A stretch of DNA of 64,000 bases from a virus. The stretch covers positions 20,458-84,457 of the IMG/VR virus record IMGVR_UViG_3300005253_000186; one strand, 5' to 3'. Numbering within the stretch: position 1 is the first letter of the stretch; each line of letters opens with the position of its first letter. A model generated the notes under the pieces. The model was not told the DNA's origin. It worked only from the letters and a program-made list of their open reading frames with translations, and did no database searches. Below, one piece after another: positions 1 to 64,000 of this stretch. Both the position numbers and the translations under genes were made by a program.

Positions 1-135
1 GGCGAACTCGTAGCGCCTCCCTTTTCTCTCGCCAGCGATCCACTCCATGAAGTGCAAGAGCGCCCTGTATTCGGTGTCCTGTTCGCTCAGCCTCGTGGCC
101 ATGGGGTACTTCTTAATGTCTCTAGCTGTCGCCAT
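1..135 (-). CDS. hypothetical protein, partial (runs off the window)
   Basis: The start ATG at 135 follows an AAGGAGC ribosome site. The 45 visible residues begin MATARDIKKYPMATRLSEQD and are charged and probably helical. The 3' end lies outside the window, so no function can be given. It overlaps a possible 25-residue gene upstream. Confidence 0.7.
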   Translation of the reverse strand, partial: MATARDIKKYPMATRLSEQDTEYRALLHFMEWIAGERKGRRYEFA

Positions 136-199
136 CTTTCAGCTCCTTTCTGATGAATTCCTTCAGGCCTTCGAACAACTTTACATCGCCAGTTTTCAC
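122..199 (-). CDS. possible 25-residue peptide, GTG start
   Basis: A GTG codon 4 bases after GAGGGA opens a 25-codon frame, product MKTGDVKLFEGLKEFIRKEL plus KDGDS. It fits between the zinc-ribbon gene and the next ATG and overlaps that gene by 14 bases, as neighbours here often do. It looks like one amphipathic helix. The support is the ribosome site and the spacing only. Confidence 0.4.
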   Translation of the reverse strand: MKTGDVKLFEGLKEFIRKELKDGDS

Positions 200-206
200 G
201 TTTCCC

Positions 207-449
207 TCAACGATCTTTAATCAGCTCGCTCAGCAGGCCATGCTCTTTGAGCACCTCACAACTATCGCAGATCTTGTACACAAAATTACGATGGCCTTCG
301 GGCAGCGTGATGATGTGACCGTCACAGCCTTTGCAGTAGTAGTACATGGAGCTCCCGGCAGGCAACGAGCTGTTGTCTATTCGCTCCTCGTTCCGGTTGG
401 CGAGCTTCCTTCGGACAAACATGCGGCAGCATACCGCCAGATCAGGCAT
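207..449 (-). CDS. small zinc-ribbon protein
   Basis: 80 residues from an ATG preceded by TTGAGGAGATTCGAG. The start overlaps the stop of the NADAR gene (ATGCCTGA), so translation is probably coupled. Two CxxC pairs (CKGC and CDSC, about 25 residues apart in the C-terminal half) form a likely zinc knuckle. There is no enzymatic signature. An earlier in-frame ATG at 470 lacks a good ribosome site and was not used. Confidence 0.75.
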   Translation of the reverse strand: MPDLAVCCRMFVRRKLANRNEERIDNSSLPAGSSMYYYCKGCDGHIITLPEGHRNFVYKICDSCEVLKEHGLLSELIKDR

Positions 450-900
450 CTCGAATCTCCTCAAGTTCAACCCTGACCTTCATCAGGATTCGGCCCAGGT
501 GGTTGTAGCCGGGGTAGTCACACGATGACGAACCACATGTACAGTTACCCCAGAAGTTGTCGTGCCACCGGTTAGTTTCAACTATCTCGGCGTCTTCGGT
601 AGCCAATAGCTTTCTCGTGAGGGATGAGTTTCCGGCGAACTTGGAGTGGACGATCCTGTCCATGATGCCGAGCTTGACCTGGTCCCAATCGTTCCGCAAG
701 GTGATCTTCTTGCCGACCTTCTTGGATGCGCCTGGCGTCAGGCATAGCTGGATCATGGTCTTCTCGTCCTTGTCATGCGTCTTGGCCGCTTGGTACGCAT
801 GCTCAGAGGTTTCCCACGTGACGCCGTCGTATTTGACCCGGTGGCCCGAGAAATTGGACAGGAAGTTGTACTTTCCCCTGAAGTTCTCAATGGTATCCAT
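442..900 (-). CDS. NADAR (YbiA-like) domain protein
   Basis: 152 residues, the whole length of a stand-alone NADAR domain. Visible family blocks are FRGKYNFLSNF near the N-terminus, W-x-TSEHAYQAAK around residue 30-40, the PGASKKVGKK loop, RNDWDQVK, IVxxKF, WHDNFWGNC and the C-terminal NHLGRILMKVR. NADAR proteins are N-glycosidases acting on riboflavin-pathway intermediates or on ADP-ribose attached to nucleic acid. In phages they are discussed as part of NAD/ADP-ribose-based conflict with the host. The Cys-rich insert CTCGSSSC before the last block is unusual. The family assignment rests on motifs; the phage role is inferred. Confidence 0.9.
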   Translation of the reverse strand: MDTIENFRGKYNFLSNFSGHRVKYDGVTWETSEHAYQAAKTHDKDEKTMIQLCLTPGASKKVGKKITLRNDWDQVKLGIMDRIVHSKFAGNSSLTRKLLATEDAEIVETNRWHDNFWGNCTCGSSSCDYPGYNHLGRILMKVRVELEEIRDA

Positions 901-911
901 CTTTCTATCCC

Positions 912-1322
912 TCAGATCGTGTAGGCGGTTGAATAGAACTCCGTGGGCTTCTTGGTCTTGACTCTGATCACGTCGAAGAGCTTGCTCATGATGTTGAGCT
1001 CTGGAAGGAGATTGCTCATTTCTTCGCTGTAATAGATCTGACGTGTGATGATGATGCCTTCTTTCTCGTTTCCGTAATACTCGTCGGAATCACACGCCCA
1101 GCAGTAGTTGAAGACGACTTCTTCAATCAAGATTTGCCCTTGACAGCGTTCGGGAAGGGGGCCGCCCTTGGTATTGAAGGTTATTATCCCTTCCATCTCG
1201 CCAGGTGTGACGATGATACCAGAGGCCTTCAATTCATCTTTTACCCTAGAAATCCAGTCCTTGGCGTACTCCTCGTCGCACTGGATCTCGATGTTGAAAC
1301 AGGGCCCTATGCCCATTATCAT
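912..1322 (-). CDS. hypothetical protein
   Basis: 136 residues. The start sits in AAGGAGGGTATGATAATG: either ATG (1322 or 1316) is possible, and the first overlaps the stop of the gene upstream. Mixed alpha/beta composition, a CWACDSDEYYG segment but no paired CxxC, no membrane segment. Not recognised. Confidence 0.8.
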   Translation of the reverse strand: MIMGIGPCFNIEIQCDEEYAKDWISRVKDELKASGIIVTPGEMEGIITFNTKGGPLPERCQGQILIEEVVFNYCWACDSDEYYGNEKEGIIITRQIYYSEEMSNLLPELNIMSKLFDVIRVKTKKPTEFYSTAYTI

Positions 1323-1984
1323 ACCCTCCTTAGGTTCAGCGTCGGTCTCGAATCGTACCCCTCGATCTTCAGCTCAAGATTGGAAATTTCCTTTCCCGAC
1401 AAGAACATAGAGATGACCCTCGTGGCCTCGGCAGGGCGGCCATTAAACAAGAAACTCATGCTGACCCTGGTCTTCTCGGGTTCCATCTCGGAGGCATCGT
1501 CATTATCATCCTTCTTTGCCATCGGAAACTCCTTGTCAATCGATCTCTTCGCGCCATCCAGAGAGTCCCATGCGCGGACATTTTTGCGCGTCTTTGTCCT
1601 GAGAGAGGTCCAGTTATCCTTCTTCCCGCCGACGTTCTCCTTGGCGTAGAATTTCTTTACCTTCGCCGCTCCGCATCGCTGAATGATGAAGCGATCATCG
1701 GATCGTATCCAGGTTAGTTTTAGAAAAGCATCTTCTTTCCAGTGGTCTTCCTGTCCCATCGGAAACTCCTTGTCGATTGCCTTCATGGCGTTGTGATGGG
1801 TCATCCATCTCCGCCGGACGCCAGGCTGCCCTTTCACGTCTAGGCTTGCCATCGGAGTATTTCCCTTAATTCTCCTCCTGGCTTTAGCCACCTTTAGGTC
1901 GCCACCCGTGTCTACCCATTCGACGAAGAATTCTTTATCCTTCCTTATCCATCCGCCGATGATCGGTTTCCAGTCAGCCTTCAT
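1319..1984 (-). CDS. hypothetical protein with an internal duplication
   Basis: 221 residues. Two blocks, around residues 67-76 and 147-156, repeat the pattern A-[MK]-[KR]-[AS]-IDKEFPM. Each is preceded by a basic stretch with a Trp and Ser/Thr-Leu-Arg, so the protein looks like two copies of a domain of about 80 residues. The start overlaps the stop of the next upstream gene by 4 bases. Function unknown. Confidence 0.75.
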   Translation of the reverse strand: MKADWKPIIGGWIRKDKEFFVEWVDTGGDLKVAKARRRIKGNTPMASLDVKGQPGVRRRWMTHHNAMKAIDKEFPMGQEDHWKEDAFLKLTWIRSDDRFIIQRCGAAKVKKFYAKENVGGKKDNWTSLRTKTRKNVRAWDSLDGAKRSIDKEFPMAKKDDNDDASEMEPEKTRVSMSFLFNGRPAEATRVISMFLSGKEISNLELKIEGYDSRPTLNLRRV

Positions 1985-2349
1985 CGCGCCCTCCTAGTTT
2001 GCTCCACGAGCTCGTCTCGGCACTGCCGGCAGAGGCGCCACTCAAGAGATTGTCCGAGGTGAATGACCCAAACGTACCGGACCCTTCGGCTACAGCCATT
2101 GCACCCGCCTGCTTGAATGGCGTCGGACTCGATTGCGACCATCCGGCGCCCTTCCTCGTCTGCACCAGGACGGATTGGGCCGGCCGTCTCGTTCCATGAC
2201 TCGATCGCTCCCTCCTTGGTCTTGCGGGACGGCCCATGCGCCCAGCAATCACGGCACCACACCTGGTACTCATTCTTGCCCTCGAGGTTGGTACAGGCCA
2301 CAGATATATCTCCGCCACCAGGACAATGCGGACACAGTTCGATCTTCAT
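1981..2349 (-). CDS. Lar-like zinc-ribbon protein
   Basis: 122 residues. The N-terminal half matches the Lar restriction-alleviation zinc-ribbon pattern: CPHCPGGG, then WCRDCWAHGP, then EGAIESWN. A second ribbon follows (CNGC and CRQC). Lar-type ribbons are common in phages; the founding member modulates type I restriction, but most have no known role. It lies in a tightly overlapping operon (stop/start overlap with both neighbours). Confidence 0.75.
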   Translation of the reverse strand: MKIELCPHCPGGGDISVACTNLEGKNEYQVWCRDCWAHGPSRKTKEGAIESWNETAGPIRPGADEEGRRMVAIESDAIQAGGCNGCSRRVRYVWVIHLGQSLEWRLCRQCRDELVEQTRRAR

Positions 2350-2999
2350 TTCTTCCTCCTTGGAGACTTTTTGGCGGCTTTACGCAAGCTGTCAGCGTAG
2401 AGCTGGCTGTCCATCGGAATCATGGCGCCCAGTTTCAGTTCCCTCATCCTTTCATATACCTCAATAGAGTGACCATCGAGATGCTTAGGTGAGATGTGGG
2501 CGACGTAGTGAAGCTCCATCGGAGTCATGTGCGTGCAGATGCGAGAATCATCAAACAGTTCAGAGAGGAATAGAGGAAGCCACGGAGTTTCCCAGTCCAA
2601 GAATATAAGCTTTTCGTTCTCCCTTTTGGGCTGTTCGATTTTGAATATGGGATCTTCCAGCATCTTCCAACTGCCTTCATCGTACTCGTCTGAATCCGCC
2701 GGTCCGCTCCACATATGCGGCTTCTTATCTTCAAAGACCCACCGAGTCGGATCAAAGATTGTGCCCTTGTACTCGACCCAGCCATGCCGATGGAACAAGA
2801 TATTGGGGCGCTCCACGTTGGAACCGTGGTATTTGCCGTAAACGGCTCTTGCGCCATTGCCGATCATCTTCGCCATAAGTACGGATACAACGTAGCACTT
2901 TCCCATCATAGTGGCGTAGACCTGCCTCCTCTTTGGAATATTTCTCTTCTCGCAGTACTCGGTGAGCACCTCTCTAAGGGTTGGGATCTTTACTGGCAC
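2346..2999 (-). CDS. putative transglutaminase/cysteine-peptidase-fold protein
   Basis: 217 residues. A candidate Cys-His-Asp triad is visible: Cys35 in MGKCYVVSV at the start of a helix, His72 in RHGWVEYKG, Asp83 in IFDPTRW. The spacing and the H-G-W-V-E / F-D-P-T blocks resemble transglutaminase-like cysteine hydrolases. The C-terminal third is basic and lysine-rich. The substrate is unknown. Overlaps the 3' end of the upstream gene by 26 bases. The fold call is inference from motif order. Confidence 0.6.
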   Translation of the reverse strand: MPVKIPTLREVLTEYCEKRNIPKRRQVYATMMGKCYVVSVLMAKMIGNGARAVYGKYHGSNVERPNILFHRHGWVEYKGTIFDPTRWVFEDKKPHMWSGPADSDEYDEGSWKMLEDPIFKIEQPKRENEKLIFLDWETPWLPLFLSELFDDSRICTHMTPMELHYVAHISPKHLDGHSIEVYERMRELKLGAMIPMDSQLYADSLRKAAKKSPRRKK

Positions 3000-3186
3000 G
3001 TTCTTCCTCCCTTTTCTTCATCTCCATCTCGGCCAGAGCATTGCCGAGCGACCACGCCTGCTTGGCGATCTTCTTCTCTGGCTCTGCGTAGTTGATGTAC
3101 GGACTCTTGTCCCCCAGGGTTCCGGTGATGATTGCCTTGATGAACTCAACCCGCATCTGCCTCTTGGTCAAATCTTCGTGCGCCAT
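2974..3186 (-). CDS. hypothetical small protein
   Basis: 70 residues with start context GAGAGATCATG. Charged, probably two helices with a lysine/glutamate-rich tail (MEMKKREEERA). It is the first gene after an intrinsic terminator. Not recognised. Confidence 0.7.
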   Translation of the reverse strand: MAHEDLTKRQMRVEFIKAIITGTLGDKSPYINYAEPEKKIAKQAWSLGNALAEMEMKKREEERASKDPNP

Positions 3187-3199
3187 GATCTCTCCATGT

Positions 3200-3227
3200 A
3201 AAAAGACGGGCCGTGATTAAGCCCGCC
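3200..3227 (-). terminator. intrinsic terminator
   Basis: On the minus strand a 7-bp stem, GGCGGGC paired with GCCCGTC across an 8-base loop, is followed by TTTTT. It ends transcription from the HTH/zinc-ribbon gene just upstream. Confidence 0.8.
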
Positions 3228-3243
3228 TAAGGAACTTGTCCGA

Positions 3244-3666
3244 TCAGCCATCCAGGACCGCAGGAGAACGTACATTCATGCCCTTCCTGCGCCTCTCCAT
3301 GTACCCATTTTGGCACGAATGGCATCTCGTTGGAAAATTCAGGAGCTTCCTGTCGAACCACTCCATATATTCTGGATATTCCGGTTCTGGCGGCAGTAGG
3401 CCCCCACATTCTTTGCAGGGCAGAGACCCGACAAATTTCGCGATCAGCTTCCTGACTCTCACCTGTAGCCTCCGGACCTTGTAATTTCCCATCCGGTATA
3501 TGGTCGAGCGGGATACCCCAATCCTCTCAGCCATGGAGATCGCGTTGACTCCACTGTCTTCCCGATACTTCTTGATCAGTTGACACAAATACCATACATG
3601 ATTCGAGACTTGCTTCTCTCCGCTTTCTTTCGCACTTCTCCTGTATCGATCATATTTCGTTTTCAT
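3244..3666 (-). CDS. helix-turn-helix plus zinc-ribbon DNA-binding protein
   Basis: 140 residues from the ATG after CAGGAGATCATC. A helix-turn-helix lies at about residues 42-64 (AISMAERIGVSRSTIYRMG). It is followed by a zinc ribbon with C84/C87 (CKEC) and C115/C118 (CHSC). This is probably a transcriptional regulator or DNA-binding accessory. It is followed by a terminator, so it forms its own 3' transcript end. The 230-base region upstream may be its regulated leader. Confidence 0.8.
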   Translation of the reverse strand: MKTKYDRYRRSAKESGEKQVSNHVWYLCQLIKKYREDSGVNAISMAERIGVSRSTIYRMGNYKVRRLQVRVRKLIAKFVGSLPCKECGGLLPPEPEYPEYMEWFDRKLLNFPTRCHSCQNGYMERRRKGMNVRSPAVLDG

Positions 3667-3896
3667 GATGATCTCCTGGACTATAGGAACTGACAGGCGG
3701 CCGGATTCCACCACCCGGACCGAAGAGGGCTTACAGGTGCAATGGTCGACAGACCGCCCATGCCCCATCTACCAACGCCACATCCTCCACCTGGGGTGGT
3801 GTGGACTTGGGCCAGCTTTCGCTGGACGCCAGAGGTCCACCCCGTGATTCCCCATGCCCAACCTACGCGCTGCCGCGCCGCGCCTGTCAGTGCCTG
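3667..3896 (-). other. 230-bp non-coding region upstream of the HTH gene
   Basis: No convincing reading frame. It holds a tandem ACTGACAGGC repeat next to a GCGCGGC run just downstream of the XRE-type gene stop, and several GC-rich short hairpins. It is probably a leader or intergenic regulatory segment. No promoter could be assigned. Confidence 0.4.
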
Positions 3897-4274
3897 TCAG
3901 TCCACTTCAATGGTGATGCTCATCCTTCCGAATGACAGTTTGAGCGGCGGAGTGGTCGAGCTGCCCGTGTCCAGACCCAGGGCCTCCTCGACCTCTCTCA
4001 TGTTGGGCAACTCCACGGGCTCCGGCGATCTTGCCTGTCGGCGGACCGGCTTCCTGGGCGCACTGCTGCCGTTGCCGCCGAGCAACTTGAGTAGCTTCTT
4101 GTGCGTCCTGTCATGGAGGCGCTTCGACTTGTTCTTTTCCAGATTGACGATGACTCCGCCAGAGATGCCCATCTTCTCTGACAGTTCATTGACGCTCATG
4201 CCCTTGTTCTCGCGGAGCTTCCTTAGGCGAACGCCTATGTCCCGAAGTTCCGACTTGACTGATGTTCCCTTCAT
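3897..4274 (-). CDS. XRE-family HTH regulator
   Basis: 125 residues. Residues 8-65 form a Cro/CI-type helix-turn-helix (IGVRLRKLRENKGMSVNEL, then MGISGGVIVNLEKNK), with a proline-rich linker and a short hydrophobic/acidic C-terminus. It has a GGTATAAG promoter 48 bases upstream and a GGAGGGAAGAACC ribosome site, so it begins a transcript. It probably regulates phage early or middle genes. Confidence 0.85.
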   Translation of the reverse strand: MKGTSVKSELRDIGVRLRKLRENKGMSVNELSEKMGISGGVIVNLEKNKSKRLHDRTHKKLLKLLGGNGSSAPRKPVRRQARSPEPVELPNMREVEEALGLDTGSSTTPPLKLSFGRMSITIEVD

Positions 4275-4321
4275 GGTTCTTCCCTCCTGGTGGGTGAGAA
4301 ATACGAAACAACTCTAGTCTT

Positions 4322-4329
4322 CTTATACC
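4322..4329 (-). promoter_or_regulatory. GGTATAAG promoter motif
   Basis: GGTATAAG directly follows an intrinsic terminator and lies 48 bases upstream of the XRE gene start. TTTTAGCTTT precedes it, as at 25455. It belongs to a motif strongly enriched in minus-strand intergenic gaps. Confidence 0.7.
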
Positions 4330-4337
4330 GTAAAGCT

Positions 4338-4365
4338 AAAAGGGAGAGGCAGACGACCCTCTCCC
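4338..4365 (-). terminator. intrinsic terminator
   Basis: GGGAGAGG and CCTCTCCC pair across an 8-base loop, followed by TTTTAG on the minus strand. It closes the lysine-rich-tail gene at 4463 and sits back to back with the next promoter. Confidence 0.85.
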
Positions 4366-4462
4366 CCAGCCGGCTAAGCCGACTTCTTAAAGAAGCGGGA
4401 GGGGCGTATGCACGGCTGCCGGCCCCAGGTGGTCGGCAGAAATGATCGCCTCCCCCCGCCCT

Positions 4463-5044
4463 TTACGTTCTGCGGTTAGGCGTCACGATGTGATGCTTTT
4501 TGATGGTTGCCCTTAAGGCAGACATGTGCCGATAGACGGCCAGGAAGTACAGCTTGGATTCCTGGAACGCTCTCTGCTTCACGAGCTTGGCCATCCTGTT
4601 GCCCTCGAACATCGCGGGCTTGGTCCTGCGGAGGATGGTCATGATGGCCCTGTAGTTCGACAGGCACCATCTGTAGAGTTCGTGAAACGTCGGGTTCAGC
4701 GTGTAACAGCGTTTCTCCCAAACCCAGACGATCACGAAGTTTCGATCTCGGAGATCGGCCATGGCGGGGCCATAGATCTCGTTATGGTACCCCTCCTTCT
4801 TGACGGCCCTTCTGAGATCGTCAGGATGGACGTACCGCTTCTTCCTCAGTGCTTTGAGGACAACATCACTCAGGGCCGTCTGCTGACTCCCTGGTGGCGA
4901 CGACTTCTTCCTGGCTTTCCCGGGAGTCGCCTTTTTGTTCGTTCTTACGTGCCTGAGACTCTTCCCCTTCTTTTTAGACTTCGGCGGGGTCTTCTTCGTA
5001 GTACGTGTTGACGGCCTGCTCCTTGCTGCTTTCGTCTTCGCCAA
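4463..5044 (-). CDS. lysine-tail (histone H1-like) protein
   Basis: 193 residues from a TTG start after GAGGAGGTAGTTTCAA; no ATG fits. The first 55 residues are a Lys/Arg/Ser/Thr/Pro tail resembling histone H1, then an alpha-helical, probably winged-helix region (SDVVLKALRKKRYVHPDD, DLRDRNFVIVWVW) and a basic C-terminus. Likely DNA-binding or nucleoid-associated. Overlaps the upstream gene by 71 bases. Two other proteins with such tails flank the CCAGCC array. Confidence 0.7.
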   Translation of the reverse strand: MAKTKAARSRPSTRTTKKTPPKSKKKGKSLRHVRTNKKATPGKARKKSSPPGSQQTALSDVVLKALRKKRYVHPDDLRRAVKKEGYHNEIYGPAMADLRDRNFVIVWVWEKRCYTLNPTFHELYRWCLSNYRAIMTILRRTKPAMFEGNRMAKLVKQRAFQESKLYFLAVYRHMSALRATIKKHHIVTPNRRT

Positions 5045-5285
5045 TTGAAACTACCTCCTCTTTCTCGGTTCCCTGTGGATCTTCCTGGTCCACCCTGGGC
5101 GCGCCTGGCCCCTGCCTGAGATCATCGTCCTCGATGGCCCGTCTCAGCTTGGTGTTTAAGAGATCCACCATGATCCCCTGCATGCCCTTGTCCTGACACT
5201 GAGTACGGAATACAATATCATCATCGTGTTCATGTAGACGGATGCGACACTCCACGTCTCCGTTGACCTCGAACCATATACGCAT
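4974..5285 (-). CDS. acidic hypothetical protein
   Basis: 103 residues. The N-terminal half is beta-rich (MRIWFEVNGDVECRIRLHEH) and the C-terminus is strongly acidic. A GGTATAAG promoter is 25 bases upstream and AAAAGGAGGTG is the ribosome site. Its 3' end overlaps the lysine-tail gene; an acidic protein coupled to a very basic one could form a complex (inference). Confidence 0.75.
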   Translation of the reverse strand: MRIWFEVNGDVECRIRLHEHDDDIVFRTQCQDKGMQGIMVDLLNTKLRRAIEDDDLRQGPGAPRVDQEDPQGTEKEEVVSIGEDESSKEQAVNTYYEEDPAEV

Positions 5286-5309
5286 GCATACACCTCCTTT
5301 TCGGCTGAT

Positions 5310-5317
5310 CTTATACC
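5310..5317 (-). promoter_or_regulatory. GGTATAAG promoter motif
   Basis: GGTATAAG 25 bases upstream of the start of the acidic protein gene, with AAGGAGG between the two. Same motif as in other minus-strand gaps. Confidence 0.65.
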
Positions 5318-5326
5318 AGCTATTTT

Positions 5327-5902
5327 CTATCGGTTTCGCCTCGCAGCATTCCTGGCTTTACCGATACCTTTTCCCGTAAGGGCGTACTTCTCCCCAGACT
5401 TCTTGAGCTCCCCGCTCGCCACCATGGAATCCAGGATGAAGGCCAGATTCCCGCTCTTCTTATCCATCCACGGGTCAATGTCCATGGCAGAATCAGACCC
5501 TCGGCCGCACCAGATCCCCGCGGCGCGGATACGCCTGGCGATCTTGCGGACCCTGTCTCGCTCGTATCCAGTGAACTTCGTGATTCGGTCGGCGTTAGGG
5601 CCTACGGACATGCACGACAAAAGAACGACAGCGGACTGGAAGAAATACTGATCATCCTGAGACTTGCATTCAAGTACTTCTTCGACGATCCTTTTTACTT
5701 CTTCCAGGTCTGGATGAAGGCATGAGCTCTTCGTCGACCTCTTTGGCGAGTCTAGCCTCGTAGTAGTCTTCGGGTTCGTCGGTGTGAACCCAAGCCTCTC
5801 CCTCTGGTTCTTCCTTGGCCTGGCCGAGATCAGGCTCGTTGACCGGAATGGAATCGGAGCTGGTATCGCTGATAATGAATGCCAGTGCTGCGTCTTCGCC
5901 AT
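5327..5902 (-). CDS. hypothetical winged-helix-like protein, start uncertain
   Basis: The frame is open for 191 codons, but the first ~65 residues lie antiphase inside the upstream gene and look like shadow sequence. The credible core starts about residue 66 (PDLEEVKRIVEEVLECKSQ) and includes PNADRITKFTGYERDRVRKIARRIRAAGIW, a helix-turn-helix-like segment, then a basic C-terminus. No ATG, GTG or TTG lies near the core. An ATG at 5902 has GGAG upstream. A +1 frameshift from the upstream gene or a rare start are alternatives. Confidence 0.5.
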   Translation of the reverse strand: MAKTQHWHSLSAIPAPIPFRSTSLISARPRKNQRERLGFTPTNPKTTTRLDSPKRSTKSSCLHPDLEEVKRIVEEVLECKSQDDQYFFQSAVVLLSCMSVGPNADRITKFTGYERDRVRKIARRIRAAGIWCGRGSDSAMDIDPWMDKKSGNLAFILDSMVASGELKKSGEKYALTGKGIGKARNAARRNR

Positions 5903-6221
5903 AGTTCTGCTCCACTTGTTCAGCCTGAACCACGGACCGTCGGATCGCGATCTCCTCAGGCTCCTTTGCCAATTTCCTGATCGCCCGGGCTGTCTCGTCG
6001 GACGACCGGTCTTCGCACATCATTGCACAGACCTCGAAAGCCTCTCGCAGACTCTTTCCTTCATGAATGCACGCTGCGCACACGAAGTCCGGGGCCCAGT
6101 CCACGATGCCCAGCCCTATGGCGTTTTCTACGAAGTGCCCGCACGGCAACTTCGGCCTTTCCTCCATTTCCTTCTTCAAGATGTTGCGGTCCTCCGTGGT
6201 TAAAGTAGATTTGATAAACAT
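5670..6221 (-). CDS. zinc-binding hypothetical protein
   Basis: 183 residues from the ATG after CAGGGAGTATCTC, preferred over an ATG at 6254 that lies only a few bases after the promoter motif and lacks a ribosome site. Contains CGHF and CAAC, a likely zinc site, then an acidic C-terminal half. Function unknown. Its last ~230 bases overlap the next open frame. Confidence 0.7.
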   Translation of the reverse strand: MFIKSTLTTEDRNILKKEMEERPKLPCGHFVENAIGLGIVDWAPDFVCAACIHEGKSLREAFEVCAMMCEDRSSDETARAIRKLAKEPEEIAIRRSVVQAEQVEQNYGEDAALAFIISDTSSDSIPVNEPDLGQAKEEPEGEAWVHTDEPEDYYEARLAKEVDEELMPSSRPGRSKKDRRRST

Positions 6222-6260
6222 GAGATACTCCCTGGTGGCATGGTTTATGTTCATATTTTT

Positions 6261-6268
6261 CTTATACC
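6261..6268 (-). promoter_or_regulatory. GGTATAAG promoter motif
   Basis: GGTATAAG followed by AAAAATATG, 40 bases before the chosen start of the gene at 6221. It decides against the upstream ATG at 6254, which would be almost leaderless. Confidence 0.65.
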
Positions 6269-6272
6269 TGAA

Positions 6273-7142
6273 TCAATAGCCAGCGAGGAACTTCTCGAAG
6301 TTTTGCCTAAAGATCGCATCCGCCACGCAGATCACAGGGTGGAACCCGTTCCTTGTTCTGGACCATAGGTGTCTGCGACCAGCATCCCGGTAGTAGGAAT
6401 CGGTATGGCAGATGTTTAAGGTGATGCTGCCACTGTTGCCGTTAACCGAACGATTCAGGTGCAGGTGACACAGGGTGATCTTGCCTCTCTTGGTCTTTTT
6501 CGACTTCTCGATCACCACATTCCGCACAATGTATGTCCTATCAAAGCCCCCTTCCTCCGCGAGGATAATGGTTTCTCCTCTGAAGCTCCTAATGAAGTTC
6601 ACGGTCTGATTGCCGCGGAGCCTGACAAACTGCCTGCGCAGGAAGTGATACATAACCAGGTTGCTGACCATGATGGACAGATTGAACCCGCCCTGCGACT
6701 CGCATGTTCTCACGTATGCGGTTGCAAGTTTACTGGTGTCGTTGTCTAAGAACGCATCCCCCATATTGGCTTCTATGGCGAAGTACCCCGCCCTGGTTCT
6801 GTCTGAATTGGGGATGTGTGTAAATCCAGGCCTCTCCATAACCACTGAGATCTTATCCGAGACGACGCTGCAATTGGCCTTGGGGCTCACCCCGTATATT
6901 CTCGGGGTCTGCGCGTCGTTCCGGACCATGTAGTCGATCACCTCTACGAAGTTGTCGATCTCCCTGCGAACCCCCTCGACGTAGACTCTCTTCCGCATGA
7001 TTTCTTTGGTGTACTTAACCTTCGCCCTCATGATGAGGTCAGTGGCTTCCCTCTGGGTCTGCTCGATCTCCTCCTTGAGATGCCTGATCGTCTGCTTGAA
7101 ATCCGTCGCCAACGCCTTCAGGAGGCGCTTTTCTGTCCACAT
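6273..7142 (-). CDS. hypothetical protein with N-terminal coiled coil
   Basis: 289 residues from the ATG after GGAAGGAAGGGGGCACAG. Residues 1-75 are a coiled coil (repeated Leu/Ile with Lys/Glu). The rest is beta-rich and contains FRGETIILAEEGGFDRTYIV and a His/Cys-rich stretch near KITLCHLHLN. No known motif. Longer upstream codons in frame lack a ribosome site. Confidence 0.75.
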   Translation of the reverse strand: MWTEKRLLKALATDFKQTIRHLKEEIEQTQREATDLIMRAKVKYTKEIMRKRVYVEGVRREIDNFVEVIDYMVRNDAQTPRIYGVSPKANCSVVSDKISVVMERPGFTHIPNSDRTRAGYFAIEANMGDAFLDNDTSKLATAYVRTCESQGGFNLSIMVSNLVMYHFLRRQFVRLRGNQTVNFIRSFRGETIILAEEGGFDRTYIVRNVVIEKSKKTKRGKITLCHLHLNRSVNGNSGSITLNICHTDSYYRDAGRRHLWSRTRNGFHPVICVADAIFRQNFEKFLAGY

Positions 7143-7164
7143 CTGTGCCCCCTTCCTTCCGGAT

Positions 7165-7527
7165 TCACGGGTAATATGGGTCTCTCTTGTAGCCGCTCTT
7201 TCGCCTCTTGACAGGTGCGCCAGAAAGACTATTTGTATGAACCCAAATGGCATACCAGCTCTGCTTATAGAATTTGTAACCGGACTTGAACGATCGCAGA
7301 TAGTTTCGAATTGTTTTTCGCTTACGGAAGTCCCTCTCGTGGGCCTCCATGATCGTATGTTCATTATTCACCGCGATTCGGCCGAGTGTCCACACTGGGC
7401 GACTTACCCCCTGACACAACGTCCAGATCCGACCTTGAAATACAACTTCATCGCCAAGGTTGTAATCAGGTATCCATCGAAGGGAGACCCACACCATGAA
7501 CAGCCACCATTTTATTTTGATCATCAT
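7165..7527 (-). CDS. hypothetical basic protein
   Basis: 120 residues, start ATGATG after AAAGGAG. Aromatic-rich N-terminus (WWLFMVWVSLRW), an SH3-like segment (LGDEVVFQGRIW) and a basic C-terminus. Preceded by an intrinsic terminator. Not recognised. Confidence 0.7.
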   Translation of the reverse strand: MMIKIKWWLFMVWVSLRWIPDYNLGDEVVFQGRIWTLCQGVSRPVWTLGRIAVNNEHTIMEAHERDFRKRKTIRNYLRSFKSGYKFYKQSWYAIWVHTNSLSGAPVKRRKSGYKRDPYYP

Positions 7528-7541
7528 TTCTCCTTTCGGCT

Positions 7542-7561
7542 AAAAAGAGCCCGAAGGCCCT
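7542..7561 (-). terminator. intrinsic terminator
   Basis: AGGGCC-TTCG-GGCTCT hairpin with a UUCG tetraloop followed by TTTTT on the minus strand. It overlaps the stop of the upstream gene. Confidence 0.85.
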
Positions 7562-7786
7562 TTATTTCCTCATCTTCCTGGCCTCGTACATGTTCTTCGG
7601 AGCCTTATCTGGATGGAAGATGTTCATGAAGGCCATGAGCTCTTTGTCCTTCCGCTCTTCCTGTTCCGGGCCGTCATACGGGTCCGGTACGCCGAATAGC
7701 TGATCCTGAAGCATAGCGACGCCACGAACCTTCTGGATCAGCTCGTCACCGTCCCGCTCCTTCCGTTTCTTCCTTTTCTTTGCCAT
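7562..7786 (-). CDS. hypothetical small charged protein
   Basis: 74 residues; starts MAKKRKKRKERDG, a strongly basic N-terminus, with an acidic middle. GGAG precedes the start. It is bounded by terminators on both sides and so may form a monocistronic unit. Unknown. Confidence 0.7.
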   Translation of the reverse strand: MAKKRKKRKERDGDELIQKVRGVAMLQDQLFGVPDPYDGPEQEERKDKELMAFMNIFHPDKAPKNMYEARKMRK

Positions 7787-7801
7787 GATTTGTCTCCGGA
7801 T

Positions 7802-7821
7802 AAAAAAGGAGCCGAAGCTCC
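7802..7821 (-). terminator. intrinsic terminator
   Basis: GGAGC-TTCG-GCTCC hairpin followed by TTTTTTA on the minus strand. Confidence 0.9.
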
Positions 7822-7832
7822 AATTTTGGTTG

Positions 7833-8078
7833 TTAGATTTCCAGCATTGCGTCTAAGAGAGTATCGGCGTCGTTCTTCTCTCCTTGTGTTGCCCTCTTCG
7901 CACCGCGCTGTTCGAGGTCCTCGAAGATCTCGCAGGCGATCCGCATGGACCTCAGGTTAACGCGGCGCGGGTAACACGGGTTGCCGCTGTTGCGCTTCAG
8001 GTGCTCATTAACGACTTCCCTGGCCTTCTTCGCCAACGCGATTGTGTCCGAACTGATGCGTCCGAAGAATCCGGTCAT
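7833..8078 (-). CDS. hypothetical small protein
   Basis: 81 residues, helical, with AAAGGAGCGCGTC before the ATG. No recognisable domain. Last gene before a terminator. Confidence 0.7.
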   Translation of the reverse strand: MTGFFGRISSDTIALAKKAREVVNEHLKRNSGNPCYPRRVNLRSMRIACEIFEDLEQRGAKRATQGEKNDADTLLDAMLEI

Positions 8079-8094
8079 GACGCGCTCCTTTCCC

Positions 8095-8313
8095 TTAGAG
8101 ATGATTCAGGATGAAGCGGGCGTGCTCCCCGCGCCACCTGACAACCTTTTTGAGAGGGGCCATCGGGAGATTTGTGAAGTTGGTCTTGATATACTCAAGC
8201 TCATCTCCATCTGCCTGGATCTCATCGACCTGCTCCAGGTTCACACCTGGACGGCCCTCCCTCACGTGCCATTCAAAGATCTTGTCCGAGCGTATGAATT
8301 TGATACATAGCAT
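8095..8313 (-). CDS. hypothetical small protein
   Basis: 72 residues from the ATG after GAGAAGGAGGAAAGCC. Contains CIKFIRSDKIFEWHVREG, probably a small beta/alpha fold. A longer frame upstream is a shadow of the polyasparagine/serine region of the next gene and has no start signal. Confidence 0.7.
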   Translation of the reverse strand: MLCIKFIRSDKIFEWHVREGRPGVNLEQVDEIQADGDELEYIKTNFTNLPMAPLKKVVRWRGEHARFILNHL

Positions 8314-8327
8314 GGCTTTCCTCCTTC

Positions 8328-8627
8328 TCATTTGATATGGACTTGCACCTTGAGTTCGATCTCGGCTAGCGCGGTCGACCTGAATGCAACGAACTTGTTG
8401 TTGCTGTTGCTGTTGCTGTTGCCAAGAGAGAGTCTCGTGATCTCCTTCTTCCACTCTTCTTGATCCTCGGTGACGAGGTACTGGATATATGGATCGTCAT
8501 GAGCTGCGTACCCATGGCCAGGATTTTCCTTGGACCTCTCGTCAGCAGGGATGTGCCTGCTCCTGAACTTCAGGATTGCGTAGTGCGAACCCTTGGGCAT
8601 GTCTTCCGGATTCAGTACCGTTTTCAT
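8328..8627 (-). CDS. hypothetical protein with Asn-Ser repeat
   Basis: 99 residues from the ATG after AAGGAGGTGCACC. A microsatellite-like run of alternating Asn/Ser codons (about 8400-8424) encodes a flexible NSNSNSNN loop between two structured halves. The tract could vary in length between relatives. Overlaps the upstream gene by 4 bases. Confidence 0.75.
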   Translation of the reverse strand: MKTVLNPEDMPKGSHYAILKFRSRHIPADERSKENPGHGYAAHDDPYIQYLVTEDQEEWKKEITRLSLGNSNSNSNNKFVAFRSTALAEIELKVQVHIK

Positions 8628-8908
8628 GGTGCACCTCCTTTTTTCAGGTAAGCCTTCATGGTTATGGCGATGCCGGACGTGAAGCCGGCTATCCAGACAT
8701 GCGCGCCTTCTATATTGGTTTCTGGAGTCCACTCGTCCTGATCCCCTATCTTGAAGCTGTATCTGACGCCAACCTTCTTCAAGGTGATCCTAGGAAGCCT
8801 TGCTGCGACCATGACAACGTTGGCCCCAGAAATATATTCTTCCAGCGTCCTGGATTTGGGGTCTCCAGGGAACAGGGACCCGATCATCTCATCCATGAAG
8901 TCGCTCAT
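8624..8908 (-). CDS. hypothetical protein
   Basis: 94 residues after GGAGGCCAC; first gene of a transcript starting at the GGTATAAG motif 35 bases upstream. Includes a hydrophobic beta segment and GAHVWIAGFTSGIAITM. No known family. Confidence 0.75.
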   Translation of the reverse strand: MSDFMDEMIGSLFPGDPKSRTLEEYISGANVVMVAARLPRITLKKVGVRYSFKIGDQDEWTPETNIEGAHVWIAGFTSGIAITMKAYLKKGGAP

Positions 8909-8942
8909 GTGGCCTCCGATCTAAGATAATGTCTTCACTCTT

Positions 8943-8950
8943 CTTATACC
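8943..8950 (-). promoter_or_regulatory. GGTATAAG promoter motif
   Basis: Lies directly after an intrinsic terminator and 35 bases upstream of the gene at 8908. Confidence 0.75.
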
Positions 8951-8951
8951 T

Positions 8952-8990
8952 AAAAAAGAGGGCCGAGACCTCCGAAGAAGTCCCGGCCTG
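8952..8990 (-). terminator. intrinsic terminator
   Basis: GGCCGGGACTTC and GAGGTCTCGGCC form a long stem with a TTCGG loop, followed by CTCTTTTTT on the minus strand, downstream of tRNA-Ser(GCT). Confidence 0.9.
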
Positions 8991-9009
8991 AACATAACTG
9001 TAGAAGAAA

Positions 9010-9101
9010 TGGCAGAGGACAAGAGAATCGAACTCTCAGACCGTATTTCAGGCCAATTGCTTAGCAAGCAATCCCAGCGAACCAGTATCTGGCTATCCTC
9101 T
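9010..9101 (-). tRNA. tRNA-Ser(GCT)
   Basis: Class II tRNA with long variable arm. Acceptor AGAGGAT pairs with GTCCTCT; anticodon loop TTGCTAA; encoded CCA. Reads AGC/AGT. Followed by a terminator. Confidence 0.95.
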
Positions 9102-9106
9102 CTTCA

Positions 9107-9433
9107 TTATCTCCAGGTCCTGAGCGGGTAAAGCGCGTCGATCTTTTTGCGAGCTCTTCTGTGCGACTTGAAGCGTTCGACCTCGGCAGGCTTCTGGCCG
9201 TGCTGAAGGAGAAGCTTTCCCCCGCCTCTCGACATAAGACCTCCTCTCGAGTACTCAATCGGCGTCTTGGCGACCCAGTCATCCCCCTCCTTGTAGATCA
9301 GGGCGCCATCGAATCTCACATACATGTTCTTGCTGATGCGCTCCCAGTCTTTCCTGGGCTTGTGACCGACCTTCTTTTCGAGTAGAGACTTCCTACCTCC
9401 TCTTGCCCATGGCGGCATAGATAATGAAATCAT
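9107..9433 (-). CDS. hypothetical basic protein
   Basis: 108 residues after AGGGAGGTAAT. Basic, with a segment KNMYVRFDGALIYKEGDDWV that looks like a beta-sandwich strand pair. Ends 5 bases before tRNA-Ser(GCT), so it is co-transcribed with it. Unknown. Confidence 0.7.
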   Translation of the reverse strand: MISLSMPPWARGGRKSLLEKKVGHKPRKDWERISKNMYVRFDGALIYKEGDDWVAKTPIEYSRGGLMSRGGGKLLLQHGQKPAEVERFKSHRRARKKIDALYPLRTWR

Positions 9434-9434
9434 A

Positions 9435-9878
9435 TTACCTCCCTGTTGAACCGAACCCCGCGTCCCCCCTGGACTCGTTCTCGGGCTTATCTTCGACCTG
9501 TGCGAGGAAAATCTTGTCGAGCTTGAACGGCACCATCTGGGCGATCCTGTCTCCGACCTTATACCGGAAAGGCTGGGTGCCGAAGTTAAGCAGAATCACC
9601 CTGATCTCACCAGTGTAATCCTGGTCAACAGTTCCAGGCGCATTCATGACGAACACGCCTTGCTTGGCAGCAAGTCCGCTCCTGGACCTGATCTGGACCT
9701 CAAACCCAGACTCTATGCCAAGATGAATTCCGGTCGGCACAACTCCCCATGACATGGGGCCAATCGCGCCGCCTTCGCATGCGTACAGGTCAAAACCTGA
9801 ATCCGTCGGATTCGACTTGGTCGGCATCTGCGCATCCTCGTGCGCGAGGTATATCTGCAACGTTGCCGGGTGTTCCAT
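9435..9878 (-). CDS. dut: dUTP diphosphatase
   Basis: 147 residues, full length for a trimeric dUTPase. All five motifs are present: I SGFDLYA (27-33), II RSRSGLA (64-70), III GTVDQDYTGEI (82-92), IV RIAQMV (111-116), V RGDAGFGSTGR (137-147, the P-loop-like tail that closes on the nucleotide). It hydrolyses dUTP to dUMP and PPi, keeping uracil out of phage DNA and supplying dUMP for dTTP. The start ATG follows CAGGAGAAACAG. It lies downstream of tRNA-Ser(GGA). Confidence 0.97.
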   Translation of the reverse strand: MEHPATLQIYLAHEDAQMPTKSNPTDSGFDLYACEGGAIGPMSWGVVPTGIHLGIESGFEVQIRSRSGLAAKQGVFVMNAPGTVDQDYTGEIRVILLNFGTQPFRYKVGDRIAQMVPFKLDKIFLAQVEDKPENESRGDAGFGSTGR

Positions 9879-9894
9879 CTGTTTCTCCTGAAAA

Positions 9895-9980
9895 TGGCGG
9901 AGAGCGGAAGATTCGAACTCCACCCCTCTCGGGGCCACCTGTGTTCCAAACAGGGCCAGCTCCTCGCTGGTTCACTCTCC
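9895..9980 (-). tRNA. tRNA-Ser(GGA)
   Basis: Class II tRNA. Acceptor GGAGAGT; loop TTGGAAC; long GC-rich variable arm; CCA encoded. The stop codon of the upstream 62-residue gene (TGA at 9972-9974) lies inside its 5' end. Confidence 0.95.
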
Positions 9981-10160
9981 ATCTTTGGTGTACAAGTACA
10001 ATAGCAGTCCAGCCCCGAATGATCCAGCGCCCCACTTCTCTGAGAGTATCCGTTTTGTCTCTGACCACGCAATGATTCTAACCACGTAGTTATCTTGCGT
10101 CGTCGCCAGGCCCCAGATCGGGCGGCTGGGCTTGCCCCCGTCAGGATAATATCGGATCAT
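9972..10160 (-). CDS. GAG-motif small protein 1
   Basis: 62 residues. C-terminal motif GSFGAGLLLYLY, shared by five neighbours, the founding pattern [ST]-x-G-x-[G]-[IL]-x-[LI]-[FY]-[LIF]. The stop codon lies at tRNA positions 7-9 of tRNA-Ser(GGA). GTGGAGG precedes the start. One short hydrophobic segment only; function unknown. Confidence 0.7.
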   Translation of the reverse strand: MIRYYPDGGKPSRPIWGLATTQDNYVVRIIAWSETKRILSEKWGAGSFGAGLLLYLYTKDGE

Positions 10161-10690
10161 GGCGCAGCCTCCACGGAGAGAAGGTTCCCCTCATAGTTCC
10201 CCTCATAGTCCCTCTCCGTGGCGTAGAAGTATACCAGGATGCCAGCGCCAACGGAACCATTGTTCCAGGCCTCCCATTTTCTCCAGGCCCATGGGTCTCG
10301 GACTGTGATTATCCCTGAAGCCTCCTTTTCTGCCTTCAAATACTGGCGCGCCTCTTTGAGCATCTTTATATCGGGCTCCCCATCGTCATCCACCACGATC
10401 ATAGGTCGCCCGTCGTAGGAAAGAGCTTCCGTTTGGACGCCATTGCAGGCAGCAAATATCGCCTCTTTGTAGTTGCCCCCGGATCCGTGGAATCCAAAGA
10501 AGACAAGCCCTGCCGTGGCTAGTTTTTCGCGATCTTCATACATCGCGTAGTTGGCCTCTTCGACCGATACCTCTATCCAGGTTTCTTCTTCCTGTTCTAC
10601 TGCATCGTACCAATCCTCACCCATGGCTGAGCAGAATTTTGGTTCATCAGACTTTCGGAATGTTATGTACAGCGAACAACGGTCTCCCAT
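10157..10690 (-). CDS. GAG-motif protein 2, fused to a longer acidic domain
   Basis: 177 residues, the longest of the family. An N-terminal domain of about 130 residues (MGDRCSLYITFRKSD, many Trp/Glu) is followed by the family motif GSVGAGILVYFY near residue 153 and a short tail. CAGGAGG ribosome site. The N-terminal domain resembles small phage proteins of unknown role that begin M-G-x-R-x-x-x-Y-I-x-F. Confidence 0.75.
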   Translation of the reverse strand: MGDRCSLYITFRKSDEPKFCSAMGEDWYDAVEQEEETWIEVSVEEANYAMYEDREKLATAGLVFFGFHGSGGNYKEAIFAACNGVQTEALSYDGRPMIVVDDDGEPDIKMLKEARQYLKAEKEASGIITVRDPWAWRKWEAWNNGSVGAGILVYFYATERDYEGNYEGNLLSVEAAP

Positions 10691-10714
10691 GACTAGGCCT
10701 CCTGTGCTTCATGG

Positions 10715-10849
10715 CTAGGAATACAGATACAACAGAAGTCCAGCTCCGAGAGATCCTTTGTTCCATCTCCGCAAAAGCTTCTTCACCAAATCTCCGTACT
10801 TCATGGACCTGGCCATCGTGAGATAGTCTGCGGTCGGTATTCTGCTCAT
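10715..10849 (-). CDS. GAG-motif small protein 3
   Basis: 44 residues from the ATG after GGGAGGAACGGCT, ending in the motif GSLGAGLLLYLY. A basic amphipathic helix (MKYGDLVKKLLRRW) precedes the motif. Coupled to the upstream paralogue by a 4-base overlap. Confidence 0.7.
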   Translation of the reverse strand: MSRIPTADYLTMARSMKYGDLVKKLLRRWNKGSLGAGLLLYLYS

Positions 10850-11097
10850 AGCCGTTCCTCCCGACCGCAAAGGAATAACATGATCCCATCTCCTAGCGAA
10901 GATTCGTGGTTCCACCTTAGGAGAATTCTCCAGTACAAAAGATCCTGCTTTTCTATCTCGCTTATCGCCCGATACTCGTGCTCTAGCTCGGCCTGGTAGA
11001 CACGAAGCTTTTCCATTTCCTCGACTTCGTCGTAGGCGCCGTCCCACGCGGGCTTTGGCTCTTCTGGCTTACGTGGTAGATCCCAGTCTAGGTCCAT
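10846..11097 (-). CDS. GAG-motif small protein 4
   Basis: 83 residues. Acidic helical N-terminus, then the family motif SSLGDGIMLFLC near the C-terminus. Overlaps both neighbours by 4 bases. Confidence 0.7.
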   Translation of the reverse strand: MDLDWDLPRKPEEPKPAWDGAYDEVEEMEKLRVYQAELEHEYRAISEIEKQDLLYWRILLRWNHESSLGDGIMLFLCGREERL

Positions 11098-11249
11098 CAG
11101 ATCTCACCGTACAAAAACAGAAAAATACCGGCGCCAATAGATCCGTGCCACCACCTGTTCTTCCACAAAGAGACAGTGTTCCCATAGCCGTATGCTTCAC
11201 GCCAAGCGGTGAATTCCTTGCTATCAAGATCAAGCAGCGAGTCTCTCAT
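11097..11249 (-). CDS. GAG-motif small protein 5
   Basis: 50 residues from the ATG after GGAGGAAGGCACT; motif GSIGAGIFLFLY close to the C-terminus. Start overlaps the upstream stop. Confidence 0.7.
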   Translation of the reverse strand: MRDSLLDLDSKEFTAWREAYGYGNTVSLWKNRWWHGSIGAGIFLFLYGEI

Positions 11250-11398
11250 AGTGCCTTCCTCCAGATAAACAGAGCGATTCCGGCCCCTATAGACCTGCTG
11301 CTCCTCCAATGTTGCCGGAGCATTCTTATTTGAAGGCGAACGATAGCGTCGGCCTCTGGATCTGTCATAGAGCGGATCATGTTCATCGTAAGTTCCAT
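11246..11398 (-). CDS. GAG-motif small protein 6
   Basis: 50 residues from the ATG after GCGGAGATTCCA; motif RSIGAGIALFIW at the C-terminus. First member of the cluster downstream of tRNA-Ser(TGA). Confidence 0.7.
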   Translation of the reverse strand: MELTMNMIRSMTDPEADAIVRLQIRMLRQHWRSSRSIGAGIALFIWRKAL

Positions 11399-11413
11399 TG
11401 GAATCTCCGCAGA

Positions 11414-11499
11414 TGGCGGAAGCAGTGGGACTCGAACCCACAAGGCAGTTACGCCCACTTGTTTTCAAGACAAGCCCCTCGTCCAGCCGGTCTACTTCC
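11414..11499 (-). tRNA. tRNA-Ser(TGA)
   Basis: Class II. Acceptor GGAAGTA; loop CTTGAAA; T-arm TTCGAGT; CCA encoded. The last base of the upstream TAG stop is the first base of the tRNA. Confidence 0.95.
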
Positions 11500-11702
11500 T
11501 AGAACTTTCCACTCAGGATATGGTACTGTCCACACTTAAGGCAGCAAGGCTTCCTGACGTTCGGAACCAGCATCATGATATTCTCGCATCTCTTGCAGAT
11601 CATAGCCACTCCTATGCCGTAAGGCGCGTCCATGTGGATGATTGGATACGGCTCATACAACCCGTCTAGGTACCTGCTTATACCGTCTCCCAGGTTCTTC
11701 AT
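11499..11702 (-). CDS. LG-motif zinc-ribbon protein 1
   Basis: 67 residues. N-terminal motif NLGDGISRYLDG, then two CxxC pairs (CKRC, CLKC) forming a zinc ribbon. Its TAG stop shares its last base with tRNA-Ser(TGA). First of 13 tandem paralogues by position. Confidence 0.75.
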   Translation of the reverse strand: MKNLGDGISRYLDGLYEPYPIIHMDAPYGIGVAMICKRCENIMMLVPNVRKPCCLKCGQYHILSGKF

Positions 11703-11708
11703 TCTGGA

Positions 11709-11924
11709 TCATCTCCGCTTCATCGCTGGGACCACAATAGCCAGCTTGCCGCATCCAATGCAAATAAAAGCATGCGGCCCCTTTGAATGCATCCTATGCC
11801 CATTCGGGGCGTTGCATCGTGGACACCTTTGATTCTGACCTTCGATTTCGACGTGCGGATCTTCGTCGTACATCCCCCTCAGGAATACCCAAATCCTGTA
11901 CCCAATTGTCACGTGGTTTGGCAT
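11709..11924 (-). CDS. LG-motif zinc-ribbon protein 2
   Basis: 71 residues; N-terminal TIGYRIWVFLRG, zinc pairs CPRC and CIGC, basic C-terminus. Overlaps the upstream paralogue by one base (TGATG-type junction). Confidence 0.75.
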   Translation of the reverse strand: MPNHVTIGYRIWVFLRGMYDEDPHVEIEGQNQRCPRCNAPNGHRMHSKGPHAFICIGCGKLAIVVPAMKRR

Positions 11925-12190
11925 CAGCGCCTGCCCCCCTTCAGGACGACGGTGTTTACCCCATGGCAGTGGCCGCAGTGTATTTCGGTGCAGATCTTCT
12001 CAAGCCAGGAAGTTGTATTAAGCTCTCGGCAATAGGCGCACAGCCAGTGCCTCCCGCTTGTCCAGGGATTCGTGATTTTCGCGTCAGGATTAACTGCTCG
12101 TACCGCCTCGACCACTGGCCATTCGCCCCATCTCGACAGGAATCGTGAGATTCTGCCCCCGATTGTCCATTTGTAGTCCGTGTGATCCAT
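11924..12190 (-). CDS. LG-motif zinc-ribbon protein 3
   Basis: 88 residues from the ATG at the end of the upstream stop. Motif TIGGRISRFLSR, zinc pairs CAYC and CGHC. The longest ribbon of the cluster, with a proline/asparagine insertion. Confidence 0.7.
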   Translation of the reverse strand: MDHTDYKWTIGGRISRFLSRWGEWPVVEAVRAVNPDAKITNPWTSGRHWLCAYCRELNTTSWLEKICTEIHCGHCHGVNTVVLKGGRR

Positions 12191-12420
12191 CAGTTCCGCT
12201 CTCTCCCGCCTATGCAGACGATGTGTCCAGCGTCGCACTCGTGACAGCTAGTGCGGTACGGGTTCGTATAGGTTACCGCGGCAAGTCCATCCATATGGAG
12301 GAACCCGCAGGATACGCAGCGCCAGGCCCTCCGGTAGTCGAAGACAGTGCGGACGACGTAGCTCTCATTAAAATCTCCTCTACGTCCGATAAAGCTCGTT
12401 ATCCTGAATCCGAGGCTCAT
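12190..12420 (-). CDS. LG-motif zinc-ribbon protein 4
   Basis: 76 residues from the ATG after GAGGAGGCACGGCAA. Motif SLGFRITSFIGR, zinc pairs CVSC and CHEC. Confidence 0.75.
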   Translation of the reverse strand: MSLGFRITSFIGRRGDFNESYVVRTVFDYRRAWRCVSCGFLHMDGLAAVTYTNPYRTSCHECDAGHIVCIGGRERN

Positions 12421-12635
12421 TTGCCGTGCCTCCTCTTGCGCGGTGTCGAGATGTAGGTGAACCCGCACTCAATGTTCGAGCATGAGAGAACAAGCGGCTG
12501 CGGCCTGTGCTTGTGCTCCACTTTGATGGTCCCGCATTGTGGGCACTTGAACAGGCCCCTGTGTTCGATTATGGGACGCTGTCTGTAGGTCCCCCGGTCG
12601 CCCAGGAATAGCTTCATCTTAAGTCCGAGGCTCAT
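12417..12635 (-). CDS. LG-motif zinc-ribbon protein 5
   Basis: 72 residues after GAAGGAGAAGGG. Motif SLGLKMKLFLGD, zinc residues in CPQC and CSNIEC; the second pair has an extra residue. Confidence 0.75.
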   Translation of the reverse strand: MSLGLKMKLFLGDRGTYRQRPIIEHRGLFKCPQCGTIKVEHKHRPQPLVLSCSNIECGFTYISTPRKRRHGK

Positions 12636-12832
12636 CCCTTCTCCTTCAGGCGAATCAGAGAACCGCATTTATCGCACATGTAATTGCCGTCGCGGAACTT
12701 TTCATCAAAGTTGACCAAGGCGTAATCGATTAAACACCGAGGGCATGGCGGATATGCAAACACCATTCCGCTGGTCACTTCAACTATGTACTGGCCCCTC
12801 GTAAAGGCGAAGATAATCCGTCCGATATTCAT
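12632..12832 (-). CDS. LG-motif zinc-ribbon protein 6
   Basis: 66 residues after GCGGAGACGATAGA. Motif NIGRIIFAFTRG, zinc pairs CPRC and CDKC. Confidence 0.75.
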   Translation of the reverse strand: MNIGRIIFAFTRGQYIVEVTSGMVFAYPPCPRCLIDYALVNFDEKFRDGNYMCDKCGSLIRLKEKG

Positions 12833-13044
12833 TCTATCGTCTCCGCGAGTATCACCAGATAAGATTGACCGCAACCGAGACAGAAAAATTCTTTCGGAGT
12901 TTTGGCTGGGAACCTCACATAGACGCCTCCCATTCCCGTGGGACACACAATGCACTCGTATCTAACGGCTTCCAACTTCTCCCTCTTGGTGATCATTGTG
13001 TCTCTCTGCTGGATAAACGCGAACATCCTAATCCCAAGATTCAT
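12829..13044 (-). CDS. LG-motif zinc-ribbon protein 7
   Basis: 71 residues after CAGGAGGCCGGA. Motif NLGIRMFAFIQQ; zinc pairs CIVC and CLGC. Confidence 0.75.
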   Translation of the reverse strand: MNLGIRMFAFIQQRDTMITKREKLEAVRYECIVCPTGMGGVYVRFPAKTPKEFFCLGCGQSYLVILAETIE

Positions 13045-13250
13045 TCCGGCCTCCTGAAAATTAAAATGTACGGTTGCCAGCATCTGTCACACGCGCCTTC
13101 TGCGGTGCGGCCTCCATTCCAGTCTACATTAACTATTCCTTCTACGCATTTCGAGCATTGGTACTTGTCCTCTACAAGTCGATGCTCCTTATTGAGGATC
13201 AGCGTCTCCTTGTCCTGGAGGAATGCGTGGATCATGCCACCAACAGTCAC
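13041..13250 (-). CDS. LG-motif zinc-ribbon protein 8, GTG start
   Basis: 69 residues. The GTG start after AGGTGTCCC restores the family N-terminus TVGGMIHAFLQD, which an internal ATG would lose. Zinc pairs CSKC and CDRC. Confidence 0.7.
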   Translation of the reverse strand: MTVGGMIHAFLQDKETLILNKEHRLVEDKYQCSKCVEGIVNVDWNGGRTAEGACDRCWQPYILIFRRPE

Positions 13251-13471
13251 GGGACACCTGTTACAATATGAGGTTGCCCGCATCCTCGGCAGTGAGCCCT
13301 GACTGTCTTCCCGCCTATCCCTGGCATGGTCCTTTGCCAGTCTACTCGAATCCTCCCGCCGCAATCGTCGCAGTCATAGGTTTTTATATACGGCAGTCCG
13401 ATGTTTTTGAATTTCAACACACTTGGCGTCTTCCTGAGAAGGAAAACGTAGATCATGTATCCAAGAGTCAT
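13247..13471 (-). CDS. LG-motif zinc-ribbon protein 9
   Basis: 74 residues. Motif TLGYMIYVFLLR; zinc pairs CDDC and CRGC; GGGAGACGTAA before the ATG. Confidence 0.75.
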   Translation of the reverse strand: MTLGYMIYVFLLRKTPSVLKFKNIGLPYIKTYDCDDCGGRIRVDWQRTMPGIGGKTVRAHCRGCGQPHIVTGVP

Positions 13472-13693
13472 TTACGTCTCCCTTTCCCTTATTCGGTAGA
13501 CCCGGCGACAGTAGTCGCAGGCACAGTGAATGGGGAAGATTTTGTCCCAATCTACTTCAATCCTCCCTATGGTACAAATGCGGCAAGCGTAAGATTCTCC
13601 CCGAATAAGAGGGGCTATGTGTACATACGGCAATTGTTCGTTTATGAACGCGAATATCTGGTAGCCAAGAGTAATTGGATAGCCAAGAGCCAT
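13472..13693 (-). CDS. LG-motif zinc-ribbon protein 10
   Basis: 73 residues. The N-terminus carries a partial duplication (ALGYP then ITLGYQIFAFIN), so the motif starts at residue 8. Zinc pairs CRIC and CDYC. Confidence 0.75.
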   Translation of the reverse strand: MALGYPITLGYQIFAFINEQLPYVHIAPLIRGESYACRICTIGRIEVDWDKIFPIHCACDYCRRVYRIRERET

Positions 13694-13695
13694 AC

Positions 13696-13908
13696 CTATC
13701 TCCTAGGTCTAAGGAGCTCATGTCTTCTAAACAGGTACCTTTTCCCGCACGTACATGTAGTGTAGTGCGGCATTTCCCTCTGGCGCCCAACTCTCTGGTC
13801 GCAGTAGATGCACTTGGTCCAAGAGGTAGAGGTGAACACGATGACCACGTCCTGGTCAAAGCTGTATATGTTGTACACGAGATCGAAAATCATGTGTCCG
13901 AGGGTCAT
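13696..13908 (-). CDS. LG-motif zinc-ribbon protein 11
   Basis: 70 residues. Motif TLGHMIFDLVYN; zinc residues CIYC and CTC near the C-terminus. Followed by basic RRHELLRPRR. Confidence 0.75.
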   Translation of the reverse strand: MTLGHMIFDLVYNIYSFDQDVVIVFTSTSWTKCIYCDQRVGRQREMPHYTTCTCGKRYLFRRHELLRPRR

Positions 13909-14117
13909 TGTAATCTCCCGGAATCAAGGATGCTAAGGCGCCCCATGATGTATCTCTTTCCGCATTGGCAGGTCAGAAGGTGGGGATTGAGAAACAGGGG
14001 GCGTAGAACATGGGCGCATCTAGCGCAAACGAACTCCCAGGAGCCGGGCATAATCATGGCGTAACTGGATTCACACCTGTAGTAGATGAAATTGAAGATC
14101 GTATCTCCGAGCGTCAT
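13905..14117 (-). CDS. LG-motif zinc-ribbon protein 12
   Basis: 70 residues from the ATG after GGGGGTCAGGGC. Motif TLGDTIFNFIYY; zinc CARC and CQC. Closest to members 11 and 13 in its ending. Confidence 0.75.
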   Translation of the reverse strand: MTLGDTIFNFIYYRCESSYAMIMPGSWEFVCARCAHVLRPLFLNPHLLTCQCGKRYIMGRLSILDSGRLQ

Positions 14118-14356
14118 GCCCTGACCCCCTCTCGTGCGGTGTTCATCCATCGCCTTCTCCTGAACGCGAACCTCTTCCCGCACTCGCATGATGTGAAGTG
14201 GGGAGCGTTTTCTAGGCGTAGAATCTTTTTTCCGCATCGGGGACACGTAGTCCCATGCAGTGCCTCGCGCAGTCCGGAGTGGAATATGATGGTCAAATCT
14301 TCGTCGAAGTCGTACATGTTGTAGATGAGCTGATAGATCATCGTGCCGATGGTCAT
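14114..14356 (-). CDS. LG-motif zinc-ribbon protein 13
   Basis: 80 residues. Motif TIGTMIYQLIYN; zinc CPRC and CEC; basic tail. First gene of the run, just after tRNA-Ser(CGA). Confidence 0.75.
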   Translation of the reverse strand: MTIGTMIYQLIYNMYDFDEDLTIIFHSGLREALHGTTCPRCGKKILRLENAPHFTSCECGKRFAFRRRRWMNTAREGVRA

Positions 14357-14372
14357 GTGAGACTCCTAAGAA

Positions 14373-14460
14373 TGGCGGGGTGTGCGAGACTCGAACTCGC
14401 AAGGCATGTTTCAGCCCACACCGTCTCGAACGGTGATCTTCATCCAGCCAGATACACCCC
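14373..14460 (-). tRNA. tRNA-Ser(CGA)
   Basis: Class II. Acceptor GGGGTGT; stem CACCG/CGGTG with loop TTCGAGA; CCA encoded. With the GCT, GGA and TGA genes it completes the serine set. Confidence 0.95.
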
Positions 14461-14476
14461 TAGATGCCATCTCTAC

Positions 14477-15037
14477 TTATCCCACATATTTGCGCCATAC
14501 AGACCTGCTCTTGACCTTGATCTGGAGCATGGCCATTGGGTCAGGCCTGACTGGCTTCCTGCGCAGTTTCATGCCGGCCTCGCCTGGTGTTTGGTCGGCC
14601 TTGTCAGAATTGCATGGCGAGCAGGACGTGACACAGTTGATCCAGGAGGTCCTTCCGCCCTGGGCCTTGGGCGTCACGTGGTCGATGGTCACGCCTTCCC
14701 GCCCAGGCTGGCTGCCGCAGTACTGGCAGGTGTACTTGTCGCGCTTGAAGATTGAGTACTTGGAGAAGTTCCTGCCCATCTTGGGTATCTCCCCGTACTC
14801 CGTCAGAACGATGGCCTCGGGGACCTGAACGTCATAGCTGGTGGTCTTGACGAACGGCATGCCAGGATCGACTCCGCGCTCAACCCAGGAGCCAAACCTA
14901 TGCGTGCTGTAATCCCTGCCGTCGACGGCCACTGCCTTCCCGCAGTACATCTTCACCATCGCTTCGCTGGCCGGCTCTACGCTAACTGGCCTCCATCCTT
15001 TATTAAGAATGAGCACGGGTTCGTCCAGGGGTCTCAT
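14477..15037 (-). CDS. HNH endonuclease
   Basis: 186 residues. Treble-clef HNH at residues 104-150: C104/C107 (CQYC), D119-H120 (catalytic DH), C139/C142 and N143 (CSPCNSDKAD). The N-terminal 100 residues match the common phage/bacterial HNH type that begins with VLILNKGWRPV and contains YSTHRFGSW. Such free-standing HNH enzymes act as homing or nicking nucleases and often sit beside tRNAs in phages. Ends 16 bases before tRNA-Ser(CGA). Confidence 0.93.
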   Translation of the reverse strand: MRPLDEPVLILNKGWRPVSVEPASEAMVKMYCGKAVAVDGRDYSTHRFGSWVERGVDPGMPFVKTTSYDVQVPEAIVLTEYGEIPKMGRNFSKYSIFKRDKYTCQYCGSQPGREGVTIDHVTPKAQGGRTSWINCVTSCSPCNSDKADQTPGEAGMKLRRKPVRPDPMAMLQIKVKSRSVWRKYVG

Positions 15038-15191
15038 CTTGCCCTCCTTTCTTCGGGTTTATATATAGAGGTCCGTCGAGCCTTTTCTCGCGTCGGCAAA
15101 GCATCGTCCGCGGTCCACGTCCCGGTTCGGGGGCTGCCTTTTTACAGGGCCCGCAGGCTACGTCTTTTTTCAGTTCCGGCCGGACCTCAAT
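15003..15191 (-). CDS. possible small CxxC protein with ATT start
   Basis: An open frame of 62 codons bridges the gap between the zinc-ribbon gene at 15187 and the HNH gene. The only start well placed behind GGAGGAG is ATT at 15189-15191. Product has CGPCKKA and a basic, proline-rich body. It overlaps the HNH start by 35 bases. A non-coding leader for the HNH gene is the alternative. Confidence 0.35.
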   Translation of the reverse strand: MEVRPELKKDVACGPCKKAAPEPGRGPRTMLCRREKRLDGPLYINPKKGGQDETPGRTRAHS

Positions 15192-15462
15192 GTGTCGGTT
15201 CTCCTCCGCAGCCTCCGTCTCCGATGTTCTTGCGATACCACTTGGCAAATTCATCATAGTTGATCCAGTGCACATAATCATGCTTGCACTTGGGGCAGAC
15301 AGTCTGCCCGGGGCCACCTTCCGTAATGTACTCCACGGGATCAGTGTCTGGCTTTGGCAGGATCCGGTAGTCTTCCCATTTGAATTTACAGTCGTAGCAC
15401 TCGTACCAGCAAGGCGGAAATGTCTTCTGGGTCTGCTGTTTCGCCCTCTTTCTCTTAGCCAT
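15187..15462 (-). CDS. zinc-ribbon protein
   Basis: 91 residues from the ATG in a TAATG junction with the upstream gene. Basic N-terminus MAKRKRAKQQ, then CYDC and CPKC, a zinc ribbon, and an aromatic segment (HDYVHWINYDEFAKWY). Probably nucleic-acid or protein binding. Confidence 0.75.
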   Translation of the reverse strand: MAKRKRAKQQTQKTFPPCWYECYDCKFKWEDYRILPKPDTDPVEYITEGGPGQTVCPKCKHDYVHWINYDEFAKWYRKNIGDGGCGGEPTH

Positions 15463-15674
15463 TACTCGGCGTCGTGTATTGGTGCGCCGCCACACGCCAT
15501 GGATATTACTCGCTGGGTCATGACTTGAATATCAATCTTCTCGCTCGAATTTGTCAGATGGTGTTGCAGCAAGTCGTAGATTCTGCCGAACTCGTCTCCT
15601 GGATCATCTTTTGGGGTTCCATGGTCTTCGAATTGAAACATAGTCGTTTTTTCGACAATTACTTCGATCTTCAT
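15462..15674 (-). CDS. hypothetical small protein
   Basis: 70 residues after CAGGGAGATAAT. Beta-strand N-terminus MKIEVIVEKT, acidic middle. Translationally coupled to the next gene (TAATG). Lies just downstream of tRNA-Leu(TAA). Confidence 0.7.
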   Translation of the reverse strand: MKIEVIVEKTTMFQFEDHGTPKDDPGDEFGRIYDLLQHHLTNSSEKIDIQVMTQRVISMACGGAPIHDAE

Positions 15675-15694
15675 ATTATCTCCCTGGACGTGGT

Positions 15695-15779
15695 TGGTGA
15701 GGGCGGTGGGATTCGAACCCACAAGGCCGAAGCCAGCCGGTCTTAAACCGGCCGTGTCTGCCAATTGCACCACGCCCCC
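15695..15779 (-). tRNA. tRNA-Leu(TAA)
   Basis: Class II. Acceptor GGGGGCG; stem GCCGG/CCGGC with loop TTTAAGA; variable arm GGCTTCGGCC; CCA encoded. Confidence 0.95.
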
Positions 15780-15798
15780 AGCGTCTTTGCCTGTTAGA

Positions 15799-15987
15799 CT
15801 ACTGGCCCTTCTTTCCAGTGGCTTCCGTCGTGTGCGTTGTAAACAAGTGAGCCTCAACCGCCGAAATCGCTTGGTGCTGCTCCTTCATCATGTCAATGAG
15901 AGTCTCGTCTCCATCCGTAAGGCTCTCGTCCAGAGCGTTCTCGCGAGCGAGATCCAGGACGACTGCCAAAGCTTCTTCAAAGGTCAT
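15799..15987 (-). CDS. hypothetical small acidic protein
   Basis: 62 residues after AAGGAGATTGCG; helical and acidic (ENALDESLTDGDETLIDMM), with a His-rich end. Between tRNA-Tyr and tRNA-Leu(TAA). Unknown. Confidence 0.65.
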   Translation of the reverse strand: MTFEEALAVVLDLARENALDESLTDGDETLIDMMKEQHQAISAVEAHLFTTHTTEATGKKGQ

Positions 15988-16010
15988 CGCAATCTCCTTA
16001 TGGTTAAAAA

Positions 16011-16094
16011 TGGTGGGGCGAGACGGAGTCGAACCGCCAAAGCCGAAGCGTCTCGTTTACAGCGAGGTGGGCTCTCCACATGCCCAGTCGCCCC
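16011..16094 (-). tRNA. tRNA-Tyr(GTA)
   Basis: Acceptor GGGGCGA; loop CTGTAAA; Tyr-type variable arm GACGCTTCGGC; CCA encoded. Confidence 0.95.
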
Positions 16095-16396
16095 ATGAAG
16101 CCCAGGAGGGTCGTAGCATCTACCCGGCAAGCAAGCCGGTGCACATCACCCCAATACGGGCAGACGAGCTGTAGGCTGCCCCCTGGACTTCGGTTTGGGT
16201 GGCCTCCGGGTCATAGCATCGCTTCCACTGGTTTCCCTCGCCGGGAAGAGCTTCTGCGGCTACCCTTCGGCCATAGTTAATAAGTAACAGTCTCGGGATC
16301 ATGGCATCGCGGCATTGGACCTTTCAAGGATCCAATGTTACCCTGGCTCCACGGGGTACAATTCCCGTTGCCTGGCGGCTCCCCCGAGACTGTATC
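16095..16396 (-). ncRNA. structured non-coding RNA region between two tRNAs
   Basis: 302 bases with no credible reading frame. Outer arms at 16287-16297 and 16383-16393 form a perfect 11-bp stem (CAGTCTCGGG core) enclosing two internal hairpins (CATTGGA/TCCAATG and ACGGG/CCCGT). Downstream the 16100-16286 part holds further hairpins (CCGGC-AAGCAA-GCCGG, GGGCAG/CTGCCC). The element GGGTCRTAGCATC (plus-strand sense) occurs three times, at 16108, 16208 and 16295, about 90-100 bases apart. It is probably transcribed with the flanking tRNAs. Confidence 0.55.
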
Positions 16397-16475
16397 TGGT
16401 GTCCATGGAGGGAGTCGAACCCTCAAAATCTCCTGCCCCTCAAGCAGGCGGCTTTGCCAGTTTGCCCACACGGAC
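16397..16475 (-). tRNA. tRNA-Leu(GAG)
   Basis: Acceptor GTCCGTG pairs CATGGAC; loop TTGAGGG; CCA encoded. The variable region is short, unlike typical bacterial tRNA-Leu. Confidence 0.9.
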
Positions 16476-16504
16476 ATTCTTTCTCCAACTAGACGAAGTG
16501 GCTT

Positions 16505-16957
16505 TTATTCGACCGTGATTGAAAAGACACAAGGGTCGCTTTCATTCCCTTGGCTGTCTATTAAAATGACCGTGACAGAAGGGTCGGCGGCGTGTAGCCA
16601 TGGATCATAGCCATTCTGCACCCAAATTAAATCGCCAGAGTCAATATCAACAGATGGCCAGTTGTCGAACATTGGCACAGTAACGTTCACTATAAATTCA
16701 GTACCACCTTGAATATTTGTGGCCCATCCAGGAATAATATAAACTGGGCTAGTTGCGCTCTGTGCGACTGTAATATCGCCTCCGCAGGTGAATGCTGGAG
16801 TTCCTGGTTCCGGAGTTGGCTCCGGTTCGGGGGCTGGGCCTGGGGCTGAAGGTTTTTGATGTGAATGACTATCCCACGGAGGATGTGCTAAGGGATATTT
16901 CTCACAACCAGTGAGAAGCACAAATCCGATTAACATCGTTAGCGTTTTCATTCTCAT
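16505..16957 (-). CDS. putative lipoprotein with Pro/Glu linker
   Basis: 150 residues. Signal peptide with lipobox LTGC (Cys at residue 18) after MKTLTMLIGFVL, then a PEPEPTPEP spacer and a beta-sandwich-like domain with a Cys pair (FTCGG and DPCVFSITV). Likely lipidated and exposed at the host envelope; phage lipoproteins of this kind can act in superinfection exclusion or host-surface modification (inference). More AT-rich than its neighbours, suggesting recent acquisition. Confidence 0.75.
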   Translation of the reverse strand: MRMKTLTMLIGFVLLTGCEKYPLAHPPWDSHSHQKPSAPGPAPEPEPTPEPGTPAFTCGGDITVAQSATSPVYIIPGWATNIQGGTEFIVNVTVPMFDNWPSVDIDSGDLIWVQNGYDPWLHAADPSVTVILIDSQGNESDPCVFSITVE

Positions 16958-17012
16958 CTTTTTTCCTTAGGCTGGTGGCCAGGCTAATCTAGGGACGGCT
17001 TCGCCACACCCG

Positions 17013-17273
17013 CTACTTATCGTCTTCATCGTCCAGTGCCGCAAATAGTTCTGCCCATGGACCGTCTGCCGGCAGGATCATGATTATCGGGACTTCTGAT
17101 TCACGAAGTGTGCCGTCCGGATCGATACCCTTTGCCTCCGATGTTACCATTTCTTGGGCAACGACCGTGTCTGTGTAAAGGAACTGGTCGTCTGAATCGT
17201 GCCCGCATGGCACGCTGACCTCAAGATCCTGGTCGTACTTTGACAGTAAGCTGATAAGAGCTTTGACTTTCAT
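17013..17273 (-). CDS. hypothetical protein (acidic)
   Basis: 86 residues. N-terminus MKVKALISLLSKYDQDLEV resembles small phage/bacterial proteins that begin KVxxLIxxLxxxxxDxEV, with an acidic tail. GGTATAAG lies 20 bases upstream, and CCAGGAGG precedes the ATG. Confidence 0.75.
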   Translation of the reverse strand: MKVKALISLLSKYDQDLEVSVPCGHDSDDQFLYTDTVVAQEMVTSEAKGIDPDGTLRESEVPIIMILPADGPWAELFAALDDEDDK

Positions 17274-17292
17274 GTGAAATCCTCCTGGTGAT

Positions 17293-17300
17293 CTTATACC
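17293..17300 (-). promoter_or_regulatory. GGTATAAG promoter motif
   Basis: In the 34-base gap between tRNA-Ile(TAT) and the gene at 17273. Confidence 0.65.
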
Positions 17301-17307
17301 AGGAACA

Positions 17308-17383
17308 TGGTCCGGCAGGGTGGAATCGAACCACCGACCTGTCGCTTATAAGACGACCGCTCTTACCCCTGAGCTACTGCCGG
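17308..17383 (-). tRNA. tRNA-Ile(TAT)
   Basis: Acceptor CCGGCAG/CTGCCGG; stem GTCGT/GCGAC with loop CTTATAA; CCA encoded. Reads ATA. The upstream CDS ends inside its D-loop. Confidence 0.9.
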
Positions 17384-17788
17384 ATCCTTTCGAGCCCAAT
17401 GTTGCCACGCCTTGCCATTTAGATCGTCATCCTGAGATGCGATCATCAAGTATCCGACAACATAACTGATAAATGTGTCTGGTTCAATGTACGTCCCCTG
17501 GAATCTTCTTGATGGATATGGGCAGTTGCCCGCACCCACAGGGTGCCCGTCCCAGAGGATATTGGTCCCGCATTCTGGACAATATCGACTGGCGCTAGGG
17601 AGAAAAGGTGTCTTCCCATAGACCAAGTCGCCGGAAGCTCCCTCTAGGCCCCCGTTCCCATTTGGCCTAATGTCTTCAGTGACGATGCATCTTGGCCGGA
17701 GGCATTTTGGACAGAGGACGATGGACCCGGCCGGGATGGAGTTCCTTTTACCATGCTGCAAACCGGCTAGGCTAACCGTCTTGATCAC
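17363..17788 (-). CDS. zinc-binding hypothetical protein
   Basis: 141 residues from a GTG that overlaps the upstream stop (GGGGTGA). Zinc pairs CPKC and CPEC are about 50 residues apart. The C-terminus (ARKDPAVAQG) is encoded by the first 21 bases of tRNA-Ile(TAT). An ATG further upstream (17836) would overlap the previous gene by 52 bases and lacks a ribosome site. Confidence 0.65.
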   Translation of the reverse strand: MIKTVSLAGLQHGKRNSIPAGSIVLCPKCLRPRCIVTEDIRPNGNGGLEGASGDLVYGKTPFLPSASRYCPECGTNILWDGHPVGAGNCPYPSRRFQGTYIEPDTFISYVVGYLMIASQDDDLNGKAWQHWARKDPAVAQG

Positions 17789-18180
17789 CCCAAGTACTTC
17801 GAGTTCGAGGCAGACCAGGCTTCCTTCCAGCCCCACTGATCCTGGACATACTCGCGGAACTGGTTGTCACTGAGCTTGATCTCGTCATCCGATGACATTT
17901 TGAGCATCTGGATGATTCTTTCGTACTCCTCGGTGTGGTCCTCGGGCTCCTCGAACAGGACGTTTGTGATTGCCTGGGTGTGGCGATGGCCATGTCCACG
18001 GTCCGCCTTGACGGTAGTGAGATCGCCCTCTTTTGCGCCCGCCGCTACCTTGTCGGCTTCTTCGGCGACTTCCTTGAGCCATCCCTTGCGGGCCTTCTTG
18101 AAGTCCTCTCCGTGCTTATCGCGGTTCTCGGTCAGCTTTTCAAGAAGATCATACTTCTTGAAGTTCATTGAGAAACTCAT
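17785..18180 (-). CDS. hypothetical charged helical protein
   Basis: 131 residues, almost all helix-forming and charged, with HGHRHTQ in the middle. Could be a structural or regulatory adaptor; not recognised. Overlaps the neighbours by 4 bases. Confidence 0.7.
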   Translation of the reverse strand: MSFSMNFKKYDLLEKLTENRDKHGEDFKKARKGWLKEVAEEADKVAAGAKEGDLTTVKADRGHGHRHTQAITNVLFEEPEDHTEEYERIIQMLKMSSDDEIKLSDNQFREYVQDQWGWKEAWSASNSKYLG

Positions 18181-18377
18181 CTGCTTACTCCCTTTTGTTT
18201 GTATTGGTTTTTGCGGTGGCGCTTCCAGGAGCGATCTTCAATATCGCTGCGCCATTGATCATCCCAGGCCGTCGGTATCATCCTGGGGGTCCTCTTGCCT
18301 CGGACAGGCCAGTCCTGATTTGCCGCTCGTTCCTGATGAGTCCGAGGGTACTTCAGCATATCCTTGATTCTTCCCAT
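18177..18377 (-). CDS. hypothetical basic small protein
   Basis: 66 residues, Arg/Lys/Trp-rich. Its ribosome site AGGAGG lies inside a long hairpin (18382-18412), suggesting translational control. First gene downstream of tRNA-Arg(TCT). Confidence 0.7.
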   Translation of the reverse strand: MGRIKDMLKYPRTHQERAANQDWPVRGKRTPRMIPTAWDDQWRSDIEDRSWKRHRKNQYKQKGVSR

Positions 18378-18381
18378 GGTT

Positions 18382-18412
18382 CATCCTCCTAGTGTGGTCA
18401 CTAGGGAGGATG
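18382..18412 (-). promoter_or_regulatory. hairpin sequestering a ribosome site
   Basis: Minus-strand CATCCTCC-CTAGTG pairs with CACTAG-GAGGATG around an ACCA loop, so the AGGAGG of the gene at 18377 is fully base-paired. No U-run follows, so it is not a terminator. Confidence 0.6.
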
Positions 18413-18443
18413 GGCTGATTCAAACATCACAGTCTCCTTGAGT

Positions 18444-18520
18444 TGGTACTCCCGGCAGGATTCGAACCTGCAATTAACTGCTTTAGAAGAGCAGCGCCTT
18501 TCCTATTAGACCACGGGAGC
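18444..18520 (-). tRNA. tRNA-Arg(TCT)
   Basis: Acceptor GCTCCCG; stem CTGCT/AGCAG with loop CTTCTAA; CCA encoded. Reads AGA. Confidence 0.95.
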
Positions 18521-18533
18521 TACTATTTTTCTA

Positions 18534-18839
18534 TCACGAACAGACGAATCTTATGACCGACACGTCCTCGGGTAGTTGTGTCGTGTCGACCTCGAAACCC
18601 GTCGATTCTTTCTCGCTGTACTTCTTCAGCCATGGCGGGAGCTCTTTTTTCTCCGCACACTGCGACCAGCACCCCGCCTCCACCCCTGATTCGTCGGGTG
18701 GCTCTCTATTGAAGAACTTGTCGACTTCCTTGGGCGGCTCGATTCCGGCCTCTTCACACGAATCCCAGACGGCTTTCATCTTCTTCCACTTCTCGTTGGG
18801 TGGCTTAAACGCCTCAACATGCATCGACATTATTCCCAT
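18534..18839 (-). CDS. hypothetical protein
   Basis: 101 residues, with CEEAG and CWSQCAEKK cysteines and many prolines. Overlaps the AAA+ gene end by one base, so it may be coupled to that ATPase. Unknown. Confidence 0.7.
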   Translation of the reverse strand: MGIMSMHVEAFKPPNEKWKKMKAVWDSCEEAGIEPPKEVDKFFNREPPDESGVEAGCWSQCAEKKELPPWLKKYSEKESTGFEVDTTQLPEDVSVIRFVCS

Positions 18840-19978
18840 CAGCGTCTCCCTCTCGATTCTGTTGGTCTCGCAACAGTGTTTTCTCTGCGCGGGCCGCGGA
18901 GTTGGTTACCGGACTGGAACCCGGTTGTCCGATTGGTTCCGAGATGCTGGGACTCGTTTTTGTCTTCGGCAATATCATAGATCTCGGCGATGCTGAACCT
19001 GTCCCCCCTGAAGTCCCCATCACCCGTCCAGGTCTTCTTGCTGTTTATCTTGGAAGCAAGGTCCATCGCCTGAGCCCGATTCAACTTGACGAACGCCCTG
19101 TTAGCGTAGCACCGCCCAGGACGGATTAGGGCCTCGTCGATCTCGTTCATAGACAGGTTTGTGGTCATGATGATCTTCTTGTCGTCGCAGCGAATGAATC
19201 CATCTGACGCGGACAGGAACTTGTGCATCAGATTATTGCCTTCTTTCCGCGGAGCCAGGAAGGCATCAATATCCTCCAGGATCATGAACTTGTGGTCGCC
19301 AACCATGAACGAGATGAAGAATGACTCCTGGGTCTCTAAAAGATTCATGTCTGACGTGTACATTACGCCTGCTTCACCATCGTTCATCAAGGCGTACTTC
19401 ATGACAATGTATCGGATCAGGCGGCTCTTCCCGGTCCCGGGAGGCCCAGTGAGGATCATGATTGGACTCTTGCTTCTGAAGTATCCGCTTATGAACGCAT
19501 CGAGATCGTCGATCTCGGGATATGCTTCTGGATGGACCTTCTCCTTGATGATCTCCGTCAGTTCGTGTGAGTCCATGCCGTTGCGTCCCATGAAGTACCA
19601 GTAGACCGAGGCCTGGACAATCCCTTCGAGATTAGCGACATGGTCCTTGAACACCTCTCTGACCGACTTCCTGATCCCCTCGCAACTGTCGATATTGCAG
19701 TAGATGGTGAAATAGAGTTCTGTCAGCCCGTCTGTGTGCCTGACACTCGTCTGCATGATGTAGTCTTTGCAGAGCCACTGAAGGTCTTCTCCATCGAATA
19801 CGGGCTCGCCCATTGTTCTGACAATCTTGTCGATGGATTCTGAAGAAATGTTCTTGAGAATAATACTGAAGCTGTCGCTCTGGTTGATCTTGTTTGTCTT
19901 GACGAAATCACCGATCGTCTCGTTCCCGATGTTGCTCATCACATATGCTATGAGCTCGCCCTGGTTCATATTGATCAT
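18839..19978 (-). CDS. AAA+ ATPase
   Basis: 379 residues. The AAA+ core spans about 165-315: Walker A GPPGTGKS (178-185), Walker B FMILEDIDAF (231-240), sensor-1 TTN (272-274) and an arginine motif ALIRPGRC (283-290), typical of the CDC48/BCS1-like classical AAA clade. The first ~150 residues are a separate helical domain, probably for substrate recruitment. The C-terminus is Arg/Ser/Thr-rich and disordered. Likely a remodelling ATPase (protein complexes or nucleoprotein). No protease domain is attached. Ends at the start of the gene at 18839. Confidence 0.92.
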   Translation of the reverse strand: MINMNQGELIAYVMSNIGNETIGDFVKTNKINQSDSFSIILKNISSESIDKIVRTMGEPVFDGEDLQWLCKDYIMQTSVRHTDGLTELYFTIYCNIDSCEGIRKSVREVFKDHVANLEGIVQASVYWYFMGRNGMDSHELTEIIKEKVHPEAYPEIDDLDAFISGYFRSKSPIMILTGPPGTGKSRLIRYIVMKYALMNDGEAGVMYTSDMNLLETQESFFISFMVGDHKFMILEDIDAFLAPRKEGNNLMHKFLSASDGFIRCDDKKIIMTTNLSMNEIDEALIRPGRCYANRAFVKLNRAQAMDLASKINSKKTWTGDGDFRGDRFSIAEIYDIAEDKNESQHLGTNRTTGFQSGNQLRGPRRENTVARPTESRGRR

Positions 19979-20001
19979 ACGTTGCTTTCTCCCTGAAAGA
20001 T

Positions 20002-20078
20002 TGGTGGGCGCGGCGAGATTTGAACTCGCAACATCCTGTTCTTGAAACAGGCGACTCTGCCAGTTGGTCTACGCACCC
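20002..20078 (-). tRNA. tRNA-Leu(CAA), short variable loop
   Basis: Acceptor GGGTGCG/CGCGCCC; stem CCTGT/ACAGG with loop TTCAAGA; CCA encoded. Its five-base variable loop makes it class I, atypical for leucine. The GGTATAAG motif overlaps its first base. Confidence 0.85.
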
Positions 20079-20085
20079 TTATACC
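20078..20085 (-). promoter_or_regulatory. GGTATAAG motif at a tRNA 5' end
   Basis: The last G of GGTATAAG is base 1 of tRNA-Leu(CAA), so it cannot be a normal promoter for that tRNA. The same arrangement occurs at 27743. It could be chance, because the TAA is also the stop of the upstream gene. Confidence 0.3.
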
Positions 20086-20405
20086 GCATGTGCCACGTTT
20101 CTGTTATTGACCTCATCGAGGAGTTCCTTGGCCGACTCTCTGTCCAGGCCGCAGTTCGTTAAGGCGCGGACAACTTCTTGCTCTGGATAATATTCTCTCT
20201 CTTGGCCCGCGAGCATGGCATACCCGCCGAAGATGGCGTTATCCTTGTCGTTGGCCTTGCCCAGGACGCAAGCAATTGGCGCAAGTCCAAACATCATGAG
20301 GTCGAAGCACCACGTGAAGTGAATGATCGGGATCGTGGCGGACACTATATCGTCATCTTCCAATCCAATGAAACTAACCCGGACGGGCTCTATGTCCCTG
20401 AGCAT
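20079..20405 (-). CDS. hypothetical protein
   Basis: 108 residues; hydrophobic central segment (IPIIHFTWCFDLMMFGLAPIACVLG) may be a membrane hairpin, followed by a UBA-like helical C-terminus (EQEVVRALTNCGLDRESAKELL). Its TAA stop immediately precedes tRNA-Leu(CAA). Confidence 0.7.
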   Translation of the reverse strand: MLRDIEPVRVSFIGLEDDDIVSATIPIIHFTWCFDLMMFGLAPIACVLGKANDKDNAIFGGYAMLAGQEREYYPEQEVVRALTNCGLDRESAKELLDEVNNRNVAHAV

Positions 20406-20422
20406 CGCGTCTCCTAAAATAT

Positions 20423-20497
20423 TGGTGGGCCCCCTCGGAGTTGCACCGAGATCAGCTCGATTAAAAGTCGAGAGTAATACTGTTATACTAGAGACCC
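20423..20497 (-). tRNA. tRNA-Lys(TTT)
   Basis: Acceptor GGGTCTC/GGGGCCC; loop CTTTTAA; CCA encoded. The TAG stop of the upstream gene ends on its first base. Confidence 0.93.
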
Positions 20498-20688
20498 TAA
20501 TTGAAGAGGTTTTCGTTGGGTCCTTTCATCTTTTTCCTGGAGCACTTCTGGGAGCAGTAGACCCTTCTGAACCATTCCCTCCCGCCGAGTTTCCTCCCGT
20601 TCTTCATATGGGGCCAGGGGAACTCCCTTTTGCAGGCCGGGCAGATCTTTGTGTCTGGAAGATTGGAGAATGGATTTTCCTTGGCCAT
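20497..20688 (-). CDS. DUF2256-like zinc-finger protein
   Basis: 63 residues. CPAC followed by REFPWPHM, then VYCSQKCSRKK, closely matching the small DUF2256 pattern (K-x-C-x-x-C-x-[RK]-x-F-x-W then YCS-x-x-C). Structural zinc finger of unknown role. Stop codon shares its last base with tRNA-Lys(TTT). Confidence 0.75.
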   Translation of the reverse strand: MAKENPFSNLPDTKICPACKREFPWPHMKNGRKLGGREWFRRVYCSQKCSRKKMKGPNENLFN

Positions 20689-20707
20689 GGCTGCTCCCTG
20701 GAATGAT

Positions 20708-20784
20708 TGGTTGGGCGGCTGAGGATTGAACTCAGGCTTCCAGCTTATCGGACTGGCGTGCAGAAACCACTACACTACCGCCCA
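20708..20784 (-). tRNA. tRNA-Ile(GAT)-like, C33
   Basis: Acceptor TGGGCGG/CCGCCCA; stem CCAGT/GCTGG; loop CCGATAA, giving anticodon GAT with C instead of the conserved T at position 33; CCA encoded. Isotype read from the anticodon only. Confidence 0.75.
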
Positions 20785-21104
20785 GCTTCTTTCATCTTTA
20801 GCTCCACAAGCATTGTAGTGATAGAGACGAGATTTGCAAATTGTTGATCGGCATGCCCGCGAACTTCTTCTCTGATCTCCCGCATGACCGCACGCCACCA
20901 GGACATGCCGTTTCGCCGGCGCCAGCGCTTCTTGATCTTCCACTCCCAGTGGACCCTTTTCCTCTTGAACTGGCGCCTTTGCTGTCCGGGAAGCCTTACG
21001 ACAGGCCCAAGAACCAGTCGAATGGGCCTCTGCACCAGGGCGAACCTGATGAAGTTATTGATCCTCCACTCCAGGATCAGCCTGTCGAACGCCGAGTTCC
21101 TCAT
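20775..21104 (-). CDS. hypothetical highly basic protein
   Basis: 109 residues from the ATG inside the upstream gene's 3' end; a weak ribosome site makes the start uncertain. Arg/Lys/Trp-rich (RWRRRNGMSWWRAVMREIREE). The stop TAG is tRNA bases 8-10 of tRNA-Ile(GAT). Possibly RNA-binding. Confidence 0.6.
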   Translation of the reverse strand: MRNSAFDRLILEWRINNFIRFALVQRPIRLVLGPVVRLPGQQRRQFKRKRVHWEWKIKKRWRRRNGMSWWRAVMREIREEVRGHADQQFANLVSITTMLVELKMKEAGR

Positions 21105-21303
21105 CCATCTGACGCATGGCCTCTCGCATGCTGCCTCCGACTGCCCTGAAGTCATCGCCAATCTCCTCTCCGACTGATTTGCGTCTCTTGAGTTCGTTTT
21201 CGTGTTTCCGCAAGAGGCTTTTCATATTGGCCCTGAGCCCAGCGCCGCCAAAGTCCAGGAGCGAGCCCATGCCATGCAGAATGGCCCTTAATTTGGATCT
21301 CAT
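21055..21303 (-). CDS. hypothetical helical protein
   Basis: 82 residues, charged helix with a glycine-rich N-terminal loop. Start overlaps the upstream stop (ATGA). A GGTATAAG motif abuts its start codon. Confidence 0.65.
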   Translation of the reverse strand: MRSKLRAILHGMGSLLDFGGAGLRANMKSLLRKHENELKRRKSVGEEIGDDFRAVGGSMREAMRQMDEELGVRQADPGVEDQ

Positions 21304-21668
21304 CTTATACCCTCATAGTCAACGAAGAATCTCAGTCTGTGCCCAAGACTCGGGTCAAGGCTCCCCTCGCTACATGCGAAATGGGGAGGCATCTCAAAGA
21401 ACACCGCCGTGTTTTGGACGACGTACTTCTCGCACTCTGGGCATGACCAGCATGGCTGACCTTTGACGAGATGTAGCTGGTCTGGCGATCTTCCATCCAG
21501 CGTTGTGATGAACTGCCTCGGTATTCCATGATAGCCGGTGTATGGTTGGAGACTGGCTAAGTCCGCGGTCATCCGCCAAATCGGCATCTCGCAGTGGCCG
21601 CAAATGATGATCGAACCGGCGTAAATGTTAATTCCTCTGTGGATGCGGAACAGGGTTTGCTTCAGCAT
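21300..21668 (-). CDS. zinc-ribbon protein with C-terminal LG motif
   Basis: 122 residues. Zinc pairs CGHC and CPEC, then near the C-terminus SLGHRLRFFV, the same motif as in the other small zinc-ribbon clusters. Begins the third cluster. Just downstream of tRNA-Arg(CCG). Confidence 0.75.
   Translation of the reverse strand: MLKQTLFRIHRGINIYAGSIIICGHCEMPIWRMTADLASLQPYTGYHGIPRQFITTLDGRSPDQLHLVKGQPCWSCPECEKYVVQNTAVFFEMPPHFACSEGSLDPSLGHRLRFFVDYEGIR
21304..21311 (-). promoter_or_regulatory. GGTATAAG motif overlapping a CDS end
   Basis: Encodes the last codons (Gly-Ile-Arg) of the zinc-ribbon gene and lies one base before the next ATG. A promoter here would give a leaderless message; it may be incidental. 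Confidence 0.3.
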
Positions 21669-21684
21669 GATCCCTCCATAAAGC

Positions 21685-21761
21685 TGGCGTTCCCGGAAGG
21701 ACTCGAACCTTCAGTCTCTACCTCCGGAGGGTAGCGCCGTATCCAATTAGGCTACGGGAAC
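21685..21761 (-). tRNA. tRNA-Arg(CCG)
   Basis: Acceptor GTTCCCG/CGGGAAC; stem CTACC/GGTAG with loop CTCCGGA; CCA encoded. Only one base separates it from the next tRNA. Confidence 0.95.
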
Positions 21762-21762
21762 G

Positions 21763-21848
21763 TGGTGACCTCGGCAGGACTCGAACCTGCAATGGCTTTC
21801 GCCGCCGGATTAGGAATCCGGTTCCATCTCCTTTAGGATCACGAGGTC
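21763..21848 (-). tRNA. tRNA-Arg(CCT)
   Basis: Acceptor GACCTCG/CGAGGTC; stem CCGGA/TCCGG with loop TTCCTAA; an extended variable arm (CGGCGAAAGCC) unusual for arginine; CCA encoded. Confidence 0.92.
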
Positions 21849-21854
21849 AGAATA

Positions 21855-22295
21855 CTACGAGTACGGCAAACCTTTAGACCTACACTCATCGCGCCATCTT
21901 CGCCTGCGTTTGTTCACGCAGTCATTGCATTCATGCGCATACCCGTACCTCCTAGTGCGATTTCTGGAGAAGATCTTTTTGTCCCTGTAGGTCTTACACC
22001 TGCCGCACCAAAGCTGGTTTCCTTTCGGAGGCTTTGCTACCTCATCTGCTGTCTTCTTCCGATGGCAGATGAGGCACAGGATCTGGCACTTCGCCAGTTC
22101 CTTTCTGCGCTTAGCCTTTGACCAAGACCACACGCCGTGACTGACCTTTGTCACCCGGTCGATGTGATCCACGTTAAGGCCGTCCCAAGACCCGCACTGA
22201 GCGCAAGGACCGTTTTCTTCCAGCCATTCGCGCCGGGCCTTCGCAACCCGCTCGCGTTGGTACTTGCGTTGCTTCTCGGGATCTTTGTACGGCAT
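21855..22295 (-). CDS. HNH endonuclease with extra zinc ribbon
   Basis: 146 residues. HNH core: C31/C34 (CAQC), D43-H44, C74/C77 and H78 (CLICHRKK). A second ribbon follows (C97/C100, C123/C126). The N-terminus DPEKQRKYQRE is typical of phage HNH proteins. Next to two tRNA-Arg genes and a degenerate tRNA, consistent with tRNA-associated mobility. Confidence 0.9.
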   Translation of the reverse strand: MPYKDPEKQRKYQRERVAKARREWLEENGPCAQCGSWDGLNVDHIDRVTKVSHGVWSWSKAKRRKELAKCQILCLICHRKKTADEVAKPPKGNQLWCGRCKTYRDKKIFSRNRTRRYGYAHECNDCVNKRRRRWRDECRSKGLPYS

Positions 22296-22355
22296 GCGGA
22301 TACAGTACCGCGAGGCGTACCATAAGTCAAGTACTATCCGTTACACCATAGGCGC
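22290..22355 (-). pseudogene. degenerate tRNA-like sequence
   Basis: Has a clear D-arm-like stretch (ATGGTGTAACGGATAG) and a T-arm-like hairpin (GCGG/CCGC), but the acceptor does not close and the T-loop is TACTGTA. The anticodon region could be TTGACTT (Val GAC). The stop codon of the upstream gene ends on its first base, as for intact tRNAs here. Probably a decaying tRNA. Confidence 0.35.
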
Positions 22356-22648
22356 TACAGCAAGTTCCAGATTTTGTTCCCGAGGCTACACTCGTACTTG
22401 GCCAAGCACATGGGGCAGCGAAGAATGTCGTCGTGCCTGGTGCCGGGACGAGGGAACGCTATGTCGACTAGATCCGTCGCCACGCCTGATTTCACGGGAG
22501 TATAGGTGGTCTTCACTACAACCTTTCGGAGTGGGTGGAAGACCGACTTGGTGTCGTAGTAGCCACAGATCATGCAGGTGAGATCGGCCTCCATGTACGA
22601 GAGATATGTTTCGATGAACGGGTATTCAATCGTCTTCAGCGGCTGCAT
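22355..22648 (-). CDS. zinc-ribbon protein with C-terminal LG motif
   Basis: 97 residues; zinc pairs CMIC and CPMC, ending in SLGNKIWNLL, the motif at the very C-terminus. Overlaps its upstream neighbour by 23 bases. Confidence 0.75.
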   Translation of the reverse strand: MQPLKTIEYPFIETYLSYMEADLTCMICGYYDTKSVFHPLRKVVVKTTYTPVKSGVATDLVDIAFPRPGTRHDDILRCPMCLAKYECSLGNKIWNLL

Positions 22649-23072
22649 CGAGTCGCGCCTCCCGCTCCTCCATGGCCTCCAGAAGCTCGTCGAAGTTCTC
22701 GCCCTTCGCTGCGGATACTCCGGCCCGTTCTGAGCCGTAAAACTCGAGCACCTTCGCCTTAACCAGGGCTATATCTAACTTCCCGGATAGTTTCGAGGGT
22801 GCCCCAGAAATCGAGTTCGGTCCCGAGAAGATAAAGGAACTGTCGTCTTTCAACAACGGACCTGGATCTAAAAGTGATCTGAAGTTTGTCTTTGGGCATA
22901 TCCGGTCCTCCAAGAAGTTCTTGAGTCTTATACCCAGAGACCCTCCCAGTGATGCGTGGCAGTCCGGGCACTTCTTTCCGTGGCCTTTGTCAAACCTGAT
23001 GTATCCGCAGACATGGCATTCGGCCCAGAAGTGGGCTGGGATCGACATGCCGTTGAGATTGAGTGTTTTCAT
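22626..23072 (-). CDS. zinc-ribbon protein with internal LG motif
   Basis: 148 residues. Zinc CHVC and CPDC, then SLGIRLKNFLED around residue 45-56, followed by an additional C-terminal domain of about 90 residues rich in Ser, Lys and Glu. The motif is therefore not always terminal. Confidence 0.75.
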   Translation of the reverse strand: MKTLNLNGMSIPAHFWAECHVCGYIRFDKGHGKKCPDCHASLGGSLGIRLKNFLEDRICPKTNFRSLLDPGPLLKDDSSFIFSGPNSISGAPSKLSGKLDIALVKAKVLEFYGSERAGVSAAKGENFDELLEAMEEREARLDAAAEDD

Positions 23073-23356
23073 CAGAAGTACCTCGTTTCCATGACGTAAG
23101 CCCCAGCGTCTTCGTAGTGGACCTTACACATGAAGTTCCAGAGAGTTCTTCCGAACGTGCACGGGAAAAGAACCCCGCACGTTGGGCACATGAACTGTCG
23201 GTATTCTCCTACTGTCGGGTCTTCCAGGAACTCAGCAAGTGGCCCATTCCGATCGCAGACCATGCACTTGATCCATCGGCCCAGGGCGCCCGCGGTCCAT
23301 ATCTCGAACGGGTAGATCTCTTTCAGCTCGTCTCTATCCTTACCTTTCTTTCTCAT
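23072..23356 (-). CDS. zinc-ribbon protein with C-terminal LG motif
   Basis: 94 residues. CMVC and CPTC, then TFGRTLWNFMCK. Lysine-rich N-terminus. Shares one base with the downstream gene. Confidence 0.75.
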   Translation of the reverse strand: MRKKGKDRDELKEIYPFEIWTAGALGRWIKCMVCDRNGPLAEFLEDPTVGEYRQFMCPTCGVLFPCTFGRTLWNFMCKVHYEDAGAYVMETRYF

Positions 23357-23585
23357 AGGAATTCCTCGCCAGATAGTTCTGGATCATGCTCCCTACGCCC
23401 CTTTCTTCCACGGCCATACAGCTAGGACAGTCAAGTCTACAATATGGACCGTCGGAAAACGTGGTCCAGCAAACACTACATACGATGTTCATATTCGTAA
23501 TCGTGAAGGGGTATCGCTCTTCATACATTAACTTAGATTCGATCTCATGAAAGTCCATCATCGTACTCGCTATCTTCCGGTTCAT
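23340..23585 (-). CDS. zinc-ribbon protein with C-terminal LG motif
   Basis: 81 residues if started at the ATG after GGGAGCGGCTT; an internal ATG (MDFHEIE) is possible. CSVC and CPSC, then GVGSMIQNYLAR. Confidence 0.7.
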   Translation of the reverse strand: MNRKIASTMMDFHEIESKLMYEERYPFTITNMNIVCSVCWTTFSDGPYCRLDCPSCMAVEERGVGSMIQNYLARNSYEKER

Positions 23586-23808
23586 AAGCCGCTCCCGCCA
23601 TGAAGTTGAACAGCCTTCTCCCGAAGCTCTGGTCTTCGACAGCCCCGCAGTTCGGACACACCATCTCCGAATGCTGATGGACCCAATTTCTTCCGAACTC
23701 CCAGGCGTGTCCGCCCGTCATGCAGGCTAGGCAAATTATGGTCCCCGGCGCGCCGCTCGTGAATGGGAGATTCACATCCGGGTCCGGCCTTGTTCTAGTG
23801 GCAGTCAT
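23545..23808 (-). CDS. zinc-ribbon protein with C-terminal LG motif
   Basis: 87 residues. CLAC and CPNC, then SFGRRLFNFMAG and an acidic tail. Confidence 0.75.
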   Translation of the reverse strand: MTATRTRPDPDVNLPFTSGAPGTIICLACMTGGHAWEFGRNWVHQHSEMVCPNCGAVEDQSFGRRLFNFMAGAAYEPEDSEYDDGLS

Positions 23809-24067
23809 AGGCCATCTCCATCAGGAAGTTCAAGATCCTTCCGCCAAGGCATTTCGGGACGCTGGCTCCACAGGATGGACATTTCATCTTGCCCAGATCT
23901 GCATAGCTGTCCCACCTATAGGTTGGACTCTCCCATCTACTCGACCTCGGAAAGAAATATTGGGAAGGGTGTATGTCGTCGCAAATGCCGCATACGACAT
24001 AAAGCATCTTGGGGCCAGTAGTAGTCTTAAACGGGTGCGGCAACTCGACGTGGATATACGTTGGCAC
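23795..24067 (-). CDS. zinc-ribbon protein with C-terminal LG motif
   Basis: 90 residues. CGIC and CPSC, then CLGGRILNFLME, where Cys replaces Ser/Thr at the first motif position. Confidence 0.75.
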   Translation of the reverse strand: MPTYIHVELPHPFKTTTGPKMLYVVCGICDDIHPSQYFFPRSSRWESPTYRWDSYADLGKMKCPSCGASVPKCLGGRILNFLMEMAYDCH

Positions 24068-24350
24068 GGGCCGACTCCCCTATCATGAAGTTCATAAGTT
24101 TCCTGCCCAAGCTTCTGCTCTTCTTGGCGCCACAGAGCGGGCAGACCATGACCTCGGCCGGATCTTCGAGTCGCGATCCGGGCACCATATGTTTCAGCCA
24201 ATCTGGGCCTGCGCCTGTTAGGCCCTTGCTGGCATCGATTCCGAATATCTCGGAGGCATAACTTACCCGGCCACAGGCCCGGCAGAGGATGAGGTTGCGC
24301 GATCCGCTCGTCGCGAACGGGTACGGAAGCGCTACAGCATAGTCGCTCAC
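24027..24350 (-). CDS. zinc-ribbon protein with C-terminal LG motif, GTG start
   Basis: 107 residues from GTG in a GTGA overlap with the upstream stop, behind GGGAG. CRAC and CPLC, then SLGRKLMNFMIG and a basic tail. A longer upstream frame lacks a ribosome site. Confidence 0.75.
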   Translation of the reverse strand: MSDYAVALPYPFATSGSRNLILCRACGRVSYASEIFGIDASKGLTGAGPDWLKHMVPGSRLEDPAEVMVCPLCGAKKSRSLGRKLMNFMIGESARANVYPRRVAAPV

Positions 24351-24631
24351 AACGGACTCCCGGCCATGAGGTTGATGATCTTGTTCCCGGTGGTCACGTC
24401 GGATTTGGCTCCACACTTCGGACAGAGCATGTCCGCGGCGCTAAATCCGTATCGGTCTGAAACCCTGAGGATCTCGATCAAGTGCGTGGACATGGTAGTA
24501 GATAGGTGGTGGTCATTTAACTTGTCTCCGAAGAACTGAGCTGCGTAGCTCTTTAGGCCGCAGATGTGGCACATGACGATGTTTTTCCACCCATCCTGCC
24601 AGAATGGCTCCGGAATCTCTATTTCAAACAC
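24347..24631 (-). CDS. zinc-ribbon protein with C-terminal LG motif, GTG start
   Basis: 94 residues; GTG after AAGGAGGACGCT. CHIC and CPKC, then TTGNKIINLMAG. First gene of the cluster, just after tRNA-Arg(ACG). Confidence 0.75.
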   Translation of the reverse strand: MFEIEIPEPFWQDGWKNIVMCHICGLKSYAAQFFGDKLNDHHLSTTMSTHLIEILRVSDRYGFSAADMLCPKCGAKSDVTTGNKIINLMAGSPL

Positions 24632-24650
24632 AGCGTCCTCCTTGAAAAGT

Positions 24651-24726
24651 TGGTAGGGCCACCTGGACTCGAACCAGGATTAAGAGATTCGTAATCTCTC
24701 GTGTTCTCCAGTTACACTATGGCCCC
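24651..24726 (-). tRNA. tRNA-Arg(ACG)
   Basis: Acceptor GGGGCCA/TGGCCCT; stem AGAGA/TCTCT with loop TTACGAA; CCA encoded. A34 implies need for the host A-to-I deaminase. The upstream CDS ends within its first 15 bases. Confidence 0.92.
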
Positions 24727-24924
24727 GCGCTTTCGATTCAAAGGCTTGTAGCCGGGCAGGGATTTGAGGTAGAGATAGATGGCCGTGCGGTTGGACTTGC
24801 AAGGGAAGAATCCGGAGATCTTGTCTATGGAGCAACCCTTGGCTCTGAGCTCTTGGATGAACTTTTTGTCGTGATCGTCAAGCGACGTGAAGGAGTTCTT
24901 CTTGGGTTGCTTTCCATCTTTCAT
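24712..24924 (-). CDS. small helix-turn-helix protein
   Basis: 70 residues from the ATG after AAGGGCCGGCACA. DDHDKKFIQELRAKGCSIDK then FFPCKSNRTAIYLYLKSL looks like a homeodomain/Myb-type trihelical DNA-binding fold. Its TAA stop lies in the D-arm of tRNA-Arg(ACG). Confidence 0.65.
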   Translation of the reverse strand: MKDGKQPKKNSFTSLDDHDKKFIQELRAKGCSIDKISGFFPCKSNRTAIYLYLKSLPGYKPLNRKRGAIV

Positions 24925-25138
24925 TGTGCCGGCCCTTGCGATAGAAGACCTTCCCGAAATGGCAGATCTGGCAGCGAGTCTTGCCGCAATCATATGGACT
25001 GTGCGCAGAGAGGCGGCTCCTCTTCTCCAGAAGCTGCTCATACCAGTCATCGTCCTGGGAAAGATCCCTAACAAGTCTCAGCCTGTTCTCGATGACTCTT
25101 TCTTTTTGGTGCCGTCTCCACGCTCTCGTTCTGCCCAT
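24878..25138 (-). CDS. conserved phage-type small protein with CxxC
   Basis: 86 residues. Pattern RRHQKERVIENRLRLVRDL with a later CGKTRCQICHFGK, which matches a widespread type of small phage/bacterial protein with an N-terminal basic helix and a C-terminal Cys cluster. Role unknown. Overlaps the next gene by 47 bases. Confidence 0.7.
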   Translation of the reverse strand: MGRTRAWRRHQKERVIENRLRLVRDLSQDDDWYEQLLEKRSRLSAHSPYDCGKTRCQICHFGKVFYRKGRHNERWKATQEELLHVA

Positions 25139-25151
25139 GGGTTCTCCGAGT

Positions 25152-25226
25152 TAGTTCGCCTGCTTGGATTCGAACCAAGACTAACAGCTCCAAAGGCTGT
25201 TGTGCAACCAATTACACCACAGGCGA
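25152..25226 (-). tRNA. tRNA-Gln(TTG)
   Basis: Acceptor TCGCCTG/CAGGCGA; stem ACAGC/GCTGT with loop CTTTGGA. CCA is not encoded (CTA), so it needs host CCA addition. Confidence 0.92.
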
Positions 25227-25230
25227 TCAG

Positions 25231-25413
25231 CTATTTCTCTTTGACGTGTATGCTGTCTCCCCGGCCTTCGTTATCTCTCTTCGCCGCTTCCAGCTTGCTG
25301 TTGAAGCCCAGGACCGCGCAGTCCGCGGCTCCGCCCATGGTAGCGGCGCTGACCTCGCCGACGTTTATGTTGTCAATATAGACCGTCCACTTCTTTACAG
25401 GATTCCTCGCCAT
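25231..25413 (-). CDS. hypothetical small protein
   Basis: 60 residues. Beta-strand N-terminus KKWTVYIDNINVGEVSAATM, resembling small phage proteins that begin with WxVYIDGxxxG. GGTATAAG 42 bases upstream. Ends 4 bases before tRNA-Gln. Confidence 0.7.
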   Translation of the reverse strand: MARNPVKKWTVYIDNINVGEVSAATMGGAADCAVLGFNSKLEAAKRDNEGRGDSIHVKEK

Positions 25414-25454
25414 ATCAGACCCTCCGGGTTGGAAGTATAGTTTTACACAAGATC

Positions 25455-25462
25455 CTTATACC
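25455..25462 (-). promoter_or_regulatory. GGTATAAG promoter motif
   Basis: Preceded by TTTTTTAGCTTTCA, which is the U-run after tRNA-Cys and is almost identical to the context at 4322. 42 bases before the gene at 25413. Confidence 0.7.
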
Positions 25463-25486
25463 TGAAAGCTAAAAAAGGGAGAGCCG

Positions 25487-25552
25487 AGTGGGATTCGAAC
25501 CCACACATAACGGATTTGCAATCCGTCCCCTTAACCATTTGGGTATCGGCTC
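25487..25552 (-). tRNA. tRNA-Cys(GCA)
   Basis: Acceptor GAGCCGA/TCGGCTC; stem ACGGA/TCCGT with loop TTGCAAA. No encoded CCA (CCC). The 3' acceptor strand runs straight into TTTTTT, so the acceptor stem may double as a terminator stem. Confidence 0.92.
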
Positions 25553-25866
25553 TCAACGCCCTGCTTTTCCTTCCAGAGGTGAAGAAAAGAATGTGAAGAA
25601 ATTAGCGTAGCTAATTTGTTCGCATTGTTTGTTGAACGCTGTCACGGGGGCATTGCCTCCCGTGACATTATCACCAGTATTCATCTCCACGCTGGCGAAG
25701 CGCCAGCTCATTGTACCAGGGCCCTGCTTTTATCTTTATTCCCGCATCGGGTTATCGGGGCATAGTTTCACGGAAACTTATGCCCTCTAACCCGATAGGA
25801 AGATTGCTCGCTCCTATAATATCCGTCCCGGCGAAACGCCGGGTCAATGTACCAGGGCTTAACGCT
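25553..25866 (-). ncRNA. structured non-coding region with duplicated hairpin module
   Basis: 314 bases with no reading frame. Two modules share CCCTGGTACA-[AT]-TGA followed directly by a hairpin whose sequence differs but whose pairing is kept: CCGGCG-TTT-CGCCGG and GCTGGCG-CT-TCGCCAGC. Between them lies a long hairpin (ATCGGGTTA/TAACCCGAT enclosing GGGCATA/TATGCCC), and a third hairpin GTCACGGG/CCCGTGAC follows. TGGTACAAT also resembles an extended -10 promoter, so the modules may be promoter plus 5'-terminal hairpin. Confidence 0.5.
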
Positions 25867-25944
25867 AAGGGCGACCAACCAGATTCGAACTGGCATCTAC
25901 CTGAGCCACAGTCAGGCGCTCTATCCAATTGAGCTATGGCCGCC
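25867..25944 (-). tRNA. tRNA-His(GTG)
   Basis: Extra G(-1) opposite C73, as required for HisRS; stem CCTGA/TCAGG with loop CTGTGGC. CCA not encoded (CTT). Confidence 0.92.
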
Positions 25945-25948
25945 ATAC

Positions 25949-26033
25949 TTCCCCGACAGCCCTTGAACCGCCTACTGGCGTATCAAGCTCACCCCTTTGA
26001 GGGCGCGTGTCGACTCGCACTGTCCACGGGGAA
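25949..26033 (-). ncRNA. tRNA-like 85-nt RNA
   Basis: Closed by TTCCCCG/CGGGGAA, 85 bases apart, with an additional ACAG/CTGT pairing inside. A class II D-arm-like stretch (GTCGACACGCG) and a hairpin CGCC-AGTA-GGCG follow, but there is no proper anticodon or T-arm. Either a decayed tRNA-Leu or a different RNA derived from it. Confidence 0.4.
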
Positions 26034-26039
26034 TTGTAT

Positions 26040-26115
26040 TGGTGCGCCGGGTCGGATTCGAACCGACAGACACAAGATCCTAAATCTTGCGGCTCGCCAG
26101 ATGGCCTACCGACGC
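26040..26115 (-). tRNA. tRNA-Leu(TAG), short variable loop
   Basis: Acceptor GCGTCGG/CCGGCGC; stem CAAGA/TCTTG with loop TTTAGGA; CCA encoded. Class I variable loop, as in the CAA and GAG leucine tRNAs here. Confidence 0.88.
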
Positions 26116-26123
26116 GAATATTT

Positions 26124-26200
26124 GGGCTGGCGGGGTGGGGCTCGAACCCACAAATCTCTCGGTTAACGGCCGAGGGCATGACCAGTTATGCTACCCGCCA
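26124..26200 (-). tRNA. tRNA-Asn(GTT), C33
   Basis: Acceptor TGGCGGG/CCCGCCA; stem CTCGG/CCGAG; loop CCGTTAA with C at position 33. CCA replaced by CCC. Bases 8-10 (TAG) are the stop codon of the upstream HNH gene. Confidence 0.87.
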
Positions 26201-26709
26201 ATCTTTGTTTCTATAGATACGATCGAGTTCTCGGCGATCTTATCCTTTTCCTGTTTGGGAATCTTCACTCCACGCTTGAAGAACTTCCCGATACATATTC
26301 TAGAGCAGAATGTCATCGAGACCTTCCTTTTTCTTACGTGGGTAAGTCTAGCCTCTCGTTCAAACACTTCTCCGCAAAACGGACACTTAATAGTTGCAAC
26401 AAGTCTCCCCCGCTGCGAAGTATGGTATCTCGAATGCTCCTTATGGTCTTGTAGTTCCAGATTTTCGTACCGGTTGTCTCTTTTCTTGCCATTCTTGTGG
26501 TGGATGATTTCCCCGTCGCCCGGGATGGACCCAGTAGTTTCCCACCAAACAAGATGATGCTCGTAACAGTATCGTCCCCGGTACTTCTTTCCCGGGTAGC
26601 CATCAGGAGCCTTGACCAGTTCGTACTCGCCGTTTCTCATGCAGACAGTATAGCCTGCATGATTAACACAGTCAAGAATAATGCGATACCTAAATCTACC
26701 AATGGACAA
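26191..26709 (-). CDS. HNH homing-type endonuclease
   Basis: 172 residues. HNH_3-type core: YCYEHHLVWWE (H51/H52), GDGEIIHHKNGKKRDNRYENL with H70-H71, N73, N79 and N83, then H89/H92. A zinc motif (C109/C112, C135/C139) follows. Possible TTG start after GGGAGAGGA, or ATG at MRNGEYELV. Its stop is within tRNA-Asn, a favourable insertion site for a homing nuclease. Confidence 0.9.
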   Translation of the reverse strand: MSIGRFRYRIILDCVNHAGYTVCMRNGEYELVKAPDGYPGKKYRGRYCYEHHLVWWETTGSIPGDGEIIHHKNGKKRDNRYENLELQDHKEHSRYHTSQRGRLVATIKCPFCGEVFEREARLTHVRKRKVSMTFCSRICIGKFFKRGVKIPKQEKDKIAENSIVSIETKIGG

Positions 26710-26722
26710 TCCTCTCCCCCGA

Positions 26723-27013
26723 TTATGCTCTCTTGATTCTCTTCTCCAGATCCCTGAGGTCCTTTCTGATCTTCCGCTTCTTCTCGAACTTCTCCCAGAC
26801 AGATCCTGGAGTCTTCATCATGAGATCCTCTGCCTGATCGGCCAGATCCTGGAGCGCCCAGAACAGATCCTCCCTTACGGGAATGTGCTGGAACTCCGCG
26901 AACTCAAGGCACTCAAGGTCCTCCTCGGAGATTGTCATGTACGGATCAGCCAGTTTCGCAATTAACTTGTTCAGCGCCACGAACTTGTTGCACATGTTGA
27001 TGAGATGAATCAT
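26723..27013 (-). CDS. MIC-family-like helical protein (end of cluster)
   Basis: 96 residues beginning MIHLINMCNKFVALNKLIAK; helical with a lysine-rich end (FEKKRKIRKDLRDLEKRIKRA). ATGA overlap with the frameshifted member upstream. Distant relative or companion of the MIC family. Confidence 0.7.
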   Translation of the reverse strand: MIHLINMCNKFVALNKLIAKLADPYMTISEEDLECLEFAEFQHIPVREDLFWALQDLADQAEDLMMKTPGSVWEKFEKKRKIRKDLRDLEKRIKRA

Positions 27014-27260
27014 ATTCGGCCCTCGTAGATCATGTCTCTGACCTTGCTCATTACTTCGACCATGCCGCCGAATATTTCGTAGTTGTCGAGATCCGTTACG
27101 GTGATCGTTCCGAGGCGATAGGATGCCCTGGCGATGCGGCCCAGCATAATGCCCTGTCTAGATCTGTCCACATCCGAGATCCCCGTCTTGATCAGATATT
27201 TTTCTATCGACCTGGCGAACAGGTCGTGACCTCTGCTGCTTCGATTAACGTGCAGATCAT
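27010..27260 (-). pseudogene. MIC-family member with a frameshift
   Basis: Begins ATG (27260) MICTLIEAAEV with the family N-terminus but meets TAG after 18 codons. A +2 frame then stays open to 27010 (GHDLFARSIEKYLIK ... SKVRDMIYEGRI) and ends in an ATGA overlap with the next gene, as intact members do. Either decay, a sequence error, or programmed frameshifting. Confidence 0.6.
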
Positions 27261-27514
27261 GGCAGCATCCCCGCGAAGTTGACCCTTTTATTGAAGAAAC
27301 TCTCCACGTCCCATAGATGAGCTTCTATCGCAACGAGCAAGGCAGATATGGCTGGGTCCGGATCGCTGCCACGCATAACCGCAAGGCCGTTCCCAAAGAA
27401 GGTTTCAAGGCATGTATGTTTCAGAGAATTCCCGCGGACGCCATCGATGTACGCATCGATAGCGATCCTGTATCGTTCTACGACACAGATGGCGCTCAAT
27501 AATCTGCATATCAT
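27257..27514 (-). CDS. MIC-family helical protein
   Basis: 85 residues, N-terminus MICRLLSAICVVERYRIAID. Helical. Overlaps the next member by 4 bases. Just downstream of tRNA-Ala(GGC). Confidence 0.75.
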   Translation of the reverse strand: MICRLLSAICVVERYRIAIDAYIDGVRGNSLKHTCLETFFGNGLAVMRGSDPDPAISALLVAIEAHLWDVESFFNKRVNFAGMLP

Positions 27515-27531
27515 GACTTCTCCCTAGGTAT

Positions 27532-27606
27532 TGGTGGAGTCGAGCGGAATCGAACCGCCGTCTCTTGGCTGCCGACCAAGCGTGCTACCATTGTCACCAC
27601 GACCCC
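27532..27606 (-). tRNA. tRNA-Ala(GGC)-like, C33
   Basis: Acceptor GGGGTCG/CGACTCC; stem CTTGG/CCAAG; loop TCGGCAG with C33; CCA encoded. Isotype from the anticodon; lacks the G3-U70 alanine identity pair (G3 faces T in GGGG/CTCC at a neighbouring position), so charging is uncertain. Confidence 0.75.
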
Positions 27607-27667
27607 ATCGCCGATATTTTTTACGCGGCTCGGCCTAGAAGGACTTTCACCTCCACGCCGCAGTATT

Positions 27668-27743
27668 TGGTGGACCCGGCGGGAGTCGAACCCGCGACCT
27701 CCTGCGTGCAAAGCAGGTGCTCTCCCAATTGAGCTACAGGCCC
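27668..27743 (-). tRNA. tRNA-Ala(TGC)
   Basis: Acceptor GGGCCTG/CGGGTCC with a G-U pair; stem CCTGC/GCAGG with loop TTTGCAC; CCA encoded. Bases 8-10 (TAG) are the stop codon of the upstream gene. Confidence 0.92.
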
Positions 27744-27991
27744 TTATACCGGATATACCTCCGCTCGAAGTGCCACTGGATCTCTTTGGCCCAGTTGTAG
27801 CACCCATGATATGTCTGAATGATTTGCTCTGAGTTGGGCAGGCCACTATTATACAGCCATCTGACCTGATGGGCGTGCAGATTACACGCCTTTTTATTGA
27901 GGGCGGAGCCGGCCATGTCAGCGCTCAAATCCATATTTGCAATCTCGTAGAGAATGTCTGAACATCTCATCAGGGCCCCAATCATGATCAC
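27734..27991 (-). CDS. MIC-cluster helical protein
   Basis: 85 residues; divergent member (MIMIGALMRCSDILYEIANMD). Last codons lie in tRNA-Ala(TGC) and contain GGTATAAG. Helical, His/Trp-rich C-terminus. Confidence 0.7.
   Translation of the reverse strand: MIMIGALMRCSDILYEIANMDLSADMAGSALNKKACNLHAHQVRWLYNSGLPNSEQIIQTYHGCYNWAKEIQWHFERRYIRYKGL
27743..27750 (-). promoter_or_regulatory. GGTATAAG motif at a tRNA 5' end
   Basis: Last G is base 1 of tRNA-Ala(TGC), and the motif is inside the upstream CDS, as at 20078. Function doubtful. Confidence 0.3.
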
Positions 27992-28314
27992 ACTCCCGAC
28001 TTGATCTGCGCCTCGTAGTCCTTGTCGTAGATCGTGTTCATCTGGGTCTCCTCGATCATTTTCTTCCTCTTACTGAAGTGGGTCGACAGGCGCCTCAGTA
28101 TAATAAGGCTTTCGCGAAGGTCTGACATTAGATCGGGATCTGAATGCTTCCGTTGCATCCCGCGGAGATGATAGAGATCTCTCTGCCATAAGTAAATCTC
28201 GTCGACACGGAAGCGGCAGTAGTCGAAGTCTAGACTTTCCTTGTCGAACTGTATGACCCGGTGAAGGGCGTTCGCCTCAGAGATCATGGTTCCAATCATC
28301 CGAACTTCTTCCAT
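27988..28314 (-). CDS. MIC-cluster helical protein
   Basis: 108 residues from the ATG after TGGAGGCCGGGACA. Long charged helices (RRLSTHFSKRKKMIEETQ). Overlaps the upstream member by 19 bases. Confidence 0.7.
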   Translation of the reverse strand: MEEVRMIGTMISEANALHRVIQFDKESLDFDYCRFRVDEIYLWQRDLYHLRGMQRKHSDPDLMSDLRESLIILRRLSTHFSKRKKMIEETQMNTIYDKDYEAQIKSGV

Positions 28315-28526
28315 TGTCCCGGCCTCCATCTCCTTCTTGCCTTCCGCTCCATGATTGCGAGCCGATACATGATCGATGAGGACTCGTGGTCTCCGAGCAC
28401 AGAGAGATCCGACCCAGCCGACTCGAATACGTCCACCCTGTACGACCAGTTGTAATCACCCCTGCCGGACATGATAAAGTTGACATGGTCCAGGACGGAG
28501 ATGATCTTCAGCAGTCTCAAGATCAT
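28296..28526 (-). CDS. MIC-family helical protein
   Basis: 76 residues: MILRLLKIISVLDHVNFIMS, then the shared LGDHESS block found also at 28523 and 29043 (LGDRES, FGDRES). Basic C-terminus. Confidence 0.75.
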   Translation of the reverse strand: MILRLLKIISVLDHVNFIMSGRGDYNWSYRVDVFESAGSDLSVLGDHESSSIMYRLAIMERKARRRWRPGQWKKFG

Positions 28527-28771
28527 TGCATCATCCTCCCGAGCTCATCTTCGGCGTCGAGGTTGTGGATCGCCTGCATTGGAAGTCCAAGGGCCCTGCC
28601 CGCCGCCCTCGCTGCAACATCTCCAGACTCGCGGTCGCCAAGCATATCGAGCTCGGCTGAGATTCTCGTTAGGCTTCCGGCCATCGATCCACTGTGCCAC
28701 TTGGGCCAGGCGCTTAGGAAATTCTGGAGATCGTCCAGATGGCCTATGATTTCCAGCAATGAGCAGATCAT
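28523..28771 (-). CDS. MIC-family helical protein
   Basis: 82 residues: MICSLLEIIGHLDDLQNFLS, then MLGDRESGDVAARAAGRAL. The clearest family archetype. Confidence 0.78.
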   Translation of the reverse strand: MICSLLEIIGHLDDLQNFLSAWPKWHSGSMAGSLTRISAELDMLGDRESGDVAARAAGRALGLPMQAIHNLDAEDELGRMMQ

Positions 28772-29046
28772 GGCACGACCAGAACGGTCTTCAGACTGCC
28801 CAGATAGGGCACGCTGTAGACGACGTTCGGCCCCATGGTCTCCCTTCCCTTAAAAGGGAGCATGATAGACATGCTCCTTGCCCTGCCGGCGATGCTAGCG
28901 GAGTCGTAGTCTTCCCGCGCTATAAGCTCGTCTTCAACCCGGCCAAAGGCGTGGTATCTTTTCTGCGTGTTGCAGTGAGTCCAGTTGTCGATCCAGTACT
29001 GGAGTTCGTCCAGCAGCTCAATGGTCCTGAGAAGATTGCAGATCAT
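28768..29046 (-). CDS. MIC-family helical protein
   Basis: 92 residues: MICNLLRTIELLDELQYWID, then REDYDSASIAGRARSMSIML and a beta-strand tail. Confidence 0.78.
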   Translation of the reverse strand: MICNLLRTIELLDELQYWIDNWTHCNTQKRYHAFGRVEDELIAREDYDSASIAGRARSMSIMLPFKGRETMGPNVVYSVPYLGSLKTVLVVP

Positions 29047-29303
29047 CCTCTCGTCCTCCTCTCGTAGAGCGCCTCTCCAATGATCGACAGGCGCAGCAAG
29101 ACTATTCTCGACTCCCGATCTCCGAAGCCCCGTATCGATCGTACCATATTGGTGAGCCTATGATGCATGGTCGTGATGTATGCCTCGAATCTGTCCATGG
29201 CGAATCGGGCATCACCCCTGTACAGAAGGATCTCCAAGCGAACCGGAATGTCTTCCGAGAGTTTTTCGAGAAATCTTGCTTCGGCCATGTGTGCGCAGAT
29301 CAT
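29043..29303 (-). CDS. MIC-family helical protein
   Basis: 86 residues from the ATG after AGGAGCGGCAATACG: MICAHMAEARFLEKLSEDIP, then FGDRESRIVLLRLSIIGEAL. Confidence 0.75.
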   Translation of the reverse strand: MICAHMAEARFLEKLSEDIPVRLEILLYRGDARFAMDRFEAYITTMHHRLTNMVRSIRGFGDRESRIVLLRLSIIGEALYERRTRG

Positions 29304-29545
29304 CGTATTGCCGCTCCTGCCTGATGAAGAATTGCTAGCGCGTGGGCGGAGACCGTCTTGCCAGACTCTTTGAATCCAGGTTTCCTTGACATTTCTTCTC
29401 CCTTCAACCACTTCGCCATGAGCGTATCTGCCGTCCACCGGGACAACCACGCCCCTTCTCTCTTCTGACAGGAGTAGGCGATGAAGTCCGCGATTATTTC
29501 CAGCTCGTTGACTTGCTCTATCTCTTCCAGTAGCGGGCAGATCAT
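29300..29545 (-). CDS. MIC-family helical protein
   Basis: 81 residues: MICPLLEEIEQVNELEIIAD, with a Trp-containing basic middle and an Ala-rich last helix. Confidence 0.77.
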   Translation of the reverse strand: MICPLLEEIEQVNELEIIADFIAYSCQKREGAWLSRWTADTLMAKWLKGEEMSRKPGFKESGKTVSAHALAILHQAGAAIR

Positions 29546-29842
29546 TTAGACTCCTCCTCCGACAATCTGTCCTAGTTCGCTGTACGTCGCATTCGCCTTG
29601 AGATCTCTTACGCGCCGGAAGGTCTCCAAAATGAACCTCGCCATTTCAGTGATGGCACGGTAGGAGTTTGAGTCGCATACAACCGTGCACTCGCATCGCG
29701 TTATTAGATCGGCCAGCGCATCTTCGGCCTCGTGGAGGTCAATGCTGCTCATATTTGGGCATTCGAGTGACAGCCGGTTCATCGCATCGCTTACTCGTTC
29801 TAGGCAGTCTGAAGTATCCAGCAGATTGACTAGGAGAATCAT
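29546..29842 (-). CDS. MIC-family helical protein
   Basis: 98 residues from the ATG after AAGGAGCACGAC: MILLVNLLDTSDCLERVSDA, later RCECTVVCDSNSY. One of the more divergent members. Confidence 0.75.
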   Translation of the reverse strand: MILLVNLLDTSDCLERVSDAMNRLSLECPNMSSIDLHEAEDALADLITRCECTVVCDSNSYRAITEMARFILETFRRVRDLKANATYSELGQIVGGGV

Positions 29843-29871
29843 GTCGTGCTCCTTAACCAAGTTACCGCCAT

Positions 29872-30144
29872 CTAGATCTCCCGATTTCTCCAAAAAATTG
29901 CGACGATGTTATCCATCGAGCTCTCGGCGCGCCTGATGAATTCTTTGGTTTCGTTAAAGACCACATAGTCTGCCCTGTCCTTGCATGTCATTCTATGTAT
30001 ACTCCAGAACGATTCATTGAAGAAGTCCCGCATTTCGTCGACCAGCCCCATGTGGCTTCTGGCGCGCCAGCGGACTATGAAGTAGCTCATCTTCGCAGTT
30101 ATGTCGTCGACGATCTCAATCGACTCAAGGATAGGGCAGATCAT
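29872..30144 (-). CDS. MIC-family helical protein
   Basis: 90 residues from the ATG after AGAGGGGGATCCAT: MICPILESIEIVDDITAKMS, ending in a helical ESSMDNIVAIFWRN. Confidence 0.77.
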   Translation of the reverse strand: MICPILESIEIVDDITAKMSYFIVRWRARSHMGLVDEMRDFFNESFWSIHRMTCKDRADYVVFNETKEFIRRAESSMDNIVAIFWRNREI

Positions 30145-30475
30145 ATGGATCCCCCTCTTGTGTCGTAGACGAAAATGATTCGATCGACACGGCACAGCCG
30201 ATCTCCTCCAGCGTCGTGCAGTCGTGCCGCGGATGCAGAAAGTGAGCCTCTTCGATCTTTCGGCTCCCGCATATCTTGAACAACCTCTGGGCGTCCTGGG
30301 TCAGGTCGAAGGCATCGTCGAAATCGTTATTCCAGACCCCCTGCGCACCAAAGCTTTGGTGTCGCTTGAAGAGTTCTGTTCTGATAGTTTTCAGATTGAT
30401 TAGGTCCCCCATTAAGAACATCTCGGTTATTCTACTGAAAATGTCGGCCGTTTCAAGCAGTAGGCGTAGTCCCAT
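30125..30475 (-). CDS. MIC-cluster helical protein
   Basis: 116 residues: MGLRLLLETADIFSRITEMF, similar hydrophobic spacing but without IC. Overlaps the downstream member by 20 bases. Confidence 0.7.
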   Translation of the reverse strand: MGLRLLLETADIFSRITEMFLMGDLINLKTIRTELFKRHQSFGAQGVWNNDFDDAFDLTQDAQRLFKICGSRKIEEAHFLHPRHDCTTLEEIGCAVSIESFSSTTQEGDPYDLPYP

Positions 30476-30695
30476 GCGCCCTCCTGACCTTGTCTCCTCC
30501 GTGGTTCATTACCGCGGCGACCAGGCGAACCGACATGGCGTAGGTCTCTATCAGCTCCCTGGTCTGGTGCTTCGATACCTGAATACCTAGGCCGGTCGAA
30601 ATAGCGCTTAAGTCGACGAAGTTTCCCATGGAAAATAGGTTGCGCATATTTTCGGTGATGGCCGCCATCCTGAGGCAGTGGCAAAAGGGTGACAT
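30453..30695 (-). CDS. MIC-cluster helical protein, first in operon
   Basis: 80 residues: MSPFCHCLRMAAITENMRNL, followed by a helical body. First gene after tRNA-Phe. Related by gene order and helix pattern rather than clear sequence. Confidence 0.65.
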   Translation of the reverse strand: MSPFCHCLRMAAITENMRNLFSMGNFVDLSAISTGLGIQVSKHQTRELIETYAMSVRLVAAVMNHGGDKVRRAHGTTPTA

Positions 30696-30715
30696 GGTTT
30701 GCTCCTAAAAGAAAA

Positions 30716-30791
30716 TGGTGTCGGGAGCCGGCACTGCCCCGGCGACCTCCTGTGCTTCAAACAGGCGCTCTACTATCTGAGCTATCCCGAC
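30716..30791 (-). tRNA. tRNA-Phe(GAA)
   Basis: Acceptor GTCGGGA/TCCCGAC; stem CCTGT/ACAGG with loop TTGAAGC; CCA encoded. T-loop GGCAGTG departs from TTCRANY. Confidence 0.88.
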
Positions 30792-30842
30792 ACCTATAAT
30801 CGGCGTGCCGCCGGCAGGGAGTGACCGACGACACACCGTCAC

Positions 30843-30848
30843 ATTATA
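30843..30848 (-). promoter_or_regulatory. possible -10 box upstream of tRNA-Phe
   Basis: Perfect TATAAT on the minus strand, 52 bases before tRNA-Phe, in an AT-rich stretch. No -35 at proper spacing; the nearby TTGACA is 22 bases away and belongs to the boxA-like site. Confidence 0.35.
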
Positions 30849-30870
30849 GGAGATTTTATCTATATTCGGT

Positions 30871-30882
30871 TGTCAAAGAGCA
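30871..30882 (-). promoter_or_regulatory. boxA-like antitermination site
   Basis: TGCTCTTTGACA, differing from the rRNA boxA TGCTCTTTAACA by one base. Located directly after the terminator and upstream of tRNA-Phe and the MIC operon. Similar sites at 31144, 34499 and 36625. Confidence 0.45.
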
Positions 30883-30883
30883 C

Positions 30884-30936
30884 AAAAAAACCCCGCCCTG
30901 ACTGGTCTCAGGAGCGGGGTGAAGTCGAGACCAGTC
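30884..30936 (-). terminator. terminator with competing antiterminator stem (possible attenuator)
   Basis: Minus-strand terminator: ACCCCGC-T-CCTGA pairs with TCAGG-GCGGGGT around a GACCAG loop, then TTTTTTT. Just upstream GACTGGTCTC (30927-30936) is perfectly complementary to GAGACCAGTC (30900-30909), which includes the terminator loop and part of its 3' arm. The two structures are mutually exclusive. Confidence 0.65.
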
Positions 30937-31066
30937 GAAGTTACGCAGGCGAATTCAGGTAGGCCAACGCCCGCGAGGACGCAATTCGGCATGCGCTAAA
31001 GCGCTGATGCCGTAATTGTTTGGCTGACCTGAGTATCACCGGTTTAGCTCCGACCGGAAGAGTTTT
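30937..31066 (-). ncRNA. structured leader-like RNA between tRNA-Met and attenuator
   Basis: 130 bases, no reading frame. A long nested stem: TCAGGTCAGCCAAAC pairs with GTTGGCCTACCTGA, enclosing CAATTACGGCAT/ATGCCGAATTG and GCGCT/AGCGC. A second hairpin CCGGT/ACCGG precedes it. Its position directly 5' of a terminator/antiterminator pair suggests a sensor domain. Confidence 0.5.
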
Positions 31067-31141
31067 TGGTAGCAGGAGAGGGACTCGAACCCTCGATCTC
31101 TACGTTATGAGCGTAGCGAGATACCGCTTCTCCATCCTGCG
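31067..31141 (-). tRNA. tRNA-Met(CAT), initiator-like
   Basis: Starts CGCAGGATGGAG, like bacterial tRNA-fMet; C1 faces T72 (unpaired end, an initiator hallmark) and A11 faces T24. Stem CTACG/CGTAG with loop CTCATAA; CCA encoded. The three G-C pairs of the initiator anticodon stem are absent, so initiator function is not certain. Confidence 0.85.
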
Positions 31142-31143
31142 AT

Positions 31144-31155
31144 CGTCAAAGGGCA
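31144..31155 (-). promoter_or_regulatory. boxA-like site
   Basis: TGCCCTTTGACG, three bases upstream of the initiator-like tRNA; two differences from the 30871 site. Confidence 0.3.
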
Positions 31156-31170
31156 CACTACTCTATCTTT

Positions 31171-31178
31171 CTTATACC
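31171..31178 (-). promoter_or_regulatory. GGTATAAG promoter motif
   Basis: 30 bases upstream of the initiator-like tRNA; would start a transcript of tRNA-Met, the leader-like RNA and, if terminated sequence is read through, tRNA-Phe and the MIC genes. Confidence 0.6.
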
Positions 31179-31203
31179 GTCAAGTAGGTAGTTCCGGAAT
31201 TTT

Positions 31204-31279
31204 TGGAAGCCACGGTGGGAATCGAACCCACTAGAAGGACCCTTATGAGAGGTCCCGAGGTGCCAACCTCCTCGTGGCT
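31204..31279 (-). tRNA. tRNA-Met(CAT) elongator or Ile2
   Basis: Acceptor AGCCACG/CGTGGCT; loop CTCATAA; CCA encoded. Cannot tell elongator Met from lysidine-modified Ile by sequence here. The stop TAG of the small membrane protein overlaps its first two bases. Confidence 0.88.
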
Positions 31280-31385
31280 ATAGCCCTGTGTACTCCAGGA
31301 AGATCATGACTGCCACAAGGTAAATGGCCATTCCGATCCAGAGAATCCAGAACTTCCACCGTGGTGTGGGTTCGAAATCCTCCAT
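31278..31385 (-). CDS. 35-residue single-pass membrane protein
   Basis: ATG after TTGAGGTGACC. Product begins MEDFEPTPRWKFWILWIGMA and continues with a hydrophobic stretch to FLEYTGL: one transmembrane helix (about residues 12-31) with a Pro/Arg/Trp-containing cytoplasmic start. Fits exactly between tRNA-Pro and tRNA-Met. A spanin, holin-like or host-inhibitor peptide is possible; no specific evidence. Confidence 0.65.
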   Translation of the reverse strand: MEDFEPTPRWKFWILWIGMAIYLVAVMIFLEYTGL

Positions 31386-31404
31386 GGTCACCTCAAGGTA
31401 AAAA

Positions 31405-31481
31405 TGGTCGGGGCAGTGGGCTCCGCCCCCACGACCTCCTGCTCCCAAAGCAGGCGCGCTACTAAGCTGCGCTATGCCCCG
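31405..31481 (-). tRNA. tRNA-Pro(TGG)
   Basis: Acceptor CGGGGCA/TGCCCCG; stem CCTGC/GCAGG with loop TTTGGGA; CCA encoded. T-loop is GGCGGAG rather than TTCRANY. Confidence 0.9.
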
Positions 31482-31487
31482 ACCTTC

Positions 31488-31739
31488 CTACATGCAGTAG
31501 GGATTACACTTTGGACACGGACAAGAGATCGCGCAGGCCTTCGAGCGCTGTCCGATTGGCTTCTTCGCCTCGTTCTTGAAGAACCGATCGACCATACAGG
31601 GCATGGTCTCTCTGCTGAGAATCGGCTGGATCACCTCGTTGAGCTTTTTCCAGAAATCATCCGGGGCTGCCGAAAACGGATCGATCCGTTCGTTAAGTTG
31701 ATCTGAGTCAATCGTTTGTAGTCTTGCGCTGTCTACCAT
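31488..31739 (-). CDS. hypothetical protein with C-terminal Cys cluster
   Basis: 83 residues from the ATG after GAGGAGCGGAAA. C-terminus ACAISCPCPKCNPYC has five cysteines in 15 residues, a likely metal site. Ends 6 bases before tRNA-Pro. Confidence 0.7.
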   Translation of the reverse strand: MVDSARLQTIDSDQLNERIDPFSAAPDDFWKKLNEVIQPILSRETMPCMVDRFFKNEAKKPIGQRSKACAISCPCPKCNPYCM

Positions 31740-31749
31740 TTTCCGCTCC

Positions 31750-31944
31750 TCACTCTGGGCTTCGCAGGATTTCGATCCCAACGACATTCCCGCCCTTGTC
31801 ATAGTCGATATTGATCTCGCTGTTGATCTCAATCGTCTGTTCAATATCACGATCACGGAGTCTAAGATACGCCGCGTCTGTCTTCGGGTCCACTGATAAG
31901 ATGAATATTTTCCCACCAAATCCCGGCAACTTTGTGCTAGCCAC
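31750..31944 (-). CDS. DUF2283 family protein
   Basis: 64 residues matching the small DUF2283 fold: VDPKTDAAYLRL, then a beta strand, INIDYDKGGNVVGIEIL. Widespread in bacteria and phages, biochemical role unknown. Overlaps the upstream gene by 8 bases. Confidence 0.85.
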   Translation of the reverse strand: MASTKLPGFGGKIFILSVDPKTDAAYLRLRDRDIEQTIEINSEINIDYDKGGNVVGIEILRSPE

Positions 31945-32185
31945 GATTGTCGTCCCTCAGCTCTTCGATGGTCCGCAGGCCCATGCGCCACATGGCGCCC
32001 TGGATGAACCCGAGCCAGCGCATGGCTTCCTCGGTCTTCCCTGACTTCATGAGATCGATCGCTTTCAGGCACGTTTTCTTGAGATGATCCGTGAAACTGC
32101 GCTCGAATGGCACGCAGTCTACCAGATTCTGGACGAGAGTGTACTCGTAATTTTCGAGGATCTCCACAAATTGGTCCTGGGTCAT
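31937..32185 (-). CDS. hypothetical helical protein
   Basis: 82 residues; helical, contains EEAMRWLGFIQGAMWRMGLRTIEEL, resembling the C-terminal helix of many small phage proteins of this size that end with WLGFIQGxLW. Function unknown. Confidence 0.75.
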   Translation of the reverse strand: MTQDQFVEILENYEYTLVQNLVDCVPFERSFTDHLKKTCLKAIDLMKSGKTEEAMRWLGFIQGAMWRMGLRTIEELRDDNRG

Positions 32186-32577
32186 AGTTCGTTCTCGATA
32201 AAGAAGGCTATATCGGTGAAGTTCTCGCCCTTGTCGTTCATCTCGATCAAAGTAGTCTCGTCGTCATGGTCTAGGCCAGACCAACTCGCCACTTCTTTTG
32301 GGGTCTCTTCACCGCTCCCCAGATAAGATAGCTCCTTGGACATGATCTTCTTGACTTTTCCTTTGCTCCCGACGAACTTGGACTTGGACTTGTAATTTCT
32401 ACTTTCCTCCCAGCCACCGCCACTGCTCTCTTCCGCATGGATGTTGCAGAGCACGCCCAGGCAGCAGAATCCGGTCCTGCCACTACTGGTGGTCTCCGCA
32501 CACAGGGTTCCCTGGATCTGGTCATACTGGCCGCTGCGGAGCGCCGTGATCCACTTCTTTTTGACCTTCTTGTTCAT
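32182..32577 (-). CDS. conserved phage protein (CCLGVLCN type)
   Basis: 131 residues from the ATG after AAGGAGGGGAAG. Pattern KKKWITALRSGQYDQIQGTL followed by GFCCLGVLCNIH is typical of a widespread but uncharacterised phage family. Several later Trp/Gly blocks. Confidence 0.8.
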   Translation of the reverse strand: MNKKVKKKWITALRSGQYDQIQGTLCAETTSSGRTGFCCLGVLCNIHAEESSGGGWEESRNYKSKSKFVGSKGKVKKIMSKELSYLGSGEETPKEVASWSGLDHDDETTLIEMNDKGENFTDIAFFIENEL

Positions 32578-32590
32578 CTTCCCCTCCTTG

Positions 32591-33037
32591 CTATTCAGAT
32601 GCCATCTTATCAATGGATCCCCAGGCCACCTCATCGTCTTGAAGCGGCTCATGTTCGGCGGCCATCTTCTCGATGATAGGAATTATATCCTGCCGGTCCG
32701 AGCGGTAGGCTCGAATTACGCACGTATCAACGTCGGCCTCAATGACTTTCCAGATTGTCGTCCACTGACCGTCGATCCATGCGTCGCGTCGTTTCCGCGT
32801 GTTGTTGGTGGCGTCGAGGATGACGACCTTGTGTCCGGCGTGGAACAGGGCGCGGACCATTGTCTTTGCGATTGCCCATACATGTGGCTCGGCCTCAGGT
32901 GCGAATCTCTGTCCGTGCAGGGCCAGGCGGATTGCGTCAGGACATACGATGGGACCTCCGTGCGCCTGGGCGAACGTGGACTTTCCACTCCGCGGGAGTC
33001 CGACCGTTCCAATCAGTACCAGTTTTATGTCGTCCAT
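32591..33037 (-). CDS. P-loop kinase (polynucleotide kinase-like)
   Basis: 148 residues from the ATG after GGAGTTGAAAAG. Walker A GLPRSGKST (13-21); CPDAIRLAL after strand 2; a Walker-B-like VVILDATNNTRKRRDAW (about 78-94), characteristic of AAA_33/T4-PNK-like kinases; lid arginines (IRAYRSDR). Likely phosphorylates a nucleic-acid end or small molecule. No phosphatase domain. In a tRNA-rich phage a tRNA-repair role is attractive, but no RNA ligase is seen in the window. Confidence 0.85.
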   Translation of the reverse strand: MDDIKLVLIGTVGLPRSGKSTFAQAHGGPIVCPDAIRLALHGQRFAPEAEPHVWAIAKTMVRALFHAGHKVVILDATNNTRKRRDAWIDGQWTTIWKVIEADVDTCVIRAYRSDRQDIIPIIEKMAAEHEPLQDDEVAWGSIDKMASE

Positions 33038-33127
33038 CTTTTCAACTCCGTGTCCGCCTTCAGATAGAGCGGGTGTCTGGGGTGCCCATCTTTGGTGAGG
33101 CCGAGCTGCCCGCTCCAATTCATACAA

Positions 33128-33349
33128 TCACAGTTTTTTCCCTGGAGCAATTGGCGCTCGCAGTTCAGTGCAGCCAACTTCAGCCATCGGATGCGAGTAA
33201 CTCATACCCATCGGAACACCCTTGAAGTGGAAATCCAGGCCGCAATCCGCACACTTGATCTTGATTTCTGCCATGAACTCCATCACGTCTTCGATCCTGG
33301 CGACATTAACATTCGCTTCGAAGTTGCGATGATCACATATCCCATCCAT
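33128..33349 (-). CDS. hypothetical zinc-binding protein
   Basis: 73 residues: CADCG after an EIKIKC strand, plus a CDH at the N-terminus and a later Cys. Overlaps the next gene by one base. Confidence 0.65.
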   Translation of the reverse strand: MDGICDHRNFEANVNVARIEDVMEFMAEIKIKCADCGLDFHFKGVPMGMSYSHPMAEVGCTELRAPIAPGKKL

Positions 33350-33612
33350 CAGGCGCTCCCTCCCCCTTCTGTTTTACTGGTATGTTGTTGGTAGTCGACA
33401 AGCCTCGCGAAGACGTGGAATCCGCATTCTTCTGGGCAGACCAGGCTTGGATTTAGTGTCCCGTCGTCGGCGACGGTATGATCGAGATTGCCAAAAGCTC
33501 CGCAGTCAGGGCAGGAGACCTTCACGTACTTGCCGGCGAAGATCGTCCACGTGCCCTTCGTGGGTTTCCATCTTGATTCCCAATCTGCATACGGAATATC
33601 GTAGATTGCCAT
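33349..33612 (-). CDS. hypothetical zinc-ribbon protein
   Basis: 87 residues from ATG; the ribosome site is weak and a GTG further upstream is possible. VSCPDCGAFGN and VCPEECGFHVF form a zinc site. Followed at distance by the gene at 33349; downstream of tmRNA. Confidence 0.6.
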   Translation of the reverse strand: MAIYDIPYADWESRWKPTKGTWTIFAGKYVKVSCPDCGAFGNLDHTVADDGTLNPSLVCPEECGFHVFARLVDYQQHTSKTEGGGSA

Positions 33613-33711
33613 CAGCCGGTTTCCCCATTTTGTCCGGCCCGCTCTCAAAGCCAGCCTCACTCCACAACCACCTTTAGCTCGGCCCACACCTTGATGGCAA
33701 ACGTAATAAGT

Positions 33712-34071
33712 TGGTGGAGGTGCCCGGATTCGAACCGGGGTCTTGAAATGCATCCAAATGCGCGTTTACGTGCGTAGAAGGTTCTGATCGCCTTCGGCCT
33801 TTGGTCAACAGATTCCAGCAAGATCGCCTAGGCCTACACGGCGAATTATGTCTCAATCACCTGAACGCCGAACGCAGATGATCCAGTCGTAGTTCGTCCG
33901 ATCTCCAGCTACGACGACAACCTCGCCGGGATCGGGACTACCTATTCCTAGGCAGCCATGCGGTAGCCGTTGTCGGCACCTAATTTGTCATCGGATTTTT
34001 ACGTGGCCTTCCGATGAACCACGGCACGAAGCAACATTCTTCCTCATCCAATCGATTCCTATATCACCCCC
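33712..34071 (-). ncRNA. ssrA: tmRNA (transfer-messenger RNA), tag ADNGYRMAA
   Basis: 360 bases. 5' end GGGGGTG pairs with CACCTCC before the encoded A-CCA. The D-loop stretch TAGGAATCGATTGGATG and the T-arm CCGG-TTCGAAT-CCGG are tmRNA-like. PK1 is clear: CGTGG/CCACG with TCATCGGA/TCCGATGA. After ACAAATTAGGT the tag frame reads GCC GAC AAC GGC TAC CGC ATG GCT GCC TAG (33948-33977). It rescues stalled ribosomes and adds a degradation tag ending in Ala-Ala. Other pseudoknot arms (GTCGTAG/CTACGAC) follow. Phage-borne tmRNAs are rare. Confidence 0.95.
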
Positions 34072-34142
34072 ATATTCGTTGAGTGTGACTTCCTAGACTG
34101 CTCGTTCTTTCAGGTCCCCCGTGAGGTTCCCGTCCGGCACGA

Positions 34143-34430
34143 TCAGGTCTGCGCTGGCGCCTTGTACGGGATCGGTTCTTCATCGGCGAAACGCCAATAG
34201 TAACCGTGTGCTCCCGCACTGGACTTATGGCCCACAGACGACGCATGCTCAATCTGTCGTCCGCCCGAATCCCGACGATTCTTGTCAGGGGATACGAACG
34301 TCAAATTGATGCATGGGATATAGTCGCTGTCCCATTCGCCGTGGACACAATTCACCAACGCATTCAGCGGACGGCCCTTCGTATCGTGAAAGATACAGGG
34401 ATCGCCCACCTCCAGGGTACGCTTACCCAT
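34143..34430 (-). CDS. hypothetical SH3-like protein
   Basis: 95 residues after AGAGGAGGTGAAGCAGG. N-terminus LEVGDPCIFHDTKGRPLNAL is typical of small beta-barrel (KOW/SH3-like) phage proteins; the rest is Ser/Gly/His-rich. Directly upstream of tmRNA and probably co-transcribed. Confidence 0.75.
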   Translation of the reverse strand: MGKRTLEVGDPCIFHDTKGRPLNALVNCVHGEWDSDYIPCINLTFVSPDKNRRDSGGRQIEHASSVGHKSSAGAHGYYWRFADEEPIPYKAPAQT

Positions 34431-34498
34431 CCTGCTTCACCTCCTCTCAAGAGAAAGGGTTGCAAAATAGACAGGCCCATCGCCCGTCACACTCAGAT

Positions 34499-34510
34499 TG
34501 TCAAAGAACA
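34499..34510 (-). promoter_or_regulatory. boxA-like site upstream of tmRNA unit
   Basis: TGTTCTTTGACA, one base from the 30871 site, lying between tRNA-Thr(TGT) and the gene preceding tmRNA. Confidence 0.4.
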
Positions 34511-34555
34511 TAATGCGGTCGATCCCCGTAGGGACTACAGCGACCGGGGTTTTAA

Positions 34556-34630
34556 TGGAGCTACCACTCGGATTTGCACCGAGACCTCTAGGGTACAGGC
34601 CTAGCGTGCTGCTGTTATCACTATGGCAGC
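34556..34630 (-). tRNA. tRNA-Thr(TGT), C33
   Basis: Acceptor GCTGCCA/TGGTAGC; stem CTAGG/CCTAG; loop CCTGTAC with C33; T-loop TGCAAAT; CCA encoded. The upstream TAG stop ends on base 1. Confidence 0.82.
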
Positions 34631-35004
34631 TAGTTGAGCTTCTTTGCTCTCTGCGGCCACCAGAAGTGGCCGGCCACGAATCCCCCGACGAACACGATCA
34701 GGGGCACCCACAAGTCTATCGCCAACTCGTTGTGCAGCGCAACAAGATTCGCCGCAATTAAAACAACAGAGCTGATGATCATGGCGAGTACATTCCACTT
34801 TCCTCCATCCTTCTTATTCCAGAAAAGATGGCCCATTATGCCCCCGATACTCCAGGGGAGCAGCCAGAGCCGGTAGCTGGTATCTCTGGCAATCTCGGAG
34901 ATCGTATCTCCCCGCATATCGTTGGCGGCGACGATAATGTCCCAGATTAGCAGGATGATCCCTATCACAATCAGTATCCAGGTGGTGGTTTTTCGATTGT
35001 CCAT
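34630..35004 (-). CDS. integral membrane protein
   Basis: 124 residues with four predicted transmembrane helices (about 8-28, 48-63, 72-90, 97-116). MDNRKTTTWILIVIG start, positive-inside pattern. Extended -10 motif TGGTACAAT lies 31 bases upstream. The stop codon ends on the first base of tRNA-Thr(TGT). Function unknown; a holin or superinfection-exclusion role cannot be excluded. Confidence 0.8.
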   Translation of the reverse strand: MDNRKTTTWILIVIGIILLIWDIIVAANDMRGDTISEIARDTSYRLWLLPWSIGGIMGHLFWNKKDGGKWNVLAMIISSVVLIAANLVALHNELAIDLWVPLIVFVGGFVAGHFWWPQRAKKLN

Positions 35005-35033
35005 CGTTACGCCCTCCGTGAAGTTGCCGACTA

Positions 35034-35043
35034 TTGTACCAGA
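35034..35043 (-). promoter_or_regulatory. extended -10 promoter (TGGTACAAT)
   Basis: TGGTACAAT on the minus strand, matching TGnTAnAAT, 31 bases upstream of the membrane-protein start. The same string occurs in the structured region 25553-25866. Confidence 0.5.
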
Positions 35044-35128
35044 GGATGTTGAAAGAGTCCAGGCGACTGGGGTCGAGGTGGTGTCCTAATTTGATTCTCG
35101 GGTTTGGTGATGGCCGCGTGGGCAGAGG

Positions 35129-35596
35129 CTATGTGCGAAAGTGCTTTAGGAGCGCGGCGAGAGCTATACTCACGTAGTAGATGATGATGGCAGATAGAGC
35201 CGCGACCTTTGCGATTTTTATTGAGTTGCGCACGAGCGCTCGCGCCTCGACCGGGTCGTAGGGCGTGATGATTGACGATAGGCGGTGGAATATCCCTCCC
35301 GACGCGCTCGAAACAAATGTCAGCAGACACCCCGCCAAAGAAATGAGAAGTATCTCATCCCAGAGCCTGCTGCCGTTGATCCGTGGCGATCCGCGACATT
35401 TGCCCTTACGCCAGTCCATCTGCGTCGGGCTTGGGGATCTGAGCACAAACGAGCGCCCCACCGAGACGCTCTTCCAACCATGCGAATAATTTTTCAGTGA
35501 CTTGTAGGACGCCTTCCACGGCGGGAAAAGGAAGAGTAGCACCACAATGCTCGCAAACACTCCTGAGATCACCCGCTGTTCCTTCTCGAATTTCAT
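35129..35596 (-). CDS. integral membrane protein
   Basis: 155 residues with three predicted transmembrane helices (about 12-30, 80-105, 128-150) and a basic Arg/Ser-rich segment between the first two. Start overlaps the stop of a possible 22-residue leader peptide, behind GGGGAGGTCC. No homology recognised. Confidence 0.75.
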   Translation of the reverse strand: MKFEKEQRVISGVFASIVVLLFLFPPWKASYKSLKNYSHGWKSVSVGRSFVLRSPSPTQMDWRKGKCRGSPRINGSRLWDEILLISLAGCLLTFVSSASGGIFHRLSSIITPYDPVEARALVRNSIKIAKVAALSAIIIYYVSIALAALLKHFRT

Positions 35597-35661
35597 GGAC
35601 CTCCCCTCTCCTCATTGTAAGTGTGCTTGTGCAAATCAATCCTCTGGCCCGGGTAGTTCAT
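35593..35661 (-). CDS. possible 22-residue leader peptide
   Basis: ATG after TTGGAGAAAGGCAGTG; MNYPGQRIDLHKHTYNEERG plus GP, ending in an ATGA overlap with the membrane-protein gene, so it may couple translation. Could equally be untranslated leader. Confidence 0.35.
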   Translation of the reverse strand: MNYPGQRIDLHKHTYNEERGGP

Positions 35662-35800
35662 CACTGCCTTTCTCCAAGCGGCGACACGACCACTAAGCAG
35701 GGGCGTTGCTGAAGTCGCCGGGTGTTTCCACGAAGTTTCCCTAGGCTCCTCCGTGGCCCGTTCACGGCATGTCCATCCACGCTGCACGCATTCTCAATGC

Positions 35801-35896
35801 TCACGACACGCGGCCGACTCGAACGGCCTGAGTGGGTCTTCCGCCCACTAGCGTTGGCGCCGACGCTTGTGCATTCCCGCGCACTTCGCACGTGCC
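35801..35896 (-). pseudogene. class II tRNA-like sequence of uncertain identity
   Basis: GGCACGT and GCGTGTC close a 7-bp acceptor; D-stem GTGC/GCAC; a stem AGCGT/ACGCT with an 8-base loop where the anticodon should be; a long variable arm GTGGG/CCCAC; a perfect T-arm GGCCG-TTCGAGT-CGGCC. The 8-base loop gives no normal anticodon. No CCA encoded. A decayed or modified class II tRNA. Confidence 0.45.
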
Positions 35897-35904
35897 GTAG
35901 AGTT

Positions 35905-35981
35905 TGGTGGGCCCAGCAGGACTTGAACCTGCATGACTCCTGCTTGTAAGGCAGGCGCTTGGCCAATTAAGCTATGGGCCC
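35905..35981 (-). tRNA. tRNA-Val(TAC)
   Basis: Acceptor GGGCCCA/TGGGCCC; stem CCTGC/GCAGG with loop CTTACAA; CCA encoded. First of five tRNAs within 400 bases. Confidence 0.95.
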
Positions 35982-35984
35982 ACC

Positions 35985-36060
35985 TGGTAGGCCGCCTCGG
36001 AATCGAACCGAGATCTTCCTGATTAAGAATCAGGAGCATTCCCTGTTATGCTAACGACCC
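35985..36060 (-). tRNA. tRNA-Lys(CTT)
   Basis: Acceptor GGGTCGT/GCGGCCT; stem CCTGA/TCAGG with loop TTCTTAA; CCA encoded. Confidence 0.94.
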
Positions 36061-36068
36061 ATTGGTCT

Positions 36069-36142
36069 TGGCACTCCCGACGAGGTTTGAACTCGCTCTA
36101 GCAGATCGAAAGTCTGCTGTGCTTCCATTACACTACGGGAGC
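36069..36142 (-). tRNA. tRNA-Glu(TTC)
   Basis: Acceptor GCTCCCG/CGGGAGT; stem GCAGA/TCTGC with loop CTTTCGA; CCA encoded. Confidence 0.94.
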
Positions 36143-36143
36143 G

Positions 36144-36218
36144 TGGAGCTACCGGGCAGAATCGAACTGCCGTCTCATCCGTACCAGGGATGCGTGTTCC
36201 CATTAGCACCACGGTAGC
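36144..36218 (-). tRNA. tRNA-Thr(GGT)
   Basis: Acceptor GCTACCG/CGGTAGC; stem CATCC/GGATG with loop CTGGTAC; CCA encoded. One base from tRNA-Glu. Confidence 0.94.
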
Positions 36219-36219
36219 T

Positions 36220-36295
36220 TGGTGCAGGTGACGGGGATCGAACCCGCTAGTTCCAGCTTGGAAGGCTGGCGTCATCCCATTATGACTTCACCTGC
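36220..36295 (-). tRNA. tRNA-Gly(TCC)
   Basis: Acceptor GCAGGTG/CACCTGC; stem CCAGC/GCTGG with loop CTTCCAA; CCA encoded. Confidence 0.95.
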
Positions 36296-36351
36296 GATTC
36301 TGCGATGGCACTACTTTTCCTTCTTGGGCTCCTTCCTCTTCGCTTGGGCTA

Positions 36352-36606
36352 CTATCCGTGATGCCACCACGACAGGAACGCAGAGACCACCGTGACTCCA
36401 AGTCCCAACACGAAGAATGACCCCGAAATGAACGCTGCCCACCCAGCCATCTTGCCCCACTCGTCGTAAGCATAGGGCATCCAGAGCGGAAGGATCATAC
36501 ACATCATTAGGCCAAGGCCGATAAGCATTCCCGCTTTGTACTTCTTCCGGTCATTCAGCCTGACCCTAGTTTCCTTATCTCCTTCTCTAACGTCTGCACG
36601 TTTCAT
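36352..36606 (-). CDS. two-helix membrane protein
   Basis: 84 residues: charged N-terminus (MKRADVREGDKETRVRLNDR), transmembrane helices at about 27-46 and 54-78, short WWHHG tail. Topology with both ends in the cytoplasm. A boxA-like site lies 18 bases upstream. Holin-like architecture, but no lysis gene is nearby. Confidence 0.75.
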   Translation of the reverse strand: MKRADVREGDKETRVRLNDRKKYKAGMLIGLGLMMCMILPLWMPYAYDEWGKMAGWAAFISGSFFVLGLGVTVVSAFLSWWHHG

Positions 36607-36624
36607 GCTTTCCCCCTATTCAGT

Positions 36625-36636
36625 TGTCAAAGATCT
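36625..36636 (-). promoter_or_regulatory. boxA-like site
   Basis: Contains TCTTTGACA followed by ACTGAATAG, between the tRNA-like sequence at 36637 and the membrane-protein gene. Confidence 0.35.
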
Positions 36637-36779
36637 TGGTGTGCCTACTCGGAATTGAACCGAGATCTCCGCTTTCGGATGTTGGCTCATGCAGCCGGTC
36701 CCCCAACCAACTGTAATCCTAGCATCAACACCGCCGAGACAACCGGCGTCGGTATCCTGCCATTAGACGACAGGCCCAC
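36637..36779 (-). pseudogene. oversized composite tRNA-like sequence
   Basis: 143 bases. Begins with a tRNA-like D-arm (GTCTAATGGCAGGATAC) and a stem-loop GCCG-GTTGTCT-CGGC. Ends with variable hairpin TCCG-AAAG-CGGA, a T-arm CTCGG-TTCAATT-CCGAG, and CAC-A-CCA. In between lies a stem (GTTG/CAAC, ATGC/GCAT) containing TTGATGCTAGGAT. Acceptor halves GTGGGCCT and AGGCAC match only with a bulge. Either two fused tRNA halves or a tRNA with an insert. Confidence 0.4.
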
Positions 36780-36783
36780 CATT

Positions 36784-36858
36784 TGGAGGCCCTGCTCGGA
36801 ATCGAACCGAGATCACTTCGTTACGAGCGAAGTATGTTCCCATTAGCACCACAGGGCC
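36784..36858 (-). tRNA. tRNA-Thr(CGT)
   Basis: Acceptor GGCCCTG/CAGGGCC; stem CTTCG/CGAAG with loop CTCGTAA; CCA encoded. Confidence 0.95.
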
Positions 36859-36865
36859 GAATTCT

Positions 36866-36985
36866 TGGATCTCGCGCCCGGTTACGATCCGGACCTTCCA
36901 GGCAAAATAGCGGCTCCCTGGAGTCTCAGCTACTAGGGTAGTAGCATCGCTAAAGCCTGGCGTGCAGCCACTACACCACACGAGA
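36866..36985 (-). ncRNA. tRNA-like gene with ~50-nt insert in the anticodon loop
   Basis: Acceptor TCTCGTG/CGCGAGA with T-CCA encoded; D-arm GTGTAGTGGCTGCAC; anticodon stem CCAGG/CCTGG (extendable to CCAGGC/GCCTGG); T-arm TCCGG/CCGGG. The anticodon loop is replaced by 54 bases, themselves folded: TAGCG/CGCTA enclosing GCTACTA-CCC-TAGTAGC and CTCC-AG-GGAG. No anticodon can be read with confidence. It could be an intron-like insertion, a decayed gene or a new RNA on a tRNA scaffold. Confidence 0.5.
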
Positions 36986-36991
36986 TTGTAC

Positions 36992-37067
36992 TGGCGGGCC
37001 AGAAGGGATTCGAACCCTCGATCTTCGCCTCGACAGGGCGCTGCATTGGCCGCTATGCTACTGGCCC
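36992..37067 (-). tRNA. tRNA-Asp(GTC)
   Basis: Acceptor GGGCCAG/CTGGCCC; stem CGCC/GGCG with loop CTGTCGA; CCA encoded. Confidence 0.92.
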
Positions 37068-37077
37068 AATATGCTAT

Positions 37078-37299
37078 AGCCGCTTAGGGGATCGAACCCA
37101 CACCCGTCCTGAGGAGGTAGCGAGGGCACCTAACCGAAGTTCCAGTGCGGGAGTCGAACCCGCTCCTTTCGCATCTCCAGGCAGGATGGTAGCGCCAGCT
37201 CCGGCCATTGTTTTCGGCGCCCAGGGCGGAATCGAACCTGCCATAGCCGCGGCTCAAGCTTTAGCCGTCGTAGCATCGCCGCCACACACCAGTCCGGGC
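37078..37299 (-). pseudogene. three degenerate tRNA-like fragments
   Basis: 37215-37299: acceptor GCCCGGA/CCTGGGC and T-loop TTCGATT, but D- and anticodon arms are replaced by a GATGCTACGACGGC-type stretch. 37140-37207: perfect T-arm GCGGG-TTCGACT-CCCGC and an arm with TGCC, but no matching 5' acceptor. 37078-37135: a short form closed by GGTTAGG/CCTAAGC with T-loop TTCGATC and no D-arm. They lie head to tail between tRNA-Trp and tRNA-Asp. Confidence 0.45.
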
Positions 37300-37303
37300 A
37301 TCT

Positions 37304-37375
37304 TGGCAGGTCGTGAGAGTGCTGCCCTCTCAAGTCCGGGATTTGGAATCCCAGATCCAGGCTGCTGGACGACCT
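37304..37375 (-). tRNA. tRNA-Trp(CCA)
   Basis: Acceptor AGGTCGT/ACGACCT; D-arm CCAG/CTGG; stem GGGAT/ATCCC with loop TTCCAAA; T-arm GAGAG/CTCTC with an unusual loop GGCAGCA; CCA encoded. The upstream TAG stop overlaps bases 1-2. Confidence 0.88.
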
Positions 37376-37553
37376 ATAGTCTTGACAATTCGTTCTGACG
37401 GGCCCACAGAAGACGGACTCTCTGCAAACGAGTCCTGGGCTTGAACTCTGCGTCAAGAGCAGGTTGCAGCACTTTCTTTCGCTTCTTCTTTGGCTCCCAC
37501 GGTTTCCAGTTTCTGTTCTGGTTCAGCGGGTGCGTCGGATCACAATCTATCAT
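37374..37553 (-). CDS. hypothetical small basic protein
   Basis: 59 residues from the ATG after GGGGTGATCGCG. WKPWEPKKKRKK motif, basic. Follows an intrinsic terminator and ends on tRNA-Trp. Confidence 0.6.
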   Translation of the reverse strand: MIDCDPTHPLNQNRNWKPWEPKKKRKKVLQPALDAEFKPRTRLQRVRLLWARQNELSRL

Positions 37554-37567
37554 CGCGATCACCCCAC

Positions 37568-37605
37568 AAAAAAACCCTGCGCGCCGGTTGTCCGGCAGCA
37601 GGGTT
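37568..37605 (-). terminator. intrinsic terminator
   Basis: AACCCTGC pairs with GCAGGGTT, with an inner GCCGG/CCGGC hairpin, followed by TTTTTTT on the minus strand. Confidence 0.92.
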
Positions 37606-37628
37606 GCTTTCGGTCAACCGCAAGGGGA

Positions 37629-37706
37629 TTAGAGATCCCAACCCCCGACAAAACCTACTTCGGGCTTGGTCTCGGCCATCTGTGGTCGTGTCGTCTTGCG
37701 GTACAT
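37629..37706 (-). CDS. 25-residue peptide, near-leaderless
   Basis: ATG only about ten bases after the -10 box of a good promoter; product MYRKTTRPQMAETKPEVGFV plus GGWDL, then a strong terminator. The promoter-ATG-terminator arrangement suggests a dedicated transcript; it may equally be a small RNA. Confidence 0.4.
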   Translation of the reverse strand: MYRKTTRPQMAETKPEVGFVGGWDL

Positions 37707-37715
37707 AGTTCTAGC

Positions 37716-37745
37716 ACTGTACGACATGGCGGGAAGGGCTGTCAA
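37716..37745 (-). promoter_or_regulatory. sigma70-type promoter
   Basis: TTGACA, 18-base spacer, TACAGT on the minus strand, between the DUF4262 gene and the short peptide/terminator unit. Confidence 0.65.
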
Positions 37746-37759
37746 GACGCAATTTGAGA

Positions 37760-38269
37760 TTAGTTCAGGCACAATCTGAAAAGATCGGCCCCGGGAAGGC
37801 TGGGCGGGCCATCCCACTGCGTATTGAACGGTTTATCCATCTTCTCGCGATCGAGTTCCCCCCTGGTGTCTGGCAGGACCATCCTTAACACGGTCCTTCC
37901 GCTCTCTTGTGCTTCTATTAGCGCAACATCCATGTTCTTAATTATATCGGAGAGCCTGTCTCCCGCCTTGAATTTCTCTCCCGATTTGATCTTCTCGATG
38001 GCGAGACCGAACAGATTGTGCGCCAAGACCGGAGGCATGGGAGCAACAATCTGAAGATCAGGATGGCCGAAACTTTCGAGGCATCCATGAGTATGATAAT
38101 TGACTCCCGTGGGCGTCTGATCGTCACCACCGCCAATCGCGTGGCAGTACCATCCGTGGTCCTCGATATTTTTCTTCTGCTTTTCCTCTATCTCCTGAAT
38201 GGACTTCTCTTTTGTTTCGTCATCGAGATTACACAGGCCGCAATTGCAACCCCTAGCGTGGACTCTCAT
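37760..38269 (-). CDS. DUF4262 family protein
   Basis: 169 residues from the ATG after CAGGAGGCTACAGAC. N-terminal CNCGLC (possible metal site), then the DUF4262 signature DHGWYCHAI, YHTHG, FGHPDLQIVAP and a conserved LxxAIEKIKSGEKF. Family of unknown activity, frequent in actinobacteria and phages. Confidence 0.85.
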   Translation of the reverse strand: MRVHARGCNCGLCNLDDETKEKSIQEIEEKQKKNIEDHGWYCHAIGGGDDQTPTGVNYHTHGCLESFGHPDLQIVAPMPPVLAHNLFGLAIEKIKSGEKFKAGDRLSDIIKNMDVALIEAQESGRTVLRMVLPDTRGELDREKMDKPFNTQWDGPPSLPGADLFRLCLN

Positions 38270-38306
38270 GTCTGTAGCCTCCTGCGGCTCATCAATAACC
38301 GATGGC

Positions 38307-38510
38307 TCACCATGTTCTCCTATCCAGTCTGCGCTGAATCGTAATCGAAGCGTCCCGCATAGCCTTGATGCCAACCTCTATGATCGTTCTGTCGTGCGGT
38401 TCCGCTGTCTTCAATCTACGTTCTGCGTCAGCTATCTGAATATTGAGAAGCCTGATCTTCTTTTCAAGCTTATCCTCCCGGTTTTTCGATCGATGAATCG
38501 CTCGAAACAT
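38307..38510 (-). CDS. coiled-coil small protein
   Basis: 67 residues, one long charged helix (KLEKKIRLLNIQIADAERRL). Overlaps the upstream gene by 79 bases, unusually much, so the start may be internal. Confidence 0.55.
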   Translation of the reverse strand: MFRAIHRSKNREDKLEKKIRLLNIQIADAERRLKTAEPHDRTIIEVGIKAMRDASITIQRRLDRRTW

Positions 38511-38701
38511 TCATACCACCCCGACTTCTCAGACAAGAAGCGCTCCTTGCCATTGATAATACCGATAGACGGCCCAGGGGGAAAGGGTTTAATCGGAAGT
38601 CCGTCGGGCGAGATACCATCGTTCAGCAACTGCTCATACTTTCTCCACTTCAAGATCTCCGGGCCGTCGAAAGTTCGTTTCCTCTTTTTCTTCTTCGCCA
38701 T
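38432..38701 (-). CDS. hypothetical basic protein
   Basis: 89 residues beginning MAKKKKRKRTFDGPEILKWR. Basic N-terminus, Gly/Pro middle. Ribosome site GGAGG upstream, directly after a terminator. Confidence 0.7.
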   Translation of the reverse strand: MAKKKKRKRTFDGPEILKWRKYEQLLNDGISPDGLPIKPFPPGPSIGIINGKERFLSEKSGWYECFERFIDRKTGRISLKRRSGFSIFR

Positions 38702-38714
38702 GAAGCCTCCTGGT

Positions 38715-38765
38715 AAAAAAAGTGGGGAGGTGGAGGAACACGGCCTAGGCCGGCCCTCCCCACTT
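38715..38765 (-). terminator. intrinsic terminator
   Basis: AAGTGGGGAGG pairs with CCTCCCCACTT around a folded GGCCTAGGCC loop, then TTTTT on the minus strand, at the stop of the gene at 38772. Confidence 0.9.
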
Positions 38766-38771
38766 GGTACC

Positions 38772-39413
38772 TTATGCTCGTATCTCTACGAGCTCGAAAG
38801 CTCCGAACTTGCCGCCCCTTTCGGGGCGCCACTCGCCAATGCCGACAGAGCGACCGGCCCTGTCGACTATTGATGCGAGGTCATCCGGCCGCAGAAGATC
38901 TTGGTCAATATCTGCCTTGACGACCATCTCCCAGCCTTTCGGAAAAATGGCTCTGGTCTTCTCGATCATCTTTCTTCCGCTACCGCGTGTGGCGATGTTA
39001 ACTTCCGCCGTATACGGCTTCGGAACAACCTTCGTGACTGGGATAACATCTTCGGGAACATGAACCGCTGCACGAATCAAGTCTCGAAGATCCCAGTCTT
39101 TCACCTCATGGGCCATTCTAGTGCATGCCAGCTTCACGTAGTATCCCGGCATGCCGTACTTCCCATGCTTTCTTTCACTCCACTTCTCCCGACCATCAAC
39201 AGGGCAGAGCGCCTGCTTGAACTGCTCGTCGGGAGTCATCTTCCCGAACACCTTCGGGTCGATTCGGCAGTTACGGATTTCTCCGTGTTTTGTCCGCCAG
39301 TTGCTGCACAGAAGATCTGAGATCCCTCGGATGACGATCTCGATGCTGGTCATCACCATCTTCGGGATATAGACTCTTCCGCCTTGTTGCATCGTTGCCT
39401 GTTCCATGATCAT
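38772..39413 (-). CDS. paralogue B of the VGIGEWRPE pair
   Basis: 213 residues. Shares with the gene at 39495 the blocks REKW...KHGKYGMPGYYVKLAC, the strand-rich FPKGWEMVVKADID, and IVDRAGRSVGIGEWRPERGG-KFGAFE at the C-terminus. The family is common in large phages but uncharacterised; the last block may bind a ligand or partner. A 12-bp hairpin separates the two genes. Confidence 0.75.
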   Translation of the reverse strand: MIMEQATMQQGGRVYIPKMVMTSIEIVIRGISDLLCSNWRTKHGEIRNCRIDPKVFGKMTPDEQFKQALCPVDGREKWSERKHGKYGMPGYYVKLACTRMAHEVKDWDLRDLIRAAVHVPEDVIPVTKVVPKPYTAEVNIATRGSGRKMIEKTRAIFPKGWEMVVKADIDQDLLRPDDLASIVDRAGRSVGIGEWRPERGGKFGAFELVEIRA

Positions 39414-39427
39414 CCCTCCAGAGAAAG

Positions 39428-39471
39428 CGGGAGGAGAGGATTCCCGCGGGGGCGAGTTAGTCCTCTCCTCC
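39428..39471 (-). terminator. terminator-like hairpin between paralogues
   Basis: GGGAGGAGAGGA pairs perfectly with TCCTCTCCTCCC; followed by GCTTTCTC, a weak U-tract. Might terminate partially or stabilise the upstream message. Confidence 0.55.
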
Positions 39472-39494
39472 CAGACAGCACGGAAGAACGCCAG

Positions 39495-40265
39495 CTACTT
39501 CCGTCCGCTGCCCTTTTTGTAGATGATGGGGAAGGCCTCATTCCGGGAGAACAATCTCTTCTTGGGGGCCTTCGTATGCTTCATGGAGACGGGCTCGAAC
39601 CGGCCCATCATCCCATTGCAGGACGGCCTCCAGTCCCCGACACCGACACTCATCCCGGCGCGATATAGAAGATTGAACACCGAGATCTCGTCGATGATCG
39701 ACTTGTCGATGCTCATTACGATGTTCGCCTCCCATTCTGCGGGGAAGCACCCGCGGAAGCGAATGTCCGCGCTCTTGCTTGACGGGAGACGGACCACGTC
39801 TTGCCGATTGTAGGGCGTCATGTTCTCGATCCCCACCACATCGTCTTCCACGAAGAAGCAACCGCGAGCATACGTCATGTTGAGCCCTTCAACGTATCTG
39901 GCAGCTCCGACGCATGCCTGCTTGAAGGCGTGGCCGGCAAGACCGAACTTTCCGGGCTTGTTATCCTTCCACTTCTCCCGCCCGGGCACGACGTAGAGGG
40001 ACTCCATGTACTCCTGGATGGGTTCCCGCAATCCTCTCTTCGGACGAGAGACGTTCATCTGGTTGTCGAGGATTTTCCTTTGGGCCGCAGCCCCGAACCG
40101 ATGCGTGATCAAGGGCGACAGGCCGATGATGTGGATGATGTAGTAAACCCAATCCGGCTTGATGATCTCGATCGTCTTGTTCTCGGCATCCTTGCCGGTC
40201 TTCTTTGCGACCTTCTTGGTCGTCTTCTTTTTCGTGCTCTTCTTTCTCGCTGTCTGTACAGCCAT
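39495..40265 (-). CDS. paralogue A of the VGVGDWRP pair, with lysine tail
   Basis: 256 residues. The first ~28 residues (ARKKSTKKKTTKKVAKKTGK) form an H1-like basic tail absent from paralogue B. The conserved body contains HRFGAAAQ, REKWKDNKPGKFGLAGHAFK and AGMSVGVGDWRPSCNGMMG-RFEP. It lies immediately beside the CCAGCC array, with a 240-base leader that includes the first array units if the promoter at 40510 is used. DNA binding by the tail is inferred. Confidence 0.78.
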   Translation of the reverse strand: MAVQTARKKSTKKKTTKKVAKKTGKDAENKTIEIIKPDWVYYIIHIIGLSPLITHRFGAAAQRKILDNQMNVSRPKRGLREPIQEYMESLYVVPGREKWKDNKPGKFGLAGHAFKQACVGAARYVEGLNMTYARGCFFVEDDVVGIENMTPYNRQDVVRLPSSKSADIRFRGCFPAEWEANIVMSIDKSIIDEISVFNLLYRAGMSVGVGDWRPSCNGMMGRFEPVSMKHTKAPKKRLFSRNEAFPIIYKKGSGRK

Positions 40266-40379
40266 GTCAAAGACTCCTTCTGGGGTGTGGGACCTTTCGG
40301 CCTCCGGTGATTCATAACTTTATAGATTCTCCGAGTCCTCCGCCTCGGTAATTTGTGTTGGTGAGCAAAATGAACTGAT

Positions 40380-42147
40380 CCAGCCGTAACCTAGCATACC
40401 TGATCGCGCCAAGACGGGCGATGACCTGCCTCCCAGCCACGCCCCGCCGAAGATGGCTTTGACAGCCACCTATGTAAGAGAGGATGTGGGCCCAGAGTCC
40501 TCTGAATTTCTTATACCGTATTTCCAGCCCGGACAAAACGTGCCCTACCGTTCCACACCGCTCCGTGCCAAGCCTACCAGCCTTAACCCGCCTGAACGTG
40601 CGCGACCCTCCCCGACGAGACTTGCACTCCAGCCGTACCCTAGCCCGCCAATTCATAACGCGCAGCAACAGGCTCCGCCCAACAGCGACCTGCCTTCCAG
40701 CCATGCCCCGACGAACATAACGGATCCCCGACCCGACCTGGCGAGCCGAGCCTAGCCGTCCAGCCATACCCTGCCACAACGAAACGGACCTTTCCAGACA
40801 CCTCCGTGCCATCCAGCCGTAACCCGCCGAACCTACCCTAGCCTAACCGATCCGTGCCACAACGTGCCGAACCATACCATCCAGCCGCACCATGCAATTC
40901 CGGACCCAGCAATGCCACTCCGGGCAGAGCCGAGCCTTCCAGCCGTACCTCTACGGGACGTGCCTAGCACTGCCGATCAGCACCATCCACGCCTTCCAGC
41001 CTCAACACAACGTCCCAGGACTAACCTCGCCAAGACCAACCTTCCAGCCTCGCTTCGCTAGCCTTGACGAGCCGTACCGGTCAGCGACGAGCCCGTCCCA
41101 AACTTACCCTCCAGCCGCAACCCACAATAACAGGCCAAGGCCCGACAGGCGGCACCTGACCGCACCTACCAGCCATAACGCGCAGCGCCTAGCCCAACGG
41201 CACCCTGACGCACTTCGCCAGTCCTCCCAGCCAAACCCGAACAGAATAAAACGGATCATACAGAACACTTCCGTGCCGTGCCGTGCAGAACCTAGCCCTC
41301 CAGCCATACCGCACCGAGCCTGTCCGGGTCACGCGGGAACAAGACACACGATGCCATCCAGCCGTACAGGAACACGCCGTGCCGAGCGCGAACCAAACGC
41401 AACCTACGCGGACCAACCACCCAGCCGTAACATGACCCTCGGCAACCAACAGTGACGTGACCAACCCGAACGCACCCAACCATCCAGCCTAGACACAACC
41501 GATCTCGACTTTCCAAGCCAAGCCGAGCCTGACCCTCCAGCCACAACTAGACAAAACAATCCGCCCAAACGGCAACCCCGCCTAATCACGCCATCCAGCC
41601 ATGAGATAACGAGCGCGGCCATGCCGGAACGTGCCCGGACGAACCTAGCCCAACCGGTCCGAACCTTCCAGCCCCACATGAACCCACAGGGCCTAGCCCC
41701 GACGCGCCAGATCCAGACGAGCCTAGACACACCGACCAGCCGTAACTTACCATGCCATTGCGCGCCTAACGCAACGGGCCTCATCCTGCCATCCAGCCAC
41801 ACCCGGATAAATCCGGACAAACCTAACCCGGAGCCGCCCTTCCAACCAGCCGTACCGGGACAAAACAATCCGGGACGGGACGAGCCTTGCCTATCCACGC
41901 CCCTCCAGCCATAACCCGCTCAGACGAACCCGGACTCGCATGACCCTCCTCGCCTCTCCGTCCAGCCGTGCCAAACAACGCCGCAACACAACCCAGCACA
42001 ACACGCAAGGCCTGGCCTGGCCTACCAGCCGTAACATCCCCTCCATGACAGACGGTGACGTACCCATCCAGGGCGCACCATGCCATCTCCAGCCATACCC
42101 CGCCGTACACTGACGAACCCAAACGTTCCAGAACGTGCCAGCCAGCC
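40380..42147. repeat. array of about 31 CCAGCC-centred units
   Basis: About 31 copies of a degenerate motif, in plus sense [GC]CC-[TA]-T-CCAGCC-[GA]-TA-A-CC, spaced irregularly at about 45-75 bases with non-repeated C/A-rich intervening sequence. The whole region is strand-asymmetric (C-rich plus strand, G/T-rich minus strand) and has no consistent reading frame. Both flanking genes encode proteins with H1-like lysine tails. Candidate protein-binding array (partition/centromere-like, origin or packaging-related) or a repeated RNA. Confidence 0.75.
40510..40517 (-). promoter_or_regulatory. GGTATAAG promoter motif inside the array
   Basis: CGGTATAAGAAATTC on the minus strand, 245 bases upstream of the gene at 40265. 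The only such motif in the array. Confidence 0.5.
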
Positions 42148-42849
42148 TTAATCGCCACCCGCTGAGTCGCGGTGACGAGAAAGATAGATCTTCCTCGGGC
42201 GCTTCTGGTGCTTCCGCTCCTTGTTGATGCCGGACAGGATCGAATCGCACTTGCCCCTGATGGTATTGCACAGCTTCGCGAGAACCTTCATGTACTGATA
42301 CTTATCGGCGATATGACGGAGATCATTCGCGGCGTTAATTAGCGCCTGCTGGCGCATGTCCGGATCAGACATGACCTCGAAGGTCGGAAAGTAACGCCGA
42401 TCCGTCTGACGATCTCCGGTCTGGATGGAGATCATAATCGGTGACTCGATCATCTGCCCTCTTGCGTCCGTGTCGATCACGATGATCGAACGGCAGAGAT
42501 ACTTGGCCTGTTCAATGCGCCACTTGTCCGCTGCGACCTTGTTGACCCAATCAAAATAAGGGTTGAGCGGAGAGGATCCTTGGGACGCCGCGCTAACGAT
42601 GTTCTCCGGCGTGCAGTCAACGCCACTGGATGCCAGGTCATACAGGGCGGCGCCATACGTCTTGGCCTCCACCTTGTTCAGGCGTGCTCCTGGACCAGGC
42701 TTGAAATCTCGATTATCAATGTGGACGGATCCGTTGACCCATACGACTTCGTGCGGACCCTTGGCCTTCGGTGGCTTTCTGGCCGATTTCCTCTTAGAGG
42801 ACTTCTTCTTGTCTTTCGCCTTCTTTACTGTCTTCTTCTTCTTTGCCAA
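42148..42849 (-). CDS. lysine-tail protein flanking the array
   Basis: 233 residues. The first 32 residues are almost pure Lys/Ser/Arg/Pro/Ala, as in histone H1; the body is a mixed fold with SPIMISIQTGDRQTDRRYFPTF and a helical C-terminus, ending Lys/Arg/His-rich (KERKHQKRPRKI). GGTATAAG is 48 bases upstream. No terminator separates it from the CCAGCC array. Probably DNA-binding. Confidence 0.78.
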   Translation of the reverse strand: MAKKKKTVKKAKDKKKSSKRKSARKPPKAKGPHEVVWVNGSVHIDNRDFKPGPGARLNKVEAKTYGAALYDLASSGVDCTPENIVSAASQGSSPLNPYFDWVNKVAADKWRIEQAKYLCRSIIVIDTDARGQMIESPIMISIQTGDRQTDRRYFPTFEVMSDPDMRQQALINAANDLRHIADKYQYMKVLAKLCNTIRGKCDSILSGINKERKHQKRPRKIYLSRHRDSAGGD

Positions 42850-42896
42850 CTTCGGTCTCCTGTTCTGAGGGGATCAAAAGAAAACGCTACAGTCTT

Positions 42897-42904
42897 CTTA
42901 TACC
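42897..42904 (-). promoter_or_regulatory. GGTATAAG promoter motif
   Basis: CCGGTATAAGAAGACTG, nearly identical to the 4322 context (AAGACT), 48 bases before the lysine-tail gene. Confidence 0.72.
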
Positions 42905-42908
42905 GGAA

Positions 42909-43256
42909 TCAGGTAGCGCCAATCGCCTGCTTCATTGCGTAGGCCATTTTAATGAACACGCCCTCGAACATCTTCTCGATGATCTTGTCGGCGTGCTCAG
43001 CAACAACTTCCTTGAACAGACCAGCAGGATCTCCCCAGGTGGATCCCCAGTAATCCATATCGGAAACCTGAGTCCGGATCATCTCCTTGATGCGCTTGTC
43101 GAGCGCCTCTTTGATCCAATTCTCAAGTTCGCGTTTTCTGCTCCCGGTGACGAGCTCGTAGATCTGGCCCCGGACCATCTTGTCCCATTCTTCTTCGGGA
43201 ATTGCCTCTGTGATATAGTGGGCGACCTTCTGCGCGACGATCGCCTGGATATTCAT
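42909..43256 (-). CDS. hypothetical helical protein
   Basis: 115 residues from the ATG after GGGTGAG, two bases past the Nudix stop. Long helices with charged faces, Trp-rich middle (DYWGSTWGD). Unknown. Confidence 0.7.
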   Translation of the reverse strand: MNIQAIVAQKVAHYITEAIPEEEWDKMVRGQIYELVTGSRKRELENWIKEALDKRIKEMIRTQVSDMDYWGSTWGDPAGLFKEVVAEHADKIIEKMFEGVFIKMAYAMKQAIGAT

Positions 43257-43257
43257 C

Positions 43258-43746
43258 TCACCCGCGTCCATCCTTTGCCTTTCCGATCTCCGCGTATTCG
43301 CCTGGGTACCAGGGATACTCGGTTGGATCTCTATGGTAGACGCCGCCCGTTGCCGTTTGGTCGAACATGGCATACGCCTTGAGCCTAGGAAGGGCATCTG
43401 AAGATATTTCCTCCTTGAGCTCCCGGGCTGTCACCCATCTGTATTCGGTGTGCTCGGAGTTTATCGTAACCTCTGGGTCGATGACCATCGTAGCCTTGAA
43501 AATAACGAAGACGAATGTCCCCCCGTTATCCGTCCCGTTCGAGAACACCATCGCGATCTTCGTCGGTCGGATCTCGAACCCGGTCTCCTCAAGAACCTCT
43601 CTTGCTGCTGCCTGCTCCAGGTTTTCGGGTGGTTCAACCTTGCCTCCAGGAAAGTTCCACTTCCCGTTATCCGACCTCCTGAGGACCAGGACTCTGCGAT
43701 CGCGCATTCTTTGGATTACTGTCGATACGGCTACTTTAGGCTCCAT
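43258..43746 (-). CDS. Nudix hydrolase
   Basis: 162 residues. Nudix box GGKVEPPENLEQAAAREVLE-ETG (35-57) fits G-x5-E-x7-R-E-x-x-E-E-x-G. Substrate-binding region KWNFPGG. MutT-like hydrolysis of a nucleoside diphosphate linked to another group. In a genome that also carries a NADAR protein, an ADP-ribose or NAD-related substrate is one possibility; others are oxidised dNTPs or RNA caps. Confidence 0.93.
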   Translation of the reverse strand: MEPKVAVSTVIQRMRDRRVLVLRRSDNGKWNFPGGKVEPPENLEQAAAREVLEETGFEIRPTKIAMVFSNGTDNGGTFVFVIFKATMVIDPEVTINSEHTEYRWVTARELKEEISSDALPRLKAYAMFDQTATGGVYHRDPTEYPWYPGEYAEIGKAKDGRG

Positions 43747-44053
43747 GTTTGGTCTTCCCTTTGCTAGTGGTCACGCGGTTGAACCTGATTGCCACTTTCG
43801 CATCGTCTGGGGAATGCACTTCGCAGTCATGAAGCTGGCACCCTATCACCTTGCCCTTATCCATAATATGGACAATGCAGTCCTCAAGATTACAGTCCTT
43901 GAGGCGCGACTTCTCCCGAACCTCGACTACGCAGTCACGGAACGAACACGACTTTACATCGCAATTGTCAAAGATCGCAATGCGTCCAGACCTGAATGCC
44001 TGCGAGAAAAGGCTTGTACGAACGTTCACTGTTGGGCGATGGCTAGGCCTCAT
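43736..44053 (-). CDS. pentapeptide-like beta-helix protein
   Basis: 105 residues. From residue 25 to 80 a repeat of about 10 residues places Cys at regular steps (FDNCDV, CSFRDCVV, LKDCNLEDCIV, VIGCQLHDCEV), as in right-handed beta-helix or pentapeptide-repeat proteins. Such proteins can mimic DNA; too short to say. Basic ends. Confidence 0.7.
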   Translation of the reverse strand: MRPSHRPTVNVRTSLFSQAFRSGRIAIFDNCDVKSCSFRDCVVEVREKSRLKDCNLEDCIVHIMDKGKVIGCQLHDCEVHSPDDAKVAIRFNRVTTSKGKTKHGA

Positions 44054-44462
44054 CTGTCTTCTCCTCGTCTACGGGCCGAATTTTCTCGACTTCTCTGAAT
44101 CGACCTTTCCCGAGCGCCTCCCCGATGAGCGCGCCGATGTGTTCGTCGTAATATCCGGACTCGACCTGATCCACAGCCTCTTTCCTGGTTTTGACACCTT
44201 CGACGATGAAACGGATGCCGCACTTGATTTCAACCTCGTATTTGTCTCTGTCCTGGTCCGGAACGTCTTCGGTAATATTGGCATGGATACTTGAGATCAC
44301 GTGATGCATGAGCGACGTGTGCGTCCGAAGCGAAGAGACTGCGCCACCCATGTGGTCAGGGAAATCCGCCATGTTGCTCTTCAACCTGCTCATCAATATG
44401 CCTCCGATGTTTCGGTAGGCCCTGATGAGATCGTCTATTTCTTTTGTTTCAGTTTTGTCCAT
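44043..44462 (-). CDS. hypothetical protein
   Basis: 139 residues from the ATG after TTTGGAGAATCTG; helical N-terminus, then a His-containing stretch (LMHHVISSIHANI), acidic C-terminus. Start overlaps the upstream stop. Confidence 0.7.
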   Translation of the reverse strand: MDKTETKEIDDLIRAYRNIGGILMSRLKSNMADFPDHMGGAVSSLRTHTSLMHHVISSIHANITEDVPDQDRDKYEVEIKCGIRFIVEGVKTRKEAVDQVESGYYDEHIGALIGEALGKGRFREVEKIRPVDEEKTDEA

Positions 44463-44815
44463 CAGATTCTCCAAATAGAGTGAAGCGCCTGCATCAGGCT
44501 GATCGTCCCGGGAAACGGGACAAAGAACATTATTAGAGTGCCGTATGCAAATACTTCGTGGAAGCACTCTGGGCAAAGGTTCCTCCTGTTGTGTCGATGC
44601 AGCGGTCCGGGCGCGATAAGGCAGAATTTATCAATGCACCTTGTCCACTGAAAGTCCGGCATGAAAACTTCCATCGAGTTAAAGTTGCAAACCGAATAGT
44701 AGACGGGAGCTCTGCACATCCGGCACAAGATTATGGAATTTGCAGGGACAGGAGGCCCCTTCAGGACAATCTTTCCCATCAGGGACATTTTCGTGTCCGC
44801 CTCCAAAATGCTCAT
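44462..44815 (-). CDS. zinc-binding protein with hydrophobic tail
   Basis: 117 residues. CRMC and CPEC pairs plus CIDKFC; the last 30 residues (AYGTLIMFFVPFPGTISLM) are hydrophobic and may insert in a membrane. Overlaps both neighbours by 4 bases or less. Confidence 0.7.
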   Translation of the reverse strand: MSILEADTKMSLMGKIVLKGPPVPANSIILCRMCRAPVYYSVCNFNSMEVFMPDFQWTRCIDKFCLIAPGPLHRHNRRNLCPECFHEVFAYGTLIMFFVPFPGTISLMQALHSIWRI

Positions 44816-45483
44816 TCTTCCTCCTCGTCCTCCTCGTCCTCGTCGATCTTAAGCAGGCTCTCGTCAAACGACCCGTCCTGTTCGACCTTGATGACGCCGT
44901 TCTTCCAGCCCTCGACGAGCGGGTAGAAATCCTCCTCCTTACAGATTTCAAACCCTTTCTTCTCGACTTCCTCCGCGAGCTCGCTGGTGATTTGGTAGAC
45001 GGGCTTGCCGAGAGCTCCATCAATATCGTTCACGAGGATCTTGGCAACATCTTGAAGGGATGCCTTGTTCGGCGCCGCGGGCGACGGCTGCGGTTGAGAT
45101 CCCGGTGCTGGCGCCGTCTGGGCCCCGCCTTGCTGTTGCGCCTGCTGCTGTGTCTGCTGCTGTGCGGCTTGGTTGCTCTGGACGTTTGCGACCGCCTCGT
45201 CGAGCTCTTCCTGTGTGGACCGTCCGAGATATACGTCGGCCTGGATGTTGTAGATGCTGTAGCACATCTCGAACTCGCCTTCTGTCAGGACTACTTCTCC
45301 AGATAGTTTCTGGCCGGACTTGAGAATTTCCATCGTAACGCCTGGGTACTGCTTCACGGCATAGGAGTGGCTGCTTCCGCCCTCGATGATCGTAAACGTG
45401 TCCCTGTGCAGCATCCCCTCGGACGGATGCCCGCGGTTCTCAGGTTTGTACTTTTCAGAATCGAGTTTATCGAGAAGTGACAT
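44812..45483 (-). CDS. hypothetical protein with Gln-rich linker and acidic tail
   Basis: 223 residues: folded N-terminal domain (to ~95), a Q/A/P linker (QQQTQQQAQQQ), a second helical/beta domain, and a C-terminal run of Asp/Glu like those of ssDNA-binding proteins. Size and tail recall SSB-type proteins, but no OB-fold motif could be verified. GGTATAAG 28 bases upstream. Confidence 0.7.
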   Translation of the reverse strand: MSLLDKLDSEKYKPENRGHPSEGMLHRDTFTIIEGGSSHSYAVKQYPGVTMEILKSGQKLSGEVVLTEGEFEMCYSIYNIQADVYLGRSTQEELDEAVANVQSNQAAQQQTQQQAQQQGGAQTAPAPGSQPQPSPAAPNKASLQDVAKILVNDIDGALGKPVYQITSELAEEVEKKGFEICKEEDFYPLVEGWKNGVIKVEQDGSFDESLLKIDEDEEDEEEE

Positions 45484-45510
45484 GAGTAGTCTCCACCGGT
45501 AGGTAGTTCC

Positions 45511-45518
45511 CTTATACC
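45511..45518 (-). promoter_or_regulatory. GGTATAAG promoter motif
   Basis: 28 bases before the gene at 45483; the next upstream gene ends at 45520. Confidence 0.68.
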
Positions 45519-45519
45519 A

Positions 45520-45903
45520 TCATTGGACTGTTTCTATTTGGTCCCAATTGCCGACGATCGCTCTCGCCAGCTCTTCGTCCGCATCAAGCGCGGCAATAAT
45601 TACACAGATCGCGACGGACTCCTGCGCAACATCCATGGACAGCAACTTCGTAACGGTCACGTAGACGCCCGAGGGCAAGTAGATCCTTCTCCTCCCATAT
45701 TTATCAACGAGAATGTGGAATGTATGACCGCAACATGGGCAGATACCAGACTTCTCGATTTGATGCCTATGCTCGTTCCAATAAACCCTGGTCTTGAGAT
45801 GTTCGTGATCTTTCCACTTCTTGATGTTCAATCGATACTTGATTGCGAAGTAGATCCACGGTACAAATAGTATCACCGCGAAAACTACAACTGTTCCGTA
45901 CAT
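45520..45903 (-). CDS. membrane-anchored zinc protein
   Basis: 127 residues from the ATG after AAGGAGGCACTCT. N-terminal transmembrane helix (residues 3-22), then a soluble part with CPCCGHTF and a hydrophobic C-terminal stretch (VAICVIIAALDADEEL). Confidence 0.7.
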   Translation of the reverse strand: MYGTVVVFAVILFVPWIYFAIKYRLNIKKWKDHEHLKTRVYWNEHRHQIEKSGICPCCGHTFHILVDKYGRRRIYLPSGVYVTVTKLLSMDVAQESVAICVIIAALDADEELARAIVGNWDQIETVQ

Positions 45904-45914
45904 AGAGTGCCTCC

Positions 45915-46298
45915 TTGCCAAGAAAACGACCAGATCCCAGAGCCAGCATAATCGACGGCTCTCAAGAGATACCCTTCGAGGTTGGGTATCGTCTGGACCT
46001 GCTACAGTCTATGCGAGATTACTTCGCCGAGATTTACGGCAATAAGGAACTGTTTTTTGACGTTGAGACCGTAGAGGACGAAACGCTGTGCGAATGGTGC
46101 TCCCGTCACACAGAATTTTACAACGAAGCATGCCGGCTTGTCAATGACTGTGCAGTCAGGGGACACTTTTTCGATCCTAGAGAGATTGCAAAGCTCAAGA
46201 ACTATCACCTGGAAAAGGCGCAGATGATTAGCGCCGTCCTAGTGGGGCGGGCAAATAGGAGGGCTAAAGGCACGGGCGCCGAAGCGCCCGTGCAATAG
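45915..46298 (+). CDS. isolated plus-strand hypothetical protein
   Basis: 127 residues if the TTG at 45915 is used, 95 from the ATG at residue 33; neither has a good ribosome site. Contains LCEWCSRHTEFYNEACRL, a possible zinc-binding Cys/His set. It ends in a perfect 10-bp hairpin (GCACGGGCGC/GCGCCCGTGC). The only plus-strand gene before 48.4 kb; the alternative is that the region is non-coding. Confidence 0.55.
   Translation: MPRKRPDPRASIIDGSQEIPFEVGYRLDLLQSMRDYFAEIYGNKELFFDVETVEDETLCEWCSRHTEFYNEACRLVNDCAVRGHFFDPREIAKLKNYHLEKAQMISAVLVGRANRRAKGTGAEAPVQ
46269..46292. terminator. bidirectional-type hairpin
   Basis: GCACGGGCGC-CGAA-GCGCCCGTGC at the end of the lone plus-strand gene. No clear U-run on either strand, so termination is uncertain. 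Confidence 0.4.
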
Positions 46299-46391
46299 CA
46301 GACAATCACCTATAGTCGGGCTCCGCCAGATTGCCCAACGGGCTGGGGAGGGGATGTGTGCTGTGGGGGTGACGGTCGCATGGTTTCCTTT

Positions 46392-47384
46392 CTACGGCTG
46401 GGGGGCCGCGATCAACTTCTGTACTTCCTTGGGGAGTTGTCCAGTCACCTGTGCGATCTTCGGAACACGCTCCAGGCACTTCTTGATGGACGACGGCAGG
46501 TGTTCTGACCACATGCTGTCGATCTCCTGTTCGCGCTGAAGATCAAGATCTCGAAGTAAGGTCAGCCGCTGGGCTTCGAGATTTGCTTGGGCCTCCGTGA
46601 ATCTAGCGCGCACATTGGCCTCGTGCTGCTCTTCGACTTCAACCAGCTCCTTTGTGAGGCTGGCCTCTGCGTCCTTGTGCGCCCAGTCCTCTTTGTCGAT
46701 GACCCCGACCTCGACTTTGAGATCGTTCGTTTTCTCGGAGGATTCCGCCTTGATTTTGGCGATCTTTTCGTTGGCCCTTCCCACGCTCGATTCTATCCTG
46801 GAGCTGAGGTCGACCTTCTTTCTCTCGATCGCCAACCGCTTTTCGCGGATCTCGGCCAAGCTCTCCTCGATCTCGCCCATCTTTTTTACCACGGGCCCGT
46901 TGCTGCTTTTGATGGCTTCGAGGATCTGCTGATTCAAGTGGACTTCTCCGGCCGCGAATCGCTTCTCAATGTCTCTGCGCAGGGACATGAATCTGCTATC
47001 GAGAAGCCGCTCTCCCAACTTGATTGTGTCTTTACTGTGCTTGAGATGGCCGTTGCTGTGCGGAGCCTTTACTGGTGTTCCTGGAAGCTCTGCTGGCTCG
47101 GGAAGATTGGGGGTGCCGATCTCGTGGTAATAGATCAGGATCACCTCCCAAAACATCTGCAACACATCGGGCATGGCCTTCCGCCACGTTTTGCGGAGAT
47201 CCTCAACCTTCTTCACGATAGGGTTCAACCAGGGATTCTCGCTCCGCTTTAGGCTCCAGAAGCTTCCTCGGCCACGGTACAGCTCCTGGACGGTATTTTC
47301 CTCCATGCCGTCGGATACCAAGGTGCCCCAGATTCCCTGGAGCCAATCGTAGATCTGCTGTTTTCTTCCTGTCATCTTTGCCAC
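46392..47384 (-). CDS. large coiled-coil protein
   Basis: 330 residues from a GTG after GGAGGATATTTCT. N-terminal globular part to ~100 (Trp-rich), a short proline-rich linker, then a coiled coil of about 170 residues (RRDIEKRF ... LRDLDLQREQEIDSMW). Could be a scaffold, filament or partitioning-like protein. Unknown family. Confidence 0.78.
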   Translation of the reverse strand: MAKMTGRKQQIYDWLQGIWGTLVSDGMEENTVQELYRGRGSFWSLKRSENPWLNPIVKKVEDLRKTWRKAMPDVLQMFWEVILIYYHEIGTPNLPEPAELPGTPVKAPHSNGHLKHSKDTIKLGERLLDSRFMSLRRDIEKRFAAGEVHLNQQILEAIKSSNGPVVKKMGEIEESLAEIREKRLAIERKKVDLSSRIESSVGRANEKIAKIKAESSEKTNDLKVEVGVIDKEDWAHKDAEASLTKELVEVEEQHEANVRARFTEAQANLEAQRLTLLRDLDLQREQEIDSMWSEHLPSSIKKCLERVPKIAQVTGQLPKEVQKLIAAPQP

Positions 47385-47478
47385 AGAAATATCCTCCAGG
47401 TTATCGGCTTGTGTTCGAGTTAGAAATGTCCCGGACAAGGGGATCTCGCGAGCTGTCCTCCTTATCCGGGACGAAGAC

Positions 47479-48048
47479 TTATTGGCCTACCTCGACCGCG
47501 GCTTCGACTGGTGCTGGCTCCTCGGTCTCGTGGGGGGAAGCATCTTCTACTTTAATCCCGACACTCCGAAGCTTCTCGGCAAGTGTGCGTGTGTCGGGCA
47601 GAAGCTCTTCCTTCTCGGCCTGTTCCAGATCTTCCTCCTCTTCTTCGGGACAAAGGAAGGCATTGAGCTTCAGGGACGCGATGAGTTCTGCCCCTGACGT
47701 GAAGAGACGATCCAGGTCCTTGAACGTGGTGAGATCTTGAATCGGCCTGCCAACTAGGTTTTTATGCTCCGCCTCAAATGTCTCGGCAGCATCCTGTAGC
47801 AGTTGCAGCAAGCCAGCGTCGAAGGTCACACTCGTCATTAGGGGGGTTGGATCGAGATATTCCGGTGAGTTACCGGGATTTTTGTCTGGTGCCCTTTTTT
47901 TCTTGTTCCGCTTGTCCAGGCACTTCTGGCACCTAGCGGGCAAAAATAGACCTTTTTTAACGTACCACTGGACGTGTTCAGCCTGGATACTGAACAAGGT
48001 CTTGCAATCACGGCATTTCTTTACCGCCTCTCTCTCGCCTGCTGTCAC
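47479..48048 (-). CDS. zinc-ribbon (zf-trcl-like) protein
   Basis: 189 residues from a GTG after AAAAGGAGAGAAG. Probable zinc-ribbon CRDCKTLFS ... FLPARCQKCLDKRNKKK matching the small treble-clef pattern (C-x2-C then C-x2-C with a basic tail). Helical middle, acidic end. First gene of the minus-strand half next to the divergent region; promoter 52 bases upstream. Confidence 0.75.
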   Translation of the reverse strand: MTAGEREAVKKCRDCKTLFSIQAEHVQWYVKKGLFLPARCQKCLDKRNKKKRAPDKNPGNSPEYLDPTPLMTSVTFDAGLLQLLQDAAETFEAEHKNLVGRPIQDLTTFKDLDRLFTSGAELIASLKLNAFLCPEEEEEDLEQAEKEELLPDTRTLAEKLRSVGIKVEDASPHETEEPAPVEAAVEVGQ

Positions 48049-48099
48049 CTTCTCTCCTTTTGGGCTTGGGCCGATATGAATAACCGTCTCTTCAATTAT

Positions 48100-48107
48100 C
48101 TTATACC
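48100..48107 (-). promoter_or_regulatory. GGTATAAG promoter motif
   Basis: 52 bases upstream of the GTG start at 48048; argues for that start rather than the ATG at 48156. Confidence 0.7.
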
Positions 48108-48343
48108 CAAAAACTTGCCCCATAATTTTCGATGATGATTCGAAATATTTGAGCATTCGGTGTTAGGGTAAAGCCATAAGTCTTGATTGGCAAAGGATTT
48201 TCCGTATCCCCTTATAGCAACTAGGGTTGCGATGGAGTAAGAAGTGTAAGTAGGGTAAATAGTGGAAGTGTCTTTACCTGCTTGTAAGTACAAATGTAGT
48301 GCACATAAATATGGTGATGGTAAGTAGTTATACAAAAAAGCCA

Positions 48344-48371
48344 TTGACCTACGCATTGTGCGTCCTATAAT
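48344..48371 (+). promoter_or_regulatory. sigma70-type promoter for the virion block
   Basis: TTGACC, 16-base spacer, TATAAT. About 67 bases upstream of the first plus-strand gene. Near-consensus for host sigma70 RNA polymerase. Confidence 0.8.
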
Positions 48372-48437
48372 CGTCATCATCATGATGTGGTCTACTGGGA
48401 GTGCCGTGCTAGATGATGTGCTCCGGAGGACTCTAGG

Positions 48438-49508
48438 GTGTCAAAATTCGACGCGATAAAATATGCTGAGTGGGCCCAGGATGCGGTCTCGGATTACTTG
48501 GAGAACGGAATGTCTCTGAACGATTCCATCTCCAAGATTGCGAGCGAAAACAGCCTCACGCCCGCGCAGGTCCGCCAAGTGTGCCAGCAGGCAAATGTCG
48601 GCGCCTACGAGCACATCTTCAATCAGTCGGAAGATAAGATCGATGCAGTGTTTGATCTTGCAGACGCGAAAACCATCGCCTCCTCCATCTCTGAAAATGA
48701 GAAGGTCGCAAACGACAATCGTTCGCACTCCGACTATTTCCTTGAGCCGCCAAGGCCGAAACTCAACATCGACATTAACGCGGAGTTCGGCGTAGAGCAG
48801 ATCTCCAACGAGCATGAAGTTGCTGCGCACGTTAATGATCTCGAACAGTTCATCGAGAATGCCAAACTTGCTTGCGATGAGATCCGCGCAAAGCAGCATG
48901 ATAACCAGATGGCCATGGTCGATACGAGACGCTCATTGCAGCACGAGGTTGAGCAGGCGATCCTCGTCTCGGACAATCCAGACCGAATGGGCATGATTCG
49001 CAAAGTGGCTCACGCTGTAGGCCTGGGGGTTGAAGAGGCCAGCCAGGAAGTCGCATTCAGCGAGATCGCGAAGATCACAGAGACCCTGGTCAAGAAAGGC
49101 GTGTTTGGCGCCCTGGCCCAATTCCAGGCCGAACAAGAAGGAACCGCGCACATCCGCACGAAGATCGCAGAGTTCTCTAAGCAGGCAGAGGCGGTTCAGT
49201 CCGATCTGATCTCGGACACGCAATTGACCGGATCCGAAGGATCACTGGCAAAGGTCAAAGTCGTCAACGGGAATCATCCAATCCTCGTCAGTATAAATCA
49301 ACTTGTCGACCAGGTCTCTGAGGAAGATCGTCTTAAGAGGGGACTGCTTCTTCTCGAAGACAAGGCGAGCTATGCGATCCGGCGGATCAACGACCTGAAC
49401 ACGTCTGCCCTGACAGATAAGTACGTCCAGCAGGAAACAATGGGCAAGCAGCCGGATATTAAGCCAAACCCAGATCCGGCTCTGCGCAGGTTTGCGAATG
49501 CAGGATGA
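48438..49508 (+). CDS. virion-block protein, helical
   Basis: 356 residues from a GTG after CGGAGGACTCTAGG. Largely helical with coiled-coil parts. First gene of the plus-strand block; position before the prohead protease suggests a head or scaffold role. No motif recognised. Confidence 0.78.
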   Translation: MSKFDAIKYAEWAQDAVSDYLENGMSLNDSISKIASENSLTPAQVRQVCQQANVGAYEHIFNQSEDKIDAVFDLADAKTIASSISENEKVANDNRSHSDYFLEPPRPKLNIDINAEFGVEQISNEHEVAAHVNDLEQFIENAKLACDEIRAKQHDNQMAMVDTRRSLQHEVEQAILVSDNPDRMGMIRKVAHAVGLGVEEASQEVAFSEIAKITETLVKKGVFGALAQFQAEQEGTAHIRTKIAEFSKQAEAVQSDLISDTQLTGSEGSLAKVKVVNGNHPILVSINQLVDQVSEEDRLKRGLLLLEDKASYAIRRINDLNTSALTDKYVQQETMGKQPDIKPNPDPALRRFANAG

Positions 49509-49797
49509 AGGGGTCAATGTGCTCATACGCTGCTTCATCGGCGAAGGGTCCGGTGACGACCTCGAAAAGGTCGCAGTCGTTGGCTCTTTGTTCAAGTTCA
49601 TTGGAGGCAAGGCGCTCAAGTCTGGCGGCAAACTGCTGGGCTGGTCGGTAAAGAATCCAGGGAAGGCTGCCACGGGCGGCCTCTTCATGATTCCGATGGC
49701 GGGAGCGGCTTACAGCAAGGGCAGGAGCGCGGCAATAAGGCCGGCGGGATACAATCCGAGCGCCGCATATTATCTGCCTCAGTCGAGAATGGTGTAA
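49492..49797 (+). CDS. small virion-block protein
   Basis: 101 residues (TTG or ATG start; either is possible). Contains DLEKVAVVGS near residue 24, the recurrent [LIVE]-x-K-[LIVT]-A site, followed by a Gly/Ala-rich hydrophobic stretch. Probably virion-associated. Confidence 0.65.
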   Translation: MRMQDEGVNVLIRCFIGEGSGDDLEKVAVVGSLFKFIGGKALKSGGKLLGWSVKNPGKAATGGLFMIPMAGAAYSKGRSAAIRPAGYNPSAAYYLPQSRMV

Positions 49798-50024
49798 TGA
49801 ACTGGAGCCAGAGCTCATTTCGAATACAGAAATCTCCTCGGGAGATGCAGGCTGAAGCAGAAAAATATCTGCGCCGCCACCGGAACTTCGTTCCTCCGAA
49901 GATCGATTTTGGTTCCCTAGAGGCAGGCCCGGAGCCCGTGAAGATGCCTGAATTTCAGGAAGATCGTCCTTCGCACGCCCCCATTCTGCCGGAGAGCAAA
50001 GAATGCCACTCCCAGAAGAAGTAA
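49797..50024 (+). CDS. small virion-block protein
   Basis: 75 residues starting in a TAATGA overlap. Basic and proline-rich. Unknown. Confidence 0.65.
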   Translation: MNWSQSSFRIQKSPREMQAEAEKYLRRHRNFVPPKIDFGSLEAGPEPVKMPEFQEDRPSHAPILPESKECHSQKK

Positions 50025-50797
50025 TCGCACTCAGGGACTCTGGAGTGCTGTCGGAAGACGACATGGCGAAGATCGCAGAGATGCGCGCCAATCTCATCGA
50101 GTCTTCTTCCGAGGACATGGGCGTATTCCTAAGCTCGATCGCTGACTCATTAAGATCCGTCTCGTTTTCCCCTGAAGACTTTGAGAAGGCCGCCCTACTT
50201 CTTAATGAAGAAGACGGCGATGAATACGAGAAGCTCGCCAAGGTCGATTGGGTATCCAAGATGGGGACGCTTAGCGGCGCCATGGCAGGGTTTGGCAAAT
50301 TCATCTCGAAGCACAAGAGCAAGATAACCCCGGCGTTCCTGGTTGGAATGGGACTCGCTCTTGGCGGCGGAGAGATCGTGGCGACCAGGGCGCAGGCCAA
50401 GGCGCTGACTTCGTCCTTGGGTCAGATAAAAGAGCAGTATCCAGAACTAAAGAAAGACAAGATGACAGACCAGCATTTTGAGGCCCTGTCAGCTTTCTCG
50501 CCTACCGTGGCCAAGAATCCCGTCGTTGCATCCAGTCTGCTCCTGAAGATGAAGCAGTGGGGATCGATCGATCACAAGACGATCCAGGATCTGATCTCTA
50601 TGGAGAGAGGCTTGCGAGACATGGGTCCTCGCGGCGGCGGCGTCGGAGACCTCTTGCAGTCTGCGGCTGCCGTACAGCAGCTCGTGGCGCCTGGCGAGGG
50701 CATCTTCGGTGGCGGAAGGCCGGCAAAAGCACAGTTCAATATTGGCGACCAGATCAGGATTGAGAACGTCGAGAGTATGAGCGTTCCGGGAGCATGA
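50003..50797 (+). CDS. virion-block protein
   Basis: 264 residues. Acidic helical N-terminus, EKLAKVDWVSK around 76-86 (candidate processing site), then a Gly/Ala hydrophobic segment (AFLVGMGLALGGGEIVATRA) and helical remainder. Possibly an internal head or membrane-interacting protein. Confidence 0.72.
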   Translation: MPLPEEVIALRDSGVLSEDDMAKIAEMRANLIESSSEDMGVFLSSIADSLRSVSFSPEDFEKAALLLNEEDGDEYEKLAKVDWVSKMGTLSGAMAGFGKFISKHKSKITPAFLVGMGLALGGGEIVATRAQAKALTSSLGQIKEQYPELKKDKMTDQHFEALSAFSPTVAKNPVVASSLLLKMKQWGSIDHKTIQDLISMERGLRDMGPRGGGVGDLLQSAAAVQQLVAPGEGIFGGGRPAKAQFNIGDQIRIENVESMSVPGA

Positions 50798-51141
50798 AGC
50801 TCGCGGTCTACAGAAGTAGATCGATGGGAACTGCTGACGTAGTTGGTAACGTCGTGGTGGACAAAGAAGGGGTTAAGATAACATCGGACACCAAGGAGCT
50901 CCTGAAGATAATCAGGATTTCTCTGAAGTCTCCGGCCAAGGTCAAGAGGATAAGAGGGAGATCGGCGACGAAACGAAAGCCCAGGGATGTGGCTGAGCAC
51001 GTTTCCAATTCTCTAAGACTCAGAATCTCAAGTCCTTACTGGATTGGTCCCAGGTTCATGGAGTTGGAACAACCCAAGTACGTGGAAGTGGTAGGACCAG
51101 CGGAACTAGAATATGCCGTCAATCCTATCGAAGTTGGCTAA
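50794..51141 (+). CDS. hypothetical virion-block protein
   Basis: 115 residues; beta-rich start then a basic middle (KVKRIRGRSATKRKPRD). Overlaps both neighbours. Confidence 0.7.
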   Translation: MKLAVYRSRSMGTADVVGNVVVDKEGVKITSDTKELLKIIRISLKSPAKVKRIRGRSATKRKPRDVAEHVSNSLRLRISSPYWIGPRFMELEQPKYVEVVGPAELEYAVNPIEVG

Positions 51142-51787
51142 CTATGACGAGTTCGACACGGCGGCTGGCGGTGGAACGAAGACGTACTGGAGAGGCTTTG
51201 AAAAGATCGTGCCGGCAGGAAAAGACGACATGGTCGGCAATCCAGACGGTCTCGGAGGCAACCGCACCAGGCCGCTGCCAGGAAAGTTGCAGAAAGACTC
51301 GTTCAAGAAGAAGGGCAAGAAGACAGAGTACTCGATGAAGAAGGTGGCCATCAAATTCTCGGCAGGTACGGTCGCCGGTCCGAAGAACACGATCAAGCAG
51401 ATGGGGAAAGTCACGTCTGGGTTCCCCATGAGCAAGATCTTCAAGACGACGCAGACGAAGCCAATTTCGGGAAGCGCACAACAGATGGTCAAAACTTCTG
51501 GAGACAATCAGATGGACTCATTTCTCATCAAGGGGTTTGCCGACGAGCTTCAGAAAGAAGCTGGAATCGGCCGCATGATCAAAGGTGTCGGGAAGTTGTG
51601 GAAACGAGTCGCGAAACCCATCGCTGGCCCAGGACTCACCGGGGCAAAGACCCGGAGAGAGCTGGCCGGCGAAGCGATTAAGGGCACCGTCGGCGCAACC
51701 AAGCAGATCATCAAGAAACATCCAGGAAAAGCTGGCCTGGCCGCTGGCGCCGGTGCTGGGTACATGCTGACGGGCAACAAAGAGTAG
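51113..51787 (+). CDS. basic virion-block protein
   Basis: 224 residues. N-terminus MPSILSKLANYDEF carries the K-L-A site; a second site is LQKEAG at ~150. Lys/Gly-rich, C-terminal Gly/Ala-rich segment (AGLAAGAGAGYMLTG). Confidence 0.72.
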   Translation: MPSILSKLANYDEFDTAAGGGTKTYWRGFEKIVPAGKDDMVGNPDGLGGNRTRPLPGKLQKDSFKKKGKKTEYSMKKVAIKFSAGTVAGPKNTIKQMGKVTSGFPMSKIFKTTQTKPISGSAQQMVKTSGDNQMDSFLIKGFADELQKEAGIGRMIKGVGKLWKRVAKPIAGPGLTGAKTRRELAGEAIKGTVGATKQIIKKHPGKAGLAAGAGAGYMLTGNKE

Positions 51788-51790
51788 AGA

Positions 51791-53788
51791 ATGTCACTCA
51801 CTAAATATATCCAGATCGACAGCCATCTTCCGGACGGAACTCCGGCGATCGAGCCGTTGCATTCGAGTCGTCTCATCAAGACGGCCTCGGTGACGAACTC
51901 GTTGATAAAGCAGGCTGCCGACGCTCTTCCCCAACGGGAAGATGGAATTTGGGTGCTTCTCAACGCCCTGGGCGCAGGCGAGTACTGGGGCAGCAATTCT
52001 AATGGCGACTATTTCCCTGAGGAATCGCTCAAGTATGCCTGTGACCTGTCGTATGATTGCCCCAAAGTTTACGACTACGGATTCAAGACCTTTGAGAAAT
52101 ATGCCTTCCCATATCGCCACCACGTCAACAAGGATCCCCGGAAGAGCGTCGGGGAGCGGGTGAAGCTGGCGGTCTGGAACGAAAACATGAAGCGGGTGGA
52201 GCTGATCCACTTCCTCCGCCGCTCATCCGAATTCGACGACTTTGGCGACATTATCAAGGTTGGCGCCCCGGATCTCGTCGAGCAGATTGAGAATGGCGAA
52301 ATCTGTTCGGTTAGCATGGGCTGCAAAGTTCCGTTCGACGTATGCAGCGTCTGCGGGAACCAGGCCAAAAACATTGCATCGTATTGCGATCATCTCAAAT
52401 ATGCGATGAACCAGGTCCTCGACAACGGCATTAAAGTTGCCGCGCACAATACGAGGCCCCGGTTCTTCGACATATCGTATGTCGAGAAAGGAGCCGAGAA
52501 GACGGCCAAGGTGCTCAAGAAGCTCGCTGCGTGTAAGGAGGAGGCTCAGCGACTGGGCAACCGGACTGTTATCTGGGTTGCAGAAGGCATCACTAGGGCA
52601 GAATCGAATCAGCAGGATTACTCTCTTCCTTCAGCTTTTTATGCGGAGCTCGTGAAGTCTGCCCAGCGCAAGAAAGAAGCGCAGGAAGAGCCGAAGAAGG
52701 CGGAAGAGAAGGCTGGAACGATCTCCAAAGTAGTGCCTTCTAACGTCGGGGCGGAGAGCGCTAATGGGCTCGCCGCCATCAACAAGGAAGTGGGCGCTCC
52801 GTTACTCAAAGCTATTGAGCCGGACATGCCCGAAGCTGTGATGAAGGTTCTGTCTCGCAGCCCACTTGGGGATGTATGCTCAACGATGACTGCCATGGGC
52901 ATGGCTCTCAAGCCGCACGAGATGCGACGAATCGTCATCATGAAGATCAAGGGCGGCAAGAGTCCTGATCAAATCGGGACCCCAGAGATCTCGGTTAATC
53001 GGGTTCGCCCCTCTCTTGCACGTCTACTGCATTCCCAGTTGGAGAAAAGATCAAGCCTGAGGGAGCCGATGCGCCGCCGTGTCCTGGATCTTCTGGCCAT
53101 GTCGCCAGATCAGATCATGGATAAAATCGCCGCAAACGATGAGGCCGCAAATCAAGAAGCTCTCATGCTTCAGGAATCTTCTCTGCTGGAGAAAGCAATC
53201 CCGCTGACGGCGTTGGCCGCGGCATTGTTCGCCCTCTACCGGAAGGGTGTAAAGGGAGCGAAAGTCCCGAAGTTCATTGAGAGTGCCTTTGCTAATCACC
53301 CAGAACTCCCGGCAGCAGTCGTGGGAGCGGGTATTGGTGGAGCATTTGGTCCTCTCGGCCGGATGATGGTCCGGAGTCTCGGCCAGGAAAAAACGGCAGG
53401 GAGGGCTCGCGAAGCCGCCCTGGTCGGCGGAGCGCTGTTGGCCCCTTATCTTTACTCTGGACACATTCAGGCGAAAGCCCTGAGAGGTGAACGGGTAACG
53501 AGGGGAGAGGTTGCTGCGGCCCGTAGTCCTGGGAAGATCGGACTGACTGCCGCTGGCTTGGTTGCCTACCGTAAACGTCTCGGTTCAAAGGCAAAACAGC
53601 TTGCGAAGGGACTGTTCAAGAAAGCTGAATCCAACTCCGGGTTGGATAACTTGTTCGAGAAGAGATCAAGCGCGCCGGTTCCAATTGAGGATTTCCTTCG
53701 ATATGGTTCCGACCCCGAGTTGGTCGATCTGGCGATCGCCGAGGGACTGCGCAAGGTTTCTGCTCGGTTGGAAACACTTGTAAGCTAA
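51791..53788 (+). CDS. prohead protease (S78-like) with zinc module and long C-terminal region
   Basis: 665 residues. Blocks match capsid-maturation proteases of the herpesvirus-assemblin/HK97 type: HHVNKDPRKSVGERV (His110/111, as in NHDPSRPIGRV) and ICSVSMGCKV (Ser173/175, as in SGLSIGF). EYWGSNSNGDYFP precedes. A zinc module follows (C185, C188, C199, H201). Residues ~270-665 may be scaffold; this part holds many K-[TILV]-A sites (EKTAKVLKKLAA, KTAG, KKAES), so the protein may process itself. It should cleave capsid and internal proteins during head maturation. Confidence 0.82.
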   Translation: MSLTKYIQIDSHLPDGTPAIEPLHSSRLIKTASVTNSLIKQAADALPQREDGIWVLLNALGAGEYWGSNSNGDYFPEESLKYACDLSYDCPKVYDYGFKTFEKYAFPYRHHVNKDPRKSVGERVKLAVWNENMKRVELIHFLRRSSEFDDFGDIIKVGAPDLVEQIENGEICSVSMGCKVPFDVCSVCGNQAKNIASYCDHLKYAMNQVLDNGIKVAAHNTRPRFFDISYVEKGAEKTAKVLKKLAACKEEAQRLGNRTVIWVAEGITRAESNQQDYSLPSAFYAELVKSAQRKKEAQEEPKKAEEKAGTISKVVPSNVGAESANGLAAINKEVGAPLLKAIEPDMPEAVMKVLSRSPLGDVCSTMTAMGMALKPHEMRRIVIMKIKGGKSPDQIGTPEISVNRVRPSLARLLHSQLEKRSSLREPMRRRVLDLLAMSPDQIMDKIAANDEAANQEALMLQESSLLEKAIPLTALAAALFALYRKGVKGAKVPKFIESAFANHPELPAAVVGAGIGGAFGPLGRMMVRSLGQEKTAGRAREAALVGGALLAPYLYSGHIQAKALRGERVTRGEVAAARSPGKIGLTAAGLVAYRKRLGSKAKQLAKGLFKKAESNSGLDNLFEKRSSAPVPIEDFLRYGSDPELVDLAIAEGLRKVSARLETLVS

Positions 53789-53809
53789 ACATTGTAAAGG
53801 AGAAGTCAG

Positions 53810-54445
53810 ATGCGCATGGACGAAATTCTTGCCCAATTGATGGGGGAGGATGAGACCGAAAAAAATGCCTCTGAGCAGGCCACTTCAGAAGACAGCGTGA
53901 TCGCAACGATTGCGTCGGCGCTGAGCGATGAAGAGGTTGCAGAGGTAGAGAAGATCGCGTCCAGTCTTGAGCAGGAGAAGCTTGCTGAAGATTACGTGAC
54001 GCTCGGTCGATTCCTGGCCCGTGGATTCCACGACGAGCTTGGCAAGATCGCTGGCAGCGAGAAGAATGCTGCGGGCGGAGCCGTCACGGGATTCGGTGGA
54101 ACAGCCGGCGGCCCTGATGGCATGAAGGGTATGACCGGAACGGCCTACACGTCTCCCGGCGCCCCGGGCAACAAAACGATCGCCGCGGGTGGCGACACGT
54201 CTCCGGGTGCAAATAGCGCCGAGCCTGGCCCCAAGGCACCGAATGCAGAAGGCCAGAGTTACACGACGCCACAGGACGGCTCGAACGTCCTCGCCAAGAT
54301 CAAGGCGACGGTCGATCAGGTTCACCAGCCAATGAGCGCCACCAAAAAGCAGGATGCAATGGGCATGCTGCACAAGATCGTGGATGCGGCGAAGCAACAG
54401 AAGCGCAAGCAGCATCCAGCAGAGGTCCCAAGCAACCTGACGTAG
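53810..54445 (+). CDS. scaffold-like/internal head protein
   Basis: 211 residues after AAAGGAGAAGTCAG. Acidic helical N-terminus with VEKIASS, EKLAEDY and LGKIAGSEKN sites, a Gly/Pro/Ser/Thr-rich middle and a helical basic end. Position between protease and capsid protein and the number of candidate cleavage sites suggest a scaffold or internal protein. Confidence 0.7.
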   Translation: MRMDEILAQLMGEDETEKNASEQATSEDSVIATIASALSDEEVAEVEKIASSLEQEKLAEDYVTLGRFLARGFHDELGKIAGSEKNAAGGAVTGFGGTAGGPDGMKGMTGTAYTSPGAPGNKTIAAGGDTSPGANSAEPGPKAPNAEGQSYTTPQDGSNVLAKIKATVDQVHQPMSATKKQDAMGMLHKIVDAAKQQKRKQHPAEVPSNLT

Positions 54446-54481
54446 TCGAGATTCAATCAGGTTCCAAATAGGAGACTAAAG

Positions 54482-54895
54482 ATGAGCCTGCAAGACATTT
54501 ACAACGCTACCTACGCGGGTGGCGAAAGCGCAAGCGGAGAGTCCGAGAAGACCGCCGACGACAAAGCGGTTGAAGAGGCTCTTGCCAAGTTCGACGAAGA
54601 CCAGTGCGCCAAGTTGGCGGCGACCGCCACCTTGATGGACACCTTCGGCATGGAGTTTAAGTCTGGCGCCGAGAAAATCGCTGCTGCCTGCAACCTCATC
54701 GATCACCTCTCAGAGGACGATGGTGAGACGGCAACGTCTGAGAAGACGGCAAGCGACGACGAGGCCCAGGCGAAAGAACTGGACGCCGCTGGCCGCATCA
54801 TGGCCCAGGGGTTCATGGCCGAGCTCGACGATGCAGAGAAGACTGCGTCTGAAAAGCCGCCTGCCGGTTCGTTCGCGACGATCTTAGGCTCGTAG
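54482..54895 (+). CDS. acidic internal/scaffold-like protein
   Basis: 137 residues after AGGAGACTAAAG. Very acidic; five K-[TI]-A sites (SEKTADD, AEKIAAA, SEKTASD, AEKTASE and CAKLAAT). Composition like a degradable scaffold core. Confidence 0.72.
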   Translation: MSLQDIYNATYAGGESASGESEKTADDKAVEEALAKFDEDQCAKLAATATLMDTFGMEFKSGAEKIAAACNLIDHLSEDDGETATSEKTASDDEAQAKELDAAGRIMAQGFMAELDDAEKTASEKPPAGSFATILGS

Positions 54896-54907
54896 TTCCT
54901 GGAATCC

Positions 54908-54942
54908 GGGGAGGTGGAGTCCAAGCTCCGCCTCCCCGGGAC
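54908..54942 (+). other. strong intergenic RNA hairpin
   Basis: CCGGGGAGG-GGAG pairs with CTCC-CCTCCCCGG around TCCAAG. No U-run, so more likely message stabilisation or processing than termination. Confidence 0.55.
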
Positions 54943-54954
54943 GAGGAAGAAAAG

Positions 54955-55239
54955 ATGGCTATAGCGAAACTCAAAAAAGCGATTCCCTACGCAGCAGCAG
55001 TCCTCGGCGGCGCAGGGCTTGGCGGCGCCCTCGGTTACGGAAAGGGCAAGAAGAGTGGAACTAAGAGGGGACGTGAACAGGGCGCCATTGCTGCTGCTCG
55101 CCATTTTCGTAGAGGGGCGAACATCAGAAATAGGGCCTTGCAGGTATTTTCGGTTCGGAACCAGCAACTCTCCAGGCAGAACCGAGCGCTGAGGAACCGA
55201 ATCGGTGAGTTGGCCTCGGAAAGGAAACGGGCGACATGA
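54955..55239 (+). CDS. basic Gly/Ala-rich virion-block protein
   Basis: 94 residues: AAAVLGGAGLGGALGYGKGKK hydrophobic-glycine segment, then Arg-rich helix. Resembles other small basic proteins in the block. Confidence 0.7.
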   Translation: MAIAKLKKAIPYAAAVLGGAGLGGALGYGKGKKSGTKRGREQGAIAAARHFRRGANIRNRALQVFSVRNQQLSRQNRALRNRIGELASERKRAT

Positions 55240-55631
55240 TCAGCAAAGTCCCAACAGTTGAGCAACTTGTCCAGGCCGCAATCGGCGATGCTGACTCGTT
55301 CGAGGTTGGCGAACCGCCAGTCGAGAAAATCGCGTCTACCAAAGCGGCGGGGAACGATGACGGCCTCGATCTGTTTGAGAAGACGGCCAGAGAACTTGAG
55401 TCCTGGGCCGATCAGGCTGAGTCCAATCAAGAAGAATTCGAGAAAGTAGCTTCTGCGAAAAAGGAGCAGGACACACACGACGCCATCTTGAAGTTGGCGA
55501 TGGCGAGCACAGTGCTGCACACTCTCCACGAATTGGATGAACATGGCCAGCTAGGTCGGCTCGTGGAGAAAAATGAATGTTCGAATCAGCTAACTGGCCG
55601 TGAGCGCGTACTGCAACTTCTGGGGCAGTAG
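55236..55631 (+). CDS. acidic virion-block protein
   Basis: 131 residues with three candidate processing sites (VEKIASTK, FEKTAREL, FEKVASAK). Helical. Confidence 0.7.
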   Translation: MISKVPTVEQLVQAAIGDADSFEVGEPPVEKIASTKAAGNDDGLDLFEKTARELESWADQAESNQEEFEKVASAKKEQDTHDAILKLAMASTVLHTLHELDEHGQLGRLVEKNECSNQLTGRERVLQLLGQ

Positions 55632-55653
55632 CCGGCTAAGGAGATCGATTACG

Positions 55654-56037
55654 ATGAGCGATAAAAATAACATGGGTCCCGAGCTCGCCAGAAAGGTCTC
55701 AACTTGTTTGCGGAAATACGCTGATCTCCAGTCGGAGAACAAGCGTCTTACAGACAACCAGGAAAAGCTCGCTGGTGAGCGAGACAACGCAAGAAAGGAG
55801 GTAGAGGCGTGCATAGCGGTCCTTGATGGGATTCGGGACGGCGTCATTGACCCGGAGGACTATGAGGAGAAGGTGGCGGAACTCAAAGACCTGCCGGGCT
55901 CCTCCGTTAAGACGGCGTCTCCAACTGGACAGACGCCCGTGGTACATGCTGGAATCGGCAAGGTCCATACCAAGTTGGCTTCGAGCGAAGCCGGGGAACT
56001 GGACCCGCTTTCAGCGTTTCTACTTGGTGCTGAATAG
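55654..56037 (+). CDS. coiled-coil virion-block protein
   Basis: 127 residues from the ATG after AAGGAGATCGATTACG. Coiled coil (about 20-60), then a linker with VKTASPT and TKLASSE sites. Possibly scaffold. Confidence 0.7.
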   Translation: MSDKNNMGPELARKVSTCLRKYADLQSENKRLTDNQEKLAGERDNARKEVEACIAVLDGIRDGVIDPEDYEEKVAELKDLPGSSVKTASPTGQTPVVHAGIGKVHTKLASSEAGELDPLSAFLLGAE

Positions 56038-56071
56038 CCGGAACGGCCGGCTGAGATAAAGGAGAATCATC

Positions 56072-56524
56072 ATGGCAAGCAGCGGAGCTCTCTTCTTGAA
56101 GACGAAGCTAGAGGGTCTCGTCCGCCTGAACCTGCCGGTCGCTGCCGGCGAAAGCATTGTTGAGGGTGAGTGGTTTACCCGCAATGCAGGTGGTGAGGCG
56201 GTCAAGACGACTGGTCCTGTGAACATCGCGTATGTGACGTTTGCTGGAACGGATCGTCCGGACTCTCGCAACACGCAGGACGACCCGATTGAGGGTCTCG
56301 GCTCTCCAGTCGAGATCTCGACCGGTGGCGTCACGGGCCTCCAGGGCGACTATCGGGCCGACGTAAGCAACGTTGGCTTCGATGACGGCCAATCCTACAC
56401 CCAGGACGATGCTCTGATGGTGACGAGCGGCAAGCTCACGCCACAGACTTCAACCAACCCGACCAAGGCTTTTGTGGAAATTGCCGTCGGGGCAGACAAC
56501 CGACTTCACTTCACCACGGCTTAG
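56072..56524 (+). CDS. head decoration-like protein
   Basis: 150 residues immediately upstream of the capsid gene. Beta-rich, with VAAGESIVEGEWFTR and a Gly/Asp-rich middle, the usual pattern of capsid decoration/stabilisation proteins. No K-[LIVT]-A site, consistent with an exterior protein that escapes processing. Confidence 0.72.
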   Translation: MASSGALFLKTKLEGLVRLNLPVAAGESIVEGEWFTRNAGGEAVKTTGPVNIAYVTFAGTDRPDSRNTQDDPIEGLGSPVEISTGGVTGLQGDYRADVSNVGFDDGQSYTQDDALMVTSGKLTPQTSTNPTKAFVEIAVGADNRLHFTTA

Positions 56525-56559
56525 GTCGAGGCTGAAACCAGTCAGGAAGGAGAACAGTA

Positions 56560-57468
56560 ATGTCAGATGGTGCAAATGCGATGGCTGCGAACGCCTCGAC
56601 GATTAACGCACTGTTCGGTGAAGCACTGAACGATCCCAGTGAGATCGTCAAGCTTGCCGCAGCAGGTGGTGCGTTCATTCGTGCCCGGCTCCGTGAGTTG
56701 TCGTTCCTGCGGAAGATCATCCCGCCTGTGATGGTCACCAAGCAAGACACTCAGCGCTCGACGCTGCATGACGGTCTGGTCAAGATCGTGGACATTGAGC
56801 CTGAGTCGAAGGCCATGCCCATCACGTGGCGCGGCGAGCCGGATGCCAGGTATGTTACTGGTCCTCGGTATCAAGTGAACTTCTTCAGTATTTCCAGTGA
56901 GAAGTTCGAGAAGACGGAGCAGGAGCTCCTGTCCTACGAGTCTCCGATCACGAAGATCATTGAGGAGAACTCGGTCAAGGACATTCAAGAGGAAGAGGAT
57001 CGCACCTTCCTCGCGCACGTCGATGCCGCAATTGGCATCTCGGGCAACAGCTCCGGCGTGACCGATACGCGGGTTACCCGGAACGCGCTCACCCAGCTCA
57101 TCAAGATCATCACGGGCAAAAAGCTCAAGGTTGATCTGTTCCTGATGACGCAGGAAGACTTCGCGGACGTGCTGGCCTTCGAGGCCACGGACGTTGGTGA
57201 TCGTGTCGCGTCCGAGATCACGGTCGACGGCTACAAGTACAATACCCTCCTGGGGTACAAGCTTGTGACCACGATCAAGAACGACATTGTTCTTCCCAAG
57301 AACCTCTACGGGTTCGCGGCGCCGCAGTTCCTCGGGAACTTCTTCATTTTGAATCAGACGAAGTTCTGGATCAACAAGCGTGCGAATCTGGTCGAGTGGC
57401 AGAGCTGGGAAGACATTGCTGTTGGCATCGCCAACGTCAATGGCGTGGCAAGGATCACTTTGTCGTAG
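56560..57468 (+). CDS. major capsid protein
   Basis: 302 residues after AAGGAGAACAGTA. HK97-like composition: helical N-terminal ~35 residues, then RELSFLRKIIPPVMVTKQDT, PITWRGEPDARYVTGPRYQV, a central VDLFLMTQEDFADVLAF helix, and NVNGVARITLS end. At residues 28-33 it has EIVKLA followed by AAGG, which fits the proposed prohead-protease site and would remove a delta-like N-terminus. Forms the icosahedral shell. Confidence 0.88.
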   Translation: MSDGANAMAANASTINALFGEALNDPSEIVKLAAAGGAFIRARLRELSFLRKIIPPVMVTKQDTQRSTLHDGLVKIVDIEPESKAMPITWRGEPDARYVTGPRYQVNFFSISSEKFEKTEQELLSYESPITKIIEENSVKDIQEEEDRTFLAHVDAAIGISGNSSGVTDTRVTRNALTQLIKIITGKKLKVDLFLMTQEDFADVLAFEATDVGDRVASEITVDGYKYNTLLGYKLVTTIKNDIVLPKNLYGFAAPQFLGNFFILNQTKFWINKRANLVEWQSWEDIAVGIANVNGVARITLS

Positions 57469-57626
57469 TTCACCACGGTGCCACGCGGTCCCCCACGCGG
57501 ATAGGCGCCGGGATGGTGGGGAGGGGAGTAAAATCCTTCCCCACCTTCCGAACTACACGCGACTTCTGGCAATCGGGGTCTCCCGACGGTCGCTTGTAGT
57601 CCACCACGGGAAGGAGGCGAAGAAGA
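57469..57626 (+). other. 158-bp leader/intergenic region after the capsid gene
   Basis: No gene. Contains hairpin GGTGGGGA/TTCCCCACC (57513-57544) and a second CCACGCGG repeat pair. Lacks a U-run. May limit read-through or stabilise capsid mRNA. Confidence 0.5.
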
Positions 57627-58316
57627 ATGGCGATTAGCGGAAGCAGGGTCAGGGTCACGAATATTTCCGATGAGCATATCGGACTATCCCGTCCATCATC
57701 AGCCTTCCTGAGAAGGAAGGGGTATAAGCCAGCCAATTTGACCTGGGCAACATTCCCGGCGGAATGGGTTGATGATGCGATGCGCGCCCTTGAAGTCCAG
57801 GGCAGGATCTTAATTCACAACCTAGATGAGAAGGGAAGGGTCGTCCGCGAGGAGAAGCCTCAGGCAGACCCGGAAGGGGACCAGGACAAGGCCCCGGAAG
57901 ACACCGTCGTTGCACTCAAGGAAAGCGAAGACGACGAGCCCGGCGACGACAATCCTGATGGGTCCGAGGTTATTGTCGAAGACGAGGCTCCGAAAGTTTC
58001 CGACAGCGCGGTCGTCAATCTAACGCCTGAGCCGAAAGATGCGACCGTCCCCACGGTATCGTCCGGTCTTGACGGCGATCCGGTGAGCGAGAATATCCCA
58101 GACGGGTCGGACGGCGACCTCCCTCCCGCAGATACAGAAAAAAGTAGCCCTGAAGACGGCGATGACGAAGCGGTAAAATACACAAAGAGCGCCCTCAGGA
58201 AGATGAACCTGCGCGGACTCCGAGAAGTCCTGGAGGACCGCGAGATCAACATCGACAGCACACGCAAGGACCCGATCATCGAGGCCATTCTGGATCACCA
58301 GAACCTGGGAGCATAG
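57627..58316 (+). CDS. acidic protein with C-terminal SAP-like motif
   Basis: 229 residues. Structured N-terminus to ~75, a long Asp/Glu/Pro/Ser linker, and a C-terminal helix-extended-helix (SALRKMNLRGLREVLEDREI ... DPIIEAILDHQN) like SAP/Rho-N domains found near capsid genes in many phages. Probably a head-completion or DNA-contacting protein. Confidence 0.72.
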   Translation: MAISGSRVRVTNISDEHIGLSRPSSAFLRRKGYKPANLTWATFPAEWVDDAMRALEVQGRILIHNLDEKGRVVREEKPQADPEGDQDKAPEDTVVALKESEDDEPGDDNPDGSEVIVEDEAPKVSDSAVVNLTPEPKDATVPTVSSGLDGDPVSENIPDGSDGDLPPADTEKSSPEDGDDEAVKYTKSALRKMNLRGLREVLEDREINIDSTRKDPIIEAILDHQNLGA

Positions 58317-58320
58317 GTAA

Positions 58321-58836
58321 ATGCCTATCCCGCAGGAAACAGTCGGGATCAAGATCGGAGATCCCGGTAAGAACGAGAAGAAGGGTGCCGTCCTGGTCAG
58401 GAGACTCCGGGCGTACATTCGAGATGATCCGGTCATCAATGAGTTAATCGAAGGCAAGGAATCCGGGGACGGACAACTCAAAGAGGCCATCCTGGATGCG
58501 ATCGAGGATTGGAACGACACGCAGCCGCCTCTGGCGCGGATCAATATCCTGACCCATCCTTCGGATCGGCTCCTGATCCGCGGCGCCGCTATCGAGGTCC
58601 TGCACTCGGCAGGAATCTTGCAGTCCAGGAACCGGCTGGACTACAATGATGGCGGCATCGTTGTGCGGGACAAGGACAAGGCCCCGGACTACCAGGCCTG
58701 GATCAGCCATCTGGTCCGGGACTACGAGACCAAGAAGATCAACCTGAAGAAGAGCCTGAACATTTCGCTCGGATTCGGGTCAGTCCCGTCTGAGTACAGC
58801 GGGAATAACAGGAACGACGACGACAATTTCTTCTAG
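58321..58836 (+). CDS. head-completion-like protein
   Basis: 171 residues. Helical start, LARINILTHPSDRLLIRGAA and LDYNDGGIVVRDKDKAPDYQ. The latter is the usual wording of head-proximal structural proteins that lie just after the capsid gene. Role inferred from position. Confidence 0.68.
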   Translation: MPIPQETVGIKIGDPGKNEKKGAVLVRRLRAYIRDDPVINELIEGKESGDGQLKEAILDAIEDWNDTQPPLARINILTHPSDRLLIRGAAIEVLHSAGILQSRNRLDYNDGGIVVRDKDKAPDYQAWISHLVRDYETKKINLKKSLNISLGFGSVPSEYSGNNRNDDDNFF

Positions 58837-58845
58837 GAGAGATCC

Positions 58846-59115
58846 ATGAATCTGATTGAGAAACTCGCAGCGAAAAATGGTCCAGATAAGAAACTCAGCA
58901 CATACATCCGCGGCGCGCACACCGGTGTGAGTGGCGCTTATGGAGCGGCAGGCGGAGGTTTTATCGGGCATTTACTCGGCAAAGGCGCGAAAACCAAGGC
59001 CGGTCGAATCGCGGCGACAGCGGCTGGAGTCCTGGGCGGCGGTGCTGCTGGAGTAGGTCTGGCAAAATCTCACCGCCGCATTGGGCGAGCTCTATACGAG
59101 AAGCCAGGTAAGTAA
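58846..59115 (+). CDS. IEKLA-leader protein 1
   Basis: 89 residues starting MNLIEKLAAKNG, then a Gly/Ala-rich hydrophobic body and a basic end. First of seven proteins with the M-x(1-4)-IEK-[LIV]-A start. Preceded by AGGAGAGATCC. Confidence 0.75.
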   Translation: MNLIEKLAAKNGPDKKLSTYIRGAHTGVSGAYGAAGGGFIGHLLGKGAKTKAGRIAATAAGVLGGGAAGVGLAKSHRRIGRALYEKPGK

Positions 59116-59118
59116 CAA

Positions 59119-59916
59119 ATGGTTGCGACGGGACTACTAGAATTCGAACAGATCACGGTCAAGACGGTATCGCTTGACTTCCTGCTGGTTGAGTGGGTCG
59201 TTAAGCCGACGAACCGTCCGATCGACGACTTCGATTTCGTGGTCCTCAGAAGCCAATCTCCCAAGGGCCCATTCTCTGTGGTGTCGGAGGAGCTGGAGTC
59301 TATTTTCGCCTTTGCAGATGTTCATGCATCTCAGAAGGCAAGATGGCGCCAATGGCACTACAAAGTCCGGGTTATCGAACGGGACACGGAGAAGTTTTCC
59401 GAGTCCGAGATTGTTACAAACAGCGAAAAGCCGGACCGGATCGCTCTTGCGATCATCCGGAGAAACAATCTGCTTCTGAGGGTCAAAAACGGGATCGACG
59501 CCTTCGCCTTCATTGAGCGGACATTTGGGCAGAAGTGCACCTGCATGGACCCGGTGAAGTCAAGGAAGCGCCGCAGTGACTGTCCAATCTGTCTGGGAAC
59601 AACATTCGTCGGCGGGTTCCTCGACCCGATTCAGATCAAGATCAATGTTAGCCCGTCCCCGAAAGTCAGCCAGTTCGCAAACATGGGAGAGCTCCAGCCG
59701 AATCAGACGGCCGCATGGATGAGCAACTTCCCGGAGATCAAGCAGCGCGACGTGATCGTAGAGGCCGTCGCGAACGGAACCCGGTGGCGCGTGACCAGGA
59801 TGACCCCGACGAGGAAGAACAGGGCCCTGGTCCACCAGAACCTACTCCTGACCGAAATCAACCGGTCGGACATTGAATGGAAACTTGAGCTGCCAACTCT
59901 GGAGAAAGCATCATGA
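59119..59916 (+). CDS. virion protein with fibronectin-like and zinc modules
   Basis: 265 residues. Residues 15-95 look like a fibronectin-III domain (FLLVEWVVKPTNRPIDDFDF ... WRQWHYKVRVIE), followed by a helical segment, a zinc knuckle (CTCMD and CPICLG), and a beta-rich C-terminus ending TLEKAS. Similar proteins occur at head-tail junctions of myoviruses. Not certain. Confidence 0.7.
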   Translation: MVATGLLEFEQITVKTVSLDFLLVEWVVKPTNRPIDDFDFVVLRSQSPKGPFSVVSEELESIFAFADVHASQKARWRQWHYKVRVIERDTEKFSESEIVTNSEKPDRIALAIIRRNNLLLRVKNGIDAFAFIERTFGQKCTCMDPVKSRKRRSDCPICLGTTFVGGFLDPIQIKINVSPSPKVSQFANMGELQPNQTAAWMSNFPEIKQRDVIVEAVANGTRWRVTRMTPTRKNRALVHQNLLLTEINRSDIEWKLELPTLEKAS

Positions 59917-60062
59917 AACTTATCGAAAAGATTGCCGCGGGACCCTATATGCACAAGGGCAAAGGCAAGGGAAAGTCGATGATCAAAGCCTACATGGGCA
60001 AGAAGATGGGCAAAGACTACAAGCACAAGATGAAAATGGGCAAGGGCGGGATGACCTACTAA
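59913..60062 (+). CDS. IEKIA-leader protein 2, 49 residues
   Basis: ATG in an ATGA overlap. MKLIEKIAAGPYMHKGKGKG, then a Lys/Gly/Met-rich tail ending GGMTY. If the leader is cut at A, a basic 40-residue peptide remains, suited to neutralising DNA inside the capsid. Confidence 0.72.
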   Translation: MKLIEKIAAGPYMHKGKGKGKSMIKAYMGKKMGKDYKHKMKMGKGGMTY

Positions 60063-60397
60063 TGAAAACGATCGAGAAACTCGCCGTCCGCGGTGGACCG
60101 AAGCATCTCTTCGGGATGTGGAAGCGCGTCTTCAAGCCCAAGTTTAGAGTCCAGAGGACCACGGCTGCGACCGGAAAGCCGTTAGAGTCGTACATGGCAA
60201 CAGGAGTGACCGAGTCCAAAAGAAGAGCGGCCCAGAAGGCCCTTAAGGCTACCGCAAGACAAGCCAAAAGAGGAGCGAAAGCGGTTGGCAAGGCATTCCC
60301 CGCTGAAGCCATACCGGCAGCAGCCATCGGTGCCGCTGGACTTGGCGCTGGGTATGCACTCAGCAGGCGTCGCGGGAAGAAAAAAGAGCAGAAGTAG
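60062..60397 (+). CDS. IEKLA-leader protein 3
   Basis: 111 residues: MKTIEKLAVRGGPKH, strongly basic middle (RRAAQKALKATARQAKRGAK) and an AIGAAGLGAGYAL segment. Start is within the previous stop (TAATG). Confidence 0.75.
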   Translation: MKTIEKLAVRGGPKHLFGMWKRVFKPKFRVQRTTAATGKPLESYMATGVTESKRRAAQKALKATARQAKRGAKAVGKAFPAEAIPAAAIGAAGLGAGYALSRRRGKKKEQK

Positions 60398-60643
60398 ATG
60401 ATGCTGATCGAGAAGCTCGCTGTAGGCAACCCGCAGGTCCCGAGTAAGAGAGACAAGAAGCAGAGGATTGCGCGGCGCTGGCTCACTCGCGGTGAGGATA
60501 AAGATAAGGACGTTGCCCCGGACGGACGAAGCAAGAGGCAATTCGAAGGCAAGGGTGGCGGATTCGGCGAGAGCATGGGCGAGAACACTGGCGGAATAAC
60601 ATTTTCCGGCCAGGGCGAAGGATACCGAAGGTCAGTGATGTGA
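60398..60643 (+). CDS. IEKLA-leader protein 4
   Basis: 81 residues: MMLIEKLAVGNPQ, then basic, then Gly-rich. Follows directly on the previous stop. Confidence 0.72.
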   Translation: MMLIEKLAVGNPQVPSKRDKKQRIARRWLTRGEDKDKDVAPDGRSKRQFEGKGGGFGESMGENTGGITFSGQGEGYRRSVM

Positions 60644-61026
60644 GAAAGAAGGCCTTCTACAATGAAGATGCGGCCCCGAAGGCAGACACGAAAAGCGGAT
60701 ACGGGATCTATGATCACTCTGGATTGAATCCAGGGAAAGTCCCCCTTCCGGCGACGAACGAAGAGGCAAGCACGGCATCTGCGGTCGGCAAGAAGAAGCC
60801 CAGAAAGGCGACGGATAAGATGAAAAAAGAAGCCTCTGACGGCCTGTCAAAAGGATTCTCCGAGGAGATGCAGAAGCTTGGCTTCGGAATGATGCGGGGC
60901 GTGGGCACTTCTCCAATGGCGGTACCGCCGGCGATGGGCAAAGGCGGCGTAGTGGCCTCCAAGAGCAAGAAGGGTATGGGTCCGAAGATCAAGATTGTCT
61001 CGTCCAAGTCGAGAAAGACGTACTGA
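60640..61026 (+). CDS. basic virion-block protein, GTG start
   Basis: 128 residues; Lys/Gly/Ser-rich with MKKEASDG and QKLGFGM segments. No IEKLA leader at its N-terminus. Confidence 0.68.
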   Translation: MRKKAFYNEDAAPKADTKSGYGIYDHSGLNPGKVPLPATNEEASTASAVGKKKPRKATDKMKKEASDGLSKGFSEEMQKLGFGMMRGVGTSPMAVPPAMGKGGVVASKSKKGMGPKIKIVSSKSRKTY

Positions 61027-61490
61027 TGATGGTGATTGAGAAGCTAGCCGAAGCCTCGATGCACGCCCAATCATTCCTGGCCCACAACCCAGGGACGGAT
61101 GCGCATGGTCAATACGGCGTTGGCGGAGTTGTTAAAGGGCCGGTCAACGCCGTCATCGGAGAGAGAGGGCCGGAAGTAGTCGTACCGCTCAAGAAGAAGT
61201 TCATGAACAAGAAAGTCAAGGATATGGTACGATACTTCAAGGGCCAGGAACTCAAGAAGCAGGCCGTCAAGAAGAGGATGAAGATCGGAAAGATTGCCAA
61301 GAAGCCTCATCAGCACGGCGGATACGAGGAAAAGAAGGACGGGACACTGGTTCCCAACAGCGACCTTGGCAGCAGGCAAGCAACATCCGATGCAGCTCTA
61401 CATGGATCCCAGATGGGAAGCCTGTTCTCAAGCGGGTGGCTACAGAGCCAATCCGTCAGGAGTGGTGGTCAACCGAATCTTCGAGGGTAA
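61026..61490 (+). CDS. IEKLA-leader protein 5 with tape-measure-like GERGPE motif
   Basis: 154 residues: MMVIEKLAEASMH, then NAVIGERGPEVVVPLKKK at about 40-57, a motif normally found near the C-terminus of tail tape-measure proteins. Basic remainder. Here it stands alone on a small protein. Confidence 0.75.
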   Translation: MMVIEKLAEASMHAQSFLAHNPGTDAHGQYGVGGVVKGPVNAVIGERGPEVVVPLKKKFMNKKVKDMVRYFKGQELKKQAVKKRMKIGKIAKKPHQHGGYEEKKDGTLVPNSDLGSRQATSDAALHGSQMGSLFSSGWLQSQSVRSGGQPNLRG

Positions 61491-61496
61491 AGCAGC

Positions 61497-61856
61497 ATGC
61501 CAACGCTAATCGAGAAGATTGCCCAGTACGGCTCCGTCGAGGTAAAAGCCCGCCGGGCTCGGGCAGTTCGGGAAATCGTACAGGGCGCGACGACCGGGAC
61601 GTTCCTGGGCGGAGTATTCGGAAGGAGCACAAAGGCCGCCCTTATTGGATCGGGACTGGGAGCGCTGTATGGTGCCGCATCCGAGGTGATGACAAGGTCT
61701 GTCGAAGATGAGCAGAAGCGCCAGATTTCCAAATGGCAAGGGCGCTCCGACCCAAAGAGGAGTAGGATAAAGCCGTTCAAAGACGCAGAGTTCGGAAGCT
61801 CTGTTAGGGGGCATGCACGAGCCAAGGCCATGAAGATCATGAGGAGCACGGCATGA
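61497..61856 (+). CDS. IEKIA-leader protein 6
   Basis: 119 residues: MPTLIEKIAQYGSV, then a Gly/Ala hydrophobic segment (TGTFLGGVFGRS ... GSGLGALYGAA) and basic C-terminus. Confidence 0.72.
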   Translation: MPTLIEKIAQYGSVEVKARRARAVREIVQGATTGTFLGGVFGRSTKAALIGSGLGALYGAASEVMTRSVEDEQKRQISKWQGRSDPKRSRIKPFKDAEFGSSVRGHARAKAMKIMRSTA

Positions 61857-62059
61857 GCAGAGAAGATAGACCAGATCGCAAGATGGACATTCGCGAGTAC
61901 AAGGAATACTGCAAGGGCAAGCACGGGGAGAAGTCTGTCAACGATAGCCTCCTGAAGAACATAAACCGGGCGACAGGCGGAAGAACTCTGAGTCGGTCTG
62001 AGTTCGACAAGGTCCATGCGAAGATCAAGATTGGCCAAGAGCTCAAGAAGGAACAGTAG
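61853..62059 (+). CDS. small basic virion-block protein
   Basis: 68 residues, charged, no leader motif. Overlaps the previous gene by 4 bases. Confidence 0.65.
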   Translation: MSREDRPDRKMDIREYKEYCKGKHGEKSVNDSLLKNINRATGGRTLSRSEFDKVHAKIKIGQELKKEQ

Positions 62060-62061
62060 TC

Positions 62062-62406
62062 ATGATGATGATCGAGAAGGTCGCGAAGCTTTCTAAGGAG
62101 GAGCTTGACGAGCTCAATGAGTATGACCGGAAGAACGTCCCGCACTTCAGAAGAATGGCTAGTAGGCCGCAAGCAGCCCTCGGGTCTCAGCGTGCCCAGG
62201 CAGCTCTTGGGGCAATGAGCGGCGGAACACTTGCGAATCTCCTCGCTCGCGGCAGCAAGTACACAAGAAAGTACAAGGGACTGGCAACCCTGGCCGGAGT
62301 GGTTGGAGGAGCCGCGGCGGCGGGCGGAGCCGGGATGATGGCCCAAAAAAGCAAGAGGGAAGCGGCCAAGATGTTTCCCTATGAGGGAAGGAAGGCGAAG
62401 AAGTAG
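62062..62406 (+). CDS. IEKVA-leader protein 7
   Basis: 114 residues: MMMIEKVAKLSKEEL, acidic segment, then Gly/Ala-rich hydrophobic and basic end, like proteins 1, 3 and 6. Confidence 0.72.
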   Translation: MMMIEKVAKLSKEELDELNEYDRKNVPHFRRMASRPQAALGSQRAQAALGAMSGGTLANLLARGSKYTRKYKGLATLAGVVGGAAAAGGAGMMAQKSKREAAKMFPYEGRKAKK

Positions 62407-62880
62407 ATGCTCCGGATCTTGGACATAAACCGCAATGATGGCGAGCCAGTTCCCTTCTGGGAGATGAGCCGCGTCAAAGAGGGCGTAATCTCCTCGATCA
62501 AGGAGGTTCTGTACTCCGGCGTCATGAAGCACCCGACCGGGATCCTGGCCAATAGCATCCAGGGGTATGTGACCGGGCAGTCAATTTACATCATCTCCGA
62601 GCAGCCCCACGCCGACGCGCAGGACAAGGGGATGGCGAGCCACGTGATGTGGGCCTTGCTTGGGAAGACGATCCCGATCAGGATCTTTGAAGGAGGACAG
62701 ACGCGAGTGATCTTCAGGAAGGCTACGCTTAAGAGCTTCTTGAATGGTGGATGGGTCCATCCCGGGATCACTGCCAAGGAGTTTGTTTCCCGCGGAGTCG
62801 GTGCGGCCATGACGGGAATGTCCGGAATGAACTGGACGCTCAGGTCGCCCATGGGAGTTCCTAGGACGGCGGCGGCATGA
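62407..62880 (+). CDS. neck/tail-completion-like protein
   Basis: 157 residues. Mid-part GILANSIQGYVTGQSIYIIS-EQPHAD and GWVHPGITAKEFV resembles HK97-gp10-type neck/tail-completion proteins, which clamp the head-tail junction. Position supports this. Confidence 0.6.
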   Translation: MLRILDINRNDGEPVPFWEMSRVKEGVISSIKEVLYSGVMKHPTGILANSIQGYVTGQSIYIISEQPHADAQDKGMASHVMWALLGKTIPIRIFEGGQTRVIFRKATLKSFLNGGWVHPGITAKEFVSRGVGAAMTGMSGMNWTLRSPMGVPRTAAA

Positions 62881-63248
62881 ACGAGAACGTGATCATAGCG
62901 TTCAGGGACGAGATAGAGAAGACTGCTCAGGTTGGGGGGATCCGGGCCGCTGGTAGGCTCTGGAAGAGCGTCTTCACCGGAGCGAAAGGCCAGAAGGCTG
63001 GCCTGGGAAAAAGGATCGGGAGCGCCATCAAGGGAACAGCGGGGGCTGCGAGGCGCGACCTGAGGACGACTGGCCTCGGCAGAACAGGCAAGATTGCTCT
63101 GACCGGCGCAGCGCTGGTTGGGGCCCCAGCTTTGGCGGCAAGCCATCTGGCTGGTAAACAGACCGCGGCCCAGAAAGCTTACACGAGAAGGTTGACCGGA
63201 AGTTACAGGCCAGGCGCCGGCATGTTGGTGCCGCCGAGATCATACTAG
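62877..63248 (+). CDS. basic virion-block protein with IEKTA site
   Basis: 123 residues: DEIEKTAQVGGIRAAG at 11-26, then Lys/Arg/Gly-rich and AALVGAPALAASHLAG. Confidence 0.7.
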   Translation: MNENVIIAFRDEIEKTAQVGGIRAAGRLWKSVFTGAKGQKAGLGKRIGSAIKGTAGAARRDLRTTGLGRTGKIALTGAALVGAPALAASHLAGKQTAAQKAYTRRLTGSYRPGAGMLVPPRSY

Positions 63249-63257
63249 GGGAACAAG

Positions 63258-63635
63258 ATGAACGTAATCCCGTACACGAAACCACTGGACAGGGACCTTC
63301 TTCTGAAGAAGTTGGCGGCGATCCAGGGGGGACCGGCCCATACGCCGGCAAACCCTCCCCAGGAAGACAAAGTACAGCCGGTTGGTGCGCTGGAGAACAC
63401 ATTCCCGCACAACACGCAGGTCCCAGCAGGATTCGGAGGGAAAGGCGAGACAAACATGCGCGGCGAGGGCAACCAACTCGCTGCGATCCCGAAGGATATT
63501 ACCGCAAAGGTCGGCCCACGGTCGGTCAAGGACACGAACAATCCGACGATCAAAAAGGTCGCCAGCGCAGGCATCGAAGATGCGCTCTTGGCCGGATTCG
63601 TCGATGAGTTCAACAAGATTGCGAGGAAAGAATAA
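63258..63635 (+). CDS. virion-block protein with KLA/KVA/KIA sites
   Basis: 125 residues. LLLKKLAAIQGG at ~15-26, IKKVASAG and FNKIARKE near the C-terminus; Pro/Gly-rich middle. Candidate processed virion protein. Confidence 0.7.
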   Translation: MNVIPYTKPLDRDLLLKKLAAIQGGPAHTPANPPQEDKVQPVGALENTFPHNTQVPAGFGGKGETNMRGEGNQLAAIPKDITAKVGPRSVKDTNNPTIKKVASAGIEDALLAGFVDEFNKIARKE

Positions 63636-64000
63636 TGGCCGTTGCAATCGTTTACTCATCGTTCAGCCTGCACGAAGCAGGGAAATCTGCCAGTGATGCT
63701 TCCCGTGATTCTGTAGTCGCAGACAATCGTGGGAGCACCAATACTGGTGTGAAGACCTTCACGGACCCCAACAGGGACTTCGACGCCGAGGGCATCGACA
63801 GCACCTTCCGGCTTGAGATCCTGGAAGGGGTGGATGCAGGGGATGTTGGCGTCGTCTCCGTGTCAACAGACACGATCACGACGGATGCGGGCAGCAACTT
63901 CACTGGATCAGACGGTGTTCTCTACCGGCTCTACAAGCCGCCGAGCGCCACCGAGATCCTCACCGATCAGACTAAGCGTGGGCGCGGGATTGCTGGATAC
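63635..64000 (+). CDS. virion protein, partial (runs off the window)
   Basis: 122 visible residues from an ATG in a TAATG junction: MAVAIVYSSFSLHEAGKSAS, then a beta-rich Asp/Thr/Gly sequence. Possibly a tail or adhesin-like structural protein. C-terminus outside the window. Confidence 0.65.
   Translation, partial: MAVAIVYSSFSLHEAGKSASDASRDSVVADNRGSTNTGVKTFTDPNRDFDAEGIDSTFRLEILEGVDAGDVGVVSVSTDTITTDAGSNFTGSDGVLYRLYKPPSATEILTDQTKRGRGIAGY

Follow-up and report, generated by a model that had tools for sequence, protein, structure and literature searches.

Among the systems described so far, VIPR (Viral Interference Programmable Repeat) is the closest to the locus reported here. According to the main text and legends of the preprint that describes it, VIPR consists of a phage RAMP protein, Vipr, which has an RRM core and a glycine-rich loop, and of RNAs built from 9-16 GGY/NN units (PMC13142463). 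These RNAs read DNA through their NN pairs, passing over one base from each pair to the next, and together with Vipr they silence genes of competing phages; accessory genes, vap1-6, are also part of VIPR (PMC13142463). Staggered arrays and "a related consensus" are found among its array types (figs S17 and S18), Escherichia phage SUSP1 and a Pseudomonas fulva prophage are examples of type II, and the targets in the main text are phages, satellites and prophages, methyltransferases not being named there (PMC13142463). VIPR, only recently described, has the look of a CRISPR ancestor. Within the library searched, the full VIPR name occurs in no other paper.

We show here that the window, i.e. the whole stretch of 64,000 nt analysed out of the 84,457-base IMG/VR virus record IMGVR_UViG_3300005253_000186, contains a VIPR locus as judged by the features tested, namely protein, array, strand and accessory gene, without the type II tail. 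It is very probably a VIPR locus of an uncultured tailed phage, and its guides, at least one of which fits an hsdM motif, are presumably active. The mechanism used in our explanation is that of the preprint, as given in its main text (PMC13142463). The parts of the locus are the following.

38772..39413, minus strand: vipr paralogue a (213 aa), phrog_4652, aligned with paralogue b and 36 Vipr proteins of other phages
39495..40265, minus strand: vipr paralogue b (256 aa), phrog_4652, with a lysine-rich N-terminal tail and a Cas7/Csm3-like RAMP fold
40380..42147, minus strand: vrRNA-type guide array built from [GKY]NN pentamers in about 28 canonical cycles (48-73 nt each)
40439..40529, minus strand: non-canonical cycle of 91 nt that breaks the pentamer grammar
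42148..42849, minus strand: probable vipr accessory protein (vap-like, 233 aa), phrog_15946, with a lysine-rich N-terminal tail

With type II VIPR, as far as the main text of the preprint describes it, the locus shares the Vipr protein, an accessory gene and guide units of the GGY/NN form that lie on the strand of vipr; sequence matches suggest that it may also share the reading of DNA with 1-nt skips. However, type II loci have few RNAs with a structured 3' tail, while the window has a contiguous series of about 28 guides with short GGCT-GGAW junctions; the invariable structured 3' tail behind the repeat units of type II vrRNAs was not found in the window array, where only a junction of 8-13 nt recurs. 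Two vipr paralogues, many GTY units and a guide fitting a host restriction gene likewise set the window apart from type II as described there. The staggered and related-consensus types, known here by main text and legends, are probably of the same broad kind as the window locus. Class 1 CRISPR-Cas, with its Cas7/Csm3 backbone, is similar in the RAMP fold of the protein and in the RNA-guide array beside it, but the window lacks near-identical direct repeats and its code is gapped. No tandem repeats of score >=40 were found in the window array, in which only the CCAGCC hexamer recurs exactly, and in this strict sense the array is not CRISPR, as the first-pass annotation had stated. TIGR-Tas, in the part of its description used here, also joins a tandem guide array to an RNA-guided DNA-targeting protein and has phages among its hosts, whereas the window has RAMP neighbours and an array of 5-nt units (PMC12045711).

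Array and pentamer grammar

The first-pass annotation had noticed a recurrent CCAGCC core in a non-coding region. A direct count gives 31 exact copies on the plus strand between 40380 and 42147, the first two of them overlapping, whereas 1000 dinucleotide-preserving shuffles of the same region average 3.2 and never exceed 10; the recurrence is real, and sequence of equal composition yields the motif far more rarely. The spacing, described in that annotation as irregular at 45-75 bases, turned out to be quantised. Twenty of the 30 intervals equal 3 modulo 5 (48, 53, 58, 63, 68, 73; binomial p 4e-8), and the CC autocorrelation at lags 5, 10 and 15 has a mean of 1.74, compared to at most 1.30 across 1000 shuffles. 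The array is rightly not regarded as iterons. Its supposed unique spacers consist of degenerate pentamers that follow one another in register, with the form NNRMC on the plus strand and [GKY]NN on the minus strand.

We observed that the CCAGCC core is the meeting point of two short units, on the minus strand GGCT-GGAW with GKTAY usually before it, and that this junction recurs about every 58 nt, with about 9-14 units in most cycles. The triplets are fixed and the NN positions near random. Among the triplets of the window array 45% are GGY and 26% GTY, versus 73% and 13% across 80 Vipr loci. The variable dinucleotides hold the information, and CCAGCC is only a junction between guides. The functional strand is the minus strand, on which the flanking genes also lie. 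The first base of the array directly follows the stop codon of 42148-42849, and at its other end 114 bases separate it from 39495-40265, which lies downstream. A repeated RNA had been among the earlier candidates and is retained, but read from the minus strand. No second stretch of such design was found elsewhere in the virus record. The non-canonical cycle at 40439-40529 (minus strand) contains TATAAG and possible hairpins, and might act as promoter or leader of the vipr genes.

Several other readings of the array were rejected. The array was correctly called non-coding, and coding or pentapeptide-repeat DNA was discarded, with no persisting frame and no extra lag-15 signal. Structured RNA was not favoured either, the mean folding z ranging from -0.5 to +0.8 over six array strands, no better than shuffles, and the arrays held no ribozymes or known RNA families. 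A G-quadruplex or i-motif was rejected because the array of one close relative (G002, see below) has no regular GG or CC steps.

Flanking genes and other Vipr loci

Along the minus strand the vap-like gene is followed by the guide array and this by the two vipr paralogues. Both protein families, phrog_4652 and phrog_15946, are without a named function, and none of the three genes (38772-39413, 39495-40265, 42148-42849) has a Pfam match. A profile of five phrog_4652 relatives matched PDB 36pp ("SUSP1 Vipr protein") over nearly the whole chain (E 5e-21), and a G-x-G-x-WRP stretch is invariant in the 38 rows of the Vipr alignment. The model of paralogue b that was built from this 38-row alignment (pLDDT 87, pTM 0.77) resembles type VII Cas7 and Csm3 subunits (Foldseek E 5.8e-7), and its comparison with Csm3 gave a VIA Z of 13.0 and an rmsd of 3.4 over 163 residues; 36pp itself is absent from the listed rows of the fold searches. 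When the ten proteins of 38772-48156 were scanned against Pfam and PHROGs, no Cas families were found by sequence, and the RAMP fold of paralogue b appears by structure only. In 58 of 80 Vipr loci, tblastn finds a relative of the protein of 42148-42849, in most cases not far from vipr. The gene 42148-42849 is therefore probably the accessory gene of vipr, for which we infer the name vap. The first-pass annotation had pointed to the flanking lysine-tailed proteins, and these are a Vipr and its probable accessory protein. Further genes were noted near the locus, a NUDIX hydrolase (43258-43746, minus strand) and a small protein with a weak pentapeptide-repeat/beta-helix match below the curated cut-off (43736-44053, minus strand). 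In the early arm, the minus strand of the window also carries a tmRNA gene (33712-34071) and, from 11417 to 37067, a series of 29 tRNA genes.

The link between vipr and array was surveyed by searching IMG/VR with the Vipr alignment alone, which returned at least 462 relatives, of which 80 loci were kept. Arrays were detected with a fixed GGY/NN model of at least 8 units, and 78 loci of phages picked by their capsid protein served as control. On the vipr strand 78 of the 80 Vipr loci carry a GGY/NN array, compared to 2 of 80 on the opposite strand and 0 of 78 control loci on either strand. It is these two controls that we rely on; reversed sequences were positive at 73 of 80 loci, but this control is not valid because reversal retains GG every 5 bases. 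In SUSP1, the same detector found four segments of 15-17 units, which is the number of vrRNAs reported in the preprint (PMC13142463). Contiguous arrays whose junctions are short predominate among the 80 phrog_4652 loci, and in several loci a junction unit of 4 nt (GGCA or GGCC, for example) occurs singly every 10-12 units or so. In an alternative reading of its GGCT-GGAW junctions, the window array has 27 three-base units. Its 351 units are the highest count, the others having at most 328, some of them clipped by the 6 kb flanks.

The candidate that the earlier annotation put first, an array of DNA bound by protein, has to be weighed here. It would have the lysine-tailed neighbours bind double-stranded DNA for segregation (partition), replication or packaging, the pentamers being half-turn contacts, and it is in line with the length of the array and its place close to where the early arm gives way to the structural arm, with the lysine tails and with relatives at a similar position. 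However, the neighbours belong to the Cas7 type of RAMP, which binds crRNA, cycles of 5k+3 do not keep the cores on one helix face, near-random dinucleotides alternate with fixed triplets, and the design is common to nearly all Vipr loci. The evidence does not favour such an array, which we regard as very improbable, and we continue with the VIPR reading. Points that count against the VIPR reading itself are the lack of a structured 3' tail, the lower share of GGY units in the window, the failure to find a firm target for the other guides tried, and the two nearest relatives, whose arrays have this geometry but which show no clear Vipr.

Guide code and the hsdM motif

In the VIPR reading, each cycle of 48-73 nt in the minus-strand array RNA would yield one short guide on cutting or loading, about 28 in all, with GGCT-GGAW and the preceding GKTAY as the constant junction between guides. 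Each Vipr subunit, a Cas7-like RAMP, would grip a single conserved GKY triplet and expose the two bases that follow it, so that the row of NN pairs would read double-stranded DNA while leaving one base unpaired from each pair to the next. The bound Vipr-guide complex would then silence the target gene. We infer transcription, processing, binding and repression at the window locus. As the skip may coincide with the wobble position of codons, a single guide could fit a protein motif in many species.

We decoded 930 guide blocks as codon positions 1 and 2 in both directions, including five trial phases each for the two nearest relatives of the window, G001 and G002. A few of these blocks spell known motifs, which shuffled guides do not. 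A guide of one locus (L180) reads LSLL[DE]AGG[IM], a Vipr motif, and with 1-nt skips fits the vipr gene of L202 at 19/20 bases, while a guide of L228 fits the vipr genes of L192 and L193 at 18/18 bases and that of L191 at 17/18; as read off the target sequences, the skip falls on the wobble base. Single matches of that size are not decisive since the best match of the backward control at skip 1 reached 20/22 bases, and the weight lies in two guides both matching vipr genes. A match of a window guide (L112, 18/18 at skip 0) was discarded, being by our own estimate about at chance level over all windows tried. In another uncultured phage, a guide of the L236 array (8089-9822) reads [IM]L[IM][DE][IM]ATGTG[NK]T, which we take to be like the Walker A motif of restriction enzymes or helicases; a second anti-restriction guide is possible there.

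That the dinucleotides carry readable target information also bears on a reading without guides. TRAP is a ring protein that reads RNA triplets with 2-nt spacers, and an RNA decoy or attenuator read by a protein of this type would account for the triplet and two-base spacing as well as for RNA structure no stronger than in shuffles. With readable dinucleotides and no TRAP-like neighbour among the proteins scanned, we give this reading hardly any credence and keep to guides, three of which are referred to below.

41852..41910, minus strand: unit 6, the NN pairs of which spell GKKGGEFYTP (HsdM motif) antisense with 1-nt skips
41306..41363, minus strand: unit 15, antisense A[DE][CW]GTGKT[IM], like Walker A of phage helicases, a lead only
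41233..41305, minus strand: unit 16, antisense [NK]R[SR][NK]G[IM][DE]LVVV[DE]YL, like DnaB Walker B, a lead only

The NN pairs of unit 6, GG GT TA AA TC CC CC TT TT CC, give G[NK][NK]GG[DE][FL]YTP when read antisense with skips, and thus spell in gapped form the motif GKKGGEFYTP of type I methyltransferases (HsdM). The full 20-base guide fits hsdM exactly. Bacterial and archaeal genome contigs contained at least 119 exact matches in at least 118 loci. Among the 119 matches listed, the peptide is GKKGGEFYTP in 116, GKNGGEFYTP in 2 and GKKGGDFYTP in 1, and 116 of the 119 lie within open frames of at least 200 codons. All five proteins tested from these matches are N6_Mtase proteins, four of them also having HsdM_N. 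The valine that the junction pair AC would add is in none of the 119 matches listed, and AC is therefore assigned to the junction; the first pair (GG) stands in a junction-adjacent unit, so that the guide proper may comprise nine pairs. Many matches must exist because the hsdM motif is conserved, and the weight lies in the guide being equal to the motif.

It could be that the locus is VIPR but the hsdM reading coincidental, the true targets being competing phages or satellites. This would agree with the main text of the preprint, where the targets are phages, satellites and prophages and methyltransferases go unnamed (PMC13142463), and with the lack of a firm target for those other guides that were tried. 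Against it, the hsdM matches, at least 119 and all to the same motif, face an expectation by our own arithmetic of about 0.5 in 257 Gb (both strands). In 369 genomes of one class unit 6 matched 21 times in 20 genomes and the backward pattern 0 times, and when the guide order was shuffled 20 times the mean number of GG[DE]FYTP matches among the 930 blocks was 0.0, compared to 1 in the real order. We consider a coincidence unlikely. With hsdM as the presumed real target of unit 6, the phage probably has a guide aimed at type I restriction-modification, because at least one guide fits GKKGGEFYTP; other guides of the array may aim at other phages.

For these other guides we have leads and null results. 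The core of unit 16, GI[DE]LVVV[DE]YL, had one exact viral match in a DnaB_C gene, with four pairs beyond the core fitting poorly, and at up to 2 mismatches in 200 genomes it gave 27 matches compared to 12 control matches. Unit 15 had 8 exact viral matches: 3 in phage helicases, 4 sharing the peptide AEWGTGNT, which is unfit for Walker A, and 1 in a very short frame. Unit 9 (VYS[CW]LAGYPG[HQ]G) matched 0 times in both searches, and unit 10 had 1 match against 1 control match, the real one outside any convincing gene. In 2.3 to 3.2 Mb of phage DNA no convincing target of the window guides was found. In an unmasked search the top matches were the arrays themselves (skip 3), and arrays were masked in later searches; the enlarged target search included loci picked by hsdM, DnaB and Walker A patterns, and matches to those are not independent.

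Related arrays and meaning

The nearest records by capsid protein, G001 (83%) and G002 (76%), also carry non-coding arrays at a similar position, as the first-pass annotation's proposed comparison with relatives brought out; they lie about 15-19 kb from the capsid gene, compared to 14-16 kb in the window. The G001 array (L095 2764-5665) has GYGAC cores and CC-R-NN (or NCC-NN) pentamers and is followed on the same strand by a hairpin and a T-run, whereas the G002 array (L098 19976 to L099 1412) has AGCRGC cores and SAY-NN pentamers. Intervals of 5k+3 make up 32 of 51 in G001 and 20 of 32 in G002. Around 4800-5000 of L095, two adjacent units of G001 are near-identical and nearby units are variants, which suggests a recent unit duplication. 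No guides common to the window, G001 and G002 arrays exceeded shuffled order. In G001, the protein of 16912-17697 is a weak Vipr candidate (E 2.6e-4 by phrog_4652, hhalign probability 2.4); it was not picked up by the 5-row or 38-row Vipr profiles, and its single-sequence model (pLDDT 36) is uninformative. Searches of G002 with phrog_4652 and the 5-row and 38-row profiles found no Vipr. For these reasons both arrays are relatives in geometry only and are not assigned to VIPR. Among 23 more distant records (G003-G025), no arrays were seen in the parts covered, i.e. the whole of G003, a large part of G004 and usually 20-60 kb of the others; a strong period-2.5/5 signal in G004 (L110 14581-14761) resembles a coding pentapeptide-repeat gene more than such an array.

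A further step would be that the guide is written against a protein motif, as a broad weapon against type I restriction, and that the fixed triplet can evolve, with CCR or SAY in place of GGY. One 20-base guide would then fit the hsdM of many bacterial and archaeal lineages, and the protein partner in G001 and G002 was presumably re-tuned or replaced. We regard this as a serious possibility that falls somewhat short of being probable.

The analysis places a long VIPR array in an uncultured phage and provides an independent check, at the level of sequence, of the 1-nt skip and wobble rule. If the hsdM reading is true, phages may turn VIPR against host restriction-modification as well as against rival phages, using guides suited to an entire protein family. 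To judge by the arrays of G001 and G002, the geometry can be kept when the fixed part of the code changes, and a changeable triplet would help to clarify in what way RNA is read by a RAMP filament and how recognition of the CRISPR type originated.
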